A stretch of DNA of 64,000 bases, taken from the NCBI RefSeq assembly GCF_007860135.1, contig NZ_SJPV01000001.1:358939-422938 (forward strand), given 5' to 3'. The position numbers were made by a program, and so were the translations under genes. How positions within the stretch are numbered: position 1 is the stretch's first letter; each line of letters begins with the position of its first letter. This document shows, piece by piece, positions 1 through 64,000 of this stretch. Under the pieces are notes generated by a model. That model was not told the origin of the DNA, searched no databases, and saw nothing but the letters and a program-made list of their open reading frames with translations. Origin of the DNA: Novipirellula artificiosorum. GTDB lineage: Bacteria > Planctomycetota > Planctomycetia > Pirellulales > Pirellulaceae.

Positions 1-1
1 C

Positions 2-763
2 TGCGACACGAAACCGTACCTGCGTGGTGGGTTTGCGGAGTACATGTACATTCGGCCGCGAACTCATTTGTTCAAAGTGCCTGAAGACATGCCGACCGAC
101 GTCGCCGTCTTCGTCGAAGAAATGGCAGTGGCCTTTCACGCTCTGGCCCGCGCGAGCGTGCCGTTCGCTCCGGTCAACGAAGGTTTCGGCCCGGGGATGT
201 CCGTAGCCGTGCTGGGCAATGGTCCGCTGGGTATTCTTCACGGCATCATGGCCCGGATTCAAGGAGGCGGGTTGGCGGTTGCGACGGACTTGTCTGATCT
301 GCGACTCGGCGTTGCGAAGAATCTGTATGCCGACGTCACGATCAATGCGTCCAAAGTAGACATGGAAGAGCGCATCGATCGGGTCAAGGAAATGACCGAG
401 GGAGTTGGTCCTGATTTGGTGATCGAGTCGGCCGGTGAACCGGAAGCCTTTCTTGAAGCATTGAGGATGGTCCGCAAAGGAGGGACAGTCATCGAAGTGG
501 GCAACTGGGTCGATCTTGGCAAGACGGTTCCGCTCGATGTCATGCGACACATCAACTCGAAGAACCTGCACATCCACTCGGTCTTTCACTGCGGAACCAA
601 CTGGCGCCCCGTGTTGAAGGTCTTGCAACAACAGGCGAATCGTTATAACTTTCCTTCAATGATTACGCACCGCATGAGTCTCGATGAGTTGGTAGACGGA
701 TTCGGCACGGTGACGAAGTTCGATGAATGCGTCAAAATTGAGGTCGTGCCGCACAAGGCGTGA
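2..763 (+). CDS. Zinc-type alcohol/polyol dehydrogenase (5' end outside window)
   Basis: The reading frame is open from base 2, so only the C-terminal 253 residues are present; the N-terminal catalytic zinc site lies outside the window. The visible part contains the Rossmann fold of a medium-chain dehydrogenase, with a GNGPLG nucleotide loop near visible residue 65, followed by the usual alternating beta/alpha pattern (VIESAGEPEAF, GGTVIEVGNW). Such enzymes oxidise a sugar alcohol or sugar with NAD(P)+. It ends 33 bases before the RbsD-like gene and is the first visible gene of the uptake operon, so it probably oxidises the imported compound. The substrate cannot be read from the sequence: sorbitol-, threonine- and polyol-dehydrogenase-like enzymes share this fold. 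Confidence 0.85.
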   Translation, partial: CDTKPYLRGGFAEYMYIRPRTHLFKVPEDMPTDVAVFVEEMAVAFHALARASVPFAPVNEGFGPGMSVAVLGNGPLGILHGIMARIQGGGLAVATDLSDLRLGVAKNLYADVTINASKVDMEERIDRVKEMTEGVGPDLVIESAGEPEAFLEALRMVRKGGTVIEVGNWVDLGKTVPLDVMRHINSKNLHIHSVFHCGTNWRPVLKVLQQQANRYNFPSMITHRMSLDELVDGFGTVTKFDECVKIEVVPHKA

Positions 764-795
764 GAGGTAGGAAACCAAACGACTGCAGGTGCTCC

Positions 796-1203
796 ATGAA
801 ACGAACCCGACTACTCAACAGCGAACTCAGCTACGAGATCAGCCGAATTGGACATACGGCGTCGCTCACGTTGTGCGACGCCGGTTTGCCGATTCCTTCT
901 GGAGTCAAACGGATCGATTTGGCGATCGAACGCGGATATCCTTCGTTTCTCAAGACGCTCGACGCCCTGTTGAGCGAGATGATGGTCGAAGAGATTGTGG
1001 TCGCCAGTGAGATTCACGAACACAACTCAAAGACCTTTGAGGGCATGTTGGACGTGTTCAAGCGGCACGACATAAAACCTGTCGTCACATCAATTTCGCA
1101 TGAAGAGTTTAAGCAACTGACTCGCGAAAGCGAAGTAATGGTTCGTACGGGTGAATGCACTCCGTACGCAAATGTTATCCTGAAGTCCGGCGTGGTGTTT
1201 TGA
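796..1203 (+). CDS. rbsD: D-ribose pyranase family protein (RbsD/FucU)
   Basis: At 135 residues this matches RbsD over its whole length. RbsD interconverts pyranose and furanose forms of ribose after uptake. The family landmarks are present: LNSEL near the N-terminus, IGHT with the presumed catalytic histidine at about residue 20, CDAGLPIP, the HEEFK segment, and the C-terminal GECTPYAN substrate-binding motif. The ATG at 796 is chosen because it aligns with the known RbsD start and has AGG eight bases upstream; an in-frame upstream start at 760 would add a non-homologous tail. One oddity is that the residue following IGHT is alanine, where the E. coli and B. subtilis proteins, as I remember them, have aspartate. 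The sugar handled may therefore differ from ribose. Confidence 0.85.
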   Translation: MKRTRLLNSELSYEISRIGHTASLTLCDAGLPIPSGVKRIDLAIERGYPSFLKTLDALLSEMMVEEIVVASEIHEHNSKTFEGMLDVFKRHDIKPVVTSISHEEFKQLTRESEVMVRTGECTPYANVILKSGVVF

Positions 1204-1296
1204 TTATCGCGAGCGGCGTAAACTTCCAGCTTGCGTTTCGTTGAATTCCGTAAATGGCAAGCTCGAAGCTTACCCTACTTTTACCTAGCTAAAGTG

Positions 1297-2262
1297 ATGA
1301 ATCGAACTAAACTCGCCTGCCTGCTAATTCTCTCATTCGCCGGTTGCACCAGCAAAATAACCAGCAATGAGTCGTCGTCCGGCAAAGCGGAAGGACCCAA
1401 GAGGATCGCTGTGATCATCTCGACACTGAACAATCCGTGGTTCGTCGTCTTAGGAGAAACGGCTCGCGACCGTGCCGTGGAACTTGGCTATGAAGCCAAT
1501 ATGTTCGATTCGCAAAATGACACGGCTAAAGAGGCGGAGCATTTTGACAACGTCATCGCCGCAGGCTACTCGGCTATCCTGTTTAATCCGACCGATGCAG
1601 ACGGTTCGATTGCCAACGTCAAACGAGCAACGAAAGCCGGCATTCCAGTCTTTTGCATCGATCGCGAGATTAACTCGAGCGACGCCGCGACCGCTCAGTT
1701 GTTGTCGGACAACTACTCGGGGTGCGTCGAACTTGGCAAGTATTTTGTCGAGAAGCTCGGCGAGAAGGGAAAATACGTCGAGCTGTTGGGGTTGGTCGGA
1801 GACAACAACACCTGGAACCGTTCCAAAGGCTTTCATAGCGTCGTCGATCGGTACGAAGGACTGGAAATGGTCGCCCAACAAAGCGCGGACTTCGATCGCA
1901 ATAAGGCACTCGAAGTCATGGAATCAATTCTGCAATCGCACGACGACATCAATGCCGTGTTCTGTGGCAATGATGCGATGGCGATGGGGGCCTACCAGGC
2001 ATTGCTGGCGGCAGGCAAGGCCGAGGGGGTGAAAGTGTTCGGGTATGACGGATCGGAAGATGTCGTCAAGTCGATTAGCGAAGGCAAGATCGCTGCGACC
2101 GTGATGCAGTATCCCAAAGTGATGGCCCAAACATCGGCCGAATACGCGCATGAGTACCTGGCTAACGGCCAACGCGATTTTGAACAGAAAATTCCGGTCA
2201 ACGTCGATCTGGTTTCGCAAGAGAACATCGATGACTTCGCTGGCTACGGGAAAAAGGAGTAG
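1297..2262 (+). CDS. rbsB: Sugar ABC transporter periplasmic binding lipoprotein, RbsB type
   Basis: A 321-residue member of the pentose-binding periplasmic family. The ATG at 1297 gives a short hydrophobic leader ending in a lipobox (LSFAGC, Cys17), so it is probably an outer-surface-anchored or periplasmic lipoprotein and not freely soluble. Expected ligand-pocket landmarks are visible in order: [12 protein letters not shown], the DRE segment, an NRSKGF arginine, CGNDAMAMG and GYDGSED. It delivers substrate to the RbsA/RbsC transporter encoded downstream. The following gene starts two bases after the stop and its ribosome site overlaps this gene's end (AAAAAGGAG). The exact sugar is uncertain; ribose is one candidate, and a pentitol or tetritol is another given the neighbours. 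Confidence 0.9.
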
Positions 2263-2264
2263 CC

Positions 2265-2972
2265 GTGTCGCGAACGAGCATGATCAAATGCGGTTTGTCG
2301 TTGATGGTTGTATGCCTCGTCTGCTGGTTCTTTCCACTCTTTCATATCCGACCGTTGGATGGCCGTAGGGCAGAGTCCCGCTATCTAGCCGCAACGCCTC
2401 GTCAATCAGGTTCTGCCGATCCAGTCGCTTACGTGCGAGAGTTTTGGGACGGACCACTAAAAGCGGGCGACGTTGGCACCGACATCGCTCAACTCTGGAA
2501 TGCCTTCGATGCCGACGCAACGGGAGCAAGAAGCCAATATGGTCGACAGGCCGGACTTGGTGGAGCATGGTATTTTTGTGTGCGTGGGCAAGGCAACGTC
2601 CAGACGGTAGAGAAGGACCGCGTTGTCCTCACAGTCACGGGCAGTTCACGCAACGTCTGTCTCGAACTTGGAGTCGTTGTCGACAACACGGTTCGTGAAG
2701 CGATTGGTGTGAAGGCCAGTGGCTTCGCTAACTCACAAGACTTCAACGCAGTCTCGTCGGAGCTGAATCGCCGCGCCGAACAGAGAGTCATTGCATCCAA
2801 TCGAGCGATCATGAAAGAAGGCGTGGTCGTCGATTTCGTCGGCTGTGCAAAGATTGGCGGCAAATCAGACCTTGATCCGTTGTGCCTGATTCCGATTCAA
2901 CTTCAGGCTCGCGCCAGTGAAGAAGGCAACGCTGGATTGAACAAAGAAGCCCCTGCTGGAGCAACTCCATGA
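2265..2972 (+). CDS. DUF2291 family protein of sugar/polyol ABC operons
   Basis: The 235-residue product begins with a GTG at 2265, placed by the AAAAAGGAG immediately upstream. Residues 8-24 form a membrane-spanning or signal segment; the rest would be periplasmic. The central and C-terminal motifs (GVKASGF, FNAVSSELNRRAEQ, and a terminal IPIQL strand) fit the DUF2291 family, which I recall as recurring inside ribose- or erythritol-type ABC transporter operons. No biochemical role is established for it to my knowledge. Its place between the binding protein and the ATPase, with tight or overlapping junctions on both sides, argues for a part in transport, for example as an accessory solute receptor or assembly factor. 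The family assignment is from memory of its motifs. Confidence 0.7.
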   Translation: MSRTSMIKCGLSLMVVCLVCWFFPLFHIRPLDGRRAESRYLAATPRQSGSADPVAYVREFWDGPLKAGDVGTDIAQLWNAFDADATGARSQYGRQAGLGGAWYFCVRGQGNVQTVEKDRVVLTVTGSSRNVCLELGVVVDNTVREAIGVKASGFANSQDFNAVSSELNRRAEQRVIASNRAIMKEGVVVDFVGCAKIGGKSDLDPLCLIPIQLQARASEEGNAGLNKEAPAGATP

Positions 2973-4540
2973 TCCAGTCCGCGGCAAACAGCCAGGTTGT
3001 GTTGGCGGGTCAGGGAATCGTCAAACGTTATCCTGGCGTGTTGGCGTTGAATCAAGTCGACTTTGAAGTGCGAGCCGGAGAAGTTCACGGCTTGATCGGC
3101 GAAAACGGCGCTGGAAAATCGACGCTGATGCATATCCTGGCGGGGGCGAATCGCGCTGATGAAGGTGTGATCTTGCTGGACGGAGAACCCGTTCAATTCG
3201 CCAATCCACGTGAAGCGTCGGATCGCGGTATCGCGTTGGTGCATCAGGAATTGAATCTTGTTCCGCACCTCTCGGTCGCAGAAAACATCTTTCTTGGTCG
3301 CGAGCTTGTCTCCAGGGCCGGACTGATTCGCTCGCGGGATCAGAACGTGCAGTGTCGCCAGTTGCTGGCCGATCTGGATGATACGATCGATCCTGGTACG
3401 AAAGTTCATCAGTTGCGAGTCGGGCAGCAACAGGTGGTCGAGATTGCCAAAGCGATCAATTCCAACGCACGCGTGATCTTCATGGACGAGCCGACGTCGG
3501 CGATCAGCGATCAGGAAGTCGAATCGTTGTTCCGTCTGATCCGGTCGCTGCGGGATTCCGGTGTTTCCATCGTATACGTGTCCCACAAACTGGAGGAACT
3601 GCTGAACATCAGCGACCGGATAACCGTCCTGCGTGATGGCCAACTTGTGGAGACAGTAGAGACCGCCGATGCTGATCGGGATTCGATCGTACGACTAATG
3701 GTGGGCCGACAAATCGATGATCTCTACATTCATTCGCCCGCTTTGCCCGACCAACCTGAACGTCTGCGCGTTGAATTGCTGTCGCTGGCACGCAGGCACG
3801 CGAGGCGCCCGCTGGTGGACGGCGTATCGTTTTCTGTACGTGGCGGCGAAGTGTTCGGCGTCTTCGGTTTGATGGGGGCTGGACGCACGGAGTTGCTGGA
3901 ATCGATCTTTGGGCTGCATCCCCGCCTCGTTACTGGAGTCATTGCAATCGATGGCGTGAACAGCCTATTCACATCGCCAGAACAGGCATTGCACGGTGGC
4001 CTGGGGCTCGTTCCGGAAGACCGCAAGCACAAGGGGCTCATCCCTGGCATGAGCGTCGAACAGAACATCAGTCTGTCGAATCTGGTGGCTATGGAGACCG
4101 CCGGATTGCTGAGCGGCCGGCGCGAACGAGATCACGCCCTGTCGTTCGTCGAGCGATTCTCGATTCGGACCCCCAACATCTCGCAGCCCGTGCGCGCCCT
4201 GAGTGGTGGCAATCAGCAGAAGGTTGTTTTGTCGAAAGTGCTTTCCAGGAAGCCAGGAGTGTTGATGCTGGACGAGCCCACGCGCGGCATCGACGTTAGC
4301 GCGAAACGAGAAATTTATGGACTGATCGATCGGTTAAAGCAACAGGGAATAGCAATCGTCGTCGTTTCTTCGGAGCTGCCGGAAATGTTGGGTATTGCTG
4401 ATCGAATCATGGTGATGTGCGAAGGTCGCAAGACCGGCGAATTCGAAAGATCCGCAGCGAATGAAGTGACATTGATGCGAGCCGCAGTACCTCAAACAGT
4501 AGTGACTATGGCAGCAGCCGGAGACGAGCCGGTCGAATGA
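2969..4540 (+). CDS. rbsA: Sugar ABC transporter double ATP-binding protein, RbsA type
   Basis: A 523-residue fused ABC ATPase powering import by the RbsC-type permease. The first half (residues about 7-240) has Walker A GENGAGKST, a degenerate signature in RVGQQQVVEIAK and Walker B VIFMDEPTS. The second half (about 255-500) has the atypical P-loop GLMGAGRTE, signature SGGNQQK and Walker B VLMLDEPTRGID. This asymmetry is normal for RbsA/MglA/XylG proteins. The ATG at 2969 overlaps the stop of the upstream gene in an ATGA junction, indicating translational coupling. The length matches the family (about 500 residues). Paralogues for ribose, galactose and xylose look alike, so the symbol denotes family and not proven ribose specificity. 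Confidence 0.92.
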   Translation: MIQSAANSQVVLAGQGIVKRYPGVLALNQVDFEVRAGEVHGLIGENGAGKSTLMHILAGANRADEGVILLDGEPVQFANPREASDRGIALVHQELNLVPHLSVAENIFLGRELVSRAGLIRSRDQNVQCRQLLADLDDTIDPGTKVHQLRVGQQQVVEIAKAINSNARVIFMDEPTSAISDQEVESLFRLIRSLRDSGVSIVYVSHKLEELLNISDRITVLRDGQLVETVETADADRDSIVRLMVGRQIDDLYIHSPALPDQPERLRVELLSLARRHARRPLVDGVSFSVRGGEVFGVFGLMGAGRTELLESIFGLHPRLVTGVIAIDGVNSLFTSPEQALHGGLGLVPEDRKHKGLIPGMSVEQNISLSNLVAMETAGLLSGRRERDHALSFVERFSIRTPNISQPVRALSGGNQQKVVLSKVLSRKPGVLMLDEPTRGIDVSAKREIYGLIDRLKQQGIAIVVVSSELPEMLGIADRIMVMCEGRKTGEFERSAANEVTLMRAAVPQTVVTMAAAGDEPVE

Positions 4541-4567
4541 ATCCCATCAACCTGGCAACAATCGAAC

Positions 4568-5545
4568 ATGCGTGACAAAACACAACTCTGGCAAGATGCA
4601 CGCCGCTTTCAGTCACTGCTCGTCCTGGTCCTGATGATCGTGGCGATGAGCCTGCTGTCGGATCGCTTTCTGACTCAGACAAACGGCCTAAACATCATGC
4701 GGCAGATCTCCGTCAACGTCTGCCTTTCGATTGGCATGACCATGGTGATCTTGTCCGGCGGCATCGACCTGTCAGTGGGATCAGTGCTTGCGTTTTCCGG
4801 CGCGATCACTGCGGGGCTGATCAAATCGGCGATGCCGCTGCCCTGGCTGGGAGTGGAACTGCAATTCACAACATGGGGAGCGATCGTCGCCGGATTGACC
4901 GTGGGTTTGTGTCTGGGCTGGTTCAACGGACAGTTGATCACTCGGCTGAAGATCCCCCCCTTCGTCGCGACGCTTGGCATGCTTAGCATTGCCCGCGGCA
5001 TGACGATGCTCTGGACCAGAGGCTTTCCGATTACCGGCCTGGGCGACGGATTCGCGACCCTCGGAACACGATCGGTGCTGGGCGTCCCGACGCCCGTATG
5101 GATTGCGGGAAGCCTTGTCGGTGTCTTTGTCTTGTTCACGAAGAAGACGCGTTTAGGTCGCTACATTTATGCTGTCGGCGGGAATGAACAGACCGCCAGA
5201 TTGTCCGGGCTGAGCGTGAATCGCATCAAAGTCGTCGTTTACACACTCGCCGGCGCATTGTCGGCAGTTGCCGGACTGATCATGACCTCGCGACTGGACT
5301 CGGCTCAGCCCAACGCGGGAACCGGATACGAATTGGACAGCATCGCCGCCGTCGTCATTGGAGGGACGTCGCTTTCAGGCGGCCGCGGAACCATCCTCGG
5401 TACCGTCATCGGTTGCCTGATCATCGGAGTCTTAAACAGCGGACTGGTCCTGTTAAACGTTTCGCCCTTTTGGCAACAAGTCGTCAAAGGCAGTGTGATC
5501 CTGGTTGCAGTGGCCATCGATAGAATGCGCGAGTCCAACGACTGA
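4568..5545 (+). CDS. rbsC: Sugar ABC transporter permease, RbsC type
   Basis: A 325-residue hydrophobic protein with about eight to ten predicted membrane segments, typical of BPD_transp_2 sugar permeases. Family landmarks include the SGGIDLSVGS segment near residue 62, the LKIPPFVATLGM segment, a YAVGGNEQTARLSGL cytoplasmic loop that docks to the ATPase, and IAAVVIGGTSLSGGRGT. It forms the inner-membrane channel used with the double ATPase and the lipoprotein binding protein. It starts 27 bases after the ATPase gene and is the last gene of the operon; no clear terminator hairpin directly follows it, and the next stretch is gene-poor. Confidence 0.92.
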   Translation: MRDKTQLWQDARRFQSLLVLVLMIVAMSLLSDRFLTQTNGLNIMRQISVNVCLSIGMTMVILSGGIDLSVGSVLAFSGAITAGLIKSAMPLPWLGVELQFTTWGAIVAGLTVGLCLGWFNGQLITRLKIPPFVATLGMLSIARGMTMLWTRGFPITGLGDGFATLGTRSVLGVPTPVWIAGSLVGVFVLFTKKTRLGRYIYAVGGNEQTARLSGLSVNRIKVVVYTLAGALSAVAGLIMTSRLDSAQPNAGTGYELDSIAAVVIGGTSLSGGRGTILGTVIGCLIIGVLNSGLVLLNVSPFWQQVVKGSVILVAVAIDRMRESND

Positions 5546-5622
5546 ATCCCTCCGTGCACAGACACGAGGCTAGATTTCCCACTCATGTTTCTGTTGGACC
5601 TTGTCAACGAAAGGCTGCCCTT

Positions 5623-5925
5623 CTACAGAACGGGGCGTGCGTTATCCGAAGGAGGCGCATACCAGATGACGTGAAATGGACTAGCTCTGCCGGCCTGAAC
5701 GAGATCGTGTTCGGAATCTGAAAAGTGGGAGTTTTTGAAAGTCCGGGCAAGCCAGAACATGCAGGCGGCCGACTTCTGTTTCTTGAAGTCTCCTGCGTCC
5801 GCGTAACTGAAAAGAAGGCCCGTCGGAGACGAAAAATAGATGGGGACGTATCCGGTTTGGGACAGCCCCGGCACTTTTGAAAGACCGAAGTCAGATCCAA
5901 GCGAGGTCCCCATGCGAAGAGAAAC
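5623..5925 (-). pseudogene. Fragment of a heparinase II/III-like gene
   Basis: A reverse-strand open segment of about 100 codons encodes SKVPGLSQTGYVPIYF, LLFSYADAGD and MFWLARTF followed by SPFHVIWY. From memory, these resemble an internal stretch of planctomycete heparinase II/III-like polysaccharide lyases, where SFNFADAGD-type and FWLA-type strings occur. Such enzymes exceed 600 residues, but here an in-frame stop lies just upstream of the segment (near 5926-5928) and another ends it at 5623. No matching sequence is evident in other frames nearby. I read it as a decayed relic of a larger gene. The alternative is a chance open frame, but the composition is too protein-like for that to be my first choice. 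Confidence 0.5.
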
Positions 5926-6061
5926 TCAGAAACAAAGGATATTTGCATTTTATCCAACTAGGGCCACAACCTGTTGGCAGATAACGAGATGGTTTGTTTG
6001 CAGCTCGACTAGCCCACGCCAAAAAATTTCTAACCGTGTCTTGTCGCCCCGACTTGAAACC

Positions 6062-6100
6062 AAAACAGCTCGTCGCATCGATTTGCGGCGAGCTGTTTTT
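6062..6100. terminator. Strong hairpin with T-run, probably bidirectional terminator
   Basis: The left arm AAAACAGCTCGTCGC and right arm GCGGCGAGCTGTTTT pair over 15 positions with one G-T wobble around an eight-base loop (ATCGATTT). A T-run follows on both strands, because the arms themselves begin with A and end with T. This is the form of a Rho-independent terminator working in either direction. It lies about 500 bases after the permease gene, so it could end read-through from that operon or belong to the lost reverse-strand gene. Confidence 0.7.
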
Positions 6101-6417
6101 CGTTTGCTGTGAACGAGATATGCAAACCACGAAGTTCAGGTTAGTCAGAAACAAGCGAAAAACTCGCCACCAATTTCCCGGGTTGTTCAGCAGAGACCAC
6201 CAAGCTTCGTGACGCGATTCAATTGCAATTAGCAAAAACGGGATCGGATCGCGTGCTTCGATAGCCCAGCGGACTGGCCAAGCTGGAGCTGTACGCCAAT
6301 GCCCATGCCAATCCTCACGCTTACCATGCTGGGCGCGTCCAAGGTCCTGGGACCTCCGTGAACGCAACCGTCAGCGGTGAGTAGGCCTCCCTTAATCAAG
6401 ATGCCGTGGCCTCCGCT

Positions 6418-6450
6418 AACTTGCGTCGGTTGGACCAGCCGACGCGAGTT
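6418..6450. terminator. Hairpin, possible terminator
   Basis: AACTTGCGTCGG (6418-6429) can pair with CCGACGCGAGTT (6439-6450) over 12 positions with one wobble, leaving a nine-base loop. The T-rich tail is short (TTTATTG), so it could be a weak terminator or a transcribed hairpin. No gene ends close by on either strand. Confidence 0.4.
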
Positions 6451-7057
6451 TATTGCTCCGTTTCGGCGCGCCGGTCTGTTTCACCGATGCGATTTCCGTG
6501 ATTCGGCAGCGCGCTCCGCTGGCCGACTCTGATCTTTGACAATTTAGTTGTTGCCATGTTGGAGCCGCTGGGGTTGGCGGTCCCGACGGTTTGACGCCTC
6601 TGCAACAAACAAACTAGAACGGATTCCCTACACGGGGCAGTGCTGGTGAAGGCACGGCGGCTCCTTGACGAAAGATCACTCGATGAACTTGCTGCCAATT
6701 CGACGGTGGTAGGGGGTCAGCCGTGGCATGCCTCCCCTATTTTCGCCACTGCAACTGGCTTCGGTCGTGCGGCGAGTATACAATCGGGAAAGCGTGAATC
6801 GCCTCGGCTCCGCAGCTCGGTTCCGCAACAACCTCCACATTAGAACGCAACATGCGACATGAACTTGGTGTCGAGATAGACCGGCCGAGTTCACGTTCAA
6901 GGATCTTCACGGGCGGATACGGGTGACCCAAACGGCCAACGTAACCGGCAAGGGCATCTTCAGGTCATTCCTGTTCCTTTTTGGGTGGATGATGAACAAG
7001 TCAAGCTGCGAAGCAGGCCAAAAGGAACTCAACCGTTTGAAGCGATTCTATAAATCG

Positions 7058-8998
7058 ATGTTTCCTGACCGCCACCCCGTTAGCCGAGACACCCACGACC
7101 GGCTGAAGCTTCGGCGAAGCCAAGTGACCAGGAAGGTTGCCTTGTCCCTTCTTGCTGGGATCTGGCTTTGCCCGACTCCGCTTGTTCAAGCACAATCGGG
7201 TTTGCGTGATTCACTTGAGCGCTTGGACAGAAACCAAAACGGAAAAATTGAACCAGCGGAGATCACGCCGCTGGCACGCCCCTATTTGGAACGGATCACT
7301 AAGGCGAGGCGAATGTCGCTTGACCGCCCCAACGAGATCGAAAGCCTGCAAGAGGCGGCACGTATCTACTACGCTTTGCAAAACGGTGTTGCGGGCGCAC
7401 GTGTGATCCCCTCAGACGACAGCACCGTGCGACCGTTCGGCACCGATTCGGATCAACCGATGGTCCCTGAGTTCGGGTTGGCCGAGATCCGGTATCCTTA
7501 CACTCAGGATGATATTGACGAGGCCAATCGAACGCTGCGCCGATACGATCGAAATGGTGACGACTACATCGATCGCGAGGAAGCGCGCCGGGGCGAGTGG
7601 ACGCACCGCGATCCCTTTGAGGAAGACTACGATCATGACAATCGACTGAGCCGTTTGGAGCTCGGCCAACGCTATGCACGGCGGCGATTGTTATCAAGTG
7701 ACTCGGACGAATTGGTCCAGCGTTCAAGAAGAATCGGTAATGGCATCCCCCCGTCGAAACCAGACCCGCTGGAACGACAAGACGCATCTCAGTGGTGGAA
7801 AAAAGGTGGAAACGACTTCTGGTTGACCGCCGCTCTCCTCGGCCGTTTTGATTCGAATAAGAATGGGAAACTGGAGTCACAGGAAGCCACATCGCTAGGC
7901 ATGCCGACCTCTCAGATCGATATCGACCGCGACGGCGATTTGACTCGCGAAGAATTGCATGCGTTTGTGTCCGTGATGCAAGAGGAAGCGGGCGAGGGAT
8001 CGGAGGGAATCCCTGGTTGGTTCTATGAGCTCGACAAGAATCGAGATCAACAGGTGTCGATGATGGAGTTTTCAACGGAGTGGAGCGATGAAAAGATCCT
8101 GGAGTTCCAGCAAATCGACACCAATGGCGATGGGCTGCTGACGACAGCCGAAGTGGTCCAAGCAAAATCAATCGCCGGTGGAACCTACGAGAACCACACA
8201 GCCGAAGTCTTGCCGCCTCGAAGAACGATCATTTCAGAGATCGCCGTGAGCGAAGATTATTTGATTGGCGATTTGAATCTGCGGCTGTCCATCACCCATT
8301 CCAATGTATCCTTCTTGGATGCCTATCTGACCGGACCGGATGGCCAGTGGATCGAACTATTTACCGAAGTGGGGGGTGGTGATGACAACTTTGAGGAGAC
8401 GATTTTCGATGACCAATCCCAGTTCCCCATTATCAAGGCCAGACCGCCTTACAAGGGAACCTTCTTGCCCGAGGGAGTCGTTAAACGACAACCCGGCCTG
8501 AGTTATTACACGGGCAAGAGCATTCAGGGTGTCTGGCAGTTGGTCATCCGTGGCACGCGAAGTGAACGGTTTGGCATGTTGCATTCGTGGAGTCTGATTG
8601 TCAAACCGCAAGCAGACATGATTGACGGGGTCGCCTTAGCCCCTCTAAACGACGGACCTCAACCCACTACCGGGAGAGCTCCGCAAACAGATGGCGTTCG
8701 CGAAACGGTCCAAAAAGAGACGACGAAGGCAACGGAACCGCGGCCGCGGCCGACGAGTGAAAAACCCAAACTCGACTATCAAGCGATTGGACAAAAAATG
8801 GAAGCCGCTGTGGCGGCTGGCCAGATGACCCCCGAACAAGTTCGTCAAGCCTGGATCGCGATTAAAGGACGTGCTGGAGAAAAGGAAAAAGGAGAAAAAG
8901 AAAAAGGCGTGAAGAAAAAAGAGGACGCGAAGAAAGAGTACGGTCTGAAGAAGGAAGGTGGCAATCGTAAATCGGCGAACTCCGAAAAGGCTCGCTGA
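7058..8998 (+). CDS. Secreted EF-hand protein with proprotein-convertase P domain
   Basis: From the ATG at 7058 the product is 646 residues with a signal sequence ending near the VQAQS segment (about residue 47). It contains about seven calcium-loop-like EF hands (for example DRNQNGKIE near 57, DRNGDDYID, DSNKNGKLE, DIDRDGDLT, DTNGDGLLT). Residues about 386-519 form a P/Homo-B domain (opening with strands like ISEIAVSEDY, closing with GVWQLVIRGT and LHSWSLIV). The tail is a charged, lysine/glutamate-rich repeat (KEKGEKEKG). The P domain normally accompanies subtilisin-type proteases, but no protease triad is present. The function is unknown; calcium-dependent surface binding is a reasonable guess. 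Alternative starts are ATG 6923, ATG 6989 and GTG 7124, the last giving the most compact signal peptide. Confidence 0.75.
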   Translation: MFPDRHPVSRDTHDRLKLRRSQVTRKVALSLLAGIWLCPTPLVQAQSGLRDSLERLDRNQNGKIEPAEITPLARPYLERITKARRMSLDRPNEIESLQEAARIYYALQNGVAGARVIPSDDSTVRPFGTDSDQPMVPEFGLAEIRYPYTQDDIDEANRTLRRYDRNGDDYIDREEARRGEWTHRDPFEEDYDHDNRLSRLELGQRYARRRLLSSDSDELVQRSRRIGNGIPPSKPDPLERQDASQWWKKGGNDFWLTAALLGRFDSNKNGKLESQEATSLGMPTSQIDIDRDGDLTREELHAFVSVMQEEAGEGSEGIPGWFYELDKNRDQQVSMMEFSTEWSDEKILEFQQIDTNGDGLLTTAEVVQAKSIAGGTYENHTAEVLPPRRTIISEIAVSEDYLIGDLNLRLSITHSNVSFLDAYLTGPDGQWIELFTEVGGGDDNFEETIFDDQSQFPIIKARPPYKGTFLPEGVVKRQPGLSYYTGKSIQGVWQLVIRGTRSERFGMLHSWSLIVKPQADMIDGVALAPLNDGPQPTTGRAPQTDGVRETVQKETTKATEPRPRPTSEKPKLDYQAIGQKMEAAVAAGQMTPEQVRQAWIAIKGRAGEKEKGEKEKGVKKKEDAKKEYGLKKEGGNRKSANSEKAR

Positions 8999-9279
8999 CA
9001 GTGGGGTTGTCGCCAAGCTCCCTCACTTTGAGTGGTCCACACCGAAGCGAACGATCACTGCTGCCAAGGCGTTTCCAAACCAAGAGGGAAAGCCTTGCTG
9101 GTTTGCTTGCCCACGCTTGAAGAAAGTGGAGCTCGGTGCCTCGGGCCGGCCCGGGGAGCGAAAGAATTTTGCGTTCAGGTCATCAGAATGGTATCGTACC
9201 TGTTCCAAGCAAAACGAATCCGTTCTCTGCCGGGACGCAACCTGCTTCCTACCGACACCTCCCCAAGTGGAACCTCCCC

Positions 9280-10632
9280 ATGTCCCAATCGAAATCGACC
9301 TCTCGTCGCACCTTCCTCACTCAGACCGCAGCTGCAACGACTTGCATCGCTGCAGCGTCATCTCGCCGTCTTTTTGCGGCGGCGAATGATCGTCTCAACG
9401 TCGCCTTTATCGGTGTCGGTGGCCGTGGTGGCGTGAACTTAAAAACCATCGCGGGCGATGCTTCGGTCAACGTGGTCGCACTCTGTGATGTCAATCGCAA
9501 AAACCTGGAAAAGGCAGCACAAAATCATCCGAAAGCTCGAACGTATGAGGACTTTCGACTGCTCTACGATGACACGAACGACTATGACGCAGTGGTCGTC
9601 TCAACCAGCGAACACACCCATGCCTATGCAACCATGCCGGCGCTGAAGCTTGGCAAACACGTCTATTGTGAAAAACCACTTACGCACAACGTCTACGAAG
9701 CAAGAGCGATCACCAAGGCCGCGGCTGACGCGGGGGTCGTCACTCAAATGGGAACCCAAATCCATGCGGGATCGAACTATCACCGCGTCGTGGAGTTGGT
9801 TCAGTCGGGTGCCATCGGTAAGGTCCGTGAAGTGCATACTTGGGTCGGACGCGCATGGGGGCTACAGAGCCCAGCCGACGCGAAAGCCAATGGGGATACC
9901 GTGTCGGTTCAGCAGCGACCGACCGAGGCGATGACGCCTCCGGATTTTTTGAATTGGGACCTGTGGCTCGGCCCCGCTCAATATCGCCCATTTCATGAAG
10001 TCTATTTCCCGGGACCCAAGTGGTATCGATGGTGGGATTTCGGCAACGGAACGATGAGCGATTTAGGGAGTCACTGGAACGACTTGGCCTATTGGGCAAT
10101 GAAATTTGACGCTCCGAAAACGATCGAAGCGTTTGGCGACGATCCGCACCCCGAGATCGCCCCCGCATCAATGTCGGCAGTTTATCACTACGACGCTCGT
10201 GGCAACTTGCCCGCAGCGAAACACTTTTGGTACCAGGGAACTCATAAGCCCGAAATCTGGAAATCAAAGGGGATCCCACAATGGAACAGTGGCACCTTAT
10301 TCGTGGGGGACAAGGGAATGTTGTTGTCGGATTATGGCAAGCATCTTTTGCTTCCCGAGGATGAGTTCAAGGACTTTGAACCGCCCACGCCATTCGTCCC
10401 TGATTCGCCGGGGCATCACCAACAGTGGATTGATGCTTGTCGCGGTGAAGGTCAGACAGGAAGTCCCTTCAGCTACGCGGGGCCATTAACCGAAGCGAAT
10501 CATCTCGGCAACGTTGCTTTCCGCGTCGGCCGTGCGATCGACTGGGACGCCGCGTCCATGAAGGTGCCCCATGCCGATGCCGATCGTTTTCTAAGGCGAA
10601 TCGACCCTCGCGATGGATGGTCGCTCTCGTAG
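9280..10632 (+). CDS. Gfo/Idh/MocA family oxidoreductase, Tat-exported
   Basis: The 450-residue product from the ATG at 9280 starts with a twin-arginine signal ([11 protein letters not shown]), so it is exported folded. The mature part has a Rossmann start [12 protein letters not shown] and the family's catalytic CEKP motif ([10 protein letters not shown]) at about residue 130. Members reduce or oxidise sugars and related compounds with NAD(P). The C-terminal part carries family motifs such as [23 protein letters not shown]. Upstream in-frame extension to 9136 is rejected because the Tat signal marks the true start. It stands alone, with 281 bases free upstream and 226 downstream. The substrate is not deducible; planctomycetes carry many paralogues. 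Confidence 0.9.
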
Positions 10633-10858
10633 CGAAAGGGGCCGATCCCATCGTCCTGCGCTTCCGCGAGGGATGCCCACGCGGGGTCATCGACACGTTT
10701 TGCAGGGAACGATTTCTTTCCTTCCGATCGAAGGAGCCCTATAATTTGATGTAGGCCGTTGTGCGAAGTGGTGTCAGCTGCGTTGGAAGGGCCCCGTCGC
10801 TGCGAAGCTTCGTTTCATCCAAGCAGTTCCGAGGGTTTCTACGAAAGGACATTCAACG

Positions 10859-11791
10859 ATGAAGCGATTCCAGAAGATCCTGGTTGCCACCGACACTCGG
10901 TTCGACAACCAAGCGATGGTCGACGAGGCGGTACAGCTCGCTCGAGGCAATGGGGCATCGCTAAAAATCGTCGACGTCATGCCCGAACTTCCTTGGACCG
11001 TTCGGCTCACCATGAAAGATCACGAACATGTGAGTGAGTTGATGCGGGACGAGAAGCAGCAGATGTTGGAAGCGTTGGCGGTTCCTATCCGCGAAAAGGG
11101 AGTGGACGTTGAGGTCAAGGTGCTGCAGGGAAAAACATCGGTAGAAATCATTCGCGAGGTGCTACGGGGGCAGCATGATTTGGTCATTCGCTCGGTCAAA
11201 GGTGTTCAGAGCCGCCGGGCAGGGTTCTTCGGCACGACAGGGTTGCGATTGCTTCGGAAGTGTCCGTGTCCCGTTTGGCTAGTCAAGCCGGGGATTACAA
11301 AGTTCCATCACATCTTGGGCTGTGTTGACACCTCCAGTGCGGACCCGATTGACGCAGAATTGAATGGCGATGTATTTGACCTAGCTAGATCCATTAGCCA
11401 GTATCATTCTGGAACCTTTACGATCATTCACGCTTGGACCGTCTGGAATGCACAGTTTCTCAAGCGTCGCATGGATCCGACTGAATTTGAGAACATGGTG
11501 AATGGCCATCGGAATCAAGTCACCGGTCAGCTGGAAAAATTCTTGGCAGGTCACAACACTCCTGTTGGCGCCGACGATGTGCAACTGATTCAAGGCGAGG
11601 CTCCCGACGTGATCCCGGAATTTGCTCGTAAGAACCATGTCGATCTGATCGTCATGGGAACGGTCGCTCGATCGGGAGTCTCTGGCATGGTCATGGGCAA
11701 TACAGCAGAGCAGATCCTCGGCCGCATTGAGTGTTCGGTACTCGCGTTAAAACCGTCAACGTTCGGGTGCCCCATTGTGCTAGACGACTAA
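10859..11791 (+). CDS. Tandem universal stress protein (UspE-like)
   Basis: A 310-residue protein with two UspA domains (about residues 3-147 and 150-302), the UspE arrangement. The first begins FQKILVATDTRFDNQ. The second carries a nucleotide-binding pattern near its end, MGTVARSG followed by MGNTAEQIL and CSVLALKPS, so it probably binds ATP; the first copy lacks a clean version (TTGLRLLRKCPCPVWLVKP). Usp proteins are cytoplasmic and help survival under starvation or redox stress. The start at ATG 10859 is preceded by AAAGGA at a good distance. It is monocistronic. Confidence 0.9.
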   Translation: MKRFQKILVATDTRFDNQAMVDEAVQLARGNGASLKIVDVMPELPWTVRLTMKDHEHVSELMRDEKQQMLEALAVPIREKGVDVEVKVLQGKTSVEIIREVLRGQHDLVIRSVKGVQSRRAGFFGTTGLRLLRKCPCPVWLVKPGITKFHHILGCVDTSSADPIDAELNGDVFDLARSISQYHSGTFTIIHAWTVWNAQFLKRRMDPTEFENMVNGHRNQVTGQLEKFLAGHNTPVGADDVQLIQGEAPDVIPEFARKNHVDLIVMGTVARSGVSGMVMGNTAEQILGRIECSVLALKPSTFGCPIVLDD

Positions 11792-12064
11792 GGGCTCTTG
11801 GCCCCAGGTAAGCTATCATCCTTTCGAATCGACCGACTCGCCTAGCGGGAAAAATCCCTACTCGCCACTTACGGTGAACTTGGCTGCCGCTATTGAGCTC
11901 GAGGGGAGTTTGATGCCTAGATTCGATTGACGAATCGCTTTGCAAGAGAACAATTCCCACTTCTAGTTCCCGGTAAGTCCCTGCAGCGGCCAGCGAGAAA
12001 TCTCGAGGTCGATGCTGTTTGTCCGAGATTTTCTTCGAAACCTAGCGAGCCAAGGAAGCAAAAC

Positions 12065-12298
12065 ATGAATGACACACAGTCCACTCTCAGCCAAGAAGAA
12101 ATCGCCCAAATTGAAGAGCACAAGTACTTCCTGAGCGAGAAAGCCGGCTACGACGTCGGTTGGGAACACGCCGAACAGGAATGGCGAGAAAACTTCTGCA
12201 AGCCGTCAAGCGAAGCAACGGATCCCATTGAAAACGCGACTCAGACAAAGGGTCTGGGGAGATTCTTCAAACGATTACTCTCGAGGGAAGCCGTTTGA
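12065..12298 (+). CDS. Small acidic hypothetical protein
   Basis: A 77-residue, acidic soluble protein starting at ATG 12065. It contains KYFLSEKAGYDVGWEHAEQEW, which I recall as a motif of short uncharacterised proteins in planctomycetes and cyanobacteria, and ends in a basic segment GRFFKRLLSREAV. No signal or membrane segment is present. Upstream in-frame codons (to 11927) are not convincing and contain an inverted repeat (GATTCG/CGAATC near 11931-11947). It ends about 50 bases before the convergent GH5-like gene. No function can be assigned. Confidence 0.6.
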   Translation: MNDTQSTLSQEEIAQIEEHKYFLSEKAGYDVGWEHAEQEWRENFCKPSSEATDPIENATQTKGLGRFFKRLLSREAV

Positions 12299-12347
12299 TA
12301 GGGGTGGTAACGCGTCCATGAGCAACAGGCACCAACACAGAGAACCA

Positions 12348-13481
12348 TTAGGGGATCTGTGATTCTCTCGATTGTGAATGCTGCTCGAAGCAATCGAGCC
12401 ACGATGCGGTGAGGGCATGCGCAATGTTTTTCGGATCTGTGTTGCGAAGCTGCTCCGCGGTTTGTCCCCAATAGAAGCTGATCCAGCCGTCAGTAAAGGC
12501 TGATGACTTTTCGATGAACTCGACAAGTTCGTCCTGGCTGCACTTCAGCGGAAACATCTCTTCGACGACCAACGGCTTGCCTTGTTCATAGACCCGCAGC
12601 GCTTCGATTGCCTTCGACACTTCACCTTTCTCGGGATAGAAATGGACGGCAATGAAGTCGAGCGGCTTGCCAACTTGCGCTGAATGAAAAAGTGGCTTGC
12701 CAGCTCCAAAGACATGAACCCAAGGAATGACCCCGACGGTCACAAGGTGTTCCGTGTCCTGATCACGAATCGCCTCGGTCATTTGACGGACCCAGGACTC
12801 TGCGATCTCCTCTCGCGTTCGATCGCCCACGTCCAAAGCGATACGTTGCACGAAGAATTTTCCGCCAAGTTCCCCCAACAACCAATCGGTTTCCGGTGAC
12901 TCGCCCGGCAAGACCGGTTCATTCATCAGGTCATAGCAAAAGACCGCCGGACTCGGCTGACAGGCCTTGGCAACCGCGCGCCAAAATACCGCTTGCGACT
13001 TCCACCGATCGGGTTCACTCAGGGCGTCGTACCAGGCGGGAATGTGTTGTTTGTGGTAGCAAGCGAGCCCTGTGATATCAAGGTAAAGCCCGCTTTGTTC
13101 AGCAAGTCGAAGCAGTTTTTTCAATTGATCGATCGCTTGCGGATTCGGCTGGTCTGGCTTGTCCATGAAGACGCCGAATTGAAGATGGATCCGAACGCAG
13201 TTCGCGCCGAGCGATCGGATTTCGGAAAAATCTTCGACGACGGTCGACCACTCAACATCCCAATATTCCTCCAACAATCTTCCGTCGGCATCATGATCGT
13301 AGTTGACCCCCCAAACCACAAACCGTTCATCTGCTGCACCGCGAACAAAGTACGTTCGATCCTCACTGACACGAATTCGCTCCAACGGCTGGTCCGCCGA
13401 TGCAACACGAATCACTGCAATCACCGTGGTGAGACAACAAACCAAGACAGGTAGCAAATGGAATCGCACGTGAAAATTCAT
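12348..13481 (-). CDS. Secreted glycoside hydrolase, GH5 / clan GH-A type
   Basis: The 377-residue product has an N-terminal signal sequence (HLLPVLVCCLTTVIAVIRVASA) followed by a TIM-barrel enzyme. The pattern GANCVRIHLQFG, the acid/base motif DLMNEP (Glu188), HFYPEKG, and a nucleophile candidate in PLVVEEMF (Glu307 or 308) follow the order expected of cellulase/mannanase-like GH5 enzymes. It probably cleaves beta-linked glycans outside the cytoplasm. The start at 13481 gives a compact signal peptide; an ATG at 13526 would add 15 residues. Subfamily and substrate are unknown. The gene is isolated. Confidence 0.8.
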   Translation of the reverse strand: MNFHVRFHLLPVLVCCLTTVIAVIRVASADQPLERIRVSEDRTYFVRGAADERFVVWGVNYDHDADGRLLEEYWDVEWSTVVEDFSEIRSLGANCVRIHLQFGVFMDKPDQPNPQAIDQLKKLLRLAEQSGLYLDITGLACYHKQHIPAWYDALSEPDRWKSQAVFWRAVAKACQPSPAVFCYDLMNEPVLPGESPETDWLLGELGGKFFVQRIALDVGDRTREEIAESWVRQMTEAIRDQDTEHLVTVGVIPWVHVFGAGKPLFHSAQVGKPLDFIAVHFYPEKGEVSKAIEALRVYEQGKPLVVEEMFPLKCSQDELVEFIEKSSAFTDGWISFYWGQTAEQLRNTDPKNIAHALTASWLDCFEQHSQSRESQIP

Positions 13482-14063
13482 GATCGCGAGCCCCGACAAT
13501 GCGAGTAGGTGACGATGCCATTTCAAGCTGCCGCGAGCGAGTGAAATCGATCACTTGAACCCTGGCAGCTTGCACACGGTACCGAGCCGCCGGCGAAACG
13601 GTACCGGCGACGATGGGTTCTGCTCTTTGCGCCGTCATTCGTTGTTGAAATGCTGCGATCATATCCCGCAACAAGTGTGTGTCCTGCATGCGACAACCCA
13701 AAGTGCAAGTGACCAATATAGAGACGAATCGACCGGCGGAATGCCCTAGACGTTTTCGATTGGAGCCCAAATGACCATCTAGCTCGGTTGCATCGATTTC
13801 GTTCGAGTTTTTCCGATTGCTTGCTGCTCTAGCAACGCATGTACACTCGATCCACCTTCTTACAGGAAAGCCTTTTGCCCCATGATCTAGCCGTTCGAGA
13901 AAGCGGTATCGACCAGCAATGGCCGCTGTGGCTCCCACGCTGCAACATCAAAAAAAAAATCGCTCTCGCAAAGCCCCCCCCCTTCTGGGCCGGCTCATCG
14001 TCTATATTGGGTGGTAAGACAACGTTGAGGAAAGAAAAACACCTACACCAGGAGCCCCCCGCA
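13482..14063. other. Intergenic region with homopolymer tracts
   Basis: This 580-base gap separates divergent genes and should hold both promoters. No convincing gene is seen; reverse-strand open frames here have no recognisable features. Runs of A (from 13949) and C (around 13974) sit 90-110 bases before the PEP-CTERM gene and are potential slippage sites. Confidence 0.4.
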
Positions 14064-14834
14064 ATGACAAAACCCAATTTCTCCGCGCTAGCAACGTCGC
14101 TATTGTTTCTTATTCCGTTGGCACCCTGTCAAGCATCTTTGATTGCACATTGGACCGGCGACAACACCGCGAATGATAGCTCTGGAAACCTGCACCATGG
14201 AACGCTATCCGGTGATACCAACTACGTAACAGGTGTCGTCGGCCAAGCCTTTTCCTTCGACGGCAATGGTGACTATGTCAGTGTCAATCCGTCCGCTTCG
14301 CTCGAACCGAGCACGATCTCCGTAACCGCGTGGCTGAAGATTCCGGATCAATCCCGCTTGCGCATGGTAGCGGATAGCAGTCATGGTTCGGGGAAGGGCT
14401 GGGCACTGCAGATTCGCGACACCGGAAGCGTCTCCTTTGCCTATGGCAATGGAAGCGCGTTTCCAGAAGTCATCTCCGTCGATACGGTTGACGATGATGC
14501 GTTTCATCATGTTGCCGCGGTCAAAGACGCGACGACGATGACGATCTATATCGATGGCATGTTTGATCACAGCATTTCCTACGTCGGAACGGCGGCCGCG
14601 TCGGGGCTTCCCGTTCGGATCGGATCTTGGCTTGGTGGAGGCCGAGACTTACAAGGTCTCGTTGACGACGTTCGGATCTACGACAACGCCTTATCGGCGA
14701 GTGAGGTAAGCAGCTTGGCCTCTGCCGTCCCGGAACCGTGCAGTCTTCTCTTTTTTGCATTCGCGAGCGTAGGAATAGCCATCCGTCAAAGGCGGCAACA
14801 GCAGGTAGGGAACGATCGCATTCGTCATTCGTGA
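14064..14834 (+). CDS. LamG-type concanavalin-fold protein with PEP-CTERM anchor
   Basis: From ATG 14064 (AGGAG upstream) the 256-residue product has a signal peptide (ATSLLFLIPLAPCQA), a LamG/concanavalin-A-like jelly roll (LIAHWTGDNTANDSSGN, FSFDGNGDYVSV, TAWLKIP, HHVAAVKD, GLVDDVRIYDNALSASEV) and a C-terminal sorting signal: VPEP, a hydrophobic stretch and an RQRRQQQ tail. PEP-CTERM proteins are processed by an exosortase, which is not in this window, and delivered to the surface or exopolysaccharide matrix. The domain probably binds carbohydrate. Confidence 0.85.
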   Translation: MTKPNFSALATSLLFLIPLAPCQASLIAHWTGDNTANDSSGNLHHGTLSGDTNYVTGVVGQAFSFDGNGDYVSVNPSASLEPSTISVTAWLKIPDQSRLRMVADSSHGSGKGWALQIRDTGSVSFAYGNGSAFPEVISVDTVDDDAFHHVAAVKDATTMTIYIDGMFDHSISYVGTAAASGLPVRIGSWLGGGRDLQGLVDDVRIYDNALSASEVSSLASAVPEPCSLLFFAFASVGIAIRQRRQQQVGNDRIRHS

Positions 14835-14846
14835 TCGCAGACGGTC

Positions 14847-16202
14847 CTAAGATTGCCAACCCAATGGCAGATCGGTTTTTGTCGCTTGCAAGATCGTGCG
14901 GATCGCCTTGCGAGTGTCGGAATCCAGGTGTGAATATTCATCGGATGGATTCTGGCCGTTGAGAACCGCCCCAAGCTGGTGATAGACCTGGCTTTTTAGG
15001 GGTGCAACCAACGAATCAAATGCGGACGAATAGATCAGGTAGCTGCACGGGTACTCCAACAGACGCGTTTTCAGGTTTAAGTCACGAAGTGACCGACCGG
15101 AATCATCCGTTGGACCACGACGAACAAATGCTTCGGAAAAACCGGACGTTCCCTTCACGTTCGATGTGAGCAGGGTCTCGCCAACAAACAACATGCCGTC
15201 AACGACCTCCTTGGCCGCTTGCGAAATCACGAGATCCAATTCTTGCGTGGCATCGGCAGGAACAGGTGTTGCTGTGTCAGGATTCCCTAAACCGTAAGCC
15301 ATTTCATGATCGTACTGGGCACGCCGCACCCGGAAGTTCGCTCGTGACATCGTGTTGTGCATTTGGGTTTGATGTTCCAGAACCATCAGCGCCACAATGT
15401 CGCTGTAGGGCGTCAGCCAATCGTCGGTTTGAAACCGTCCCTTTAAGTCCAGTAAATTTTCATCCCCGCGATTCGTCAATTCGCCGCTTTGCACGATCGC
15501 GTTGCCCATGTGCTTCATTTCGCCAGCCTCACCGCTGACATACCAACCGCCCCATCGCTCTGCGAACGGGCTGGAATGGTCGGTGACAAACGATGCTTCC
15601 TGTGCGTCGATACTGCCATCGTATTTCGGCATCACGCTGCGAACGGTATGCCCCGGAACGCCTTGCGTGAGCGTCGTTGCGTGACAGGACAAACATTCAT
15701 AGTTGGCACGAAGAATGTAAGCCTTTCGCGGCGTCATGTTGACTCGATAGAACGCAGCACCGAGTTGGGGATCGGTCGTCGACATTTCAATCAGCGAACT
15801 GCCTCGAACCCAAGCGACATAGGTATCGTCATTGAAGTAAATCGCTCGAGGACTTCTTGGCGAAATGTGTCGAATCTGCAAACTGGTCTTTGAAAAGACC
15901 AACACCTGACTGGCGGGGGAGATATCGAGCGCTGCGAGCAGCGAACGCAAGTATTCCGTACCGCTCTCATATTCGAGTTCGACCGATTTCGCCTTCAGCT
16001 TTTCGGCAAGATCGCTGATTGCATTGTCGCCATCGGTCTCGCTGTAGAGAATAGGAGGCTCTTCGATATTGAATTGAGCGACGCAAGGAGAGCAACCGAC
16101 GAAGACCCAGACAAGAACCACGCAGCCGAACGGATTCGCAGCGCGGTACTTCGTTTCATTTCTTCGTCCACCCATCGGCGGACGTCCCATCAGCAGTTTC
16201 AT
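14847..16202 (-). CDS. Secreted single-heme (CxxCH) protein
   Basis: A 451-residue product with an N-terminal signal (FGCVVLVWVFVGCSPCVAQ) and one c-type heme motif, CLSCH, at about residues 169-173. Regions such as VLVFSKTSLQIRHISPRSPRAIYFNDDTYVAWV precede the heme site. Multiple CxxCH motifs are absent, so it is not a multiheme cytochrome. I do not recognise a named family, though planctomycetes often carry this type as a hypothetical cytochrome. It follows the octaheme gene at a distance of 190 bases on the same strand and may be the last gene of the respiratory cluster; a perfect 9-base inverted repeat lies just before its start. Confidence 0.7.
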   Translation of the reverse strand: MKLLMGRPPMGGRRNETKYRAANPFGCVVLVWVFVGCSPCVAQFNIEEPPILYSETDGDNAISDLAEKLKAKSVELEYESGTEYLRSLLAALDISPASQVLVFSKTSLQIRHISPRSPRAIYFNDDTYVAWVRGSSLIEMSTTDPQLGAAFYRVNMTPRKAYILRANYECLSCHATTLTQGVPGHTVRSVMPKYDGSIDAQEASFVTDHSSPFAERWGGWYVSGEAGEMKHMGNAIVQSGELTNRGDENLLDLKGRFQTDDWLTPYSDIVALMVLEHQTQMHNTMSRANFRVRRAQYDHEMAYGLGNPDTATPVPADATQELDLVISQAAKEVVDGMLFVGETLLTSNVKGTSGFSEAFVRRGPTDDSGRSLRDLNLKTRLLEYPCSYLIYSSAFDSLVAPLKSQVYHQLGAVLNGQNPSDEYSHLDSDTRKAIRTILQATKTDLPLGWQS

Positions 16203-16213
16203 GGTTCTCTTTC

Positions 16214-16241
16214 ACAATCGTCATGGTTTCAGGACGATTGT
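16214..16241 (-). promoter_or_regulatory. Inverted repeat in leader of the single-heme gene
   Basis: ACAATCGTC and GACGATTGT form a perfect 9-base inverted repeat with a ten-base spacer, ending 11 bases before the start codon at 16202 (read on the minus strand). The ribosome site AAAGAG lies between it and the ATG. It may be an operator or a transcribed hairpin affecting translation. It sits in the only sizeable gap within the respiratory cluster. Confidence 0.45.
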
Positions 16242-16392
16242 AATCGATCGTCTTTGGCGAAGTACACCTTAGGTCGCTTGTTCAAGCTGGTTGAGACCCT
16301 GCCGACGGACTTGGGCCCAATCGGACCTGCTCGGACCTGCTCGGTCAATCGACGAGTTATCGCGAGCGTGCTCCGCAAGCTCCGTGCCACGG

Positions 16393-17895
16393 CTATTCGT
16401 AGCGTTGCTTGAACTCATCCTGTCGCCGTTTGCGTTCTTCCAGTTCTTCGGGCGATAATTTGTTGATGTACCAGCGATGGTTGTCATCGTTGAGCACTTC
16501 CTCAAGCTTCGCAGCCAAAGTCTCCGCCGCCGCCACTTTTTCGGGATCATCCGATTCTTTTCCCTTCTCGATGAGTTCTTCGAGTTCAGGAATCATCTTG
16601 CTGTAGAAGTGTTTTGCCACTTCATACGTTCCGTGCCAATGCGTGTAGTCCGGCCCCATCATTGCAGCACCATGTCTCGCGCGACGACCTTCATGGTGCC
16701 ATATTTCAAACCAAGTCCAGTCCAAATCGTTCGAGAATCCAGCAGGTCGCATCAGCGGTTTTGCAAGATTGTAGAGTTCCACACCTGGCTCGGCGAACTT
16801 ATCGTGATAAAGATCGATCAGGCTGTCGTATTGGACATAGAAGTTGTCGACCCACTGTTGTTCGTGGCAATTCAAACAGACGTTCTGCATGTTCCCCCGA
16901 CGAGTTTCCCAATTGATATTGGCTCCGGGGAGCCCCATCTTCTTATCGCTGACTTCCGGGCGGACCGAGATCGCGGGACGATTGTTCCAGCTGATTCGCA
17001 TACCGACATCGTGCGTTACCGCCATGCCTTCCACGGCCGCCTTGTTCTTCGTTGCCGGACGATCCGGCGTGGCACTCATGTGGCAGGTCGCACACGTTGG
17101 TGCTTGATGATAATCCTCACCGACCACCCATTTGGACGAATCCATATTCATCTTATCTTTGAACGCTCGGTAAGCGATGCCATGTTTGGACTCGTAAAAA
17201 ATCTCGATTTGCGGATGATCGGGACCCATGTGACATTTTCCACAATTGTCTGGATTCCGAGCCTGTTCCGCCGAGAAGGAATGGCGACTATGACACGCCG
17301 AGCAGGAACCTTCGGAGCCATCGGGATTGATTCGTCCGATCCCCGTATTGGGCCAAGTCGCCGGATCCAGTTTACCACCCGGCAATACTTTGACTTCCGT
17401 ACCGTGACAGGTCCAACAACCGTTAACCGCCGCAGCACTGATGCCATTCTGGAAGGACGGCGTCACCATCCCGCGATTACCCTCGACCACTTCAGCCAAG
17501 GTATTGTCCAGCGATCCCATGATTCGGCCGGCCTTGGAGTGGTGAGAATCCGCAAACTCACCGCCTTCCTTCGTATGGCAACGCGAGCAATCTTTGGGTG
17601 ACACGATCGTGGCGATCCATTGGCCTTCGTGGTTGAACGCATCCACTTCACCTTCTTCGGCTGCATGACATTCGTAACACCCAACGTTGGCTCGAAAATG
17701 TTTGCTGTTCCCCCACTGTTGATAGATCCCGTGATCCGTGTCTTTGTGACACTTGAGGCAGTCCTTAGTGATCGAAGACATTTCCGGCAAACCCCACGCC
17801 TGGGAGTAGGCCAACGACGAAAAGCCAAATCCAAATAGCAAGAAAGTGAAAACAGCGTTCCATCGAGTCGCCCGAATCGTAAATCGCTGGTTCAT
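16393..17895 (-). CDS. Octaheme c-type cytochrome, hydroxylamine oxidoreductase (HAO) family
   Basis: The 500-residue exported protein has exactly eight CxxCH motifs, at residues 46, 73, 103, 160, 198, 218, 268 and 340, with a helical C-terminal third. This spacing and the segment GRRARHGAAMMGPDYTHWHG (about 403-422) fit the HAO/HaoA family, which catalyses hydroxylamine oxidation or nitrite/hydroxylamine reduction in the periplasm. A conserved-looking Tyr417 lies where the catalytic-heme cross-linking tyrosine of oxidative HAOs could be, but I cannot confirm alignment. The partner genes (ferredoxin, NrfD, tetraheme) suggest electron exchange with the quinone pool, which favours a reductive role. 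No cytochrome c-554/c-552 gene typical of ammonia oxidisers is present. Separated from the membrane-subunit gene by 18 bases. Confidence 0.85.
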   Translation of the reverse strand: MNQRFTIRATRWNAVFTFLLFGFGFSSLAYSQAWGLPEMSSITKDCLKCHKDTDHGIYQQWGNSKHFRANVGCYECHAAEEGEVDAFNHEGQWIATIVSPKDCSRCHTKEGGEFADSHHSKAGRIMGSLDNTLAEVVEGNRGMVTPSFQNGISAAAVNGCWTCHGTEVKVLPGGKLDPATWPNTGIGRINPDGSEGSCSACHSRHSFSAEQARNPDNCGKCHMGPDHPQIEIFYESKHGIAYRAFKDKMNMDSSKWVVGEDYHQAPTCATCHMSATPDRPATKNKAAVEGMAVTHDVGMRISWNNRPAISVRPEVSDKKMGLPGANINWETRRGNMQNVCLNCHEQQWVDNFYVQYDSLIDLYHDKFAEPGVELYNLAKPLMRPAGFSNDLDWTWFEIWHHEGRRARHGAAMMGPDYTHWHGTYEVAKHFYSKMIPELEELIEKGKESDDPEKVAAAETLAAKLEEVLNDDNHRWYINKLSPEELEERKRRQDEFKQRYE

Positions 17896-17913
17896 AGTTG
17901 CATCACTCCCTCA

Positions 17914-19155
17914 CTAGGTCGTCCCCGAAGATGGGGTGTTTTCAGTAGGTTGGCCAAAACGCTTTTGATAAGTCACTTCGCCCGCCAGCACTGGGACACT
18001 GACACGAACAAAGATGGTGTAGATCAATAGTCCAAACGCCCAAATCCCTAAGCAAATCAGGATCTCGTGTGTCGTCGGAACGTATTCGACAATTTCGCCC
18101 AGTGGAGTGGGCACGAAGGCGGGAACGATCAGTCCCATTCCTTTTTCGATCCAAATGCCAACGATCGCCAACACGCAGGCAACATTCAGCCAACGCATTC
18201 CGCGGGACGCAGGCAGCATCACCAAAATCGTCGCCAACACATTCATGCCGACCGCGGACCAAATCCAAGGCACAAGGGCATCGCGACCGTGCAGCCCAAA
18301 GTACAAGTAGCGGGCCGAGGCGACGTGCGCGGAATCGGTATAGAACTCGGTAAACACCTCGCACACTAACAAGAACAGGTTGATAATCAACGCGACTTGA
18401 ATGATCCGCCGCAGCGTCAACAATGCGTCATTCGCGACTTGATGCCGGGAAAACCGGCGAACGATTTGCAGCGTCAAGATGATAAACGCAGGCCCCGCGG
18501 CAAAGGCACTCGCTAAGAACCGTGGTGCGATGATGGCTGAATTCCAAAACGGCCGGCCACCGAGCCCGACGTACAGAAACGCCGTAACCGTATGGATGCT
18601 GATCGCCCACACAATCGCAATAAACACAAACGGGATGTAGAAGATCGGCGAGGGTTTTCGGCCACAGTAGGCACAATAAATCAAGTATCCGCAGATGTGC
18701 AAGTTCAACAGTAAATAGCCGTTCAACGCGATCACATCCCACGTCAACATCGAAAGCGGGAAATTGAAACGCCAAAGCAAGTGCATGAAGCGATCTGGGC
18801 GTCCCAAGTCAACCGTGACGAACAGCAAGCACATGATGATCACCGAAACCGCCAGTAATTCACCAAAGATCACCACATCGTGTAGATGCAGGTTGCGATA
18901 AACGTAAACGGGGATAACCAACATCGCAGCCGCAGCGGCCAAGCCCACCAAATAGGTGAAGTTGGCGATGTAGAGCCCCCAAGACACTTGGTCGGTCATC
19001 CCCGTCGTGACCAAACCGTTGACGAGTTGGTAACAATAGGCATTCAAACCCACGAGTGCAAAGACGGTAAGAATCGTCATCCAAAGGTGGTAACGCCAGT
19101 CGCCAACAAAGCTGAGACGGAAACAATCCCAGAGGAACGTGAGGTATTTCTTCAT
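17914..19155 (-). CDS. NrfD/PsrC-type quinone-interacting membrane subunit
   Basis: A 413-residue protein with about ten hydrophobic segments, of the NrfD/PsrC/DsrP group that exchanges electrons with menaquinone or ubiquinone. Landmarks: the N-terminal SWGLYIANFTYLVGLAA segment, DLGRPDRFMHLLW and the TWDVIALNGYLL region, which are characteristic of this family. Its start overlaps the stop of the ferredoxin gene by four bases, showing translational coupling, and the HAO-family gene follows after 18 bases. With the ferredoxin it makes a membrane electron-transfer module for the periplasmic cytochromes. Confidence 0.9.
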   Translation of the reverse strand: MKKYLTFLWDCFRLSFVGDWRYHLWMTILTVFALVGLNAYCYQLVNGLVTTGMTDQVSWGLYIANFTYLVGLAAAAAMLVIPVYVYRNLHLHDVVIFGELLAVSVIIMCLLFVTVDLGRPDRFMHLLWRFNFPLSMLTWDVIALNGYLLLNLHICGYLIYCAYCGRKPSPIFYIPFVFIAIVWAISIHTVTAFLYVGLGGRPFWNSAIIAPRFLASAFAAGPAFIILTLQIVRRFSRHQVANDALLTLRRIIQVALIINLFLLVCEVFTEFYTDSAHVASARYLYFGLHGRDALVPWIWSAVGMNVLATILVMLPASRGMRWLNVACVLAIVGIWIEKGMGLIVPAFVPTPLGEIVEYVPTTHEILICLGIWAFGLLIYTIFVRVSVPVLAGEVTYQKRFGQPTENTPSSGTT

Positions 19156-20183
19156 ACGTCACTTGCCTCCGGTTCTGCGCCCACGGACGGGTCATCGATG
19201 GAATCGTGATAGCGACTGCCGCGTTCATCGAAGTAGTAGAAGAATCGTGGGATCGTGCCCACATCCTCTTTCAAGACATAGACACGTTTGTGCTTCAGGA
19301 TGTAAGCCACTTCGCTGTTGGGATCCAACACGTTACCAAACTTCCGCGATCCCGTCGGGCAGACTTCCAAACAGGCGGGCAGCTTTCCGACGCGAGTGCG
19401 CTGCAGACAAAACGTACACTTTTCCATCACGCCTTTGTCGCGAGGTCGGTTCGACAGATAGGCCATCTGCGGATTGATCTCGTCATCCGGAATGCGTGGC
19501 TCCGCAAAATTGAATCGCCTGGCCCAGTAAGGACATGCCGCTTCGCAATATCGGCAACCGATGCACCAATCGTAGTCGATCACCGTGATCCCATCGGCTT
19601 CTTGCCAGGTTGCTTCGACCGGACAAACCTTCACACATGGCGGATCGGCACATTGGTGGCATTGCACTGGCAGGTACCACTTGTCCGGATTTGGAACGGT
19701 CTCGGGGTCGTAGTGATGATTCGCTGTCTCGACGTTGATACTGCCTTTTTCCATCTCCAGCACACGAATGTACTGAATCTCAGGTGCACGCGATTGATTG
19801 TTTTCATTGACACACGCGTGGACACATTTTCGGCAACCGATGCAACGGCTGATGTTCAGGCCATAGACAAATTCGACGCCGTCAAGAGGCGGTGGATCTA
19901 CGATCTCCGCTGCGACATGACGCCGGCGCTGAACCTCATCCGCAATCCGTTGCAAGACCTCTTTTTTGTCTTCGTCTGTCATCTCCTTGTAGTGTTTCTG
20001 CAGAAATTCTGCGGGCGTCGGCAGGTCCTCGGGATCGAGATCCTTAAGAGGAGAGATTGCTGCGGCAAAGGCAGCCGCACCTGCAAATGCAGCAGCACCG
20101 AGCGTCAAGAATCCGCGACGAGTGGAATCGTTCGCGTCCGTCTCGGTCTTAGCAGAGGTGCTTGCAGAGTCCGGAGTTGCCAT
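19152..20183 (-). CDS. Tat-exported ferredoxin-like subunit with four [4Fe-4S] clusters
   Basis: The 343-residue product has a twin-arginine signal (STRRGFLTL) and a hydrophobic stretch rich in alanine, so it is exported folded. Four cysteine clusters follow: CIGCRKCVHAC, CHQCADPPCVKVCP, CIGCRYCEAACP and CTFC..CLEVCP, as in PsrB/DmsB/NrfC/DsrO proteins. It should carry electrons between the NrfD-type membrane subunit and periplasmic cytochromes. It overlaps the membrane-subunit gene by four bases and follows the tetraheme gene by three bases. Confidence 0.92.
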   Translation of the reverse strand: MATPDSASTSAKTETDANDSTRRGFLTLGAAAFAGAAAFAAAISPLKDLDPEDLPTPAEFLQKHYKEMTDEDKKEVLQRIADEVQRRRHVAAEIVDPPPLDGVEFVYGLNISRCIGCRKCVHACVNENNQSRAPEIQYIRVLEMEKGSINVETANHHYDPETVPNPDKWYLPVQCHQCADPPCVKVCPVEATWQEADGITVIDYDWCIGCRYCEAACPYWARRFNFAEPRIPDDEINPQMAYLSNRPRDKGVMEKCTFCLQRTRVGKLPACLEVCPTGSRKFGNVLDPNSEVAYILKHKRVYVLKEDVGTIPRFFYYFDERGSRYHDSIDDPSVGAEPEASDV

Positions 20184-20186
20184 CGC

Positions 20187-20879
20187 TTAGTGTCCTCCCT
20201 CGCTCTCGCCGTTCCCGGCCCGATCATCGTTTGATTGCTGAGAGATCATGAGCGGGTTGTGGCTATGATCGTCCGATGCAACGTCCTGTGGGCCCATTCG
20301 CAACGTGCTCGGCCCCGGTGCGGGCTGCATCCTTTGGAAGGGCGGATGATGCGGGTCATGGCATTCGATACACTTACGCCGTGTCTGCTCGCCTTGCTCG
20401 GCATCCCAGTAACCATTGCTACGACCGTGTGAACCGTGCTGCCAATCCCGGTAGACTGGACCGTGACATTTTGCACACACGAGTTGAGGTTGGTCCCAGG
20501 GGATTTCATCACCCAGATCGTCAATGAACGCATCACGGTTTTTGGGGTGGTGACAGTTGAAGCAACGCGTGTTGATCCCATGTTGCAACTTGATGTCCGT
20601 GTGCTGCGTTAGCGTCCTTAAGGTTTCAGGTGGTGAGGGCAGAACCTTGTGACATTCGCTGCACTTGAACGTGTAGACCCTTGTCTTGAACAGCGGGGCC
20701 ATGGCGGGAGAGCGCACCGGGGTCGTATCGGTGACCCAATCCGCAACGGCTGCTGGCTCACCGACCGGACTGCGGAACGCAAGCGGTCCCAAGACAAGAA
20801 AGGCAGCGGTGGCCAGTAGAACGCCAGCGACCCACAAAGGTTGTGGTTTTTGCCCCCCGCTCTCTCCGCCGCCTGACAT
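20187..20879 (-). CDS. Membrane-anchored tetraheme c-type cytochrome
   Basis: From ATG 20879 the product is 230 residues with an N-terminal membrane anchor (WVAGVLLATAAFLVLGPLAF) and four CxxCH sites: CSECH (73), CFNCH (106), CAKCH (135) and CIECH (170). It is likely a periplasmic-facing electron carrier for the neighbouring ferredoxin/NrfD module. In-frame codons upstream to 21200 are rejected because they overlap the divergent gene's promoter and lack features. It is the first gene of the minus-strand respiratory cluster. The heme spacing does not clearly match NapC or NrfB, so I call only a tetraheme cytochrome. Confidence 0.85.
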   Translation of the reverse strand: MSGGGESGGQKPQPLWVAGVLLATAAFLVLGPLAFRSPVGEPAAVADWVTDTTPVRSPAMAPLFKTRVYTFKCSECHKVLPSPPETLRTLTQHTDIKLQHGINTRCFNCHHPKNRDAFIDDLGDEIPWDQPQLVCAKCHGPVYRDWQHGSHGRSNGYWDAEQGEQTRRKCIECHDPHHPPFQRMQPAPGPSTLRMGPQDVASDDHSHNPLMISQQSNDDRAGNGESEGGH

Positions 20880-21088
20880 AAGAGCTTTCTTTCCTGATGA
20901 AAGAATGACGGCACAATCGTGCGGAGAACTGACTCCGAATCCAGAATCACGATCGACCATCTGCTTCTGTTCTTCATCTGCGGCATTTGTCAAAGCTGAA
21001 CCGAGCGTGCCGATCGTGGGCTGTGAATAAGATGCCAGCCGATCGTAGCCTACGAAAAGTATCGAATCCCGTTTTGAGAGTGCGACCG

Positions 21089-21607
21089 ATGTGTGATTCC
21101 CGAAGGACCGTCGTCGGTCTTTTCCTTGCATTTGCCGTTCTCGCAGCCAAGGCGGACCAGCCAAACTCGATACCACATCCGTCCCTCGCAGCAACGCCAT
21201 CCGAAGCCAAAGTCAGGGCGCGGCTGCTGTTCGAGACGATCAATGGATCACTGCAAGTCATGCATCGCGACTTCTTTGATGATGAGGACACCTTTGCCAT
21301 CCCATCGCGATCCCTTGAAGACGTCTTTAGCGAGCTGAAGAAAAGTCATCACGTCGAGATCAGGTGGATGACCGTGAACGCGGATGTGTTGAACGTCGAT
21401 CATGACGCGAAATCCGAATTCGAGAAAGCAGCCGTCAAGGCGTTGTCAAAAGGCGAACCTGCATTCGAGAAAACCGGCGATGGGATCTATCAATACGCGG
21501 GAGCCATTCCCTTGCGGTCGGAATGCTTGAAGTGCCACCTACGACGTCGTACCCGTAACGAGCCGCGCACCTCCGCGTTGACGATCACGATTCCAATCAA
21601 CGAGTGA
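21089..21607 (+). CDS. Secreted single-heme protein, Tll0287-like (DUF3365)
   Basis: The product from ATG 21089 is 172 residues with a signal sequence (VVGLFLAFAVLAAKA) and one CLKCH motif at residues 146-150. The layout, ARLLFETINGSL early, EDVFSELKKSHHVEIRWM in the middle and GAIPLRSECLKCH near the end, resembles the DUF3365/Tll0287-like family of heme-binding PAS-like domains. It may act as a sensor or electron carrier in the periplasm. It is divergent from the tetraheme gene, with about 210 bases between. The family name is from memory. Confidence 0.65.
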   Translation: MCDSRRTVVGLFLAFAVLAAKADQPNSIPHPSLAATPSEAKVRARLLFETINGSLQVMHRDFFDDEDTFAIPSRSLEDVFSELKKSHHVEIRWMTVNADVLNVDHDAKSEFEKAAVKALSKGEPAFEKTGDGIYQYAGAIPLRSECLKCHLRRRTRNEPRTSALTITIPINE

Positions 21608-21646
21608 GGATCCCGCCGCCCTGGAGCTTGGTTTGACCTGAACTCT

Positions 21647-23035
21647 CTACATTTCAACCTCAAATCCCTTACGTTGCTCGCGGCGGACGAACGCCTGCGC
21701 CTGCGGGTCTTCCAAGATCCGCTCCGTGACGGGATCCCAGTCGATCTTTCGCCCCAGCCTCGCCGCGATTCCCGCCAAGTGGCAGGTCGTCAGCGCCCGG
21801 TGATGGCTGTGGACATCGGAGATTGGATCCGTGCGGTCTTGGCAACTGACGATGAAGTTGCGGAAGTGATCGGTCAACTCGCGATCCTTGTAGACCTTCT
21901 GGAGCGCACCGGCGGGCAGTGGATCCGACTCGAGATCTTCGACCGGTTTACCCGTCAATCGCCCCCGGTTTACGAACAGACGTCCCTTGGTGCCTTCGAA
22001 CAAAATTCCATTGTCACGATCATGACGCAGTTCGATCTCTTTGCCATCCACAAACTTCGCTCGAATCAAAAACGCGGTCGCCGTGTTGTACATCGAATCA
22101 TCCAGCGGATGACCGTCCTTGAAGACGACAGGATGCTCGGCCAAGATTGGGTCAACCGACGTCGGCCCCGTTTCGGTTTTCCCCATCGCCCATGTGGCGA
22201 TGTCACAATGATGTGCCCCCCAGTCGGTCAATTTCCCACCCGAGTATTCGTACCACCAGCGAAACTCATAGTGACATCGAGACCAACTTTTCGTTTCACC
22301 GTTGGCTCCCGCTAAATATCGGTAGGCCACAGCAGGGACGGGGCCCTGCCATCGATTCCAATCCAATGTTTTGGGGGGAGCCACGGCCGGCAGCGGTGGA
22401 CTGGTTGGGCCGCCACCGATTCCGCATGTGGCCTTGCGAACCTCGCCCAATCGTCCCTCTCGAATGAGTGCCGCGGCACGAATGAAGTTGAGATTGCTGC
22501 GCTGCTGCGTCCCGACCTGACAAACTTGCCTTGTCTGCTTGCAAACCTCAGACATCAGCTTGCCTTCTTCGATGGTCAGCGTCATCGGCTTTTCGCAGTA
22601 GACATCTTTTCCAGCAAGCATCGCCTCGATTGCGATCTTCGCATGCCAATGATCCGGCGTCGAAACGTGCACAATGTCGATATTCGCATCATCAAGGATT
22701 GCTCGGTAGTCGGCGACGACCTGGGGGGCAACACCCGTCCATTCTTTGACAATGCCGTTGGCCAGATTTGCCCGATCGGAGTCGGCATCACAGACCACGG
22801 TATAGTCACCCAGCCGTCGCATTTCCGGTGCAGATCCATACGGACTGTCAATACCGGTCGCCCTTTGACACCAGCGGCTTCCCGTGCCGACCGCAGCGAT
22901 GCGAGGCCGCTCGTTTGCACTGCCAAATCCACTGGCACGATTCGTGCGGCTTGCAATGACCGAAGCTCCAGCCCATGCAAGGGTGCTCTTCAAGACCTCG
23001 CGACGAGAGAGGAGGGTCGAGGTTGGCTTTCCCAT
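21647..23035 (-). CDS. Gfo/Idh/MocA family oxidoreductase, Tat-exported
   Basis: A 462-residue protein with a twin-arginine signal (SRREVLKSTLAWAGAS), Rossmann start RIAAVGTGSRW and the CEKP motif (DVYCEKPMTLTI) at about residue 150. The FRWWYEYSGGKLTDWGAHHCDIATWAMG segment is typical of the C-terminal fold in planctomycete members. It presumably acts on sugar or sugar-like compounds in the periplasm with a bound nicotinamide cofactor. It is a paralogue of the gene at 9280. It is on the opposite strand to its upstream neighbour and convergent with it. Confidence 0.9.
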   Translation of the reverse strand: MGKPTSTLLSRREVLKSTLAWAGASVIASRTNRASGFGSANERPRIAAVGTGSRWCQRATGIDSPYGSAPEMRRLGDYTVVCDADSDRANLANGIVKEWTGVAPQVVADYRAILDDANIDIVHVSTPDHWHAKIAIEAMLAGKDVYCEKPMTLTIEEGKLMSEVCKQTRQVCQVGTQQRSNLNFIRAAALIREGRLGEVRKATCGIGGGPTSPPLPAVAPPKTLDWNRWQGPVPAVAYRYLAGANGETKSWSRCHYEFRWWYEYSGGKLTDWGAHHCDIATWAMGKTETGPTSVDPILAEHPVVFKDGHPLDDSMYNTATAFLIRAKFVDGKEIELRHDRDNGILFEGTKGRLFVNRGRLTGKPVEDLESDPLPAGALQKVYKDRELTDHFRNFIVSCQDRTDPISDVHSHHRALTTCHLAGIAARLGRKIDWDPVTERILEDPQAQAFVRREQRKGFEVEM

Positions 23036-23263
23036 AAATCCTATTCCTTAGCTTGGTCGAGTTTTCGGAGATGGCAATGTAGGGTTGTTGAGGGGTCAGG
23101 AGTCAATTGCCGGAACGGGGCTTTTTGGACAAACGCTACGTTCATTCCTCTCTGGGCGCTGCCGAAGCCCAGCGGATGAACCGCCATTTGGAATTGACGG
23201 TTTATTCGATGATTCCGTGCGAGACAACCAAAGCAGGTGTCCGGTGCCATCCAGCAGGAGAGC

Positions 23264-23800
23264 TTAAAATCCAAGGGCCGTGTTCAAGAGCCCGCCGACT
23301 TTCGTCCCTAACGCTCGCTCGATGAACACGCGGTCACCGGGACGAAGTGCATAATCGGATTCCGGCCGAACAATACGACCACCTTCTGCCATTTCAACTT
23401 CCATCCGGACCCCACCGATCGACTGGGGCGATGATCGGTACAGCGTAACATCGACGCCGCCAATCTTATTCAAGACTCCGGTCTGCGTCAGCAGCGTGCT
23501 GACAAAAACCGACTTGCCCTCGGGCGGCAACGGAAGCACTTTGCAGGCGTCCTCGTTTCCACCGACCTGAAACACGATCGCGTTCTCCGCTTGAGCTTGT
23601 CGGACCTTTTGGTAGATCGTCTCGGTCATCGTTTCGTCAAACCCGTTGAATTCGCCCCCGGCGCCGCTGGAAACGTACTTGGTCCCATCGGGCGACAAAT
23701 TAAACCCAGGCAGGTTCAACGTGGTGCACCCAGCAAACGAGATCACCCACAACGATAGCATCAGGCCAAACTGGGGCTTTTGGATCAAGGGATGGACCAT
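23264..23800 (-). CDS. Lipoprotein with SLBB-like export domain
   Basis: The 178-residue product from ATG 23800 has a leader ending in the lipobox SFAGC (Cys25). The C-terminal part (DVTLYRSSPQ, IVRPESDYALRPGDRVFIERA) resembles the SLBB/polysaccharide-export motif in which a DY.LRPGDRV string recurs. It could help export extracellular polysaccharide, but no wza/wzc/wzy partner is nearby. An in-frame ATG at 23878 would add 26 residues and move the lipobox too far in. The family link is tentative. Confidence 0.6.
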   Translation of the reverse strand: MVHPLIQKPQFGLMLSLWVISFAGCTTLNLPGFNLSPDGTKYVSSGAGGEFNGFDETMTETIYQKVRQAQAENAIVFQVGGNEDACKVLPLPPEGKSVFVSTLLTQTGVLNKIGGVDVTLYRSSPQSIGGVRMEVEMAEGGRIVRPESDYALRPGDRVFIERALGTKVGGLLNTALGF

Positions 23801-24048
23801 GAGAGGACTTTCGGATTGGGGAGCTGTTAAAGTTTGCCGGTTACGGGAGATATTCGGAGAATCGGCTTTTGACTCCAAAAAACATCAGCAAAAAACCAAA
23901 AAGTCGCATAATTCGTTGAAGAACCCTCCCTCCGCTGCCGTTTTCCTGCTTCACGCGAAGCCGCTCGATCGCTATATTGCCCCTCCTTCCCTCAAATCAG
24001 AATTAGCCAATAACAGCATAGACCACCCCCGGGTGGCGGAGAAAATCG

Positions 24049-24318
24049 ATGGCACGGCAATGTGAAGCGTGCGGTAAAGGCGTCCAAATGGGCAACCGCA
24101 TCGAGACCAGAGGTAAAGCGAAGTATCTGGGTGGTGTTGGTACCAAAATCACGGGCTGCACCCGCAGAAAGTTCGTTCCGAATCTGCAAAAAGTCCATGT
24201 GACCATGCCCAACGGCCGCAACAAGACCATGCGGGTCTGTGTGCAGTGCATTCGCAGTGGTGCGGTCCGCAAAACGGTCCATACCAAGCCTTTCGACGTC
24301 AGTGGCGCCAAGAAGTAG
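24049..24318 (+). CDS. rpmB: 50S ribosomal protein bL28
   Basis: An 89-residue, basic protein matching bL28 over its length. The zinc-binding type is indicated by CEAC at residues 5-8 and CVQC near residue 64. Landmarks: GNRIETRGKAKYLGG, TRRKFVPNLQKV and TMRVCVQCIRSGAV. It belongs to the large ribosomal subunit. GatC begins 12 bases downstream, so the two form a small translation operon with the antiporter gene. Confidence 0.97.
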   Translation: MARQCEACGKGVQMGNRIETRGKAKYLGGVGTKITGCTRRKFVPNLQKVHVTMPNGRNKTMRVCVQCIRSGAVRKTVHTKPFDVSGAKK

Positions 24319-24330
24319 CGACGGCGAGCG

Positions 24331-24636
24331 ATGGCATTATCCACCGATGACGTGCGGCGATTGGCTCGATTGGCTCGATTGGAGCTAAGCGACGAGGAAA
24401 TTGATGCGATTGGCCCCCAGATCACCAAGATTTTGGGGTTCGTCGAACAGTTGTCGGAATTGGATACCGACGATGTCGAGCCGATGACCACCGCGTTGGA
24501 TGTCGATAATCGTTGGCGACCGGATCAACCGTTGGCGGGGCTGACCAACGACGAAGCGCTTCAAAACGCCCCTGCCCGCGACGAGGACTGCTTTCTTGTT
24601 CCCCCGGTTCTTGGAACCGCCGCCACAAAACACTGA
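24331..24636 (+). CDS. gatC: Aspartyl/glutamyl-tRNA amidotransferase subunit C
   Basis: A 101-residue protein with the GatC pattern: DDVRRLARLARLELSDEE at the start, then FVEQLSELDTDDVEP and the C-terminal RDEDCFLVPPVLG. GatCAB makes Gln-tRNA or Asn-tRNA from mischarged tRNAs. It follows rpmB by 12 bases. gatA and gatB are not next to it; the gene after it encodes a Na+/H+ antiporter. ATG 24331 fits the family start. Confidence 0.95.
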   Translation: MALSTDDVRRLARLARLELSDEEIDAIGPQITKILGFVEQLSELDTDDVEPMTTALDVDNRWRPDQPLAGLTNDEALQNAPARDEDCFLVPPVLGTAATKH

Positions 24637-24670
24637 ACGGCAGCGACGCGCGCCCGTCGATTGGCGGTGA

Positions 24671-26305
24671 TTGCTCTTCCCGCCCTCCATCGTCCTCACA
24701 TGCGACGTTCCCGTGCAGCACGGTTTCGAAAGCTTACTGCCCCCGTTGGTCGCGATTGCATTGGCCATCCTGACTCGCCGAGTCCTGTTGCCACTTGCCG
24801 CAGGCGCCTTCATCGGCGCAGCGATTTTAACCTCCGCCGACGCGGATGCGAATTGGTTGGATTGCGGGTACCTGTTTGCAGCATCCCTCTGGAAGTCCGT
24901 TTGGGATTTCGACCATTTGCAAACACTGGCCTTCACGCTGCTGCTTGGGGCCATGGTGGGGGTGATGGAATTCGGAGGCGGCATCCGGGCGCTGATCCTC
25001 ATGCTGTCGCGGCGAATTCAATCGCGCTGCGGTGCCCAAGTGATGATCGCGCTGAGTGGGCTGGCCATCTTCTTTGACGACTACGCCAACACGCTGCTGA
25101 TTGGCGGCACGATGCGATCGACCGTCGACCGTTATGGGATCTCTCGGGCCAAGTTGGCGTACTTGGTCGATTCCACCGCCGCCCCCGTTGCCGGTTTGTC
25201 GGTCGTCAGCACCTGGACAGCGATCGAAATCAGCTACATGGCCGACGGGCTGCAGGCTGCTGGAATCACCGATCCATCGGCCGCATTCGCTCTCTTCTTA
25301 GAATCCATCCCGTACCGATTCTATCCGGTGCTTGCGATTGTGATGGTGCTGTTGGTGTCCGCAACCGGACGTGATTTCGGCCCGATGCGAGCGATTGAAC
25401 AGCGCCGTTTTGATGAAGGAAACCGCTTACTGACGGATGCGGCTGCGTCCTCTTCCAATGGGGCCTCACCGCGATTGTGGCTCGCGGCTGTCCTTCCGAT
25501 CTTGTCCTGTCTGACGGCGATCCTGACGGTTTTGATCCTCACCGGACGCCAATCGGCAACGATCACGGAATCGATGACCGGAATCAGAGCGGCGGTGGAA
25601 ATCCTCGGTAACGGCAACTCCTACCTTGCATTGATCAGCGGCGGCGCGGTCGGTTTGGCTCTCGCTTTGTGCTCCCATCTGGCACTTGCGGACTGTGGAC
25701 CACGACGGTTGTTCGAAGGGGTCTACCGAGGTGCGATGCAAATGATGCCGGCGATGTTGATTCTTTGGTTGGCTTGGGCACTTAGCGCCATGACACAACA
25801 AGACGCGCTCGACACGGGGGGCTATTTGGCCAGCATCTTGTCCGAGCGTCTTGATCCTCGCCTGCTTCCCAGTGCGGTTTTCTTGATCTCCGGTTTTGTC
25901 GCATTCTCAACCGGGACCAGCTGGGGCACGATGGCGATCTTGACTCCGTTGTCGATCACGCTGTCGCTGTCGCTGGACCCCACCAGCGACCCAAGCGGCG
26001 CCATTTGCCTGGCAACAGCTGGCTCGGTTTTAGCCGGTGCGATTCTTGGTGATCACTGTTCGCCGATTTCTGACACGACGGTACTGTCGAGCCGAAGTAG
26101 CGGATGCGATCACTTGCAACACGTTCAGACACAGATGCCCTACGCGATCGTGGTCGCGATCGTTGCGGTGCTGTGTGGTTGCATGCCCGCCGCGATCGGC
26201 GTGTCCCCTTGGTTGTTGCTGACAGCAGGCAGCATCGTGCTAGCAATCATTGTTCGGGTCTGGGGGCAAACACCCGAATTGAAGAAATTACCGCCTGAGT
26301 TGTAA
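24671..26305 (+). CDS. NhaC-type Na+/H+ antiporter
   Basis: A hydrophobic protein of up to 544 residues with about 12-14 membrane segments. It contains the NhaC family core: ILTRRVLLPLAAG, FFDDYANTLLIGGTMRSTVDRYGISRAKLAYLVD, STAAPVAGLSVVSTW, and FSTGTSWGTMAILTP. It exchanges sodium for protons at the inner membrane. The start is uncertain: TTG 24671 gives the longest frame, while GTG 24713 (QHGFESLLPPLVAIALAIL) looks closer to family N-termini; neither has a strong ribosome site. It begins about 35 bases after gatC. Confidence 0.85.
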   Translation: MLFPPSIVLTCDVPVQHGFESLLPPLVAIALAILTRRVLLPLAAGAFIGAAILTSADADANWLDCGYLFAASLWKSVWDFDHLQTLAFTLLLGAMVGVMEFGGGIRALILMLSRRIQSRCGAQVMIALSGLAIFFDDYANTLLIGGTMRSTVDRYGISRAKLAYLVDSTAAPVAGLSVVSTWTAIEISYMADGLQAAGITDPSAAFALFLESIPYRFYPVLAIVMVLLVSATGRDFGPMRAIEQRRFDEGNRLLTDAAASSSNGASPRLWLAAVLPILSCLTAILTVLILTGRQSATITESMTGIRAAVEILGNGNSYLALISGGAVGLALALCSHLALADCGPRRLFEGVYRGAMQMMPAMLILWLAWALSAMTQQDALDTGGYLASILSERLDPRLLPSAVFLISGFVAFSTGTSWGTMAILTPLSITLSLSLDPTSDPSGAICLATAGSVLAGAILGDHCSPISDTTVLSSRSSGCDHLQHVQTQMPYAIVVAIVAVLCGCMPAAIGVSPWLLLTAGSIVLAIIVRVWGQTPELKKLPPEL

Positions 26306-26466
26306 GAATCGGTTCCGTCTTCTTGGGTGCAGCCCCACAATCGACGCGATTGCTCCATTTACCCCGCTTTGGCATCGATCTTGCATTGTAGTGCGGGGAA
26401 ACGTTAACAGGCATGATGGATGCCGCACGCATGTGTTTGATAGGATGCCCAACCAATAGGAAGCCG

Positions 26467-27423
26467 ATGAGACTTGAACGGATTGTGCGACACATTTTGA
26501 TGTCGCTTGCCAGCTTCATTTTTGTAGTGAGCGCCACAGTCGATGCGTTTTCCCAACCGACTGCACCCGGGGCATCGTTTGAGACCCCCCAGACAGAAAT
26601 GAAGCCAATTGGATCCCCCAGCTCCGTGGACCGCTACCGTGATCCTTCGTCGAGGACCACTGCGGCGCGACCGGCAAGTTATCAAGAAACGGGTTACCAA
26701 CCGGACCGATCAGCCGTTCGTCAAACGGTGATGCTGCAGCAAATGGACGGCCCCCCCGTGACCGCGCCGGCGTTGCCGCCCCGTTCCGCCGGGCAGATGC
26801 CGCCGAGCGGATTCGCTCCGCCGCCGAGCGGCTATTCCGTCGCACCGCCAAGCCAGTCGGCTCCGCCTCAGCTGCCACCTTCCAATGGCCCGTCCATGAA
26901 CGCCAGTCCGGCGACGTCACCCCCGATGTATGCGGGGCCTCCGATGTACGCAAACCCGACGAATGCCGCCCCAATGGATCCTCGCGGCTCAGCCTCCTTG
27001 CCGCCCCAGTCCACTTCCCTGACTCCGGTGCCATCGATCATGGCACCTTCAGCGAGTGACTACGTGCCACTGAATCCACCGCAACTGCAATCGGAATATG
27101 CGACGATGAACAACTGCGGTTGCATTTCCGCACCGAGCAGCTATTCGGTCCAAGATTGTGGACTTGGATGCGGTACGCCCGTCAGTTACACGGTGGCCCC
27201 CTACCCGACGGCGACCCCAGCAGCAGCCCCCATGACCACCGCCGTTGCGACTCCACCCACGATGCCAGCGGCGACCGCAGCTTCCGCTGCTCCCGTTGGA
27301 TCACTTTTTACCTTGGGGCAAGAAGCCAACCCGGTACAGGTTGGCCAAGGTTTATGGGGCCAACCCGTCGCCTACGTCCCAGGCCAGGGCGTTCGCAATT
27401 GGATGCGATACTTCTTTCCGTAG
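26467..27423 (+). CDS. Secreted proline/alanine-rich hypothetical protein
   Basis: The product from ATG 26467 has 318 residues and a signal sequence (ILMSLASFIFVVSATVDAFS). The mature chain is low-complexity: proline-, serine- and methionine-rich repeats (PPMYAGPPMYANPTNAAPM) followed by a short cysteine-containing segment (NNCGCISAPSSYSVQDCGLGCG). It looks like a planctomycete surface or stalk-type protein, with function unknown. ATG 26413 upstream is in frame but gives a poor signal peptide. Confidence 0.6.
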   Translation: MRLERIVRHILMSLASFIFVVSATVDAFSQPTAPGASFETPQTEMKPIGSPSSVDRYRDPSSRTTAARPASYQETGYQPDRSAVRQTVMLQQMDGPPVTAPALPPRSAGQMPPSGFAPPPSGYSVAPPSQSAPPQLPPSNGPSMNASPATSPPMYAGPPMYANPTNAAPMDPRGSASLPPQSTSLTPVPSIMAPSASDYVPLNPPQLQSEYATMNNCGCISAPSSYSVQDCGLGCGTPVSYTVAPYPTATPAAAPMTTAVATPPTMPAATAASAAPVGSLFTLGQEANPVQVGQGLWGQPVAYVPGQGVRNWMRYFFP

Positions 27424-27487
27424 TCGCAGGCGTTCGATCCGTTGCTGGTCGACTTCCCCCTGAGGCAATGCAAACTTAAGCCTTGCG

Positions 27488-28813
27488 TCAGTTTGCCATC
27501 GCGACGGCGCAATCTGCCGCGCCGTCGGGGCCGATCAATTGCAAGTTGAATGCCTCTTGCAACTTCGCCATCACGTTGGGAGAAATGAACGCGGGGGCTG
27601 CCGGTCCGATGCGGACGCCTTGAACGCCCAGCGAAAGCAACGTCAACAAGACGGCGACCGCTTTCTGTTCGAACCAACTGAGCACGATCGTCAAAGGCAG
27701 ATCGTTCACCGAACAATCGAATGCATCGGCGAGTGCCACAGCCACCGCAATAGCGCCATAGGCATCGTTGCACTGGCCCATGTCCATCAAGCGGGGCAAT
27801 CCGAGGTGCTCACCATAATCGAAGCCATTGATCCGATACTTGCCACAACCGAGCGTCAAGATAAAGCTATCCTCGGGCGTCGCACGTGCGTAATCGCTAT
27901 AGTAGTTCCGTCCTGGCTCGGCTCCATCACAGCCGCCAATGACAAAGAAGTGACTGATGTTTCCACCTTTGACGGCTTCAACGATCTCGGCAGCCTTGTC
28001 CAAAATCACGGTGCGGTGAAAACCAACCGTCGACTGTTTTTCGATGTTTTCGGGGCAAGGCTCACATTGCTTTGCACACTCAATCACCATCGAAAAATCA
28101 TCGTCGGGCACTTTTTTGCCTTCGGGGACTGCCGTGACACGCGTGTGGAAGAGCCGATCCTTGTACGTGTCACGCGGCAACAAGATACAATTGGTTGTCG
28201 CCAACACCGCCCCCGGAAAGGCTGCAAATTCTGTTTTCTGTTTTTGCCACGGGCCGCCAAAGTGTCCTGCCAGATTGGGATGGTCACCGAGTTCTGGATA
28301 CATATGTGCCGGCAACATTTCGCCGTGGGTGTAGACGTTGACGTTGCTGCCTTCGACTTGCTTGAGCAAGCGATGTAGGTCGACCATGTCATGGCCGGTG
28401 ACAAGGATCCCTGGGCCCGCTTTGGTTCCATGATCGACGGTCGTCGGCCGCGGCTTCCCGTAGGTCTCCACATGCCCCTCATCGAGCATTTTCATGACCT
28501 TCAAGTTAATCTCGCCACATTTCAGAACCAATTCCAGCATGCTGTCGACATCAAAATTGACGTTCGTGACGGTCGAAAACAATGCTTCTTCGATGAAGGC
28601 ATTGACTTCTTCGTCGGTTTTCCCCAGTCGGCGTGCATGATGAGCATAGGATGCCATCCCTTTGAGCCCGTAGAGCAGAATCTGTTGAAGTGATTCGACG
28701 TCTTTGTCTTTTCCACATACGCCAGGCCTCTCGCCAATCGAACACCCCACCCCCCGGGATGTCTGTTCGCATTGGTTACACAGAAGTGGCTGTTCGACGG
28801 GCATTGCAGTCAT
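27488..28813 (-). CDS. hcp: Hybrid cluster protein (hydroxylamine reductase), class III
   Basis: A roughly 441-residue Hcp, shorter than the about 540 residues of class I/II, as in class III forms that lack part of the N-terminal helical domain. An N-terminal [4Fe-4S] motif CNQCEQTSRGVGC..GVC is present. Hybrid-cluster ligands are visible in order: TGHDMV (His), THGEML (Glu), NCILLP (Cys), GGCDGAEP (Cys), TLGCGKYRING (Cys), GQCNDAYG (Cys) and WFEQKAVAVL (Glu). Hcp is a cytoplasmic NO reductase or hydroxylamine reductase induced by nitrosative stress. ATG 28813 has GGAATG at good spacing; ATG 28822 is also possible. It is divergent from a Crp/Fnr regulator with an FNR-type palindrome between them. 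Confidence 0.92.
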   Translation of the reverse strand: MTAMPVEQPLLCNQCEQTSRGVGCSIGERPGVCGKDKDVESLQQILLYGLKGMASYAHHARRLGKTDEEVNAFIEEALFSTVTNVNFDVDSMLELVLKCGEINLKVMKMLDEGHVETYGKPRPTTVDHGTKAGPGILVTGHDMVDLHRLLKQVEGSNVNVYTHGEMLPAHMYPELGDHPNLAGHFGGPWQKQKTEFAAFPGAVLATTNCILLPRDTYKDRLFHTRVTAVPEGKKVPDDDFSMVIECAKQCEPCPENIEKQSTVGFHRTVILDKAAEIVEAVKGGNISHFFVIGGCDGAEPGRNYYSDYARATPEDSFILTLGCGKYRINGFDYGEHLGLPRLMDMGQCNDAYGAIAVAVALADAFDCSVNDLPLTIVLSWFEQKAVAVLLTLLSLGVQGVRIGPAAPAFISPNVMAKLQEAFNLQLIGPDGAADCAVAMAN

Positions 28814-28864
28814 AGGGATCATTCCACGATTGGAGTAAGATTGGTTTTTTCAACAACGAACAAG

Positions 28865-28870
28865 ACTATC
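28865..28870 (-). promoter_or_regulatory. Candidate -10 element of the hcp promoter
   Basis: On the minus strand these bases read GATAGT (four of six matches to TATAAT). If it is a -10 hexamer, transcription would start near 28858, and the FNR-type box would be centred at -41.5, the classic activating position for FNR/Crp class II promoters. The leader would be about 45 bases. This is a geometric inference from the sequence only. Confidence 0.5.
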
Positions 28871-28892
28871 GCCGCATCCGCTCTGCGACGCC

Positions 28893-28906
28893 TTGACCTA
28901 GATCAA
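28893..28906. promoter_or_regulatory. FNR/Dnr-type binding palindrome
   Basis: TTGACCTAGATCAA is a near-perfect palindrome with the TTGA-N6-TCAA core of FNR/Dnr/NnrR sites; the left half resembles a Dnr half-site (TTGAC) and the right an FNR half-site (ATCAA). It lies 17 bases before the ATG of the Crp/Fnr gene and about 80 bases upstream of the hcp start on the other strand. Probable effect: activation of hcp and repression of the regulator's own gene. Confidence 0.75.
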
Positions 28907-28923
28907 GCGAGAACGTTTTTACT

Positions 28924-29613
28924 ATGAATTTATCCAGCGGCCCGCGTCGCGACGAAGAGGTTATCGAGTCCTGTGCCCTGTTTCGTGGGCTCGACGCCGA
29001 TCAGCGATCGGTCATGACGTCAATGGCGGTGCGACAGCGGTTCAAACAGGGGGCGCAGATCTTCATGCAAGAGCAACCGTGCCCCGGGATCTACATCGTC
29101 GATCACGGGTTGGTGCGGGTGTTCCGGCTGGCGCCGAACGGCCAGCAGCACGTCTTGCACCTGTGCGGTCCCAATCAGACCTTCGCAGAAGTCGCTGCGA
29201 TCGGCGGTTTTGCGCTGCCTGCTTGTGCCGTGACCACGCAACCGACCGGTTGCGTCATGATCCCGACCGATCGACTGCAACAGGAACTCGCCGAGAACCA
29301 TGATTTGTGCCGCCAATTGTTGACCGGGATGGCGTTTTGGGTCCGACACTTTGTCCAACTTCTCGAAGACATCGCGTTACGTGACGCAATGGGTCGCGTC
29401 ACGCGATTGCTTTGCGACACGCCCTGCAATCCCAGCGGACTGCTTCGACTGCCCGGAGCGAAGAAGGATCTTGCGAATCATTTGAATCTGACCAGCGAGA
29501 CCTTCTCGCGAGTGCTGCGACGACTTTGCGAACAAGGCATCCTCGAATTCAATTCCAACCGCTCGATCAGGGTCATCGACGCGGCTGGGCTGGAGCGCTT
29601 GGCACGCGAGTAG
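28924..29613 (+). CDS. Crp/Fnr family transcriptional regulator (Dnr/NnrR-like)
   Basis: A 229-residue regulator with an N-terminal cyclic-nucleotide-type beta barrel (about residues 15-125, containing FKQGAQIFMQEQ and GLVRVFRLAPNG) and a C-terminal winged helix. The recognition helix ETFSRVLRRL has the Glu-x-x-Ser-Arg arrangement that FNR uses to read TTGA-type half-sites, matching the palindrome just upstream. The cysteines present (near residue 17, 51 and 85) do not make an obvious FNR [4Fe-4S] set, so an NO- or heme-type sensor like Dnr/NnrR is possible. Adjacent to hcp, it likely controls that gene. Confidence 0.85.
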   Translation: MNLSSGPRRDEEVIESCALFRGLDADQRSVMTSMAVRQRFKQGAQIFMQEQPCPGIYIVDHGLVRVFRLAPNGQQHVLHLCGPNQTFAEVAAIGGFALPACAVTTQPTGCVMIPTDRLQQELAENHDLCRQLLTGMAFWVRHFVQLLEDIALRDAMGRVTRLLCDTPCNPSGLLRLPGAKKDLANHLNLTSETFSRVLRRLCEQGILEFNSNRSIRVIDAAGLERLARE

Positions 29614-29629
29614 TCCTCATCCGCCAAAT

Positions 29630-31219
29630 TCATACAGCCGATTGAGTCCACTGGCCGTCAATGAATCGCCACGTTCCGTTGAGGTTTTCATCCTGTAGAG
29701 ACTGCGGCAAACGCTCGGCACGAACGTTGTCATACGAAGTCAATTTGGCGAATCGAATCAGTGAGGCGGGAATCCCGACCGCGGTGAAACCGGGATGGCC
29801 CGTCGCGGGAAAGGGACCACCGTGGTTCATTGCGGGGCTGACGGCAACGCCCGTGGGCATTTTTTCATTCAGCAGTCGCCCTACTTTTGGCGCCAACTCA
29901 AATGCAATCCTTCGATAGGCCTCTTCATCACTGCCATCGGTCGAGGAATAAACACATCCGGTCAGATTGCCTTCCAAGCAGCCAATCGCGGCGATCAGTT
30001 GGGAAAGGTCCTCGCATACCAGCATCAGCGACGCATTGCCGAAAGCCTCGGTTTGCAAGTCGGCAGCACGCTTGAGAAAGGTATCACCCTCGACTCGTAG
30101 CAGCGTGTTGGCGTAAGAGCATCGATCGACCGCAGGTTCGCCACCACCGGTCAAAAGCTCGGCGCCATACTCACATAGCAGCTTGACACTCTTGGACAAA
30201 CTATTCGATACCGCAGGCGACAACAGGGTGCCGGTACCGGCTGATTCGAACCGCTGCTTGACGGTCGTGATAAAGCGTTCGGTCGGCTCACCGGCAAGCA
30301 GCATCACCATTCCCGGATTGGTGCAAAATTGGCCGGTCCCCATCAACACACTGGTGACGAACTCATCCGCGATCTCCTCTCCGCGCTGCTCTAAAGCCGC
30401 CGGAGTGATGACAACCGGGTTGACACTCGACAGTTCTAAATAGATTGGTTTACCCGCCCGATCGGCAGCCGCCTTGAGGGTCAAACCGGCCGAACGTGAA
30501 CCCGTGTAACCGGTTGCCCCCAGCCGCGGATCGGAGACCAATCGCTCACCATCGGCGTGACGCGTTCGGTAGATCAACTGCACCGTAGCGGGCGGCAACC
30601 CCGCTTCGTCAGCCGCTTCGAGGGCAAGTTCCGCAAATCGCCGTGTGGTTTCCGGATGCGAACTGTTGGCCTTACCGATGACGGGGTTTCCCGCCGCAAT
30701 CGCCGCAGCAAAGTCGCCACCCGAAAGACTGTTAAACGCAAACGGAAAATTATTGGGACCAAAGACGCACACCGGTCCGAGCGATTCGTAAACCGATCGG
30801 ATTCCCGCCTGGGTATCGATCGTGGCATGGGCCCAATCGCCACGTAAGCAGGCAACGGCTGCCGCTCGCAGCTGATTGCTGGTACGTGGCAACTCAACAT
30901 CCGCCAAGCGAGGGCTGCGGGCCAAACCCGTCTCGGCAAAGGCCGCCTCGACCAGTGTTTCCTTAGCCGCATCGATTCGATCCGCGTAGCCATTCAAGAA
31001 AGCGGCGATACTCGATCGAGGCAGTCGACGCAATTCACGGGCTGCACCCGCTGCGGCATCGAGGGCTTCGTCACAGTCGGCCCATTCACTGACAGGAAAC
31101 GTTGCTTCAAGCGGCCGATTCTGGTTCGGATCCGTGGCGTGGAAGGTTGTCTGATGGACGGCATCACGCCACTGGCCTGCGACCAAAATCGGACGAAGGG
31201 CTGAGCTGGTTGTCGACAT
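29630..31219 (-). CDS. Aldehyde dehydrogenase, 2,5-dioxovalerate dehydrogenase-like
   Basis: From ATG 31219 the product is 529 residues, an NAD(P)+-dependent aldehyde dehydrogenase. Motifs: the nucleotide-binding FGPNNFPFAFN, SSVNPVV with the catalytic Glu region (LELSSVNPVV), and GTGQFCTNPGM with the catalytic Cys. The string and length resemble alpha-ketoglutaric semialdehyde (2,5-dioxovalerate) dehydrogenase of pentose and sugar-acid oxidation. In-frame upstream codons to 31636 are rejected because they overlap the downstream gene in the opposite sense and lack features. The link to pentose catabolism is an inference; the arabinose operon lies elsewhere in the window. Confidence 0.75.
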   Translation of the reverse strand: MSTTSSALRPILVAGQWRDAVHQTTFHATDPNQNRPLEATFPVSEWADCDEALDAAAGAARELRRLPRSSIAAFLNGYADRIDAAKETLVEAAFAETGLARSPRLADVELPRTSNQLRAAAVACLRGDWAHATIDTQAGIRSVYESLGPVCVFGPNNFPFAFNSLSGGDFAAAIAAGNPVIGKANSSHPETTRRFAELALEAADEAGLPPATVQLIYRTRHADGERLVSDPRLGATGYTGSRSAGLTLKAAADRAGKPIYLELSSVNPVVITPAALEQRGEEIADEFVTSVLMGTGQFCTNPGMVMLLAGEPTERFITTVKQRFESAGTGTLLSPAVSNSLSKSVKLLCEYGAELLTGGGEPAVDRCSYANTLLRVEGDTFLKRAADLQTEAFGNASLMLVCEDLSQLIAAIGCLEGNLTGCVYSSTDGSDEEAYRRIAFELAPKVGRLLNEKMPTGVAVSPAMNHGGPFPATGHPGFTAVGIPASLIRFAKLTSYDNVRAERLPQSLQDENLNGTWRFIDGQWTQSAV

Positions 31220-31350
31220 GACAAGGGGCCTCATGGAAAGCGAATTCTGAATCAAGACGAAAGACTCTCGCCCTCGAAAACGAGGGGGAAAGTAGTCTAT
31301 CAGAAAACGCCTGGAGGCATCATCCGCCCGTTCTACGACGAGAACCTGCT

Positions 31351-32229
31351 CTACTTCGAGTAGAAGTTGTACGCTGGATTGTAGGGATTGAAGTCCGCGT
31401 CGGTTAAGCCGACATTCACTTTCAGATCCAAATAGGTGTACTCTTCGAGCACCTCCAAGGGACCGCCTGCTTGCCGAGGCCAATCGTAGGCAACGTAGCG
31501 GATCGGAACATTCACCGCGTCGTCCATAAACACTTGGGCTTGATGAAACTCTGCGTTCGGTGTTTTGAGTGGCTGCGTGACATGAAGCACGGTACACGTT
31601 CGGTCTTTCACGCGAGCATTTTTGCGAAACTCGCAAGTCACGCCTGGCATTTGACGCGCCTGTTCGCCGCGTTCGATCAACTTCACGATCAAGTTCTCAA
31701 CGCCAATTTCTGTCATCGGATAACGTTGCCCGCGCATCGCGAGCATGCCATCCGGTGGCACCGAGACCGTAGGCAAGAACCTTCCTTTGAAGCCCCCCTC
31801 GTGCGCGACGATGTTTCCGTCGTTTTGGTTCTCAACATAGATCACTTCCCGGCCTTTGATCGACGAAGGCTTCAGGAAGCTCAAGTAGACGCTCAGCGGC
31901 TGCACGATCTTTCCATTTTGAACCTTCCGGTTGCGAACCTTGGCAAACATGTATTCATGTCCGCCAAGCGAATTCCCCACTCGTTCGCGTTTGACCAAAA
32001 TCGCCGTGTAATCCTTGATATCCTCTCGGCAAGTCTCCAATCCATCGCGTGCCATCTCGAGAGCACGGTCCAGCGGATGCATCATTTGCTTAGGGGCAAC
32101 GCTGGCAGCGTTCGCGACACGATGAACCGGCTCGACAAGTTCCGATTGTTCCGCGAAACCCCGTACCGAGGTGGTCGCCGCTGCAGCGGAACCAAGAAAC
32201 GTAAAGAAATCTCGACGTCGGAGCTTCAT
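31351..32229 (-). CDS. DUF1571 family exported protein
   Basis: A 292-residue protein with a Tat-like start (LRRRDFFTFLGSAAAA), so likely exported. The conserved region (MARDGLETCREDIKDYTAILVKRERVG, PLSVYLSFLKPSSIKGREVIYVE, PIRYVAYDWPRQAGGPLEVLEEYTYLDLKVN) fits DUF1571, an outer-membrane-lipoprotein-carrier-like family common in planctomycetes. The start at 32229 has GGAAAA upstream at good spacing; other in-frame ATGs lie at 32244 and 32334. Function unknown. Confidence 0.75.
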   Translation of the reverse strand: MKLRRRDFFTFLGSAAAATTSVRGFAEQSELVEPVHRVANAASVAPKQMMHPLDRALEMARDGLETCREDIKDYTAILVKRERVGNSLGGHEYMFAKVRNRKVQNGKIVQPLSVYLSFLKPSSIKGREVIYVENQNDGNIVAHEGGFKGRFLPTVSVPPDGMLAMRGQRYPMTEIGVENLIVKLIERGEQARQMPGVTCEFRKNARVKDRTCTVLHVTQPLKTPNAEFHQAQVFMDDAVNVPIRYVAYDWPRQAGGPLEVLEEYTYLDLKVNVGLTDADFNPYNPAYNFYSK

Positions 32230-32586
32230 AGCATTTTCCATCATGATCGTTTCGGCGTTGTGAAAAGCCGATCGTGCGAAGTGTTGATTGCACGACGGTC
32301 GCCTGGGACAATTCTCAGAGACCGCCTTTTGCATTCCTATCGCCGTTTCGATGCCGCCAACATGACTGGGGCACTACGGAACCGTAGCGGTCACGTAATG
32401 ACTGCAACCCCAAAGACAAGGGCGACCCGAACAACCCTGACAATCCCCACCGCACGATACACCTCCGCTCGGTCGGGGCACCAGGGCAATTCCGAACAAT
32501 TGCAAGCGACAAGCGAAGGGGAGTTCTTTTCGGGCCTCGATTTCCGCAAAGGGACCCGCGGTCGCCACGGATGGTCCACCACCCCC
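32230..32586. other. Intergenic region
   Basis: About 360 bases separate two minus-strand genes. No recognisable gene or structured element is seen; the open frames across it on both strands lack features. It probably carries the promoter of the DUF1571 gene. Confidence 0.35.
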
Positions 32587-34254
32587 TTAACCAGCCGACG
32601 CTGGGACCGGAGACACAAAACAATCGGCGAGACGCGTCATGGCTTCATCAAAAGTTTCCGTCTGAGCCACTTGAACCACTTCGATTTGCAACGTGGACCC
32701 CGACCCATCGGCTGCCTCTGCGAACTGAACCGTGTCGGCCGAAGCTCGGATCTGCTCGGCACGCTCGAGTGCCGCTTCCTCGTCCACCCCTGGAATGCAA
32801 ACCAGCAAGGTGTTCGCGTCGTCGGCGCCGATGCGGTCCACGCTCAACAGGGTGGCGCGAACGATTTGCAGCAGCGTACGCATCGATCCTGCCGCCGGCT
32901 GTCCGTTGACACGCAGCGCCATGATTTGTGTCGACATCCCAATCGCTTTGGATCGCTCTTGAAGCTCACAGAACGCTCCCGCCAATGCAGCTCGCCCCGG
33001 CAATCCCGCAAACGCGCCACGATCCGCCGGTGCTGCGGACGGTTTCGCTCCACCTTTCTTTGGCTTGGACCCACTGGTTTTGGGATGGGATTGCGTCTCG
33101 GGCTGAGCGGACATTGCCTTTGCAGCCTCAGCATCCGTCGAGGGTTTCGCTTTCAACTCATCGTCGAAACTCGATTTCGCGTTTTTGGGTTTGTCCTGGG
33201 GAACTTCTTCCTCGACCGAACTCGCTTTTGATGAATTCCGTCGCGTTTCCCCATCTTTTTGCATTTCTGCATCGTCTGGCCCCCGATCCTCTACCTCCGG
33301 GATCAAAAAGGGCTCGGATGCCTGATCCTCGTCGTCCAAACAAATCCGTTCGGGACAAATGCCGTTCATCCAGTGACCACAATCTCGACCGTGGTCTTTG
33401 GAGTGGTAGAGCGCCGCATCCGCTCGTTCAATCCACTGGGCAGCCGATTCACCGTCAATTGTCTCGGCCACGCCAATGCTGGCGGTCACGCGTAGCATCT
33501 TGCCTTCGAAGTCGATCGTGTGTTGGCTAATCGCAACGCGTGCCGATTCAACGATCTTTTTGCACTCGTCGACGGTGTAGCCGTCAATAATCGCAGCGAA
33601 TTCTTCGCCACCAAAACGTGCCACAATGCCATACGATTTCAGCCGGGCGTGGAGCATTTGGGCGACCACTTTCAGCACTTCGTCACCCGCGCGGTGTCCG
33701 TAATCATCATTGAACTTCTTGAACTTATCGACGTCCAATAACATCAGCGTTCCAGCGCGACCCGGCCCGAGTGCATGACGACGCGTCAAGTGTTCGTCGA
33801 ACGCACCGCGATTGGAAACACTGGTCAATGCATCGGTCTGTGCCCGTCGCTCGGCGGATTCTAGCTGCTCGGCTTGAGCGTGAATGCGTTTTTGGGCCGA
33901 ATGCAACTTCGTTTGCATCGTTTCGTTTGCTTCAATCAAGTCATTGACCGCTTCAATCATCGCATCCGCTGTCAACGATTGGTCACTTGACAACACATCA
34001 CTCACCGCTTTCACGTTGTGTTGGTGCTCATCAACATCGATCGCCATTTTTTGAGCATAGTCGCGAAGCCGATCGGCAACGATCGAAAGCCGTTCCTGTT
34101 CCGCTTTGACCTGCTCGAGTTCGGCCGTAACGCGTGACGTTTGCCCCGCAGCGAACTCGTCCGACGAGAGCAACCAGCCAACGCCGTGCATGACCCAGCC
34201 GCAGCAGAGGCCGACAGCAGCACAGCTAAACGCAATCGCGAGATCGAGAAACAT
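32587..34254 (-). CDS. Diguanylate cyclase (GGEEF) with degenerate second domain
   Basis: From ATG 34254 the product is 555 residues. A membrane segment (IAFSCAAVGLCCGWVMHGVGWLL) is followed by a coiled-coil-rich linker and a GGDEF domain whose active site reads GGEEF (about residues 214-218), preceded by ADALTSVSNR. Such enzymes make cyclic di-GMP from GTP. The inhibitory RxxD site is not canonical (KSYG in its place). After a charged linker rich in S/K/E, a second GGDEF-like fold appears near residues 440-550, but the active site reads GADDA and the fold looks degenerate, so it may bind a regulator. Confidence 0.85.
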   Translation of the reverse strand: MFLDLAIAFSCAAVGLCCGWVMHGVGWLLSSDEFAAGQTSRVTAELEQVKAEQERLSIVADRLRDYAQKMAIDVDEHQHNVKAVSDVLSSDQSLTADAMIEAVNDLIEANETMQTKLHSAQKRIHAQAEQLESAERRAQTDALTSVSNRGAFDEHLTRRHALGPGRAGTLMLLDVDKFKKFNDDYGHRAGDEVLKVVAQMLHARLKSYGIVARFGGEEFAAIIDGYTVDECKKIVESARVAISQHTIDFEGKMLRVTASIGVAETIDGESAAQWIERADAALYHSKDHGRDCGHWMNGICPERICLDDEDQASEPFLIPEVEDRGPDDAEMQKDGETRRNSSKASSVEEEVPQDKPKNAKSSFDDELKAKPSTDAEAAKAMSAQPETQSHPKTSGSKPKKGGAKPSAAPADRGAFAGLPGRAALAGAFCELQERSKAIGMSTQIMALRVNGQPAAGSMRTLLQIVRATLLSVDRIGADDANTLLVCIPGVDEEAALERAEQIRASADTVQFAEAADGSGSTLQIEVVQVAQTETFDEAMTRLADCFVSPVPASAG

Positions 34255-34738
34255 GGTGACGTCCGAGGATGGGCAGACAAAGGAAGGAGCTATCGGGATA
34301 TAGCTCGCAAACGCGTCGAGAGACGAACGCTTGTGCCAGAGCTTCAAGCGTGAACCGTCTTATCACAGGCAGGTTGTTCGGAAGGTTCCGGATAGCACGA
34401 TTCTGCGGCCAATTCTGCGGCCGATTCTGCGAAAATCGCCCCACAAACACCCCTCGCACCCCAGCCGCCCCATCTTTAACTCATCTTTACATTTTCGGTC
34501 TTTGCTAGCAAAACGTTTTGGAACGTGAAGCGAACAACAAGGTCCAAGAAAAGCGTTCAGATTCGCATAGGCAAGATCCAAAAAATGTGTGATATTTGTG
34601 TAGGCGTGAAAACGCGATCCATTCCTTCGCTGCCAAGTAGACAAACGCGGGGTGTCCCCTTTTTGGATCATCCAGCGATTGTGTTTCACTGCGAAATACA
34701 TTTGTTCGGATGCAGCATTCTCTTTGGGACACACCGTA
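34255..34738. other. Intergenic region
   Basis: This 484-base gap between divergent genes includes a short tandem repeat (listed separately) and otherwise no credible gene; the minus-strand open frames here lack recognisable protein features. Confidence 0.35.
34399..34431. repeat. 12-base tandem repeat, about 2.75 copies
   Basis: GATTCTGCGGCC, AATTCTGCGGCC and GATTCTGCG follow one another directly. The unit is not a multiple suggesting a CRISPR; no spacers are present. It is a local microsatellite-like duplication. Confidence 0.8.
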
Positions 34739-34960
34739 ATGGAATCTACCTACCCACAACAAATCGCTACAGCGGCCTATGAGGTGCTGTCACGAAGCTC
34801 GGTTGCAGAGCTTCGCAACCTGCGAGTCGACGAGAGTGGTAGCGAATTGAAGTTGAGCGGAAGAGTCCGCAGCTTCTACCACAAGCAACTTGCCCAAGAG
34901 AGTGTCCGCAACGTTGCCGGCGGACTGCGCGTGATCAACTCGGTTGACGTCAGCCGCTAA
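34739..34960 (+). CDS. Small BON-domain protein
   Basis: A 73-residue protein from ATG 34739, consisting almost wholly of a BON-like fold: LRVDESGSELKLSGRVRSFYHKQLAQESVRNVAGGLRVINSVDV. BON domains bind phospholipid or proteins, and secreted forms help envelope stability. No signal sequence is visible, so this one may be cytoplasmic. A frame extension to 34652 lacks homology. It converges with the helicase gene. Confidence 0.7.
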   Translation: MESTYPQQIATAAYEVLSRSSVAELRNLRVDESGSELKLSGRVRSFYHKQLAQESVRNVAGGLRVINSVDVSR

Positions 34961-34980
34961 AGGGAATGGCAGCAGCAGAA

Positions 34981-35073
34981 GGGGCCAGCTTTCGGCCCCT
35001 CGCCGGGCCACAGGCCCGCATGACCTAAGGCTTAAATGACCTCGAGGCCCGAATGGGACGGCCAATCGTGGCC
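34981..35073. terminator. Cluster of three GC-rich hairpins between convergent genes
   Basis: GGGGCC/GGCCCC (34981-34999), CGGGCC-ACA-GGCCCG (35004-35018) and GGCCA-ATCG-TGGCC (35060-35073) are perfect inverted repeats in the 123-base gap between the BON gene and the helicase stop. No T-run follows any of them, so a classic terminator is uncertain; they may be a bidirectional terminator region or leftover repetitive hairpins. Confidence 0.45.
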
Positions 35074-35083
35074 TCCCCTCTCT

Positions 35084-36343
35084 CTAACGTCGCCGGCGAG
35101 TGACTTTGCGGTGCATGGGATTGAGCTTCTTCGAAGGGCTTTTCACGGGCTGCTCGACTTGGACGACCGGCTTCATCTCCGGTTCATCAATACCGTCGAG
35201 ATGATCTCGGTTGAGCAATTTGTTGATCCGCTGCTCGATGCTGGTCAACACGTCCCCTTCGCCGGGGACCACAAACGTGAAGGCGATCCCGTCCCGCCCC
35301 ATCCGTCCGGTGCGTCCCACTCGGTGCACGTAGTCGTCACAATCTTGAGGCACATCAAAGTTAATGATGTGCGAAATCGTGCTGATGTCGATCCCACGGC
35401 CCACCACATCGGTCGCGACGAGGATCCGCAATTTTCGATCACGCAGTTGCTGCAACACCCGGTCGCGTTCGCGTTGTGCGAGATCGCCATGCATGCTGCC
35501 GCAATCGTGGTAGGTACGGCTAAGTTGACGGTAAAGCCGATCGGTCCCACGTTTGGTTCGACAAAAGATGATCGCTTGTTCGGGATCTTCTCGCTCAAGC
35601 AATTTCTCAAGCAGTTCGACTTTCTTGTTCTGGGCAACCGTGAAGTAATGTTGCTCGATCGTATCGACCGCGATGTCCTTGTCACAACAATCAATGACTT
35701 CGGGGCGGTCCATGTAGGATTCCGCCAACTTTCGAACCGACGGAGGCAGGGTGGCCGAAAGCAGTAGCGTTTGGCGATCTTTCGAACAGCGGCGGAGGAT
35801 GCGTTCAATTTGCGGCCGGAAACCAATGTCGAGCATCCGGTCGGCTTCATCGAGCACGACGCACCAAACGTTTTCGGTGCGCAGCGACCGTCGCTGTAGG
35901 TGATCATGCAACCGGCCAGGCGTCCCGACAACGATTTGGACGCCATTTTCGAGAGCGCGGAGCTGACGCTTGATATCCTTGCCGCCTGCCAATACAGCCA
36001 CTTCGGTTGGCAAACCGTGAGCCAGCATCACCGTTTCGCGGCCCACTTGGTCTGCCAATTCACGCGTCGGCACGATAATGATCGCTTGTGGGTCCCGACA
36101 TTCTTCGAGCGGATCGAGCTGTTCGAGAATCGGGATCGCGAAGGCGGCCGTTTTCCCTGTTCCGGTACGTGCTTGGCCGATCACGTCGTACCCTTCCAAG
36201 GCCAGCGGGATCAATTGGGATTGGATCGGCGTCGGCTCTTCAAAGCCCGCTTTTTTCAGCGCGCGTCGCATCACAGGCGATAGGTCAAGATCGTCAAACG
36301 AAGCAATCTCGGTCGTAAAGTTGTCTTCCACCTCAGTTTTCAT
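35084..36343 (-). CDS. DEAD-box ATP-dependent RNA helicase
   Basis: A 419-residue helicase with all family motifs: Q-motif (FEEPTPIQSQ), motif I ARTGTGKT, PTRELA, TPGRLHD, DEAD, SAT, IIFCRTKRG, ATDVVGRGID and HRVGRTGRMGRDG. It unwinds RNA, probably in ribosome assembly, RNA turnover or cold adaptation. The C-terminus is short and basic (HRKVTRRRR). It is monocistronic. Confidence 0.95.
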   Translation of the reverse strand: MKTEVEDNFTTEIASFDDLDLSPVMRRALKKAGFEEPTPIQSQLIPLALEGYDVIGQARTGTGKTAAFAIPILEQLDPLEECRDPQAIIIVPTRELADQVGRETVMLAHGLPTEVAVLAGGKDIKRQLRALENGVQIVVGTPGRLHDHLQRRSLRTENVWCVVLDEADRMLDIGFRPQIERILRRCSKDRQTLLLSATLPPSVRKLAESYMDRPEVIDCCDKDIAVDTIEQHYFTVAQNKKVELLEKLLEREDPEQAIIFCRTKRGTDRLYRQLSRTYHDCGSMHGDLAQRERDRVLQQLRDRKLRILVATDVVGRGIDISTISHIINFDVPQDCDDYVHRVGRTGRMGRDGIAFTFVVPGEGDVLTSIEQRINKLLNRDHLDGIDEPEMKPVVQVEQPVKSPSKKLNPMHRKVTRRRR

Positions 36344-36397
36344 GAGACACAGTGTATCGGAAGAAAGCCTTTTGCACTACGCGGCTGTTCGGTTGCA

Positions 36398-36460
36398 GCG
36401 CCGGGCTTTTCGCAAATGGCGCCGGGCTTTTCGCAAATGGCGCCGGGCTTTTCGCAAATG
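36398..36460. repeat. Three perfect 21-base tandem repeats
   Basis: GCGCCGGGCTTTTCGCAAATG occurs three times without a break (36398-36418, 36419-36439, 36440-36460). It lies between the start of the minus-strand helicase and gcvT. No spacers, so it is not a CRISPR array. Twenty-one bases equal two helical turns, so a protein could bind each copy on the same DNA face. Confidence 0.9.
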
Positions 36461-36597
36461 GCTTTGGCGATAGACTAGCCAAACAAGCCTGTGAGTGCCT
36501 TGGCAGAGCTCCTGGCCTCGCCGAAACCCAAGCTGCGCTGCCATAGATCATAGATAGCGATAGCCTCTCCAAAACAAGAACCGAAGGGCCTTTGACA

Positions 36598-37710
36598 ATG
36601 AATGCACCCCTTGCCACCACACCGTTGGACCCGTGGCATCGGTCAGCCGGCGCAAAGATGGTCCCTTTTGCGGGCTACGAGATGCCGATTCAGTATTCTT
36701 CGATTGTCGCCGAGCACCAAGCGTGTCGCACCGCGGCGGCTTTGTTCGACGTTTCGCACATGGGGCGGCTACGATTTGACGGCGTTGGCAGTGAAGCGTT
36801 GCTCGATTCACTGTTGACTCGCCGCGTCTCGGATCTTGAGGTCGGTCGCGTCCGGTACGGTCTCGTTTGCAACGCCGAAGGAGGCGTGCTGGACGATGTG
36901 CTCGTTTCTCACCTGGAAACGCCCTCAGGCCAGCGATACCACATGATGGTGGTCAACGCTTCGAACCACGAAAAGATCAAGCAATGGATCACGCCTCACG
37001 TTGCCGACTTTCCTGGTGTGACGATGTCCGACCGAACCGAGTTGACGGCGATGATCGCCGTCCAAGGCCCCAAGGCGATCGCGGTTTGCAAGAAACTGTT
37101 TGCCTTTGACCCCAACCGGTTGAAGTACTATCACGCAAAAATCACCGAGCAATTCGGAAAACCGGTCATCCTCAGTCGGACGGGCTACACCGGAGAGGAC
37201 GGTTTCGAGCTGGTTATTCGCGCCGACGACGCAGCACGGGTTTGGGAAAACCTATTACTGGTCGGGCGAGACGAAGGTTTTGCTGCCGCCGGACTTGGAG
37301 CACGCGATACGCTTCGAATGGAAGCAGCGATGCCGCTGTACGGTCACGAACTCGGCGAAACGATTGACCCAATTTCGGCCGGATTGTCGTTCGCGTGTAA
37401 TTTGGAAGGCCGGCAATTCATTGGCGACGAGGCGTTAAGGACGCTAAAATCAGCCGGACCACCGCAGACAAGGATTGGATTATTGCCCGAGGGCAAGCGG
37501 CCAGCCCGGGAGGGCTGCGGCGTGCTCGATTCCACCGGCAACCCGATCGGCGTCGTCACCAGCGGTGGACCGTCGCCAACGCTCGGTCGCCCGATTGCGA
37601 TGGCTTTGGTGAATACCGCTGATGCAATGGGTGCTGATTTCCAAATCGATATTCGCGGAAAAACGGTCGCGGCGGTCGCGACCCCGCTGCCGTTTTACAA
37701 ACGCCGTTAA
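36598..37710 (+). CDS. gcvT: Aminomethyltransferase (glycine cleavage T protein)
   Basis: A 370-residue protein matching GcvT, which transfers the methylene group from lipoyl-bound aminomethyl to tetrahydrofolate and releases ammonia. Motifs: AKMVPFAGYEMPIQYSS, ALFDVSHMGRL, TGYTGEDGFELVI, and GLGARDTLRMEAAMPLYGHEL. The start is ATG 36598 with GAAGGG upstream; a TTG two codons earlier is less likely. gcvH follows after 110 bases. gcvP is not in the window. Confidence 0.95.
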   Translation: MNAPLATTPLDPWHRSAGAKMVPFAGYEMPIQYSSIVAEHQACRTAAALFDVSHMGRLRFDGVGSEALLDSLLTRRVSDLEVGRVRYGLVCNAEGGVLDDVLVSHLETPSGQRYHMMVVNASNHEKIKQWITPHVADFPGVTMSDRTELTAMIAVQGPKAIAVCKKLFAFDPNRLKYYHAKITEQFGKPVILSRTGYTGEDGFELVIRADDAARVWENLLLVGRDEGFAAAGLGARDTLRMEAAMPLYGHELGETIDPISAGLSFACNLEGRQFIGDEALRTLKSAGPPQTRIGLLPEGKRPAREGCGVLDSTGNPIGVVTSGGPSPTLGRPIAMALVNTADAMGADFQIDIRGKTVAAVATPLPFYKRR

Positions 37711-37820
37711 GGGAACGCCGCGTTTCCATTTTTTTGGGTTGTGGGACTCACCAGATGCTCGCCACCCTCATCCGTCTTGATGCTCCTGAACTCACCTCGA
37801 ATTTTTGCGATAGTAAAGCC

Positions 37821-38222
37821 ATGACACGTGATCCCGCCAAATTGTTGTATGCCGAAACCCATGAATGGGCCGATGTTAGCGAGCAGGATGGCGAAAAAAT
37901 CGCCACCATCGGGTTGTCCGCCTTCGCGATCGAACAACTCAACGACCTGGTCTACATGGACTTGCCCGAGGTTGGCAAGGCGGTCTCGGCCGGTGAGGAA
38001 TTTGGCGAAGTTGAATCGGTCAAGGCGGTCAGCCCGCTGTACAGCCCGGTCAGCGGCGAAGTGATCGAGGTCCACACGGATTTGCCAGACACGTTGGACC
38101 AACTGAATGACGACCCTTACGATTTCGGTTGGATTGTACGAGTGAAAGTCAACGACGCGTCCAACTTGTCCCAATTGATGGATGCAGCCGCCTACGCAAA
38201 ACAGTGCTCCGAAGCGGGCTAG
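37821..38222 (+). CDS. gcvH: Glycine cleavage H protein
   Basis: A 133-residue lipoyl carrier of the glycine cleavage complex. The lipoylation segment FGEVESVKAVSPLYSPVSGEV has the target Lys68, and THEWAD near the N-terminus is typical. It shuttles the aminomethyl group between GcvP, GcvT and the dihydrolipoyl dehydrogenase. The ATG at 37821 aligns with known GcvH starts. A lipoate ligase or octanoyltransferase gene follows 14 bases after the stop, which fits a system making and attaching the lipoyl group of this protein. Confidence 0.95.
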   Translation: MTRDPAKLLYAETHEWADVSEQDGEKIATIGLSAFAIEQLNDLVYMDLPEVGKAVSAGEEFGEVESVKAVSPLYSPVSGEVIEVHTDLPDTLDQLNDDPYDFGWIVRVKVNDASNLSQLMDAAAYAKQCSEAG

Positions 38223-38236
38223 GGCGGAATCATCCC

Positions 38237-38977
38237 TTGGACGGACAACTCCTTCCGCTCGCTTCGGCGGGTCCCGCCGAAAACATGGCGATTGACCAAG
38301 CGCTTCTCGAAGCGGTCGACGGGGGAACTGCGCCCGTGCTGAGGTTTTACCGGTGGACCGAACCCACCTTATCGCTTGGTTATTTTCAAAAGGCGTCAAA
38401 TCGCAACCGACATTCGGCCAGTCAAGCCTTGACGATGGTCCGCCGAGCGACCGGTGGCGGAGCGATCGTTCACGATTCCGAATTGACCTACAGCTTCGCT
38501 TGGCCCTTGGAGAAAACATCGACGGGCGCCAGAACCGATTTGTATCGCCAAACACATCGAGCGGTCATCGCAGCCCTGTCCGACTTCGGCATCCCGGCAT
38601 CCCGCTGGGGCGACCTCTCGTCGGCCGCGACCGAACAAGACCCGTTCCTCTGTTTCATGCGGCGCACCGACGAGGATTTGATCGTCAGCGGCTACAAGGT
38701 GGTTGGCAGCGCCCAGCGGACCGGTCGCCGAGCCGTGCTGCAGCATGGCAGCATCTTGTTGGCGGCCAGCCCTCACGCCCCAGAACTGCCCGGCGTCAAC
38801 AATCTGGCAGGGAAATCCATCGATGCTTTGCAGTTAGCCGATCGAGTGGCAAACCGAATCGCGGAGGTTTTTTCGTTAAATTTTGTTTTTTTTCCGTCCG
38901 ATGAAGCCATCAAACGCCGCGCGATGGTGATTTCGCAAGAGCGGTTCGACAGCCAAAACTGGAATGAAAAACGGTAG
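38237..38977 (+). CDS. Lipoate-protein ligase / octanoyltransferase family protein
   Basis: The product from TTG 38237 is 246 residues with the biotin/lipoate protein ligase fold. Visible motifs: MAIDQALLEA, VRRATGGGAIVHDSELTYS, and DEDLIVSGYKVVGSAQRTGRRAVLQHGSIL with a cysteine in FLCFMRR just before. The lysine in GYKVVGS is typical of lipoyl-attaching enzymes. Adjacent gcvH makes it the probable lipoylation enzyme for the H protein. Whether it uses free lipoate (LplA) or octanoyl-ACP (LipM) is not clear. TTG is chosen since the family begins near NMAIDQAL; ATG 38285 is shorter. Confidence 0.75.
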   Translation: MDGQLLPLASAGPAENMAIDQALLEAVDGGTAPVLRFYRWTEPTLSLGYFQKASNRNRHSASQALTMVRRATGGGAIVHDSELTYSFAWPLEKTSTGARTDLYRQTHRAVIAALSDFGIPASRWGDLSSAATEQDPFLCFMRRTDEDLIVSGYKVVGSAQRTGRRAVLQHGSILLAASPHAPELPGVNNLAGKSIDALQLADRVANRIAEVFSLNFVFFPSDEAIKRRAMVISQERFDSQNWNEKR

Positions 38978-39279
38978 ATCGTTTCCTGTCTGGCGACCTT
39001 ATACTCCTAGAGAGTGGCAAATTCGAGTTTCACCTGAGTGGATCCCCGCTTAAGGGTCCGGTATTGCATTAAAACGCCGATAACGGCATTCTCGTAGCCG
39101 CGAAAGCATTTAGAATGGACACACACGTTGGACCGATATTTTTTTTTCCTCGGACCGTCGTTGTTGTTTCTGCGTTCCACTGCATTTATTGAATTTCACA
39201 TCAGGATGCGTTTTTGTTTGCAGAGAGAGATTTCTTTGTTGAGTCCAGTGGTCCGAGCGAGATGGTTTAAGGGTGGTCT
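38978..39279. other. Intergenic region
   Basis: Just over 300 bases with no credible gene; it should hold the promoter of the FHA gene. A short GCCG-ATAA-CGGC hairpin occurs near 39078-39089 without a T-run, and a T9 tract lies near 39138. Confidence 0.35.
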
Positions 39280-39966
39280 ATGCAGGTGAAGCTTAAGGTG
39301 TTGACGGGAAGTCACGCAGGGAAGGAAATCGCTGTGGCCAGCGAGAAGTTTCTGGTTGGCCGAAGCGATTCTTGCCAATTGCGGCCGAAAAGTGAGTCGG
39401 TCAGTCGGAAGCATTGCATCATCGTGCTGAAGGATGGTCGAGTTCTGATTCAAGATCTGAAGAGCCGAAACGGGACCTTTGTTAACGAAAAGCGTTTGCC
39501 GGTTGGCAAAGCCAAGGTGCTCAAGCCGGGCGATCATCTGAAGATCGGCAAGCTTGAGTTTGAGCTGCAGATCGAACATGGCTTGCATGCGGCCAAGAAA
39601 CCCGAGGTCAAAGGGGTCAGCGACGCGGCCGAGCGGACCGTCGAAGCAGGGTCCCATGACAGCCGTTTCGAAGAGGTGGACGTCAGTTCGTGGCTCGACG
39701 AAGCCGACCAGATCGATCGTGTTCGCAAGGTTTCCGATCCCGAAACGCGACAGTTGAAATTGGATTCGGCCGAAGAAGAGGGGAAAAGCGGTAGCGATAG
39801 CACCGAGCTGTCGGTCGGCGATTCCGGCACCGATGAACACAAACGAAAACCCCCCGAGAAGAAGCAGAAACCAGGCAAGCTTCCTGAGGGGATGAAAAAG
39901 ATGATGAGGGAAAATTCGCGGGATGCCGCCGATGACGCGTTGAAGCGATTTTTCAGCGGCCGTTAA
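39280..39966 (+). CDS. FHA-domain protein
   Basis: A 228-residue protein with an N-terminal forkhead-associated domain (about residues 5-95): FLVGRSDSCQLRPKSESVSRKHC, LIQDLKSRNGTFVN and the closing strand KIGKLEFELQ. FHA binds phosphothreonine peptides. The C-terminal part is charged and poorly conserved (DVSSWLDEADQ, KRKPPEKKQKPGKLPEGMKK). No kinase is adjacent; planctomycetes carry many Ser/Thr kinases elsewhere. The sigma-factor gene starts 42 bases after the stop. Confidence 0.9.
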   Translation: MQVKLKVLTGSHAGKEIAVASEKFLVGRSDSCQLRPKSESVSRKHCIIVLKDGRVLIQDLKSRNGTFVNEKRLPVGKAKVLKPGDHLKIGKLEFELQIEHGLHAAKKPEVKGVSDAAERTVEAGSHDSRFEEVDVSSWLDEADQIDRVRKVSDPETRQLKLDSAEEEGKSGSDSTELSVGDSGTDEHKRKPPEKKQKPGKLPEGMKKMMRENSRDAADDALKRFFSGR

Positions 39967-40008
39967 CACGCGGCATTCTTTTCGCGAAAGATTGAAATCG
40001 TTGGGTTG

Positions 40009-40632
40009 ATGGAAGACTCTACCGCACTGCTGATCGAACGTTACCGCCAAAACGATCCGACTGCGTTTACACAGTTGGTCTCCCGATACCATTCGCTCGT
40101 TTTCGGGGTGTGCATGCGCTGCTTGCGTCATCGCCAAGATGCCGAGGATGTGACGCAAGAAACGTTTTCGCGAGTCGCTCGGTACTTGGACCGCTGGGAT
40201 ACCCGACGCCCGATTGAACCTTGGCTGGCAACCATCGCTGGCAACCGCTGCCGCACCTACTTGTCGCGACACCGCTCACCGATCGTTTCGCCGCTGCCGA
40301 TCGAACCGGCGGGCACCCATGCCGAACATCAAATCGCCGAACAGACGCTGCGAGAGGAAATTGGGTTAGCACTCAGCCAGCAACCCGCCAACCATCGGAT
40401 GGCGTTTCGCTTGTTCCACGACCAAGCCATGAATTATGCCGAGATCGCTGAGCGACTTGATTGCCCGATCGGCACGGCGAAAACTTGGGTCCATCGGGCA
40501 CGTACCGGATTGATGCAACAGTTGGTAGCCCGCGAGGTCCTCGCCGGTGCGCCCAAGCATCGATCCAAGGGCGATTCACCCGGCAAGGAACTATCTCGTA
40601 GGAATCACCATCATTCGGAGGGGCCAGAATGA
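40009..40632 (+). CDS. ECF-type RNA polymerase sigma factor
   Basis: A 207-residue sigma-70 family ECF factor. Region 2 contains FTQLVSRYHSLVFGVCMRCLRHRQDAEDVTQETF, and region 4 has the helix-turn-helix MNYAEIAERLDCPIGTAKTWVHRARTGL. It directs RNA polymerase to particular promoters after release from its anti-sigma factor, encoded immediately downstream with an ATGA overlap at 40629-40632. ATG 40009 is preferred over TTG 40006. Confidence 0.92.
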   Translation: MEDSTALLIERYRQNDPTAFTQLVSRYHSLVFGVCMRCLRHRQDAEDVTQETFSRVARYLDRWDTRRPIEPWLATIAGNRCRTYLSRHRSPIVSPLPIEPAGTHAEHQIAEQTLREEIGLALSQQPANHRMAFRLFHDQAMNYAEIAERLDCPIGTAKTWVHRARTGLMQQLVAREVLAGAPKHRSKGDSPGKELSRRNHHHSEGPE

Positions 40633-41219
40633 ATTGCGACGATTTCATGGAACGACTTCAGCAACGTATCGACGACCGATTGTCGATTGATGAAGATGTG
40701 CCGCTGCAGCGGCATGCTCAGCGGTGCGATGTTTGTCGTGGACAACTGTTTGCTTGGCAGCAAATCACGCGAGTGTTGCCAGTGGTGATCTCGCCAACCC
40801 GACATCCAGTCGTGACGTTCGCACAACGATTGGCCGTGTCGGTCGCGATGATCGCGGCGGCAGTGATGTTCGCGTTCTTCGTCATGACCTCGCCGCCAGA
40901 GCCCATCTCCTTTGCCAAAGCGGCGACGAACCCAGCCAAGGCTCAACCGGCACCCCTCGCAGCAAGCGTCAGGGCGGACCGATCAACGGACGCTGTCCGA
41001 TCGGAGTTCAACCACAGCACCTTAACGAGTGTCTCGGAGCCTCGCGAAGTCCCATCGGCTTCGAGAAACCCTTGGCTCCAAACGGTCCAAAACCGAAATT
41101 GGATCGAGCAAACCATGCCGACGGTGCAATCCTTTGGACGGGGGGTCGCGCCGCTTGGCCGATCCCTGTTGCGTGCGGTCACGATCCTAACAACCAGCGG
41201 CCAAGGTCAGCCATCGTGA
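40629..41219 (+). CDS. Zinc-finger anti-sigma factor, membrane-anchored
   Basis: A 196-residue protein with the anti-sigma zinc-binding motif HAQRCDVC (His29, Cys33, Cys36) in the N-terminal 40 residues, a single membrane segment (about 60-80, LAVSVAMIAAAVMFAFFVM) and a periplasmic tail. It would hold the co-transcribed sigma factor inactive until an external signal arrives. The start overlaps the sigma-factor stop, and its stop overlaps the start of the secreted protein by one base (TGATG). Together the three genes look like a regulatory operon. Confidence 0.85.
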   Translation: MNCDDFMERLQQRIDDRLSIDEDVPLQRHAQRCDVCRGQLFAWQQITRVLPVVISPTRHPVVTFAQRLAVSVAMIAAAVMFAFFVMTSPPEPISFAKAATNPAKAQPAPLAASVRADRSTDAVRSEFNHSTLTSVSEPREVPSASRNPWLQTVQNRNWIEQTMPTVQSFGRGVAPLGRSLLRAVTILTTSGQGQPS

Positions 41220-43630
41220 TGAGCCGCTCGACCTACTCGCGTTCTCTACGGAGGGGTGAGGGACGACACGTATTCGGCAAAACCGCTGCCGTCCTGTTCC
41301 TTGTTTTCTGCGGATTTGCCGCGGCAGCCCAAGCCGAACAGCTGTTCCAACTTCGCAACGGGTTGACGCTGCGCGGTTCCAAGGCAGAAATCCCAGCCCT
41401 CAACGCCAATGCGTTTTCAGCCGCAGGAAACGCGGAAATGAAATCCCGCCCGATCTGGGTGATTAACGATGGGCTGACGCGAATCTACCTGCATGGCAAG
41501 GGGATGTCGGCGGCCGACCCTGTCGATGTGCGCGACATGGAAGAACCGATCATGATTTGGCAGCCGACGCCTCTTGGCGGCAATGAGATCGCGGTGGTCG
41601 GAACGATCTTGGCAACGTCGCCTTTCAACGAATACGGCCGCCGCGTCATGAAGGTACAAAGCGACGATGGCCCACTTACACTGATTCAAGGAATCACGGA
41701 GATCAGTGGACGCTACGCTCGAGTCGATTCTCTAAAGGGCGAAGTTTCTTACATTTGGGACACACGGCTTGCGACCAGCTCGATCGATTCGAACACACTC
41801 AAGGCCATCTTCAAGCGTCGGCTCGATTGGGACAATCTCGATGAACGACTGAAGGTTGTTCGTTTCTTCATGGCAGCCGAACGCTATGGCGATGCGGTGG
41901 ACGTCCTTCGCGAATTGATCGATACGTTTCCTGAAACGGAACACATGAATGCACAAATTGTCACCTTAATTGAGTGGCAAGTGTCGCAGTTGCTCGCCGA
42001 GGCCCAACGTCGCGCCGAGGCCGGTCAAGAGCCCTTCGCCCTGCAAATCCTTGAAAAGATCCCCGTGAACCAAGTCGGTGGCGGAACGCGTTTGACGATT
42101 CAAGATGCCATAGCCAAGATCCGCGGCGCTCGCGAGCAAGCCGAATCCCTTTCCAAGCAGCTCCAAGACCAAGTCACTCAGCTCAACCAGAGTGAAACAC
42201 TGCAACCGATCGTTGCGGAGATCCAAGCCGGCTTGTCTGCGGCCACACTTCCGCGATTAAGCGATTACGTTCGCTTAGGGACATCCGAAGTCTTGCCCTT
42301 AGAGAATCGTGTCGCCTTGGCTGTAAGTGGATGGCTGCTCGGTAGTGGTTCGGGCGAAGACAATTTGTCCGTTGCGATTTCATTGGTGAAGGTCCGCGAC
42401 CTTGTGGCCGAGTATTTGGCCTGTGAGGTCCCCGATCGTCGCGATGCCATCTTGAACGAACTACGCAACCTCGAGGGTGCACAACCCGAGTACGTTGACC
42501 GCATTTTGCCGCGGCTGCTGCCACCGAAGGATTGGCCCGAAGGCTCCGCCGACGAAAGCGTTCCAGGCATGTACTTGATTGGCAACGACCAAGAACAACT
42601 CGACCAACCTCCGACGCCTCGCTATGTGATTCAATTGCCACCCGATTACAACCCGCTGCGAGAATACCCCTGCTTGGTTTCGCTGCATCCGCTGCGTGGT
42701 AACCCCGTCGATGAGGTGACTTGGTGGGCAGGCGAGTACAGCGAATCGATGAACGCTCGATTTGGGCACGCGTCGCGCAACGGATTCATTGTGGTTGCCC
42801 CCCTTTGGACTCGGCCAGGACAACGTGATTTCGATTACACGCCACGCGAACACGAACGAGTCCTGGTCTCGTTGCGACATGCGATGCGCCGAGCCTCGAT
42901 CGATTCCGATCGCGTTTTCCTTGCCGGGCGAGGGGAAGGAGGCGCGGCTGCGTGGGACATCGCTTATGCCCATCCCGATCTTTGGGCGGGAATGATTTCG
43001 ATCAGCGGCGAACCGGGCAAGACCATCACGCACTACCATCCCAACGCGCCCTATGTGCCAATGTATTTGGTGATGGGGGAACGCGACAGCAAGCCGACGC
43101 CGTTGGTCCGGCTCGGGCCGATCATGGACAATTATGTCGGCTATCGAACGGACGCCATGGTGGTGATGTATCGCGGACGCGGCAGAGAATTCTTTTACGA
43201 AGAAGTGCCTCGGATGTTTGAGTGGATGCGTTTACCGGCGCACCGACGTGCGGAAATGCCCGTGGACATCGAAGCGGTCACGATGCGTCAAAGCGACAAC
43301 TTCTTTTGGTGGCTGGAAATCGGCCCATTTAAGCCGGGGATTTCCATTGATCCCCAGTTGTGGGACCAAGCCGACCGCTTGCTCGCCGTACCGGTTTCCG
43401 CCTCCATCGGCAACGGGAATCAGCTGCGGATTATCCAAGTGCCCAGCGACTACTTCACCCTATGGCTGCGCCCGATGCGAGACTTGGATCTGACCCAACC
43501 GATCAAGATTCGCTATCGATCTCGATCGATTCCGTTCGATTTCGACGGCTCCTTGAAAGTGATGCTGGAAGATTCCCGCCGACGAGCCGATCGAAAACGT
43601 CCCTTCTGGGCGGCCGTTTCCTTCCCCTAG
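41219..43630 (+). CDS. Large secreted protein with alpha/beta-hydrolase-like domain, nucleophile missing
   Basis: From ATG 41219 the product is 803 residues with a signal peptide (FGKTAAVLFLVFCGFAAAAQA). Residues about 30-380 are helical and repeat-like, and residues about 470-700 contain an esterase-type fold: YVIQLPPDYNPLREYPCLVSLHPLRG, then RVFLAGRGEGGAAAWDIAYAHPDLWAG. The nucleophile elbow of true esterases is G-x-S-x-G; here it reads AGRGEGG, with no serine, so the domain is probably not catalytic. The last part has no named domain. The start overlaps the anti-sigma gene; in-frame codons upstream to 40724 are shadow sequence within that gene. It may be the output or sensory partner of the sigma/anti-sigma pair. 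Confidence 0.75.
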   Translation: MSRSTYSRSLRRGEGRHVFGKTAAVLFLVFCGFAAAAQAEQLFQLRNGLTLRGSKAEIPALNANAFSAAGNAEMKSRPIWVINDGLTRIYLHGKGMSAADPVDVRDMEEPIMIWQPTPLGGNEIAVVGTILATSPFNEYGRRVMKVQSDDGPLTLIQGITEISGRYARVDSLKGEVSYIWDTRLATSSIDSNTLKAIFKRRLDWDNLDERLKVVRFFMAAERYGDAVDVLRELIDTFPETEHMNAQIVTLIEWQVSQLLAEAQRRAEAGQEPFALQILEKIPVNQVGGGTRLTIQDAIAKIRGAREQAESLSKQLQDQVTQLNQSETLQPIVAEIQAGLSAATLPRLSDYVRLGTSEVLPLENRVALAVSGWLLGSGSGEDNLSVAISLVKVRDLVAEYLACEVPDRRDAILNELRNLEGAQPEYVDRILPRLLPPKDWPEGSADESVPGMYLIGNDQEQLDQPPTPRYVIQLPPDYNPLREYPCLVSLHPLRGNPVDEVTWWAGEYSESMNARFGHASRNGFIVVAPLWTRPGQRDFDYTPREHERVLVSLRHAMRRASIDSDRVFLAGRGEGGAAAWDIAYAHPDLWAGMISISGEPGKTITHYHPNAPYVPMYLVMGERDSKPTPLVRLGPIMDNYVGYRTDAMVVMYRGRGREFFYEEVPRMFEWMRLPAHRRAEMPVDIEAVTMRQSDNFFWWLEIGPFKPGISIDPQLWDQADRLLAVPVSASIGNGNQLRIIQVPSDYFTLWLRPMRDLDLTQPIKIRYRSRSIPFDFDGSLKVMLEDSRRRADRKRPFWAAVSFP

Positions 43631-43735
43631 CCCCGTTGTCGGGCCTGAGAGGGAGTTTTGTTGAGCATGGAGGGGCTCGGTTCGCTTACAATGGAGGGGT
43701 ATCCATCTCCCACCCCTTCGAGGAGCCCCCCAGAC

Positions 43736-44644
43736 GTGAAACGCCGTGATTTTTTAACCGCCCCTGCGCTACTTGCCGGATCGGCTCTCGCTTTGCATGC
43801 ATCCACCTCCACCGCAGAGGAAGCAGCATCGGCTTCGGACGGTTCGTCCGGCCAGCCATCAAACTCGGCCACGAGAGTCCATCAATCGGTGATGGGATGG
43901 TGCTTTGAGCCGATGGACGCCGTGACGCTGGCCCAACACGGGCGACGAATGGGCCTGGAGGCCATCGAAGGGATTGGCGCGGACCATTACGACGCCGTGA
44001 CCAAGTTGGGGCTGAAGATTTCTTTGACTGCCAGTCACGGTTTCGCGACGGGCCCCGTGGACCCCAGCAACCACCCAGAAGTCCAACAGAAACTTCGTGC
44101 AGGAATCGATTTAGCAGCCAAGTATGGGGCTCCGAACGTCATTACCTTTACCGGAATGGCGAAGAAAGGGATCAATGACGCCGCAGCACGTCGCAATTGT
44201 TTGGAATGTTGGAAAGGGGTGCTATCCTATGCGGAGGACAAAGGAGTCGGAATCGTGCTTGAGCATTTGAACACTCGCGATGACTCGCATCCCATGAAGG
44301 GGCATCCCGGTTATTGGGGAGACGATCTCCATCAATGTGCTGAGTTGGTGACGGCAATGGATTCGCCAAAATTCAAGTTACTGTTTGACATTTATCACGT
44401 GCAGATCATGAACGGAGACCTAATCCGTAACATTCGCGACTATCATCCCATCGTGGGGCACTATCACACGGCGGGAAATCCAGGACGAGGCGAACTGAAT
44501 GAACACCAAGAGATTAACTACCCGGCTGTCATTCGTGCCATTGTCGACACGGGATACCAAGGCTACATCGCCCAAGAATTCCTTCCCACATCCGACAACC
44601 CGATGAAATCATTGGAACAAGCCGTTCAGCTCTGCAACGTGTGA
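43736..44644 (+). CDS. Hydroxypyruvate isomerase-like TIM-barrel protein, Tat-exported
   Basis: From GTG 43736 (GAGGAG upstream) the 302-residue product starts with a twin-arginine signal (VKRRDFLTAPALLAG) and folds as a xylose-isomerase-like TIM barrel. The pattern LEAIEGIGADHYDAVTKLGLKI, NVITFTGMAKKG, GIVLEHLNTRDDSHPMKGHPGY and FDIYHVQIMNGDLI resembles hydroxypyruvate isomerase and related sugar phosphate isomerases. A metal-binding Glu near VLEHLN and His/Asp residues in FDIYHVQ are visible. The export signal is unusual for that enzyme, so a periplasmic carbohydrate role is possible. Confidence 0.8.
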   Translation: MKRRDFLTAPALLAGSALALHASTSTAEEAASASDGSSGQPSNSATRVHQSVMGWCFEPMDAVTLAQHGRRMGLEAIEGIGADHYDAVTKLGLKISLTASHGFATGPVDPSNHPEVQQKLRAGIDLAAKYGAPNVITFTGMAKKGINDAAARRNCLECWKGVLSYAEDKGVGIVLEHLNTRDDSHPMKGHPGYWGDDLHQCAELVTAMDSPKFKLLFDIYHVQIMNGDLIRNIRDYHPIVGHYHTAGNPGRGELNEHQEINYPAVIRAIVDTGYQGYIAQEFLPTSDNPMKSLEQAVQLCNV

Positions 44645-44688
44645 TTGTGCTCCAAAGACAATGATGCGAGCTGGATTCTTTTACGCCC

Positions 44689-46947
44689 ATGCAACTCTCT
44701 GCCCTCGAAACGAACACACTGGACGTCGAAGACTTTCGACGTCTCGGCGTACGGCCGCAGGAGTGTCGATCGCTGGTCATTCGCCAGGCAGCCGCGCGCC
44801 GCAGCCGATCGCTCGCAAGGTTACAATTGACTTCGCCGACGCCAAACACCGAGTTGCAGTTGTCACGTATTGCAACCAGTGCCTATCGGTTGCTCGACCC
44901 CCGCAAACGCGTCGACTTCCTCCAGCGAGTACGAGTAGGCCGCGTGCTGGCAACGTCGTTTCCTTGGGGGAATCAGGGCCAGTTCCGAGTCGATTCTGCG
45001 GACGCAGCGGCAGCCAACGGTGAAGCGACGGAACCCTATTCGTCCCGTGACGAAGAACCGTTTTTCTTTGAAGTCGAGTACACCCAAGCTTATGCGGATA
45101 ACCTCGAGGATCGCGTAGCATTCTCCAATTGGGTGCAAAGCCTCGATTCAGAGGACTTGATTCTCGCTGCACCTCGCCGGCACCGAATCGCAACGCTGCG
45201 GCGTTCAATCCAACATCCACGGATGATTCTTGCGCTCATCGGACTGGTCCTCGTAACCCTGTACGGTGTCTCCCAGCTCGATTTTCGGCCGGAAACGATC
45301 GCGATTCGCCGAGTCGAGTCGGAGCCAAGCCTGACCGAGAACGAGACCGAAACGGAAATGGAAACGGATACAGAACCGACGGTATTGTCCCCATCCGCGC
45401 AAGGCACGAATCAAACCGAACCCTCGTCCACATCAGGACCAGCTGAGTCCGGACCAGCAGACGAGCAAGTCGCCTCCGTCGACCCGCCTTCTCAGACCGG
45501 TCCTTCGCTGCCGAAGAACCCAATGGCAACGTCCGAGGTCACACCCGCCAGCCCCGAAATTGCGGAACAACCGCTGATGGCTCCGCTAGCTCCGAAGACC
45601 GCGTCCCCGCCGGCATTGCCTCCGGCTGCGGCAGTGGAGGAAATGGAATCACAGCTTACCGATTCAGCACCGGTCCTTGCCGATACCCAGCTAGCGTTGA
45701 CCGATGAATCCAAGTTGACTGAGGAATCTGGCTTTTTACCCGATCCGTTCGCGGCCGTTGCCATGAACGAAATCGGGACGGCCCGATCGCCAGATCATGC
45801 CGACATCCCTCGAACCGCCGACAAACAACCGGATGCACCCGTAATTGAGGTGGAGCGTGCTGATTTAAAAACGCTGCTGCCCGAACCGTCGGAGTCCGAG
45901 CAAAACCGAGCGATCGCACGATGGAAGCTGGCGATCCCACAAATCGGGACCCCCTTGACGCCGTCCCAGATCCCCCGCGTGATCCAACAGATTGAAACTT
46001 CGGTCGCGAGCCTTTCGGATGCGGATGTCGATGCCTACGTGGCACATCGATTGATTGCCCAATATGCGTGGCTCATCGAGACGCCCGACCAAGTCAACGC
46101 TCGGCTTCAGAGACTTCCCCCATTGTTTGCCGTTTCGATCGATCGCCTCTTAACGCAAGCTTATTTGGCAGCGGAAAACAACGCCGACATGCTGGAGACA
46201 CAGCAGCATCTGGCTCGAAATGGACTGGTGCTTGCGGAACACCACCTGACGTTCGAACGGTTTGAAGACTGTGAGAATGTGCTGGCGGTCGCCACACGAT
46301 TGGCAACGACGTCCGCCAATCGTGAACGGATCCTCGATGTGCAGCAGTTGACGCAGGCACTCGAACAAGCTCAACGAATGCAAACGACGGTGAGCCGATT
46401 GGATTTGACGAATCCCGATGCCGAATCGCCATCCGATTTAGGAGTCGCAGGCCGCTACTACTGCCTAATGCTGCGACGGTGGGATGAGGGTTTACCTTGG
46501 CTGGTGCATGCGTCGGATACACGACTTGCGAATTTGGCTCGCCAGGAAATGGAAATGACCAACGCGAGTACCGCCACCGATTGGAACGAGTTAGCAGATC
46601 GTTGGATACTTGCAGCAGATCGATCGGATGGACGTTCCGCGGATTCCCTTCGGTATCATGTCATTGCCTTAAAACGACGAGCGGCTGGATTGTCCAACGG
46701 ATTTGAAGAAAAGTTAAATCGGGACCGAGAAATCGAGCAAGCCGAATCGGCGCTGCCGTTTTACTTGCGTCAAGCTTCCGATGGCCAATCGCTTGGCCAC
46801 GAAAGCCCCGCCTCCCAGCCAGCCGCAACCGACGCTTCGGAAATCCCTCTCTTGGAACCGGCAACTGCCGATGAATCGACGCCACTTTCGGGCTCCCCCA
46901 ACATCGCCGGCGTTCTCGCCGCGGTGGAGCTGGCGAGCTTGAATTGA
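44689..46947 (+). CDS. Large single-pass membrane protein of unknown function
   Basis: A 752-residue protein. The N-terminus (QLSRIATSAYRLLDPRKRVDFLQRV) faintly resembles a J domain. A single membrane segment lies at about residues 180-200 (MILALIGLVLVTLYGVSQ), followed by a long low-complexity Pro/Ser/Glu/Thr-rich stretch and a helical C-terminal region (DADVDAYVAHRLIAQYAWLIETPDQVNARLQRL). It probably has a cytoplasmic N-terminus and a periplasmic tail. I do not recognise a named family. The gene starts 44 bases after the isomerase gene and the two may be co-transcribed. Confidence 0.65.
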   Translation: MQLSALETNTLDVEDFRRLGVRPQECRSLVIRQAAARRSRSLARLQLTSPTPNTELQLSRIATSAYRLLDPRKRVDFLQRVRVGRVLATSFPWGNQGQFRVDSADAAAANGEATEPYSSRDEEPFFFEVEYTQAYADNLEDRVAFSNWVQSLDSEDLILAAPRRHRIATLRRSIQHPRMILALIGLVLVTLYGVSQLDFRPETIAIRRVESEPSLTENETETEMETDTEPTVLSPSAQGTNQTEPSSTSGPAESGPADEQVASVDPPSQTGPSLPKNPMATSEVTPASPEIAEQPLMAPLAPKTASPPALPPAAAVEEMESQLTDSAPVLADTQLALTDESKLTEESGFLPDPFAAVAMNEIGTARSPDHADIPRTADKQPDAPVIEVERADLKTLLPEPSESEQNRAIARWKLAIPQIGTPLTPSQIPRVIQQIETSVASLSDADVDAYVAHRLIAQYAWLIETPDQVNARLQRLPPLFAVSIDRLLTQAYLAAENNADMLETQQHLARNGLVLAEHHLTFERFEDCENVLAVATRLATTSANRERILDVQQLTQALEQAQRMQTTVSRLDLTNPDAESPSDLGVAGRYYCLMLRRWDEGLPWLVHASDTRLANLARQEMEMTNASTATDWNELADRWILAADRSDGRSADSLRYHVIALKRRAAGLSNGFEEKLNRDREIEQAESALPFYLRQASDGQSLGHESPASQPAATDASEIPLLEPATADESTPLSGSPNIAGVLAAVELASLN

Positions 46948-47118
46948 CCGTCAGCGGCGAGAGACCGCAGGCGAGCGAGACGGCAAACGGCAACACGAAT
47001 TCGGCTCTTTGCGGATCGGAGTTCGAGCGAATCGCGTTAACTTTGCGATGCCGCTGTCCACGGCCCTATACTGAATTCGTAAGCATCAGGACCAGCACGA
47101 AATAAGGATCAATCGCGT

Positions 47119-48543
47119 ATGAATCTCGTCACCGCATCCGCTAAACCGAGCACCTTGAGCGAACTAAGGGAAACGGGTTGGAAATCGAAAACCGTCAAAC
47201 AGGAAATGCGAGATAACTTTGTGCGCATGCTTGGCAGTGGTGAGGAGTTGTTTCCCGGCATTGTCGGCTACGACGATACGGTGATTCCCGAAATCAATTT
47301 GGCCATTCTTGCAGGGCATGACATGCTCTTCCTAGGAGAAAAGGGCCAAGCGAAGAGCCGGATGATGCGAATGCTGACCCGATTCCTCGATGAATGGATT
47401 CCCTACATTGATCACCCTGATCTGCCGGTCCACGAAGATCCCGAACGCCCGATCACATCAATCGGCAAGCAGATCGTCGAAAAATACTCTGCCGATGAAA
47501 TCAAGCTGGGTTGGTGGCATCGAGAGGATCGTTATGCCGAGCGACTCAGCCCCGGAACCAAGTTTGCTGACATCATCGGCGAAATTGATCCAGCCAAGTT
47601 GACCGGTGGGGTCAGCATGAGCAGTGAGGAAGCGTTGTCTTTTGGATTGATCCCTCGCATGCATCGAGGGATCTTTGCGATGAATGAACTACCGGAACTT
47701 GATGACTTGGTGCAAGTCGGCTTGTTCAACATTCTCGAAGAACGCGACGTACAAATCCGCGGTTATCCGATTCAATTTGATATCGACATCGCCATTCTGT
47801 TCTCAGCGAATCCAGCAACCTACAACCGCAGCGGCAAGGTGATTCCGCAGCTGAAAGACCGGATCGGAACGATCGTGCAAACGCACTATCCCAGCGAGCG
47901 TGACCAGGGGATTGAGATTTTACAGCAGGAAGTCGGCGGCGATCTTGACGGAGCTTATCCGGTGCAGGTTCCCTACTTCATGTACCAAATCGTCGAAGAA
48001 ATTACCAATCAAGCGAGACACAGTAAATACATCGATCAGGCTTCGGGGGTCTCCGCTCGTTTTTCAATGGCCAATTTTCGTACCATCGTTGCTGCGGCGC
48101 GGCAACGTGGCGTAATCCACAACGAGCGTCCCGCGGTGCCGCGAATCAGCGACCTTGGCCATCTCTACGCAAGCTCGCTCGGGAAGTTGGAATTGGACAT
48201 GATGGGGACGCATCAAATGAGTGAGCGGCAAGTGCTCGACGCCACCATTGCCCAAGCGATCGAGGTGGTCTTCAAAGAGTATGTCGAGGAGCACGGGTTG
48301 GCCGAAATCGCGGAGATCTTTCGCAGTGGTGTTCGAGTGGAAGTGGGGGATATGTTGCCGAGCCGTCAATACGCGGATCGGTTGCAAAGTGTTCCGCCTG
48401 CTTGGGACAAAGCCTTCGAGTTAAACGCGAGCGAAAGCGAGGCGGTGCGTGCAAGTTGCGTCGAATTCGTCTTGGCCGGACTGTACAGCTTGGATCGAAT
48501 CAGCCGGTCTCAGCGTCACGGTAAAATCCAGTACGAATTCTAG
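47119..48543 (+). CDS. MoxR/ChlI-type AAA+ ATPase
   Basis: A 474-residue AAA+ protein. The P-loop reads GEKGQAKS (with Ala before Lys, as in some MoxR proteins). A Walker B-like segment reads [11 protein letters not shown], followed by the ChlI-like [17 protein letters not shown] and [24 protein letters not shown]. Such ATPases usually act with a von Willebrand factor A protein as a metal-chelation or protein-remodelling pair. The VWA gene starts 11 bases later, so the two form an operon. The partner substrate is unknown; no Mg-chelatase pathway is near. Confidence 0.85.
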
Positions 48544-48554
48544 GAGTCGTCATC

Positions 48555-50258
48555 ATGGCCTATCGACCCGGAGGCATCATTCATGCCTATCAAAAATACG
48601 ATCCCGCGAAATTCCCGTCGCCAACGCAAACACCGCCTGACTTGGTGTCACCCGCGTTTGAACAGGCGCTGATGTACGGCAATTATCGCGAATTGTCCGA
48701 ACAGGATTTGGCGAGAGCCATTCGATTGGACCCCAGCCAAATCGCTGGCATGGGGCCGAGTCTCGACATGCTCCGCGCGATGCTCGAAGAACGTAAACGT
48801 CGCATCCTCCAAACCTACGAGGTGACCTCGGTCCAGAAAAAGGCTCGCAAGGCATTCCTGCAATCGACGAAAGGCCTGAAACTGCCCAAGGGAATGGAGA
48901 AACTGTTCCGACGAGCCATCGTTCAAGAGCAACCTTACCTGCTTGAGTCGCTCTGGTTCCAAACCGGTGATGACAACAGCGATTCGGCTCGTGGATTGTT
49001 AAACGCAACCGAGCGGATGGCGGACAAACACAATCTCGAAGAGCTGGCGTCAAAGTACGAGTTCACTGGGCTAACGTCCCTGTCGATCCCCAAGGCCCTT
49101 GAAATCAAGGAGGAACTGGAAAAGATTGACGAGCTACTCAAGCAACTCGAAGAAGCCGCCAAAACGGCGCAAATTGGGATCATCGACATGGAGTTGTTGA
49201 ACGAGTTTGCCGAAGCCGGGGACATGCAGCAGCTTGAAGAGATGCGTCGCCAGGTGGAAAACCTGCTACGCGAACAAGCCGAACGCCAAGGTCTCGAGCG
49301 TGACCCCGATCACAAGGGAGCATTCCGGTTAACGCCGAAGGCGTACAAAATTTTCCAAGGGAAACTGCTGGAACGCATCTTTAGCGAATTGGCGCCGTCG
49401 CGGACCGGTCGCCACCAAGGTGAGGTCGTCGGCGAAGGAGCGGTTGAGTTGCAGCGCACCCAACCGTACGAGTTTGGCGACAGCGTTGCAAACATTGATC
49501 TGCCCCAAACCGTGATCAATGCGTTATTGCGGCAAGGCGATGAGCGACCGATCCGGTTACACGGTGACGACATCGTTGTCCATCAGACGCGAAATCACCC
49601 GAAGTGCGCAACCTGTGTAATCATGGACATGAGTGGCTCAATGCGGTACGACGGCCAATATGTGAATGTCAAACGAATGGCATTAGGATTGCAAGGGCTG
49701 ATCAACTCCGAATACCCCGGTGATTTCTTGCGGTTCATCGAGATGTACACCTTCGCGAAGCTGACACCGCCGGGAGAGATCATCGATTTGATGCCCAAAC
49801 CGGTTACGATTCACGATCCTTGGGTGCGGCTCAAAGCGGACATGGGTGACCAAGAAACCAGTGAACATGAGATCCACCCTCATTTCACCAACATCCAACA
49901 CGCGCTTCAGCTTGCTCGCCAAAACTTGGTCAATACCGACACGCCCAACCGACAAATCGTCCTGATCACCGACGGCTTGCCCACCGCTCATTTCGAACAA
50001 CAGTGGTTGTACATGTTGTATCCCCCCGACCCGATGACCGAGCAGGCGACGATGCGTGAGGGACGTCTGTGTCAAAAAGAGGGAATCACGATCAACCTTT
50101 TCTTGATTCCGAGTTGGTCACAGAGCGAGGAGGACATTCGCTTCGCATATCGGTTGGCCGAAACGACCAAGGGACGCGTGTTTTTCACGAGCGGTCGCGA
50201 CTTGGACCGGTTCGTGTTATGGGACTACGTGCAAAATCGCCGTGATATCATCTCCTGA
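48555..50258 (+). CDS. VWA-domain protein, partner of MoxR-type ATPase
   Basis: A 567-residue protein whose C-terminal half is a von Willebrand factor A domain with the metal site MDMSGSM (D-x-S-x-S) near residue 357. The N-terminal half is helical with coiled coil (KIDELLKQLEEAAKTAQIG) and an oligomerisation-like region. It acts with the upstream AAA+ ATPase, as do MoxR-VWA and ChlI-ChlD pairs. It begins 11 bases after that gene with AGGAG just upstream. Target unknown. Confidence 0.85.
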   Translation: MAYRPGGIIHAYQKYDPAKFPSPTQTPPDLVSPAFEQALMYGNYRELSEQDLARAIRLDPSQIAGMGPSLDMLRAMLEERKRRILQTYEVTSVQKKARKAFLQSTKGLKLPKGMEKLFRRAIVQEQPYLLESLWFQTGDDNSDSARGLLNATERMADKHNLEELASKYEFTGLTSLSIPKALEIKEELEKIDELLKQLEEAAKTAQIGIIDMELLNEFAEAGDMQQLEEMRRQVENLLREQAERQGLERDPDHKGAFRLTPKAYKIFQGKLLERIFSELAPSRTGRHQGEVVGEGAVELQRTQPYEFGDSVANIDLPQTVINALLRQGDERPIRLHGDDIVVHQTRNHPKCATCVIMDMSGSMRYDGQYVNVKRMALGLQGLINSEYPGDFLRFIEMYTFAKLTPPGEIIDLMPKPVTIHDPWVRLKADMGDQETSEHEIHPHFTNIQHALQLARQNLVNTDTPNRQIVLITDGLPTAHFEQQWLYMLYPPDPMTEQATMREGRLCQKEGITINLFLIPSWSQSEEDIRFAYRLAETTKGRVFFTSGRDLDRFVLWDYVQNRRDIIS

Positions 50259-50274
50259 TCCCGTCGGTGGCTCG

Positions 50275-50314
50275 CATGCCCCCTGAAAACGGCTCTGCGA
50301 GCGTTGGGGGCATG
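50275..50314. repeat. Inverted repeat downstream of the VWA gene
   Basis: CATGCCCCC (50275-50283) and GGGGGCATG (50306-50314) are a perfect 9-base inverted repeat with a 22-base loop, 17 bases after the VWA stop. The lack of a T-run makes it an uncertain terminator, but it could protect the 3' end of the transcript. Confidence 0.5.
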
Positions 50315-50515
50315 ATTTCCCTGGAATCGCCCTTGGTACGCGGCGAAAAAAGGGATATTCTTCGTGAAACACGGCACTTCGACCGTGAAACAGGAAAAAC
50401 TCCAAGGAAGTGGCCGAAATTGCTGGACCACCTTTGGTGGACACCCCTATGATTCGTTTGTACCCGATTTTGTCAGCCACAACGGTCGACAGGGGAAGGG
50501 CCGAATACAAAGGTT

Positions 50516-50824
50516 ATGGCAGATTTCTTATCCGATCCTACAATACAAGTTGGGCTTTCCCTCCTGGTCCTAGCTGTCCTGATTGCTGCCGGGTTTTCTC
50601 TCGTGTCAAAGTTTCGCGACTACAACGCTAAGGACCGGGAGATCACCTCCACTACGCTAGCAAATTTGCGAGAAATGCACCGACGGGGTGACATCGACGA
50701 CCAAGAATACCGAACTATAAAAGCGACGACCCATCGACAACTAGCAAACCGAAACGACGAAAACGCTACGAGCTGCCAAACTCCTTCGGCACAAACAAGC
50801 TCGGACACGCATTCGGCGTCTTAG
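50516..50824 (+). CDS. Small membrane protein with SHOCT-like tail
   Basis: A 102-residue protein with one membrane segment near the N-terminus (IQVGLSLLVLAVLIAAGFSLV) and a short C-terminal segment NLREMHRRGDIDDQEYRTIK resembling the SHOCT domain. The end is Ser/Thr-rich. Function unknown; SHOCT domains often aid oligomerisation. It is not tightly linked to its neighbours. Confidence 0.65.
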   Translation: MADFLSDPTIQVGLSLLVLAVLIAAGFSLVSKFRDYNAKDREITSTTLANLREMHRRGDIDDQEYRTIKATTHRQLANRNDENATSCQTPSAQTSSDTHSAS

Positions 50825-51184
50825 GAAGCTAAACATAAGCTCGGTGGAAATCCTTTTCGACTGATCAGCCCCTTCCAATTCCATGTGGGCGTTCATTCGG
50901 GAAACCATATTTACTGTTTAATCATTCAACCACATTTGGCTCGAGTCTTTCGAGGAAACGGATGACCTTTCGGGTGACCGTCGCCTTCTGCAGATCTTTC
51001 CTTCGAAAGTGATGTGGAAGGTGAAAGTCACCGAGAAGCATTCGAGCCCGTGGCCCTAACCGTTTGACGCGTTATTGTTTTTGCCTAGCCGGTTTGCCGT
51101 CGCTGCGAGAGCCCTCGGGTTCATGAAATTCGCATGCTCAGCCAACGGTCATGCTAACAGCAATAACACAACCAGGAGCCGTGT
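50825..51184. other. Intergenic region upstream of clpX
   Basis: This 360-base stretch carries no credible gene or tRNA. It should include the clpX promoter; I could not define a convincing -35/-10 pair. Confidence 0.35.
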
Positions 51185-52465
51185 ATGCCCTCGAAGGAAA
51201 CCCCAAGTTCACGCCGTGGAACCTCATCGAGCAAAAAGAACGCATCGTGTTCGTTTTGTCGAAAGAGCTACCGAGACGTTGGACCGCTCGTTGAAGGCCC
51301 AGGTGACGTTTACATCTGTGGTGAGTGCATTGAGTTGTGCCAATCGATTCTCGATCAAGAGCAACGTCGCCGTGGACCGAGCAAAGCGTTGTTCAACGAA
51401 ATCCCCTCGCCGAAACACATCGTGGAGCACCTTGATCAATATGTCATCGGCCAAGACTCTGCCAAGCGTGTCTTAGCCGTTGCGGTTCACAACCATTACA
51501 AGCGATTGACGAGCGAGTGGGAAGGCACGTCCGAAGTCGAAATCGAGAAGAGCAACATCCTGCTCGCTGGGCCTACCGGCAGCGGCAAAACGTTGCTCGC
51601 TCGCTCGCTTGCCCGCATGCTGAACGTTCCCTTTGCCATTGGTGACGCGACGACGCTGACCGAAGCGGGGTACGTTGGTGAAGATGTTGAAAACCTGTTG
51701 TTGAAGTTGCTTCACGCTGCGGACTTCGACGTCGAAGCGGCTCAGCGAGGCATTCTGTACATCGACGAGGTCGACAAGATCGGGAAGACCAGCGCGAACG
51801 TTTCGATCACTCGGGACGTTTCGGGTGAAGGGGTCCAGCAAAGCTTGTTGAAAATGCTCGAGGGAACCGTCGCGAATGTTCCTCCGCAAGGTGGACGCAA
51901 GCATCCCGAACAGCAGTACATCCAGATCGACACGAGCAATATTTTGTTCATTGTTGGCGGTACGTTTGTCGGGATTGAAGACATCATTCGCAAACGGATG
52001 GGACATCGTACCCTTGGCTTCGGTGGCGGAACGACGCAACGTAGCGAGCTGAGCGACAATGAGTTGCTGAGCAACGTGCAAACCGAAGACATCCTTCAAT
52101 TCGGATTGATTCCTGAATTGGTGGGACGATTGCCAGTGGTGAGCTACTTGCAGCAGCTGGATGAAGACGGCTTGGTCCGTGTGATGAAGGAACCTAAGAA
52201 TGCCTTAACCAAACAGTTCCAAGCCTTGTTCCAAATGGAAAACTGCGACTTGAAGTTCACCGATGAGGCACTTCACATGGTCGCGGCTCGAGCCCTCGAA
52301 AAAGGCGTCGGAGCTCGTGGATTACGTGGAATCCTCGAGGAGGTAATGCTCGATATCATGTACGATCTTCCCGAACAAGAACGGGGCAGTGTCTACACGA
52401 TTGACGAGACGATCGTGAGTGGTTCACGAAAACTCTTCCAAATGCCAACGACCAAGAGTGCATAG
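51185..52465 (+). CDS. clpX: ClpX ATPase subunit of the ClpXP protease
   Basis: A 426-residue ClpX. The N-terminal zinc-binding domain is CSFC...CGEC..C (about residues 20-45). The AAA+ core has the P-loop GPTGSGKT, Walker B LYIDEVDK, the pore motif region GYVGEDVEN and the arginine-finger region. It unfolds proteins and feeds ClpP, which is not adjacent here. The length and motif order match the family. A terminator hairpin follows at 52521-52557. Confidence 0.97.
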
Positions 52466-52520
52466 TGCGGTACGACCGCATACGGAGCGAGCTGCCGCTC
52501 GGATCCGTCGTTGAATCGCC

Positions 52521-52557
52521 AAACGCCAGCGTTGCAGCCTGCTTCGCTGGCGTTTTT
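52521..52557 (+). terminator. Rho-independent terminator after clpX
   Basis: AAACGCCAGCG (52521-52531) pairs perfectly with CGCTGGCGTTT (52545-52555) and is followed by a T-run (TTTTT to 52557). It lies 55 bases after the clpX stop and should end that transcript. Confidence 0.9.
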
Positions 52558-52697
52558 CGTTCGTCGCACCCCCTTGGAGAGACAATCTCGGACAATTCAC
52601 GCTGCGACCTGTACTTCTGTGCCGGCTGAGTTAACTTAGGGGACTTCGTGTCTCGTTTCTCCCTTGTTCACCCAACGCACCGCTCGCTCCTCCACTT

Positions 52698-53486
52698 ATG
52701 TCTGCTGTTGCCTCTGCTTCGTCACCGGGCCAGACCACCTCACCTCTTCGCGTGGTTCTTAGCCTCGTGGTGATTTTCCATTTGTTGGCGGTGGTCGTGC
52801 CACCCTTGTCCTTCCAAGCCAACGGCCGACTGGGGCGTTCGCCGTCGGTCGAGTCGCTGATGAACCTGGTCCGCGGATATGCACAATTCCTGTACCTTGA
52901 TCGTGGCTATGCGTTTTTTGCGCCCGATCCCGGCCCGAGCCATTTGATTCAAGCGGCGATCAGCGACGCGCAAGGAAACATGACGGAAACCATCATCCCT
53001 CGGCTCGAAGATCAATGGCCGCGATTGCGATATCACCGTCACTTCATGCTGGCCGAGTTTCTCCACGAAATCTATCAGCCACCTGGGCCCCCTGCGGAAC
53101 TGGCTGAAATCAGCCCGATCGAAGCCCGACTTTGGGAACAATCGCGATCCCGGTACGAGCATGTCCGCCGATCGATCGTCCAACATCTCGAATCCGAAAA
53201 TCCAGGCCAGCGCGTCGTGATTCGAAGACTCGAACATGTGTTACCTGGATTTGTCGAAATGGCAAACGATCCGATCGAACTCAGCGACCCGCGACTCTAT
53301 CGTGTGCTCGCCGATCAATCACTCCTGTCGGGGGAAACCAATGAGGCAACCGGCATGTTGCCGGAAGCGATCCCCGCGCCGAGAAACCTTGAACCGGACC
53401 CGCCCGCGAAACCAAACGACACGCAACCAGCCCCAACGAATAGCAACTCGGACTTGCTTGAATCGTCGTTGCAGGGGGAACGCTGA
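52698..53486 (+). CDS. Membrane-anchored hypothetical protein, partner of HTTM gene
   Basis: A 262-residue protein with one membrane segment near the start (VVLSLVVIFHLLAVVVPPLSF) and a soluble region without a known motif (YAQFLYLDRGYAFFAPDPGPSHLIQ). The stop overlaps the ATG of the following HTTM gene by one base, indicating co-translation. The pair recurs in planctomycetes as far as I remember. Function unknown; it may present substrate to the HTTM enzyme-like protein. Confidence 0.7.
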   Translation: MSAVASASSPGQTTSPLRVVLSLVVIFHLLAVVVPPLSFQANGRLGRSPSVESLMNLVRGYAQFLYLDRGYAFFAPDPGPSHLIQAAISDAQGNMTETIIPRLEDQWPRLRYHRHFMLAEFLHEIYQPPGPPAELAEISPIEARLWEQSRSRYEHVRRSIVQHLESENPGQRVVIRRLEHVLPGFVEMANDPIELSDPRLYRVLADQSLLSGETNEATGMLPEAIPAPRNLEPDPPAKPNDTQPAPTNSNSDLLESSLQGER

Positions 53487-54715
53487 TGACGCATCCGACA
53501 CCCTCAGGTTTAGGGAACTTGATGCTTGGTTTTAGGACTTGGCTACGAGTCGGTTTCACGGCGTGGGATCGGTTTTGGTTCTCACCTCGCTACCCCCACG
53601 TCCTCGGCCTGCTTCGGATCTGCACCGGGCTGATGTTGCTGTATTCCCATTTGCTGCTCGCGACCGAATTATCCAGCTTTCTTGGCGAGGATGCCTGGAT
53701 CAACAATACAACCGCCATGCAACTTCACGATGGTGCGTTCGGCGTTTCGGACATGGGGCGTAGTTACCTTTGGCATGTCAGCAACCCCTTGTTACTGTGG
53801 CTGCATCATGCGCTGACCCTGCTGGTCACCGGAGCGTTTGCTGCGGGCTTGTTGACTCGAATCACCGCTCCGGCCGCTTGGTTTTTGCAATTGATGTATT
53901 TGCATCGATTGACGGGAACCTTGTTCGGACTCGACCAGATCATCACTTATTTGACGATGTACTTAGCGCTGACACCTTCGGGCAGTTGCTTCAGCGTGGA
54001 TGCGTGGCTACGCCATCGGCTTGCGGGGAAATGTTTAACCCATCGTAAGCTCGATTGGCTCTTTCCCGAAGCCGTACCGAGTCTTGCCGCCAATCTGGGG
54101 ACTCGACTGTTTCAAATCCATCTTTGCGTGATTTATTTCTTCGGTGGCCTCGCAAAGGCTCGCGGTGAGCTTTGGTGGGATGGCACAGCCACTTGGTTTG
54201 CCGCTGCGAACTACGAATACCAATCGATGGACATGACATGGATCAGTCGGTACCCATGGCTCTTCTCAGCCTTGACGCACATCACGCTGTTTTGGGAGAT
54301 CATGTACTTTGCGCTGGTTTGGCCGCGTTTGACTCGCCCGATCGTTCTGGCATTGGCTGTCGCCGTTCACGGTGGAATTGCGATTTGCTTGGGGATGGTC
54401 ACGTTTGGCACGATGATGATCGCGGCCAATGTGATTTTCGTGGAACCGAAGTGGCTGTTGCCAAAGTCGGATGAGCGCGGACCCGATGCTTCCGGTTCAC
54501 GCGACTCGAAGCCGGTCGACGCCCGTTTCCTGGCTCGCGAGCAAGATCGCCGTGAACAGCAGATCGAAGCCGAAAAGGAGAAGCTTCAGATTCGAGAAGC
54601 GAAACTGCGTGAACGCGTCGGAAAACTAAAGAAGCGAGAACGCAAGGTGCGACGCGCCGTGGAAAAACTGCGTCCCGATGAAATCGGCGACGAAGGACTC
54701 AACGAAGACGATTGA
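53486..54715 (+). CDS. HTTM-domain (vitamin K-dependent gamma-carboxylase-like) membrane protein
   Basis: A 409-residue multi-pass membrane protein of the horizontally transferred transmembrane (HTTM) group related to vitamin K-dependent gamma-glutamyl carboxylase. Landmarks: RYPHVLGLLRICTGLMLLYSHLL, HDGAFGV, LFGLDQIITYLTMYLAL, and FQIHLCVIYFFGGLAKARGELWWDGTA, which is the family's characteristic signature. The C-terminus is a charged coiled coil (REQQIEAEKEKLQIREAKLRERVGKLKKRERKVRR). Activity in bacteria is not established. It overlaps the partner gene by one base. Confidence 0.85.
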   Translation: MTHPTPSGLGNLMLGFRTWLRVGFTAWDRFWFSPRYPHVLGLLRICTGLMLLYSHLLLATELSSFLGEDAWINNTTAMQLHDGAFGVSDMGRSYLWHVSNPLLLWLHHALTLLVTGAFAAGLLTRITAPAAWFLQLMYLHRLTGTLFGLDQIITYLTMYLALTPSGSCFSVDAWLRHRLAGKCLTHRKLDWLFPEAVPSLAANLGTRLFQIHLCVIYFFGGLAKARGELWWDGTATWFAAANYEYQSMDMTWISRYPWLFSALTHITLFWEIMYFALVWPRLTRPIVLALAVAVHGGIAICLGMVTFGTMMIAANVIFVEPKWLLPKSDERGPDASGSRDSKPVDARFLAREQDRREQQIEAEKEKLQIREAKLRERVGKLKKRERKVRRAVEKLRPDEIGDEGLNEDD

Positions 54716-54723
54716 ACTCGGCG

Positions 54724-56472
54724 TTATCCGCGGAAGTAGAGGTAGGCGACGAGAATCGCGACCAGCACCGATGACGAGGCAATCACGTCGATCTTGCTCC
54801 AACTTCCACGCGATGCGGATCGTTGATCCGCTGTCATCGTTCCAAAGGTCAAACCGCTGATCCGTTCGTAGTCAGGCTGCTTGGTTGCGTAGCTGACCAC
54901 GACCATCACGATCCCGCTGACCAACAGAATCAACATGCTGTAGTATTGAAAGAACATGTTGTTCATGATCCAAAGGAACGAACCTTCGGCATAGTTAAAA
55001 TCTTCAAGCAGTTTCACAGGCGTGTCGATTCCCAAACGGATCAACCCCATTGCGAAGCCGACAATGAGCGCCGCCAGACAACCGGGCCCATTGAGTCGTT
55101 TCCAGAAAATCCCCATGAAGAAGACGACGAAAATCGGCGGTGCCAGGTAAGCTTGGACGCCCTGTAAGTAATCGTAGAGGCCTCGACCGCCTTGAATCAC
55201 GGGGATCCACGCCAACCCAATCAAGACCATGACGGCGGTTGCGACACGGCCAATCCAAACCAGCCGTTGTTGTGAAACGCCAGGACGCAATGCGGAGTAA
55301 AAATCCATCGTGAACAGCGTCGCCGAGGCGTTGAACACACCGGCAAGCGAACTCATTAAGGCCGCCAATAAACCCGCGACGACGATTCCACGAACTCCCG
55401 CCGGCAATACGGTTGCAACCAACAAAGGAAACGCTTTTTGTGCTTCGTCACGAATGACCTTGCCATCTTCACCGATCAGCACCTGCTGAATGCTTTCCGA
55501 CGCTCCCGTCTTCGCCAGGGCAAAGCAGATCATTCCGGGGATGATAAAAATAAATACGGGAAGCAGTTTCAACATCGCGGCAAAAATCGAACCGCGGCGT
55601 GCTTCGGTCTCGCTCGGAGCCCCCAAGGTCCGCTGGACGATGTACTGGTCGGTACACCAGTACCACAGTCCAATCACGGGGGCACAGAACAACATGCTCA
55701 ACCAAGGATAATTGTCGTTAAAATACCAGGCCATTCGGCCCTCTTCCTTGACCGGTGCCCACGTCGCTTCGACCCCTTCGGGAACGAGCGGCTTCCACAG
55801 GTTGAACATTTCCGATCCGCAAACCTCTCGAAGTTCCCCCCATCCTCCCAAGGCTTTCAAGCCAAAATAGGTGACGAGAATCGAACCGAGAATCAGGATC
55901 AGCGTTTGCAAGGCTTCGGTATAAGCAACCGCTCGCAAACCGCCGAGCACCGTGTAGGCTCCGGTCAGCAAGATGACCAAGATCGATCCAATCCAAAAAC
56001 TATCGAGCGGTCCGAGTCGCATTTCCGGCAACAGCACCGAAAACACAATCCCGCCCGCAAAAATACCGACCGCAATTTTGGTGACGACGTAGGCAACAAG
56101 CGAAATCAGCGACAACACCCAACGGCACGACGGACTGTAACGCCGCTCCAAGAACTCGGGCATCGTGAACACTTGGGAGCGCATGTAGAACGGAACCAAG
56201 ACCCAACCGAGCACCAGCAAACACCACGCATGCAGTTCGTAATGCGCCATCGCCACGCCATCGGTCGTTCCAGATCCAGCCAAGCCGACGAGGTGTTCCG
56301 AACCGATATTCGATGCAAAGATCGATGCTCCGACGACCCACCAACTGAGGTTTCGACCGGCCAAGAAGTAGTCGTCCGCGGTGTCTTGGTTCTTAGAAAT
56401 CACCCACCAAGCTAAGCCGAGTAGGAGTCCAAAATACAAGGCAATCATGACCCAGTCGATCGCTTCCATCAT
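54724..56472 (-). CDS. Sodium:solute symporter (SSS family), probable arabinose transporter
   Basis: A 582-residue protein with about 13-14 membrane segments of the SSS/SGLT family. Landmarks: QDTADDYFLAGRNLSWWVVGASIFASNIGSEHLVGLAGSG at the first unwound helix and FYSALRPG/FNASATLFTMDF near the fifth repeat, which surround sodium and sugar sites. It imports a solute with sodium. It is the last gene of the araB-araD-araA set on the same strand, about 90 bases after araA, so L-arabinose is the likely substrate. The ATG at 56472 is chosen because the family start begins MMEAIDWVMIALYF; in-frame ATG 56625 is upstream within araA. Confidence 0.85.
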   Translation of the reverse strand: MMEAIDWVMIALYFGLLLGLAWWVISKNQDTADDYFLAGRNLSWWVVGASIFASNIGSEHLVGLAGSGTTDGVAMAHYELHAWCLLVLGWVLVPFYMRSQVFTMPEFLERRYSPSCRWVLSLISLVAYVVTKIAVGIFAGGIVFSVLLPEMRLGPLDSFWIGSILVILLTGAYTVLGGLRAVAYTEALQTLILILGSILVTYFGLKALGGWGELREVCGSEMFNLWKPLVPEGVEATWAPVKEEGRMAWYFNDNYPWLSMLFCAPVIGLWYWCTDQYIVQRTLGAPSETEARRGSIFAAMLKLLPVFIFIIPGMICFALAKTGASESIQQVLIGEDGKVIRDEAQKAFPLLVATVLPAGVRGIVVAGLLAALMSSLAGVFNASATLFTMDFYSALRPGVSQQRLVWIGRVATAVMVLIGLAWIPVIQGGRGLYDYLQGVQAYLAPPIFVVFFMGIFWKRLNGPGCLAALIVGFAMGLIRLGIDTPVKLLEDFNYAEGSFLWIMNNMFFQYYSMLILLVSGIVMVVVSYATKQPDYERISGLTFGTMTADQRSASRGSWSKIDVIASSSVLVAILVAYLYFRG

Positions 56473-56561
56473 TGTCGTGACCTGTTTGTTGGGGTGGGTT
56501 GGAGTGAACCAAACCCATGGAGAGTCTGGTTGTAGGGATGCTGGCCGACCGCGATGCCGCC

Positions 56562-58034
56562 CTAAGTGGTTCTCAGCTGCTGCTTGAAAGATCTTAGCCG
56601 TGTATCGGCGTCGATGAATAGACACTCGACTCCCATGATCTCAGCAAAATCTTCGAAATGTTCGCTCGTCAGCGGTTGGCTGAAGACGGTATGGTGCGGG
56701 CCACCGGCATAAATCCATGCTGCCGCCGCGGTCTTCAGATCGGGCCGCGGGTCCCACAGGGCGCTGGCCACTGGCAAGTGCGGCAGCGGGTGCTCGGGTT
56801 CGACCGCATCGACTTCATTGACAAGCATTCGGAATCGATCGCCCAGATCCAACATCGCTACATTCACCGCTGGCCCCGCCGGTGTCGTGAACACCAACCG
56901 AACCGGGTCGGCTTTACCACCGATCCCGAGCGGGTGGATTTCGCAGGACGGTTTGCCGGCTGCGATCGAAGGACAAATTTCAAGCATGTGGGCCCCGAGC
57001 ACTCGATGCCCGTCAGGATGGAAGTGGTAGGTGTAGTCTTCCATGAACGAAGTTCCGCCGCTCATGCCATCCGCCATGGTTTTCGCCACGCGCACCAAGG
57101 CCGACGTCTTCCAATCACCCTCGCCACCAAAACCGTAGCCCTCCGCCATCAAGCGTTGGACCGGCAAACCAGGGAGTTGAGCGAGCCCATGCAGGTCTTC
57201 AAACGTGTCGGTAAAAGCGCAGGCACCCACACTTTCAAGAAACCGTCGCAGCCCGATCTCTACCCTGGCCGCATAGCGAAGCGAATCACGTCGGTCGCCA
57301 CTCGCGTTTAGCGCCGCAGCGACCTCGTACAGAGAATCATATTGCGAGACCAAGGCATCGACATCGCTCTCTGCGACTTCGGCAATCTGCTCAACCAAGT
57401 CGCCGACGCCATAGGTGTTCACTTCGATGCCGAACTGCATTTGTGCTTCAACCTTATCGCCTTCGGTCACAGCAACTTGCCGCATGTTGTCACCAAACCG
57501 CACAACTTTCAGACTTCGCATCTCTGCCGCACCGATCGCAGCCCGAGTCCATGCCGCCAATCGGTCTCGCACTTCGCCATCTTGCCAGTGTCCTACGACA
57601 ACTTTACGAGCGATCCCCATTCGTGTGCAAATGAATCCAAATTCTCGGTCTCCATGTGCCGCCTGATTGAGATTCATGAAATCCATGTCAATCGTTTCCC
57701 AAGGCAAGTCACGATTGAATTGGGTGTGCAGATGAGCCATCGGTTTGTCGAGGATCTTCAGCCCAGCAATCCACATTTTCGCCGGTGAGAACGTGTGCAT
57801 CCAACAGATCAAACCGATACAGTCGGCCGAACGGTTGGCCTCTCGGCAAAGCGTCAAAATCGCATCAGGCGTCGTGACGACCGGTTTGAAGACGACCTTG
57901 ACCGGCAATCGGTTTGAATCGTTCAGCCCCACAACCACTTGCCGGCTGTTGTCAGCGACTTGCTTGAGCGTTTCTTCGCCATAGAGGTGTTGGCTGCCGG
58001 TGACAAACCAAATTTCTTTCGTTTTAAAATCCAT
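56562..58034 (-). CDS. araA: L-arabinose isomerase
   Basis: A 490-residue isomerase matching AraA along its length (E. coli has 500). It converts L-arabinose to L-ribulose using manganese. Landmarks: [44 protein letters not shown] (catalytic Glu), [24 protein letters not shown] and [10 protein letters not shown] (metal-binding His). The start is ATG 58034 with AAAGGGAAG upstream; ATG 58058 is less likely. It lies downstream of araD. Confidence 0.95.
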
Positions 58035-58120
58035 GGTCTTCCCTTTCGCGTTGATCAAAGCGTCTCGGAACTCGCGCAGAGTTCCGATAGGTATGCGTGT
58101 GAAACCGTCTTAGACTTCAG

Positions 58121-58816
58121 CTAGGCTTTCTTCTGTCCGTAGTAAGCACCGGGACCATGCTTGCGTTGGTAGTGTTTTTCGAGCACATAGGACTCAAGCT
58201 CGATTGCTTGGGCGTTGATCTGAGTGGTCCCCAACGCCATTTGAGCAACTGCTTCAAGGGCGACTGCATTTTCAACCGACTTCCTGGCATTGGATCCCCA
58301 CGTAAAGGGTCCGTGCCCCGCGACCAAAACCGCTGGCGTCGAGTTCGGGTCCAAATCGGCGAATCGATCCAGGATCACCTTCGCCGTATTGACCTCGTAA
58401 TCCTCTTCGACTTCCACGGACGTCAACGGCCGAGTCACAGGGACAGGTCCGTAGAAGTGATCGGCATGCGTCGTCCCAAAACAAGGAATCTCGCAGCGTG
58501 CTTGGGCAAACATCACCGCATGAGAACTGTGCGTGTGCGTGATGCCACCGATATCCTTGAATTGCCGATAAAGCAACAGGTGCGTGGCAGTGTCCGTCGA
58601 AGGATTGTAGTCGCCTTCGATCACGTTCCCTTCGAGGTCGACCACGACCATGTAGGAAGGTTCCATTTCATCGTAGGCCACTCCACTTGGCTTGATCACG
58701 ACCCGCTGCTTATCCCGGTCGATCCCGCTGACGTTGCCCCAAGTCAGTGTCACAAGTCCCTGTTGGACCAGCTCCAAGTTCGCCACGAAGACTTGCTCTT
58801 TTAGTTTTTCAAGCAT
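58121..58816 (-). CDS. araD: L-ribulose-5-phosphate 4-epimerase
   Basis: A 231-residue class II aldolase-like epimerase. Zinc-binding histidines appear in THTHSSHAVMFAQ, and the string CFGTTHADHFYGPVPV is typical of AraD. It makes D-xylulose 5-phosphate from L-ribulose 5-phosphate. ATG 58816 overlaps the araB stop (TGATG), so the genes are co-translated. A TTG just before it is not preferred. Confidence 0.95.
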   Translation of the reverse strand: MLEKLKEQVFVANLELVQQGLVTLTWGNVSGIDRDKQRVVIKPSGVAYDEMEPSYMVVVDLEGNVIEGDYNPSTDTATHLLLYRQFKDIGGITHTHSSHAVMFAQARCEIPCFGTTHADHFYGPVPVTRPLTSVEVEEDYEVNTAKVILDRFADLDPNSTPAVLVAGHGPFTWGSNARKSVENAVALEAVAQMALGTTQINAQAIELESYVLEKHYQRKHGPGAYYGQKKA

Positions 58817-60525
58817 CAACCGCTCTCCTTTGCAACACGCGTCCGAATGGCGATCAAATCTTTCATCACGTTGCTAAGCTTCGCGTCCGAAGTGGACGTG
58901 CCGAAGGCATCGTGAAGCTGCATGTAGAGCTTGTATAGTTCGGCATATGTTTTCACCGCCGCTTTGCGAGGGCGATAAATCGTCGTCTTCGTTCCTGTCA
59001 TCTTCTTCTGCGCTGCAGGAGCATTCTTGTAGGCTCCGCCGACCACAGCGCCAAAAATGGCGGCACCCAAAGCACACGTTTGAGCCGAGCGACTGATCTT
59101 CATGGGGCGATTACAAACATCGGCGTAGATCTGCATCACCATCGGATTCTTTTCCGCGATCCCGCCGCAATTGACCACCTCTTTGACTTCGACACCATAC
59201 TCTTCAAAGCGATTGATGATCGCAAGTGCGCCGAACGCCGTCGCTTCGACCAACGCGCGATAAATCTCCGCTGCGGTGGTGTGTAGCGTTTGCCCGATTA
59301 GCATGCCTGACAACAAGGGATCGACCAAAACCGTTCGATTGCCATTGTTCCAATCGAGCGCCAACAGACCACTTTCGCCTGGCTTCAGCTCCTCAGCCGC
59401 GGCCGTCAAGGCGACGTGCGCGTCACCGTCCGCAGCATACTTCGCCGGGACCAATTGCTTGACAAACCAATTAAAGATGTCGCCCACTGCCGATTGACCT
59501 GCTTCAAGGCCGTACATGCCCGGAATCACGGAGCCAGGAACGATGCCGCAGACTCCAGGGATATCGGCAAGGGGTTGATCGAGCGGCCAAACGGTAACGT
59601 CGCACGTGCTGGTGCCCATGATTTTCACCAACGTTCCCGGCTTTACGCCGGCACCGACCGCACCCATGTGCGCATCGAACGCGCCGACGGCAACGGGGAC
59701 TCCAGCCGACAGGCCAACTTTCTTGGCGATCTGCTCGGTAAGTCCCCCGACGGTTTCGTCACACGTCGAGGAGTTCGCCGTGTAATGCTCGGCGACCTTT
59801 GGCAGATCGGCATCGAGTTTCTTGAGAAACGCATTTTTGGGGAGCCCCCCCCAATCATCGTGGAACATTGCCTTGTGACCGGCAGCACAAATGCCGCGAG
59901 GCATCGTGTCGGGATTCATGTTGCCCGTTATGTAACCAGGCACAAAGTCGGCAAGTTCCACCCATGCGTACGCGGCATCGAACACCTCGGGTGATGAACG
60001 CTTGCAATGCAAAACTTTGGCCCAGTACCATTCACTCGAATAGATGCCACCACATTTCGTCAAATAGCCGTCCTTCGATCGTTCGGCCTTCGCCGTAATC
60101 TCGGCCGCCTCCGCCGCGGAGGTGTGGTCTTTCCATAGCCAAGCCTGAGCCGCAAGGTTTTTCTTGTACTTGCCAGACATGGCCAACGGCATGCCGGTCT
60201 TGTCCACCGGGATTGGCGTCGAGCCGGTGGTGTCGATCCCGATGCCGACCACGTTCTCTGCCCGGAATCCACTTTGTTTTTGTTTCTTTGCCATCCGAAT
60301 CGCGCCCGTCACCGACGCTTCGAACCCATCGATGTAGTCCGCGGGGTTCTGCCTTGCCAAATGCGGATCTTTGCGGTCGAGCAGTATCCCTTGGTCGCCG
60401 CTTGGGTATTCATACACGCTTGACGCGATCTCGGTTCCGTCGGCGACGTCGACAACGAGCGCCCGCACGCTGTTGGTTCCGTAGTCAACGCCGATCGCAA
60501 ATTGCTTTTCAACCGATTTACTCAT
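58816..60525 (-). CDS. araB: L-ribulokinase
   Basis: A 569-residue FGGY-family kinase. It begins with the ATP-site DYGTNSVRALVVDV and has GNMNPDTMPRGICAAGHKAMFHDDWGG, GAFDAHMGAVGAG and a C-terminal ATPase signature region (ALVEATAFGALAIINRFEEYGV). It phosphorylates L-ribulose. It is the first gene of the operon araB-araD-araA-transporter. No AraC-type regulator is in the window. Confidence 0.95.
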   Translation of the reverse strand: MSKSVEKQFAIGVDYGTNSVRALVVDVADGTEIASSVYEYPSGDQGILLDRKDPHLARQNPADYIDGFEASVTGAIRMAKKQKQSGFRAENVVGIGIDTTGSTPIPVDKTGMPLAMSGKYKKNLAAQAWLWKDHTSAAEAAEITAKAERSKDGYLTKCGGIYSSEWYWAKVLHCKRSSPEVFDAAYAWVELADFVPGYITGNMNPDTMPRGICAAGHKAMFHDDWGGLPKNAFLKKLDADLPKVAEHYTANSSTCDETVGGLTEQIAKKVGLSAGVPVAVGAFDAHMGAVGAGVKPGTLVKIMGTSTCDVTVWPLDQPLADIPGVCGIVPGSVIPGMYGLEAGQSAVGDIFNWFVKQLVPAKYAADGDAHVALTAAAEELKPGESGLLALDWNNGNRTVLVDPLLSGMLIGQTLHTTAAEIYRALVEATAFGALAIINRFEEYGVEVKEVVNCGGIAEKNPMVMQIYADVCNRPMKISRSAQTCALGAAIFGAVVGGAYKNAPAAQKKMTGTKTTIYRPRKAAVKTYAELYKLYMQLHDAFGTSTSDAKLSNVMKDLIAIRTRVAKESG

Positions 60526-60674
60526 GCTCGTGATTGTCCTTTATGACAGGCGGGAAAAGGGGCAGAAGCAGCAGTCAGAGAACAAGTTAATGCCACCGCA
60601 TCGCCTTCACAAGTCAACGCATGCGTAATAAAATATCAGGATTGCGCACCACGATACCGAAAAGCTCAACATCC

Positions 60675-61577
60675 ATGGAACAATCCTTTCTCGCGTACCT
60701 ACGTGGTCGCTGTCGTTCGTTACCTCAGGTTGCTGTTGGAATCGGTGACGACGCTGCGGTCATCACGCCGGATTCCGGGGCCTTGATCGCCTGTACCGAT
60801 CAGATCATCGATGGTGTCGACTTTGTTTCGGCCGAGCATGCGCTCGCCGACGCAGGCTACAAAGCGATGGCGATCAATCTGAGTGACATCGCAGCGATGG
60901 GCGCTGTTGCAAGATCGGCCCTGGTGACCTTGGCACTGCCGAAACAAAAGGCAACGCAAATCGCAGGTCAGGTCTATGAAGGGATTCTTGAAGCGGCTGA
61001 AGAGTTCCAGGTGGCGATCGCGGGTGGTGACTTGTCGACCTATGATGGCCCCTTGTCGATCACCATCACGTTACTTGGGCATGTTCCCGTTGGATCGGCT
61101 TGGCTTCGCAGTGGCGCCAAAGAACAAGACGCGGTGCTGGTGACCGGCAATGTCGGAGGTAGCATCCTGGGTCGCCATTTGCGGCCGGTCCCACGCGTCG
61201 CGTTGGCGGCAGAACTGCGAGAACTCGTCGAGGTGCATGCAGCGATCGACATCAGCGACGGATTGTCGTTGGATCTCGACCGACTCTGCGCCGCCAGCGG
61301 GGTGGGGATTGAATTTGATACCGCATCAATCCCGATTCATGATGACGCGATACTGCTTGCCGAGCAAACCGGCCGCAGCCCCTTCGAACACGCATGGAGC
61401 GACGGCGAAGATTTTGAGTTGATCTTGACGATGAGTCAAGCCGATGCCGACCTTGCCCTGCAAAGCAGTTGCGGTTACGAGTTGACTCAGATTGGAAAAA
61501 CGATCGGACGCACCGGATTGTGGAAACGAGAGGGCACCAAACTGGTTCGCTTATCGCCTCAAGGCTACATGCATTAG
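60675..61577 (+). CDS. thiL: Thiamine-monophosphate kinase
   Basis: A 300-residue ThiL, which phosphorylates thiamine monophosphate to the active cofactor. Landmarks: [10 protein letters not shown] at the N-terminus (magnesium/ATP site), [17 protein letters not shown]-like [10 protein letters not shown], and [16 protein letters not shown]. The start is ATG 60675 ([11 protein letters not shown]); in-frame ATG 60621 is less typical. Its stop overlaps the stop of the convergent trhO gene by four bases. Confidence 0.93.
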
Positions 61578-62494
61578 GGCGTTACTTCGTCTTCCCGATT
61601 CTGCAATTCCCATTGTCGCTGCCGCTCTGCAAACCGTTTCTTTTGCTCGTCCGTCAATTCGTTCACGCAACGAGGACAGTGGACGCCGGGGCGAAAATCG
61701 GTGTGCTGTTGGGCTTCGCGATCGACCGGCCACCCACATCCGAAACAGAGAACGTGGTCAGCCACTTCTAAACCGTGCGTGACAGCAACACGCTGGTCGA
61801 ACACGAAGCAGTCGCCGTTCCATTTGGATGCCTGTTTGGGAATCTTCTCTAAGTATTTCAGGATTCCACCACGAAGATGGTAAACCTTTTGGAAGCCGCG
61901 CTGCTTGAGCAGCGCTGTGGACTTTTCGCAGCGGATGCCTCCGGTGCAAAACATCGCGACCTTTGCGTGCTTCGACGGGTCCAAGTGCTCGTCAACAAAT
62001 CGAGGAAACTCACGAAACGAGCCGGTTTGCGGATTAGTTGCTCCAGAAAAGGTTCCGATCGCGACTTCGTAATCATTGCGAGTATCGATCAGCACCACCT
62101 CGGGATCGTCGATCAGTTCGTTCCAATCTTCGGCGTCCACGTAGGTTCCAACGGAATCATTGGGATCAATCCCCTCGACACCAAGCGTGACGATTTCTTT
62201 CTTCAATCGCACGCGCGAACGACGGAAAGGAATCTCGTCGCAGAAGGACTGTTTGATATCGACGTCGGCCAAGCGTGGATCGCTGCGTAGAAAACCGATG
62301 AATGCCTCCATCCCCTCTGGCGACCCCGCCACCGTCCCGTTGATCCCCTCGATCGCCAATAGCAACGTCCCGCGAACACGCGCAGCCACCATCTGCTCAA
62401 GGAGAGGCTCCCTGAGCTGTACAAAATCGGGCAATCGAACAAAACGGTAAAGCGCCGCGACCACGATCGCGGCGGGATCCTTGGCTTCGGGCAT
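61574..62494 (-). CDS. trhO: tRNA uridine(34) hydroxylase, rhodanese-like
   Basis: A 306-residue TrhO/YceA-type protein. The N-terminal domain contains [14 protein letters not shown]; the rhodanese domain has the active-site loop [11 protein letters not shown] (Cys183, Cys189). A C-terminal Cys pair pattern (CFGCGWP, CPRCV) may bind zinc. It hydroxylates uridine 34 of tRNA. The start at 62494 follows tpx by seven bases on the same strand. Upstream in-frame codons to 62608 lie within tpx. Confidence 0.92.
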
Positions 62495-62501
62495 GGGGCC
62501 T

Positions 62502-63017
62502 CTACACGAGCATCCGCAACGCAGCCATCGCAGCCGCATAATCGGGTTCGTTCGTAACTTCAGGCACAATTTCCTTGTAAGCCACGTTGCCTTCGGCATC
62601 CAGCACAAGCACCGCTCGGGTCAATAGCTTCAGCTCTTCGATGGTCAAACCATAGTCTTTGCCAAAGGCGTGGGTTTGGTAATCGCTGGCCGTCCGCATG
62701 TCGACGTCCTCGGCACCACAGAAACGAGCTTGCGCGAACGGTAAATCGCGACTCACCGTGACGGCATTGACTTGATCACCGAGTGATCCAAGTTCCTCGT
62801 TGAACCGTTTCGTCTGAATCGCACACACACCCGTGTCCAAACTGGGCACCACGCTGACGATCGAGGGCTTGCCCTTCAATTGGTCGAGCGTCAACGTTTG
62901 AATCCCGTTTTCAGCGTAATGAAGCGTGAAGGGAGGGGCCTTGGAACCGACCGCTAAATCGTCTCCCTCCAAGGTCATTGGATTTCCCTTGAACGTAATC
63001 ACTCCGGATCGTCCCAT
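62502..63017 (-). CDS. tpx: Thiol peroxidase (Tpx)
   Basis: A 171-residue peroxiredoxin of the Tpx type. Peroxidatic Cys65 lies in [15 protein letters not shown] and resolving Cys100 in [10 protein letters not shown]. It reduces hydrogen and lipid peroxides in the periplasm or cytoplasm with thioredoxin. The start is ATG 63017 with AGGAGA upstream at ideal spacing; ATG 63035 is less likely. trhO follows seven bases after the stop. Confidence 0.95.
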
Positions 63018-63143
63018 GGTCGCGTCTCCTGGCAAAATGGTTTATAAAAGTGAGTCTCACCCGGTCATTATGGTAGTGACCAGACAACTCGTGAATGGGT
63101 GGCTCCTTTTGGGGGCAACCAACCCGCCTTAATCAAAAATCGA

Positions 63144-64000
63144 ATGAAATTCTCAATCGTTCGGACGTTTCGGTGCCGCGCGGCGGTGGTTCTTTCGCTG
63201 CTGCTGCTTTCCGCCCACGGGGTGCATGCCGCGGAAAGTCGGTTTGCTCATTCCGACTCCGACACACGGATGCTGCACCATATCGACCTGTACGATGCAG
63301 GCAACAGCAAAATCACACCCGATTCCGACAAGCCCTATTCGCCCTTGATGACATGCGGTCGCTGCCATGACTACGAGGCGATCTCGCATGGATGGCACTT
63401 CAATGCCTTCTTAGGCGATTCGCCAGACGGCCGTCGCGGGGAACCTTGGATTTGGACCGAGACACGTTCGGGGACCCAGTTGCCACTCTCTTATCGTGAC
63501 TGGAAAGGCCTCTTTGATCCCGGCGATCTGGGGGTTTCCCCGTGGGACATGACGCACCAATTCGGTGGCCGAATCCCCGGAGGTGGCGTTGCGGCTGGCA
63601 AATCCGTCACGGAATCGACCGCTTCAGAGGAACCCGCCTTGCCGGACGAGGCAGCCGAATCCGATGCCGAACCAGCGAGCGCAGACCGCTGGCCATTGAG
63701 CGGCGTGCTCGAAGTCGATTGCATGATCTGCCATGCCAGCCCCAGCGTGTACGACTTCAACGCACGAAGGGATGAGATCGAAGATGAGAATTTTGCCTGG
63801 GCTGCGACCGCGGGAATGCGACTCGGTGAGGTGGATGGCAGCGTCTCGCGGATCAAAGACGGCTCGGACCCAGCCGACGAATCGGTCCAAAGCAAGCTCC
63901 CCAAAGTGACGTACGACGCTCGGAAATTCTCGCCCGATGGCACCGTGTTCATGGATTTGATCCGCAAGCCGTCGAACAATGCGTGTTATCAATGCCACAG
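63144..64000 (+). CDS. Exported multiheme cytochrome c (3' end outside window)
   Basis: The frame from ATG 63144 is open to the end of the window, giving 285 residues and an incomplete protein. It has a signal peptide (VVLSLLLLSAHGVHAAES) and three CxxCH motifs so far: CGRCH, CMICH and CYQCH, the last at the window edge. Neighbouring strings include WDMTHQFGGRIPGGG. More heme sites probably follow. It is an extracytoplasmic electron carrier; the family is not clear. It runs divergently from tpx with about 126 bases between. Confidence 0.8.
   Translation, partial: MKFSIVRTFRCRAAVVLSLLLLSAHGVHAAESRFAHSDSDTRMLHHIDLYDAGNSKITPDSDKPYSPLMTCGRCHDYEAISHGWHFNAFLGDSPDGRRGEPWIWTETRSGTQLPLSYRDWKGLFDPGDLGVSPWDMTHQFGGRIPGGGVAAGKSVTESTASEEPALPDEAAESDAEPASADRWPLSGVLEVDCMICHASPSVYDFNARRDEIEDENFAWAATAGMRLGEVDGSVSRIKDGSDPADESVQSKLPKVTYDARKFSPDGTVFMDLIRKPSNNACYQCH

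Follow-up and report, generated by a model that had tools for sequence, protein, structure and literature searches.

The closest described counterpart of the locus analyzed here is a four-gene cluster of Thermosulfurimonas dismutans, reported next to the nap genes (PMC4911364) and, together with the same locus in Dissulfuribacter thermophilus, proposed to serve nitrite reduction (PMC5276818). The matching locus was published in 2016-2017 and the nitrite reductase proposal dates from 2017. As published, the cluster encodes an octaheme-type HaoA homolog, an NrfD-family protein, a 4Fe-4S protein, and a cytochrome c, in a matching order and near napMADGH, and both bacteria are described as producing ammonium from nitrate without NrfA. 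A second relevant system is the reverse-HURM pathway of Nautilia profundicola, in which an octaheme of the epsilon-Hao type is proposed to convert nitrite to hydroxylamine, with Hcp acting next (PMC3701875, PMC8940962); epsilon-Hao proteins are reported to be marked by a Met and a Trp that lie eight residues apart (PMC8940962). In the published accounts of NrfABCD, a multiheme nitrite reductase is served by NrfD, a four-cluster ferredoxin, and a small multiheme cytochrome (PMC12285233, PMC8076601). Planctomycete hao-like genes have meanwhile been weighed as markers of anammox or nitrification, or called putative Onr (PMC10732223, PMC11266412).

Operon layout and conservation in relatives

The window, that is, the whole 64-kb stretch of DNA that was analyzed, carries the following 4 genes:

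20187..20879, minus strand: TH4, a membrane-anchored tetraheme cytochrome c in an NrfB-like position
19152..20183, minus strand: FD, a Tat-type ferredoxin with four [4Fe-4S] motifs, NrfC/DsrO-like
17914..19155, minus strand: NrfD, an integral membrane subunit of the quinone-binding type with about 10 helices
16393..17895, minus strand: HAO, an octaheme cytochrome c whose N-terminus is signal-like, the proposed catalytic subunit

TH4 and FD are separated by 3 bases, FD and NrfD overlap by 4, and NrfD and HAO are separated by 18; the order, strand, frames, and junctions that an earlier sequence-only reading had given for these genes all proved correct. The same reading had extended the unit to a fifth, single-heme gene, and this part did not stand. 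The gene starts 190 bases past HAO and had no match in Pfam, NCBIfam, or the PDB at the thresholds used. The flanking sequences of 139 related loci, which in 119 cases reach 2000 bases or more past the octaheme gene, likewise contained no homolog of it (blastp, 1e-5); on these grounds we rejected it as a subunit. The operon, with a GC content (0.540) near that of the window (0.555), carries no signal of foreign DNA.

TH4 contains 4 CXXCH motifs (residues 73, 106, 135, and 170) and a single hydrophobic helix (residues 17-35). Its matches to Cytochrome_C7 and NrfB-type models of Pfam and NCBIfam, obtained with the longer frame 20187-21200, are weak, its NapC/NirT score of 21.3 bits lies below the threshold of 24.1, and no PDB entry was matched at E 0.01. 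FD bears a Tat motif (RRGFLT) at residue 22 and 16 cysteines arranged as four motifs; it scores 165.6 bits against the NCBIfam DsrO model, short of the cut-off of 200, and 102.9 bits against NrfC (cut-off 377.6). Its best PDB matches are Fe-S subunit chains of the kind present in alternative complex III, arsenate reductase, and polysulfide reductase. NrfD, with 10 hydrophobic helices, matches PF03916 at 140 bits and passes the NCBIfam cut-off for DsrP (413 versus 350 bits); none of the nine annotated genes surrounding the operon was DsrM, DsrK, or DsrAB. HAO has 8 CXXCH motifs and is the sole PF13447 match in the genome (71 bits, cut-off 21.9).

Conservation was assessed in 80 named loci, the best 80 of 219, and the resulting figure describes close orthologs; 65 contigs were informative (at least 3200 bases upstream), and 15 were set aside for having less. 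TH4, FD, and NrfD all adjoin the octaheme gene in 48 of the 65, and FD and NrfD alone do so in 2; rare adjacency in relatives, named in the sequence-only reading as a refuting result, was not the outcome for these four genes. A close octaheme without any module beside it also occurs (15 of the 65), an observation that speaks against the reductase reading set out below. A broader set of 79 module loci, defined by FD or NrfD near the octaheme gene, comprises 59 named and 20 other loci with non-identical octaheme proteins, two genomes supplying two loci each (G078 and G249); all three partners are present in 68. The 59 named loci cover six phyla, with 28 from Planctomycetota, 21 from Verrucomicrobiota, 2 from Hydrogenedentota, 1 each from Pseudomonadota, Myxococcota, and Acidobacteriota, and 5 without an assigned phylum. 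At L186, all four genes are present but arranged differently. Loci were grouped by blast score, group B holding 24 loci including two close orthologs, L085 and L148. The octaheme was absent from the two same-genus genomes examined.

Family and active-site columns of the octaheme

The nearest solved chain in a profile search with HAO was PDB 4qo5 (377.6 bits, profile positions 36-435), presumably the octaheme cytochrome of Ignicoccus. By alignment, 4qo5 has a Phe in the column of Trp420 and extra inserts, and we know of no NrfD partner for it. A paper on an Ignicoccus-type octaheme cytochrome is cited in PMC8840924. Octaheme nitrite reductase chains scored 25-26 bits and NrfA-type chains about 21-28 bits against the HAO profile. 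The sequence matches are to HAO-like proteins; none of the profile matches to the PDB at E 0.001 is a chain bearing the name tetrathionate reductase, and the five NCBIfam families listed do not include the model of octaheme tetrathionate reductase. The HAO-family identity assigned earlier is thereby upheld. MccA, of the sulfite reductase MccACD, belongs to an octaheme family other than HAO, and no chain so named was among the HAO profile matches to the PDB. An AlphaFold model of the octaheme, computed with 12 aligned sequences, had a mean pLDDT of 52.9 and was set aside.

Three sites bear on the type of active site:

17215..17220, minus strand: codons of Asp226-His227, which align with the Asp-His directly after the corresponding CXXCH in N. 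europaea HAO (1fgj)
16660..16662, minus strand: codon of Met412, eight residues N-terminal of Trp420
16636..16638, minus strand: codon of Trp420, which takes the column of the cross-link tyrosine in oxidative HAO

The tyrosine that is cross-linked to heme 4 of the neighbouring subunit in oxidative HAO and HDH is missing, and its column is held by Trp420 and by Trp in all 79 module-linked homologs. Alignment places Tyr in this column in proteins matching 4n4j and 6hif, and Trp in two 6h5l-like proteins (the 6h5l match was checked for one). Tyr417, put forward in the sequence-only reading as a candidate cross-link residue, falls outside the column in alignments with oxidative HAO, and the oxidative reading built on it was rejected. 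The Met412 column is Met in 134 of 134 distinct homologs and in 79/79 module homologs, and HAO combines Met412 with Trp420, the reductive or epsilon-Hao-type pattern; as judged from the alignments, its residue pattern is that of the reductive type. The Asp226 column is Asp in 134/134 distinct homologs and the His227 column His in 132/134, all residue counts given here omitting L085 and L148 (truncated or split), one incomplete group C locus, and two identical copies. The counterpart of this pair in HAO we take to have a catalytic role.

Distribution of Nap, NrfA, and Hcp

NapA-like genes occur in the flanks of 19 of the 79 module loci, and in 15 they lie on the same strand within about 1 kb downstream; near octahemes without the module they were found at 6 of 60 loci (p = 0.04), a weak enrichment. 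Two observations count against a reductase: NapA is not near the operon in the window, the genome's Nap genes being on another contig, and a NapA-like match is present, as we count them, in no more than 9 of the 19 module genomes. The 9 comprise 7 genomes with at least 450 bits as well as G230 and G256, in which the NapA-like genes reach about 210-250 bits per piece but adjoin the module; G420 and G360 (about 211-214 bits) are left out. No match in any of the 35 genomes reached the NapA cut-off.

The same genome holds a second TH4-FD-NrfD set, 35, 55, and 56% identical, respectively, and divergent from NapD-NapA, an arrangement shared by 11 of 13 loci in relatives (the full set, from 60 relatives, in which NrfD scores at least 300 bits). 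As the Nap-linked NrfD also scores as DsrP (426 bits), the DsrP label of the operon NrfD does not point to sulfur. In a quick NrfD tree with several long branches, the 12 Nap-linked rows form one branch (100), the operon NrfD falls inside a set of 51 rows (99), 50 of them HAO-linked and one from a locus whose contig ends after NrfD (L261), and the 74 HAO-linked rows do not form one branch (3 changes). Origin of the HAO-linked module by recent duplication of the Nap-linked one is not favoured by these separate branches.

NrfA and NrfH genes adjoin the Nap locus of the genome, and the HAO complex would therefore not be its only nitrite reductase, a further point against the reductase reading. 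Strong NrfA matches (PF02335, >200 bits) were found in none of the 19 other genomes with module-linked HAO, in 3 of 4 whose close octaheme has no adjoining module, and in 8 of 11 with the Nap-linked module only, a comparison confounded by taxonomy, the 11 coming from the host's order and the 19 mostly from other families. The threshold was chosen after seeing a gap below 279 bits, beneath which the next scores were those of the same genes' second pieces (about 70-78 bits) and of single pieces (at most 31 bits); the close-octaheme genomes, 23 in all, are 22 at >700 bits plus G009. Of the 11 Nap-only genomes, 2 of the 3 that lack NrfA encode HAO-type proteins, and none of the 8 that have it does. 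Two of the 19 genomes, G296 and G365, belong to the family of a genome with ten octaheme paralogs, and for this reason their missing NrfA says little.

Two further genes lie near the operon:

27488..28822, minus strand: Hcp (hybrid cluster protein / hydroxylamine reductase), outside the operon and 6.6 kb upstream of it
28924..29613, plus strand: Crp/Fnr-family regulator (cNMP_binding and HTH_Crp_2), divergent from hcp

Hcp (444 aa) scores 417.8 bits against PF03063 and 630 bits against the NCBIfam hydroxylamine reductase model (cut-off 367), and a second step after the HAO complex is a possible role for it. Hcp was rejected as a conserved neighbour of the module, being near only 2 of the 79 loci (L118 and L139, the former also with a similar regulator); it is present in 8 of the 19 module genomes.

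Proposed function and comparison with known systems

An HAO-family octaheme joined to a ferredoxin/NrfD quinone module, as recognized in the sequence-only reading, is supported, and an enzyme of nitrogen oxides is probable. We infer that the four proteins form a periplasmic complex that reduces nitrogen oxides with quinol, and consider this, with nitrite as the most likely substrate, the probable function. NrfD would oxidize quinol, and electrons would travel along the four Fe-S clusters in FD and then the hemes of TH4 to reach HAO, whose non-cross-linked active site, with Asp226/His227 and with Trp420 in place of the tyrosine, would yield hydroxylamine and/or ammonium, or NO, from nitrite. 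The design would be that of NrfABCD with an HAO-family protein substituting for NrfA, or that of the Nautilia reverse-HURM with TH4-FD-NrfD substituting for CycB. More tentatively, and as a joint proposal that we hold to be possible but doubtful, NrfA-independent quinol-linked ammonification may be widespread in Planctomycetota, Verrucomicrobiota, and allies, an HAO-type octaheme having taken over an NrfBCD-type quinol module and replaced NrfA in many genomes, with HAO and Hcp of the host forming a two-step route from nitrite through hydroxylamine to ammonium, and with the HAO and NrfA families each having come to draw on the same two alternative quinol modules. If the operon encodes a quinol-linked nitrite reductase, hao-like annotations of the kind mentioned above mislead, and PVC genomes seemingly without nitrite reductase gain one, which would keep nitrogen as ammonium or release it as NO; strains without NrfA offer a testable outcome.

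A less likely reading, yet the strongest of the rivals, is detoxification rather than respiration, with quinol driving the removal of NO or hydroxylamine (or nitrite) built up in the course of nitrate respiration. It accords with the NapA-type and NrfAH genes already in the genome, with Hcp and its regulator upstream and at L118, with Hcp at L139, and with the two congeners lacking the octaheme; the rarity of Hcp near module loci and its presence in under half of the module genomes are against it, as are the NapA-like genes directly downstream in 15 loci, and the lack of strong NrfA in all 19 module genomes favours a main-path role there. Operation in the forward direction, with hydroxylamine, hydrazine, or NO oxidized and quinone receiving the electrons, in the manner of aerobic or anammox oxidizers, seems unlikely. 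HAO-family membership is compatible with it, as are the module-linked octahemes of G296 and G365, from a family inferred to be anammox, and published NrfD modules that run towards quinone in other complexes, for example, Qrc (PMC8076601); however, cross-linked enzymes are those assigned to oxidation (PMC12758564), the tyrosine column is Trp throughout the module homologs, and the Nap neighbours and NrfA distribution fit reduction. A sulfur-compound reductase or general electron-transfer complex without action on nitrogen oxides is very improbable, for although tetrathionate or polysulfide was an alternative named for the similar locus (PMC5276818) and NrfD scores as DsrP, that label is weakened by the Nap-linked paralog, the recurring annotated neighbours include nap genes and no sulfur genes, and the octaheme matched no chain named tetrathionate reductase.

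The favoured quinol-linked nitrite reductase shares parts with several known systems. DsrMKJOP is approached on one side, the operon NrfD passing the DsrP model and FD missing the DsrO cut-off. MccACD likewise joins an octaheme to a four-cluster ferredoxin and an NrfD-type subunit, with no separate tetraheme in the published table (PMC8076601). The anatomy of TH4-FD-NrfD resembles that of the NrfB/C/D-type quinol module, with FD under the NrfC cut-off and NrfD scoring as DsrP. From NrfABCD the operon differs in its catalytic protein, an HAO-type octaheme instead of the pentaheme NrfA, and in TH4, which has four hemes and a membrane helix, whereas NrfB has five hemes and is soluble. With reverse-HURM it shares a tyrosine-less, quinol-linked HAO-type octaheme as described there (PMC3701875, PMC8940962), but electrons enter that pathway through one NapC/NrfH-type tetraheme (CycB) and here through TH4-FD-NrfD. 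The combination had been taken as undescribed, which the published loci of T. dismutans and D. thermophilus contradict. According to the published description on which the likeness rests, the T. dismutans complex was put on the cytoplasmic side because it lacked signal peptides (PMC4911364), and its Nap genes are nearby, those of the host genome being on a separate contig. The operon appears to be a widespread and better-supported variant of the 2016-2017 locus, to which the wide distribution and the residue evidence are new additions.

Operon and octaheme protein

Four minus-strand genes, encoding a tetraheme cytochrome (TH4), a Tat ferredoxin with four Fe-S motifs (FD), an NrfD membrane subunit and an HAO-family octaheme cytochrome, form an operon that is genuine and conserved.

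Features of the operon and its immediate flanks
20879-16393, minus strand: operon TH4-FD-NrfD-octaheme, junctions +3, -4 and +18
First gene, minus strand: TH4, 230 aa, four CXXCH motifs, one helix
Second gene, minus strand: FD, 343 aa, RRGFLT, 16 cysteines
Third gene, minus strand: NrfD, 413 aa, ten hydrophobic helices
Fourth gene, minus strand: octaheme protein, 500 aa, eight CXXCH motifs
16202-14847, minus strand: single-heme gene, starting 190 bases after the octaheme gene; N-terminal stretch hydrophobic
20987-21607, divergent, upstream of the operon: Tll0287-like single-heme protein

The sequence-only reading had described a five-gene HAO/quinone unit, of which the first four genes, their order and their junctions stand, and the fifth, beyond the 190-base gap, is unlinked by conservation. 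The single-heme protein gave no match in Pfam, NCBIfam or PDB at the thresholds used, and none of 139 related loci, 119 of them spanning at least 2000 bases downstream of the octaheme gene, has a homolog of it in its flanks; it was therefore dropped as an operon member, and we treat the unit as four genes. The Tll0287-like protein likewise had no homologs in the flanks of the same loci. A LamG-domain protein with a weak, sub-threshold C-terminal PEP-CTERM match is encoded at 13839-14834.

The octaheme protein passes PF13447 (71 bits versus 21.9 in Pfam) and is the sole match to this family in the 9.2-Mb genome. In a search with its 27-sequence profile, the best solved chain was 4qo5 (377.6 bits, profile positions 36-435), followed by the cross-linked-type HAO chains 1fgj, 6m0p and 4fas (about 156 bits), 6h5l (146), 4n4j (107), 6t5e (99) and 6hif (89), with octaheme and pentaheme nitrite reductases at only 21-28 bits. 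The proposed joining of an HAO-family octaheme to a ferredoxin/NrfD module is borne out. NrfD scores above the NCBIfam DsrP cut-off, and the model nearest to FD is DsrO, whose cut-off it does not reach; the DsrP label is not diagnostic, because the Nap-linked NrfD of the same genome also passes it (426 bits).

Tyr417 had been put forward as the possible cross-linking tyrosine. Alignment with the octaheme paralogs of another genome excludes this residue, since paralogs matching 4n4j (1224 bits) and 6hif (1363 bits) have Tyr in column 420; two further paralogs carry Trp there, the one checked being 6h5l-like (549 bits). Column 420 is Trp in all 79 homologs from loci with FD or NrfD near the octaheme gene (module loci), in 24/24 distinct close orthologs lacking the module, and, among the more distant loci binned by BLAST score, in 22/22 of group B and 7 of the 9 of group C (Phe in 2). 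Residue 417 of the module homologs is Tyr (68), Ile (5), Trp (3) or Phe (3), and Met412 is invariant in 134/134 distinct homologs. Asp226-His227 aligns with the Asp-His of Nitrosomonas europaea HAO, which we take to be catalytic.

Conservation across genomes

Named GTDB contigs were scanned, and the best 80 of 219 encoding loci were retained. Among the 65 of these contigs with at least 3200 bases upstream, TH4, FD and NrfD stand beside the octaheme gene in 48, confirming that the four genes are commonly neighbors in relatives; 2 have FD and NrfD only and 15 no module partner. The 59 named loci with FD or NrfD from the same best 80, the majority metagenome-assembled, fall in Planctomycetota (28), Verrucomicrobiota (21), Hydrogenedentota (2), Pseudomonadota, Myxococcota and Acidobacteriota (1 each), with no phylum given for 5. 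A contig assigned to Myxococcota keeps all four genes, arranged as octaheme-TH4-FD-NrfD (L186:8480-12621). The octaheme gene is patchily distributed in the window's family, and each of two same-genus genomes lacks it.

A quick tree of 96 rows united module-linked octahemes and close relatives in one branch with support 100 (61 rows: 45 with the module, 15 without and 1 of group B), apart from proteins matching oxidative enzymes and from 6h5l-like ones. Group B, the nearest 24 loci by score, is flanked by cytochrome b (11 loci) and Rieske (9) genes, each named by Pfam on one representative and each also found in one module locus, which suggests that these sister octahemes use, as if recruited, another quinol module; L089:9810-11440 is an example of such a locus. 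A further conserved protein of about 173 aa (HYP173), matched by neither Pfam nor NCBIfam, lies near or after the octaheme gene in 45/79 module loci and was not found within the window.

L058:9964-10776: HYP173 example, by the octaheme gene

Electron supply and role

A second TH4-FD-NrfD set is present in the same genome.

L206:7906-17639, other contig: second TH4-FD-NrfD set (35, 55 and 56% identical to the operon's) together with the adjoining Nap and NrfA/NrfH genes

It is divergent from NapD-NapA-tetraheme-NapG (NapA 868 bits, below the cut-off of 904), with NrfA (five hemes) and NrfH next. The divergent arrangement with Nap genes recurs in 11 of 13 relatives' loci, the 13 being every relative, out of 60, whose NrfD match reached at least 300 bits; of the other two, one contig stops at NrfD and one match is just 42% identical. 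Modules of this type are thereby shown to serve periplasmic nitrate reduction in the group, and this favors electrons flowing from quinol. In a quick NrfD tree, Nap-linked rows form one branch, apart from the set holding the window's NrfD.

NapA-like genes also flank 19/79 module loci; in 15 of the 79 the gene is on the same strand and no more than about 1 kb downstream, and NapD and a NapB-like tetraheme often accompany it. The name comes from a curated scan of a single representative, taken from group B (1001 bits, cut-off 904); module-linked proteins are 37-60% identical to the genome's own NapA. The contrast with loci lacking the module (19/79 versus 6/60, p = 0.04) is weak because group B has some NapA too. 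By our own count, 9/19 other genomes with a module-linked octaheme have NapA-like matches, none above the family cut-off.

We conclude that the operon probably encodes a quinol-linked reductase of HAO type, in a variant form that uses an NrfBCD-type module. Quinol would be oxidized at NrfD and electrons would pass via FD and TH4 to the octaheme protein, a carrier order we infer after the description of NrfABCD in PMC12285233; the octaheme would reduce an N-oxide, most likely nitrite, to hydroxylamine, ammonium or NO as putative product. This mechanism is supported in outline; its substrate and product are putative.

A serious alternative for this species is a detoxifying or condition-specific role, in favor of which its genome also carries the pentaheme nitrite reductase NrfA with NrfH. 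NrfA and the module-linked octaheme seem to replace one another across the other genomes: strong PF02335 (NrfA) matches occur in 0/19 other genomes with a module-linked octaheme, 3/4 with a close octaheme and no module beside it, and 8/11 with a Nap-linked module only. Counting the present genome, which has both, NrfA is found in 1/20 module-linked genomes versus 11/15 others (p = 3e-5, assuming independent genomes, which they are not: the 11 Nap-only genomes belong to the window's order, and 2/19 module genomes come from a family in which other octahemes abound). HAO-type proteins occur in 2/3 Nap-only genomes without NrfA and 0/8 with it.

For the reductase reading, hydroxylamine could be passed on to a nearby Hcp.

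27488-28822: Hcp, 6.6 kb upstream of the operon with several genes between; hydroxylamine reductase model 630 bits
27488-29613: Hcp together with a divergent Crp/Fnr-family regulator

Hcp lies near the module in only 2/79 related loci (L118 also has Hcp and regulator) and is present in 8/19 module genomes, 1/4 without the module beside the octaheme and 5/11 Nap-only genomes, so that a nitrite-hydroxylamine-ammonium route is possible without being general.

Comparison with known systems

Our searches of the open-access literature brought up neither biochemical work on the complex nor a survey of its occurrence in Planctomycetota or Verrucomicrobiota. The combination, first taken as undescribed, has precedents in the sources cited below. 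A four-gene cluster near nap in T. dismutans comprises two multiheme cytochromes, an iron-sulfur protein and a membrane anchor and is given no firm function (PMC4911364); found also in D. thermophilus, with one cytochrome a HaoA homolog and an NrfD-family anchor, it was suggested to reduce nitrite or, alternatively, sulfur compounds (PMC5276818). Reverse-HURM with CycB has been described (PMC3701875), and NrfD-type complexes, NrfABCD and MccACD included, have been catalogued in a paper whose main text lacks the words hydroxylamine and HAO (PMC8076601). Phycisphaerae hao-like octaheme genes were read as putative Onr, with nirK and nirS noted missing (PMC11266412). Planctomycete MAGs with hao and other NrfD clusters, several of them among our loci by their OFTM names, were reported in PMC10732223, the available part of which does not give the octaheme with TH4-FD-NrfD. 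A missing tyrosine is associated with reduction (PMC12758564), and the mark of epsilon-Hao is Trp in the tyrosine column with Met eight residues earlier (PMC8940962); the window's octaheme protein likewise has Trp420 and Met412, eight residues apart.
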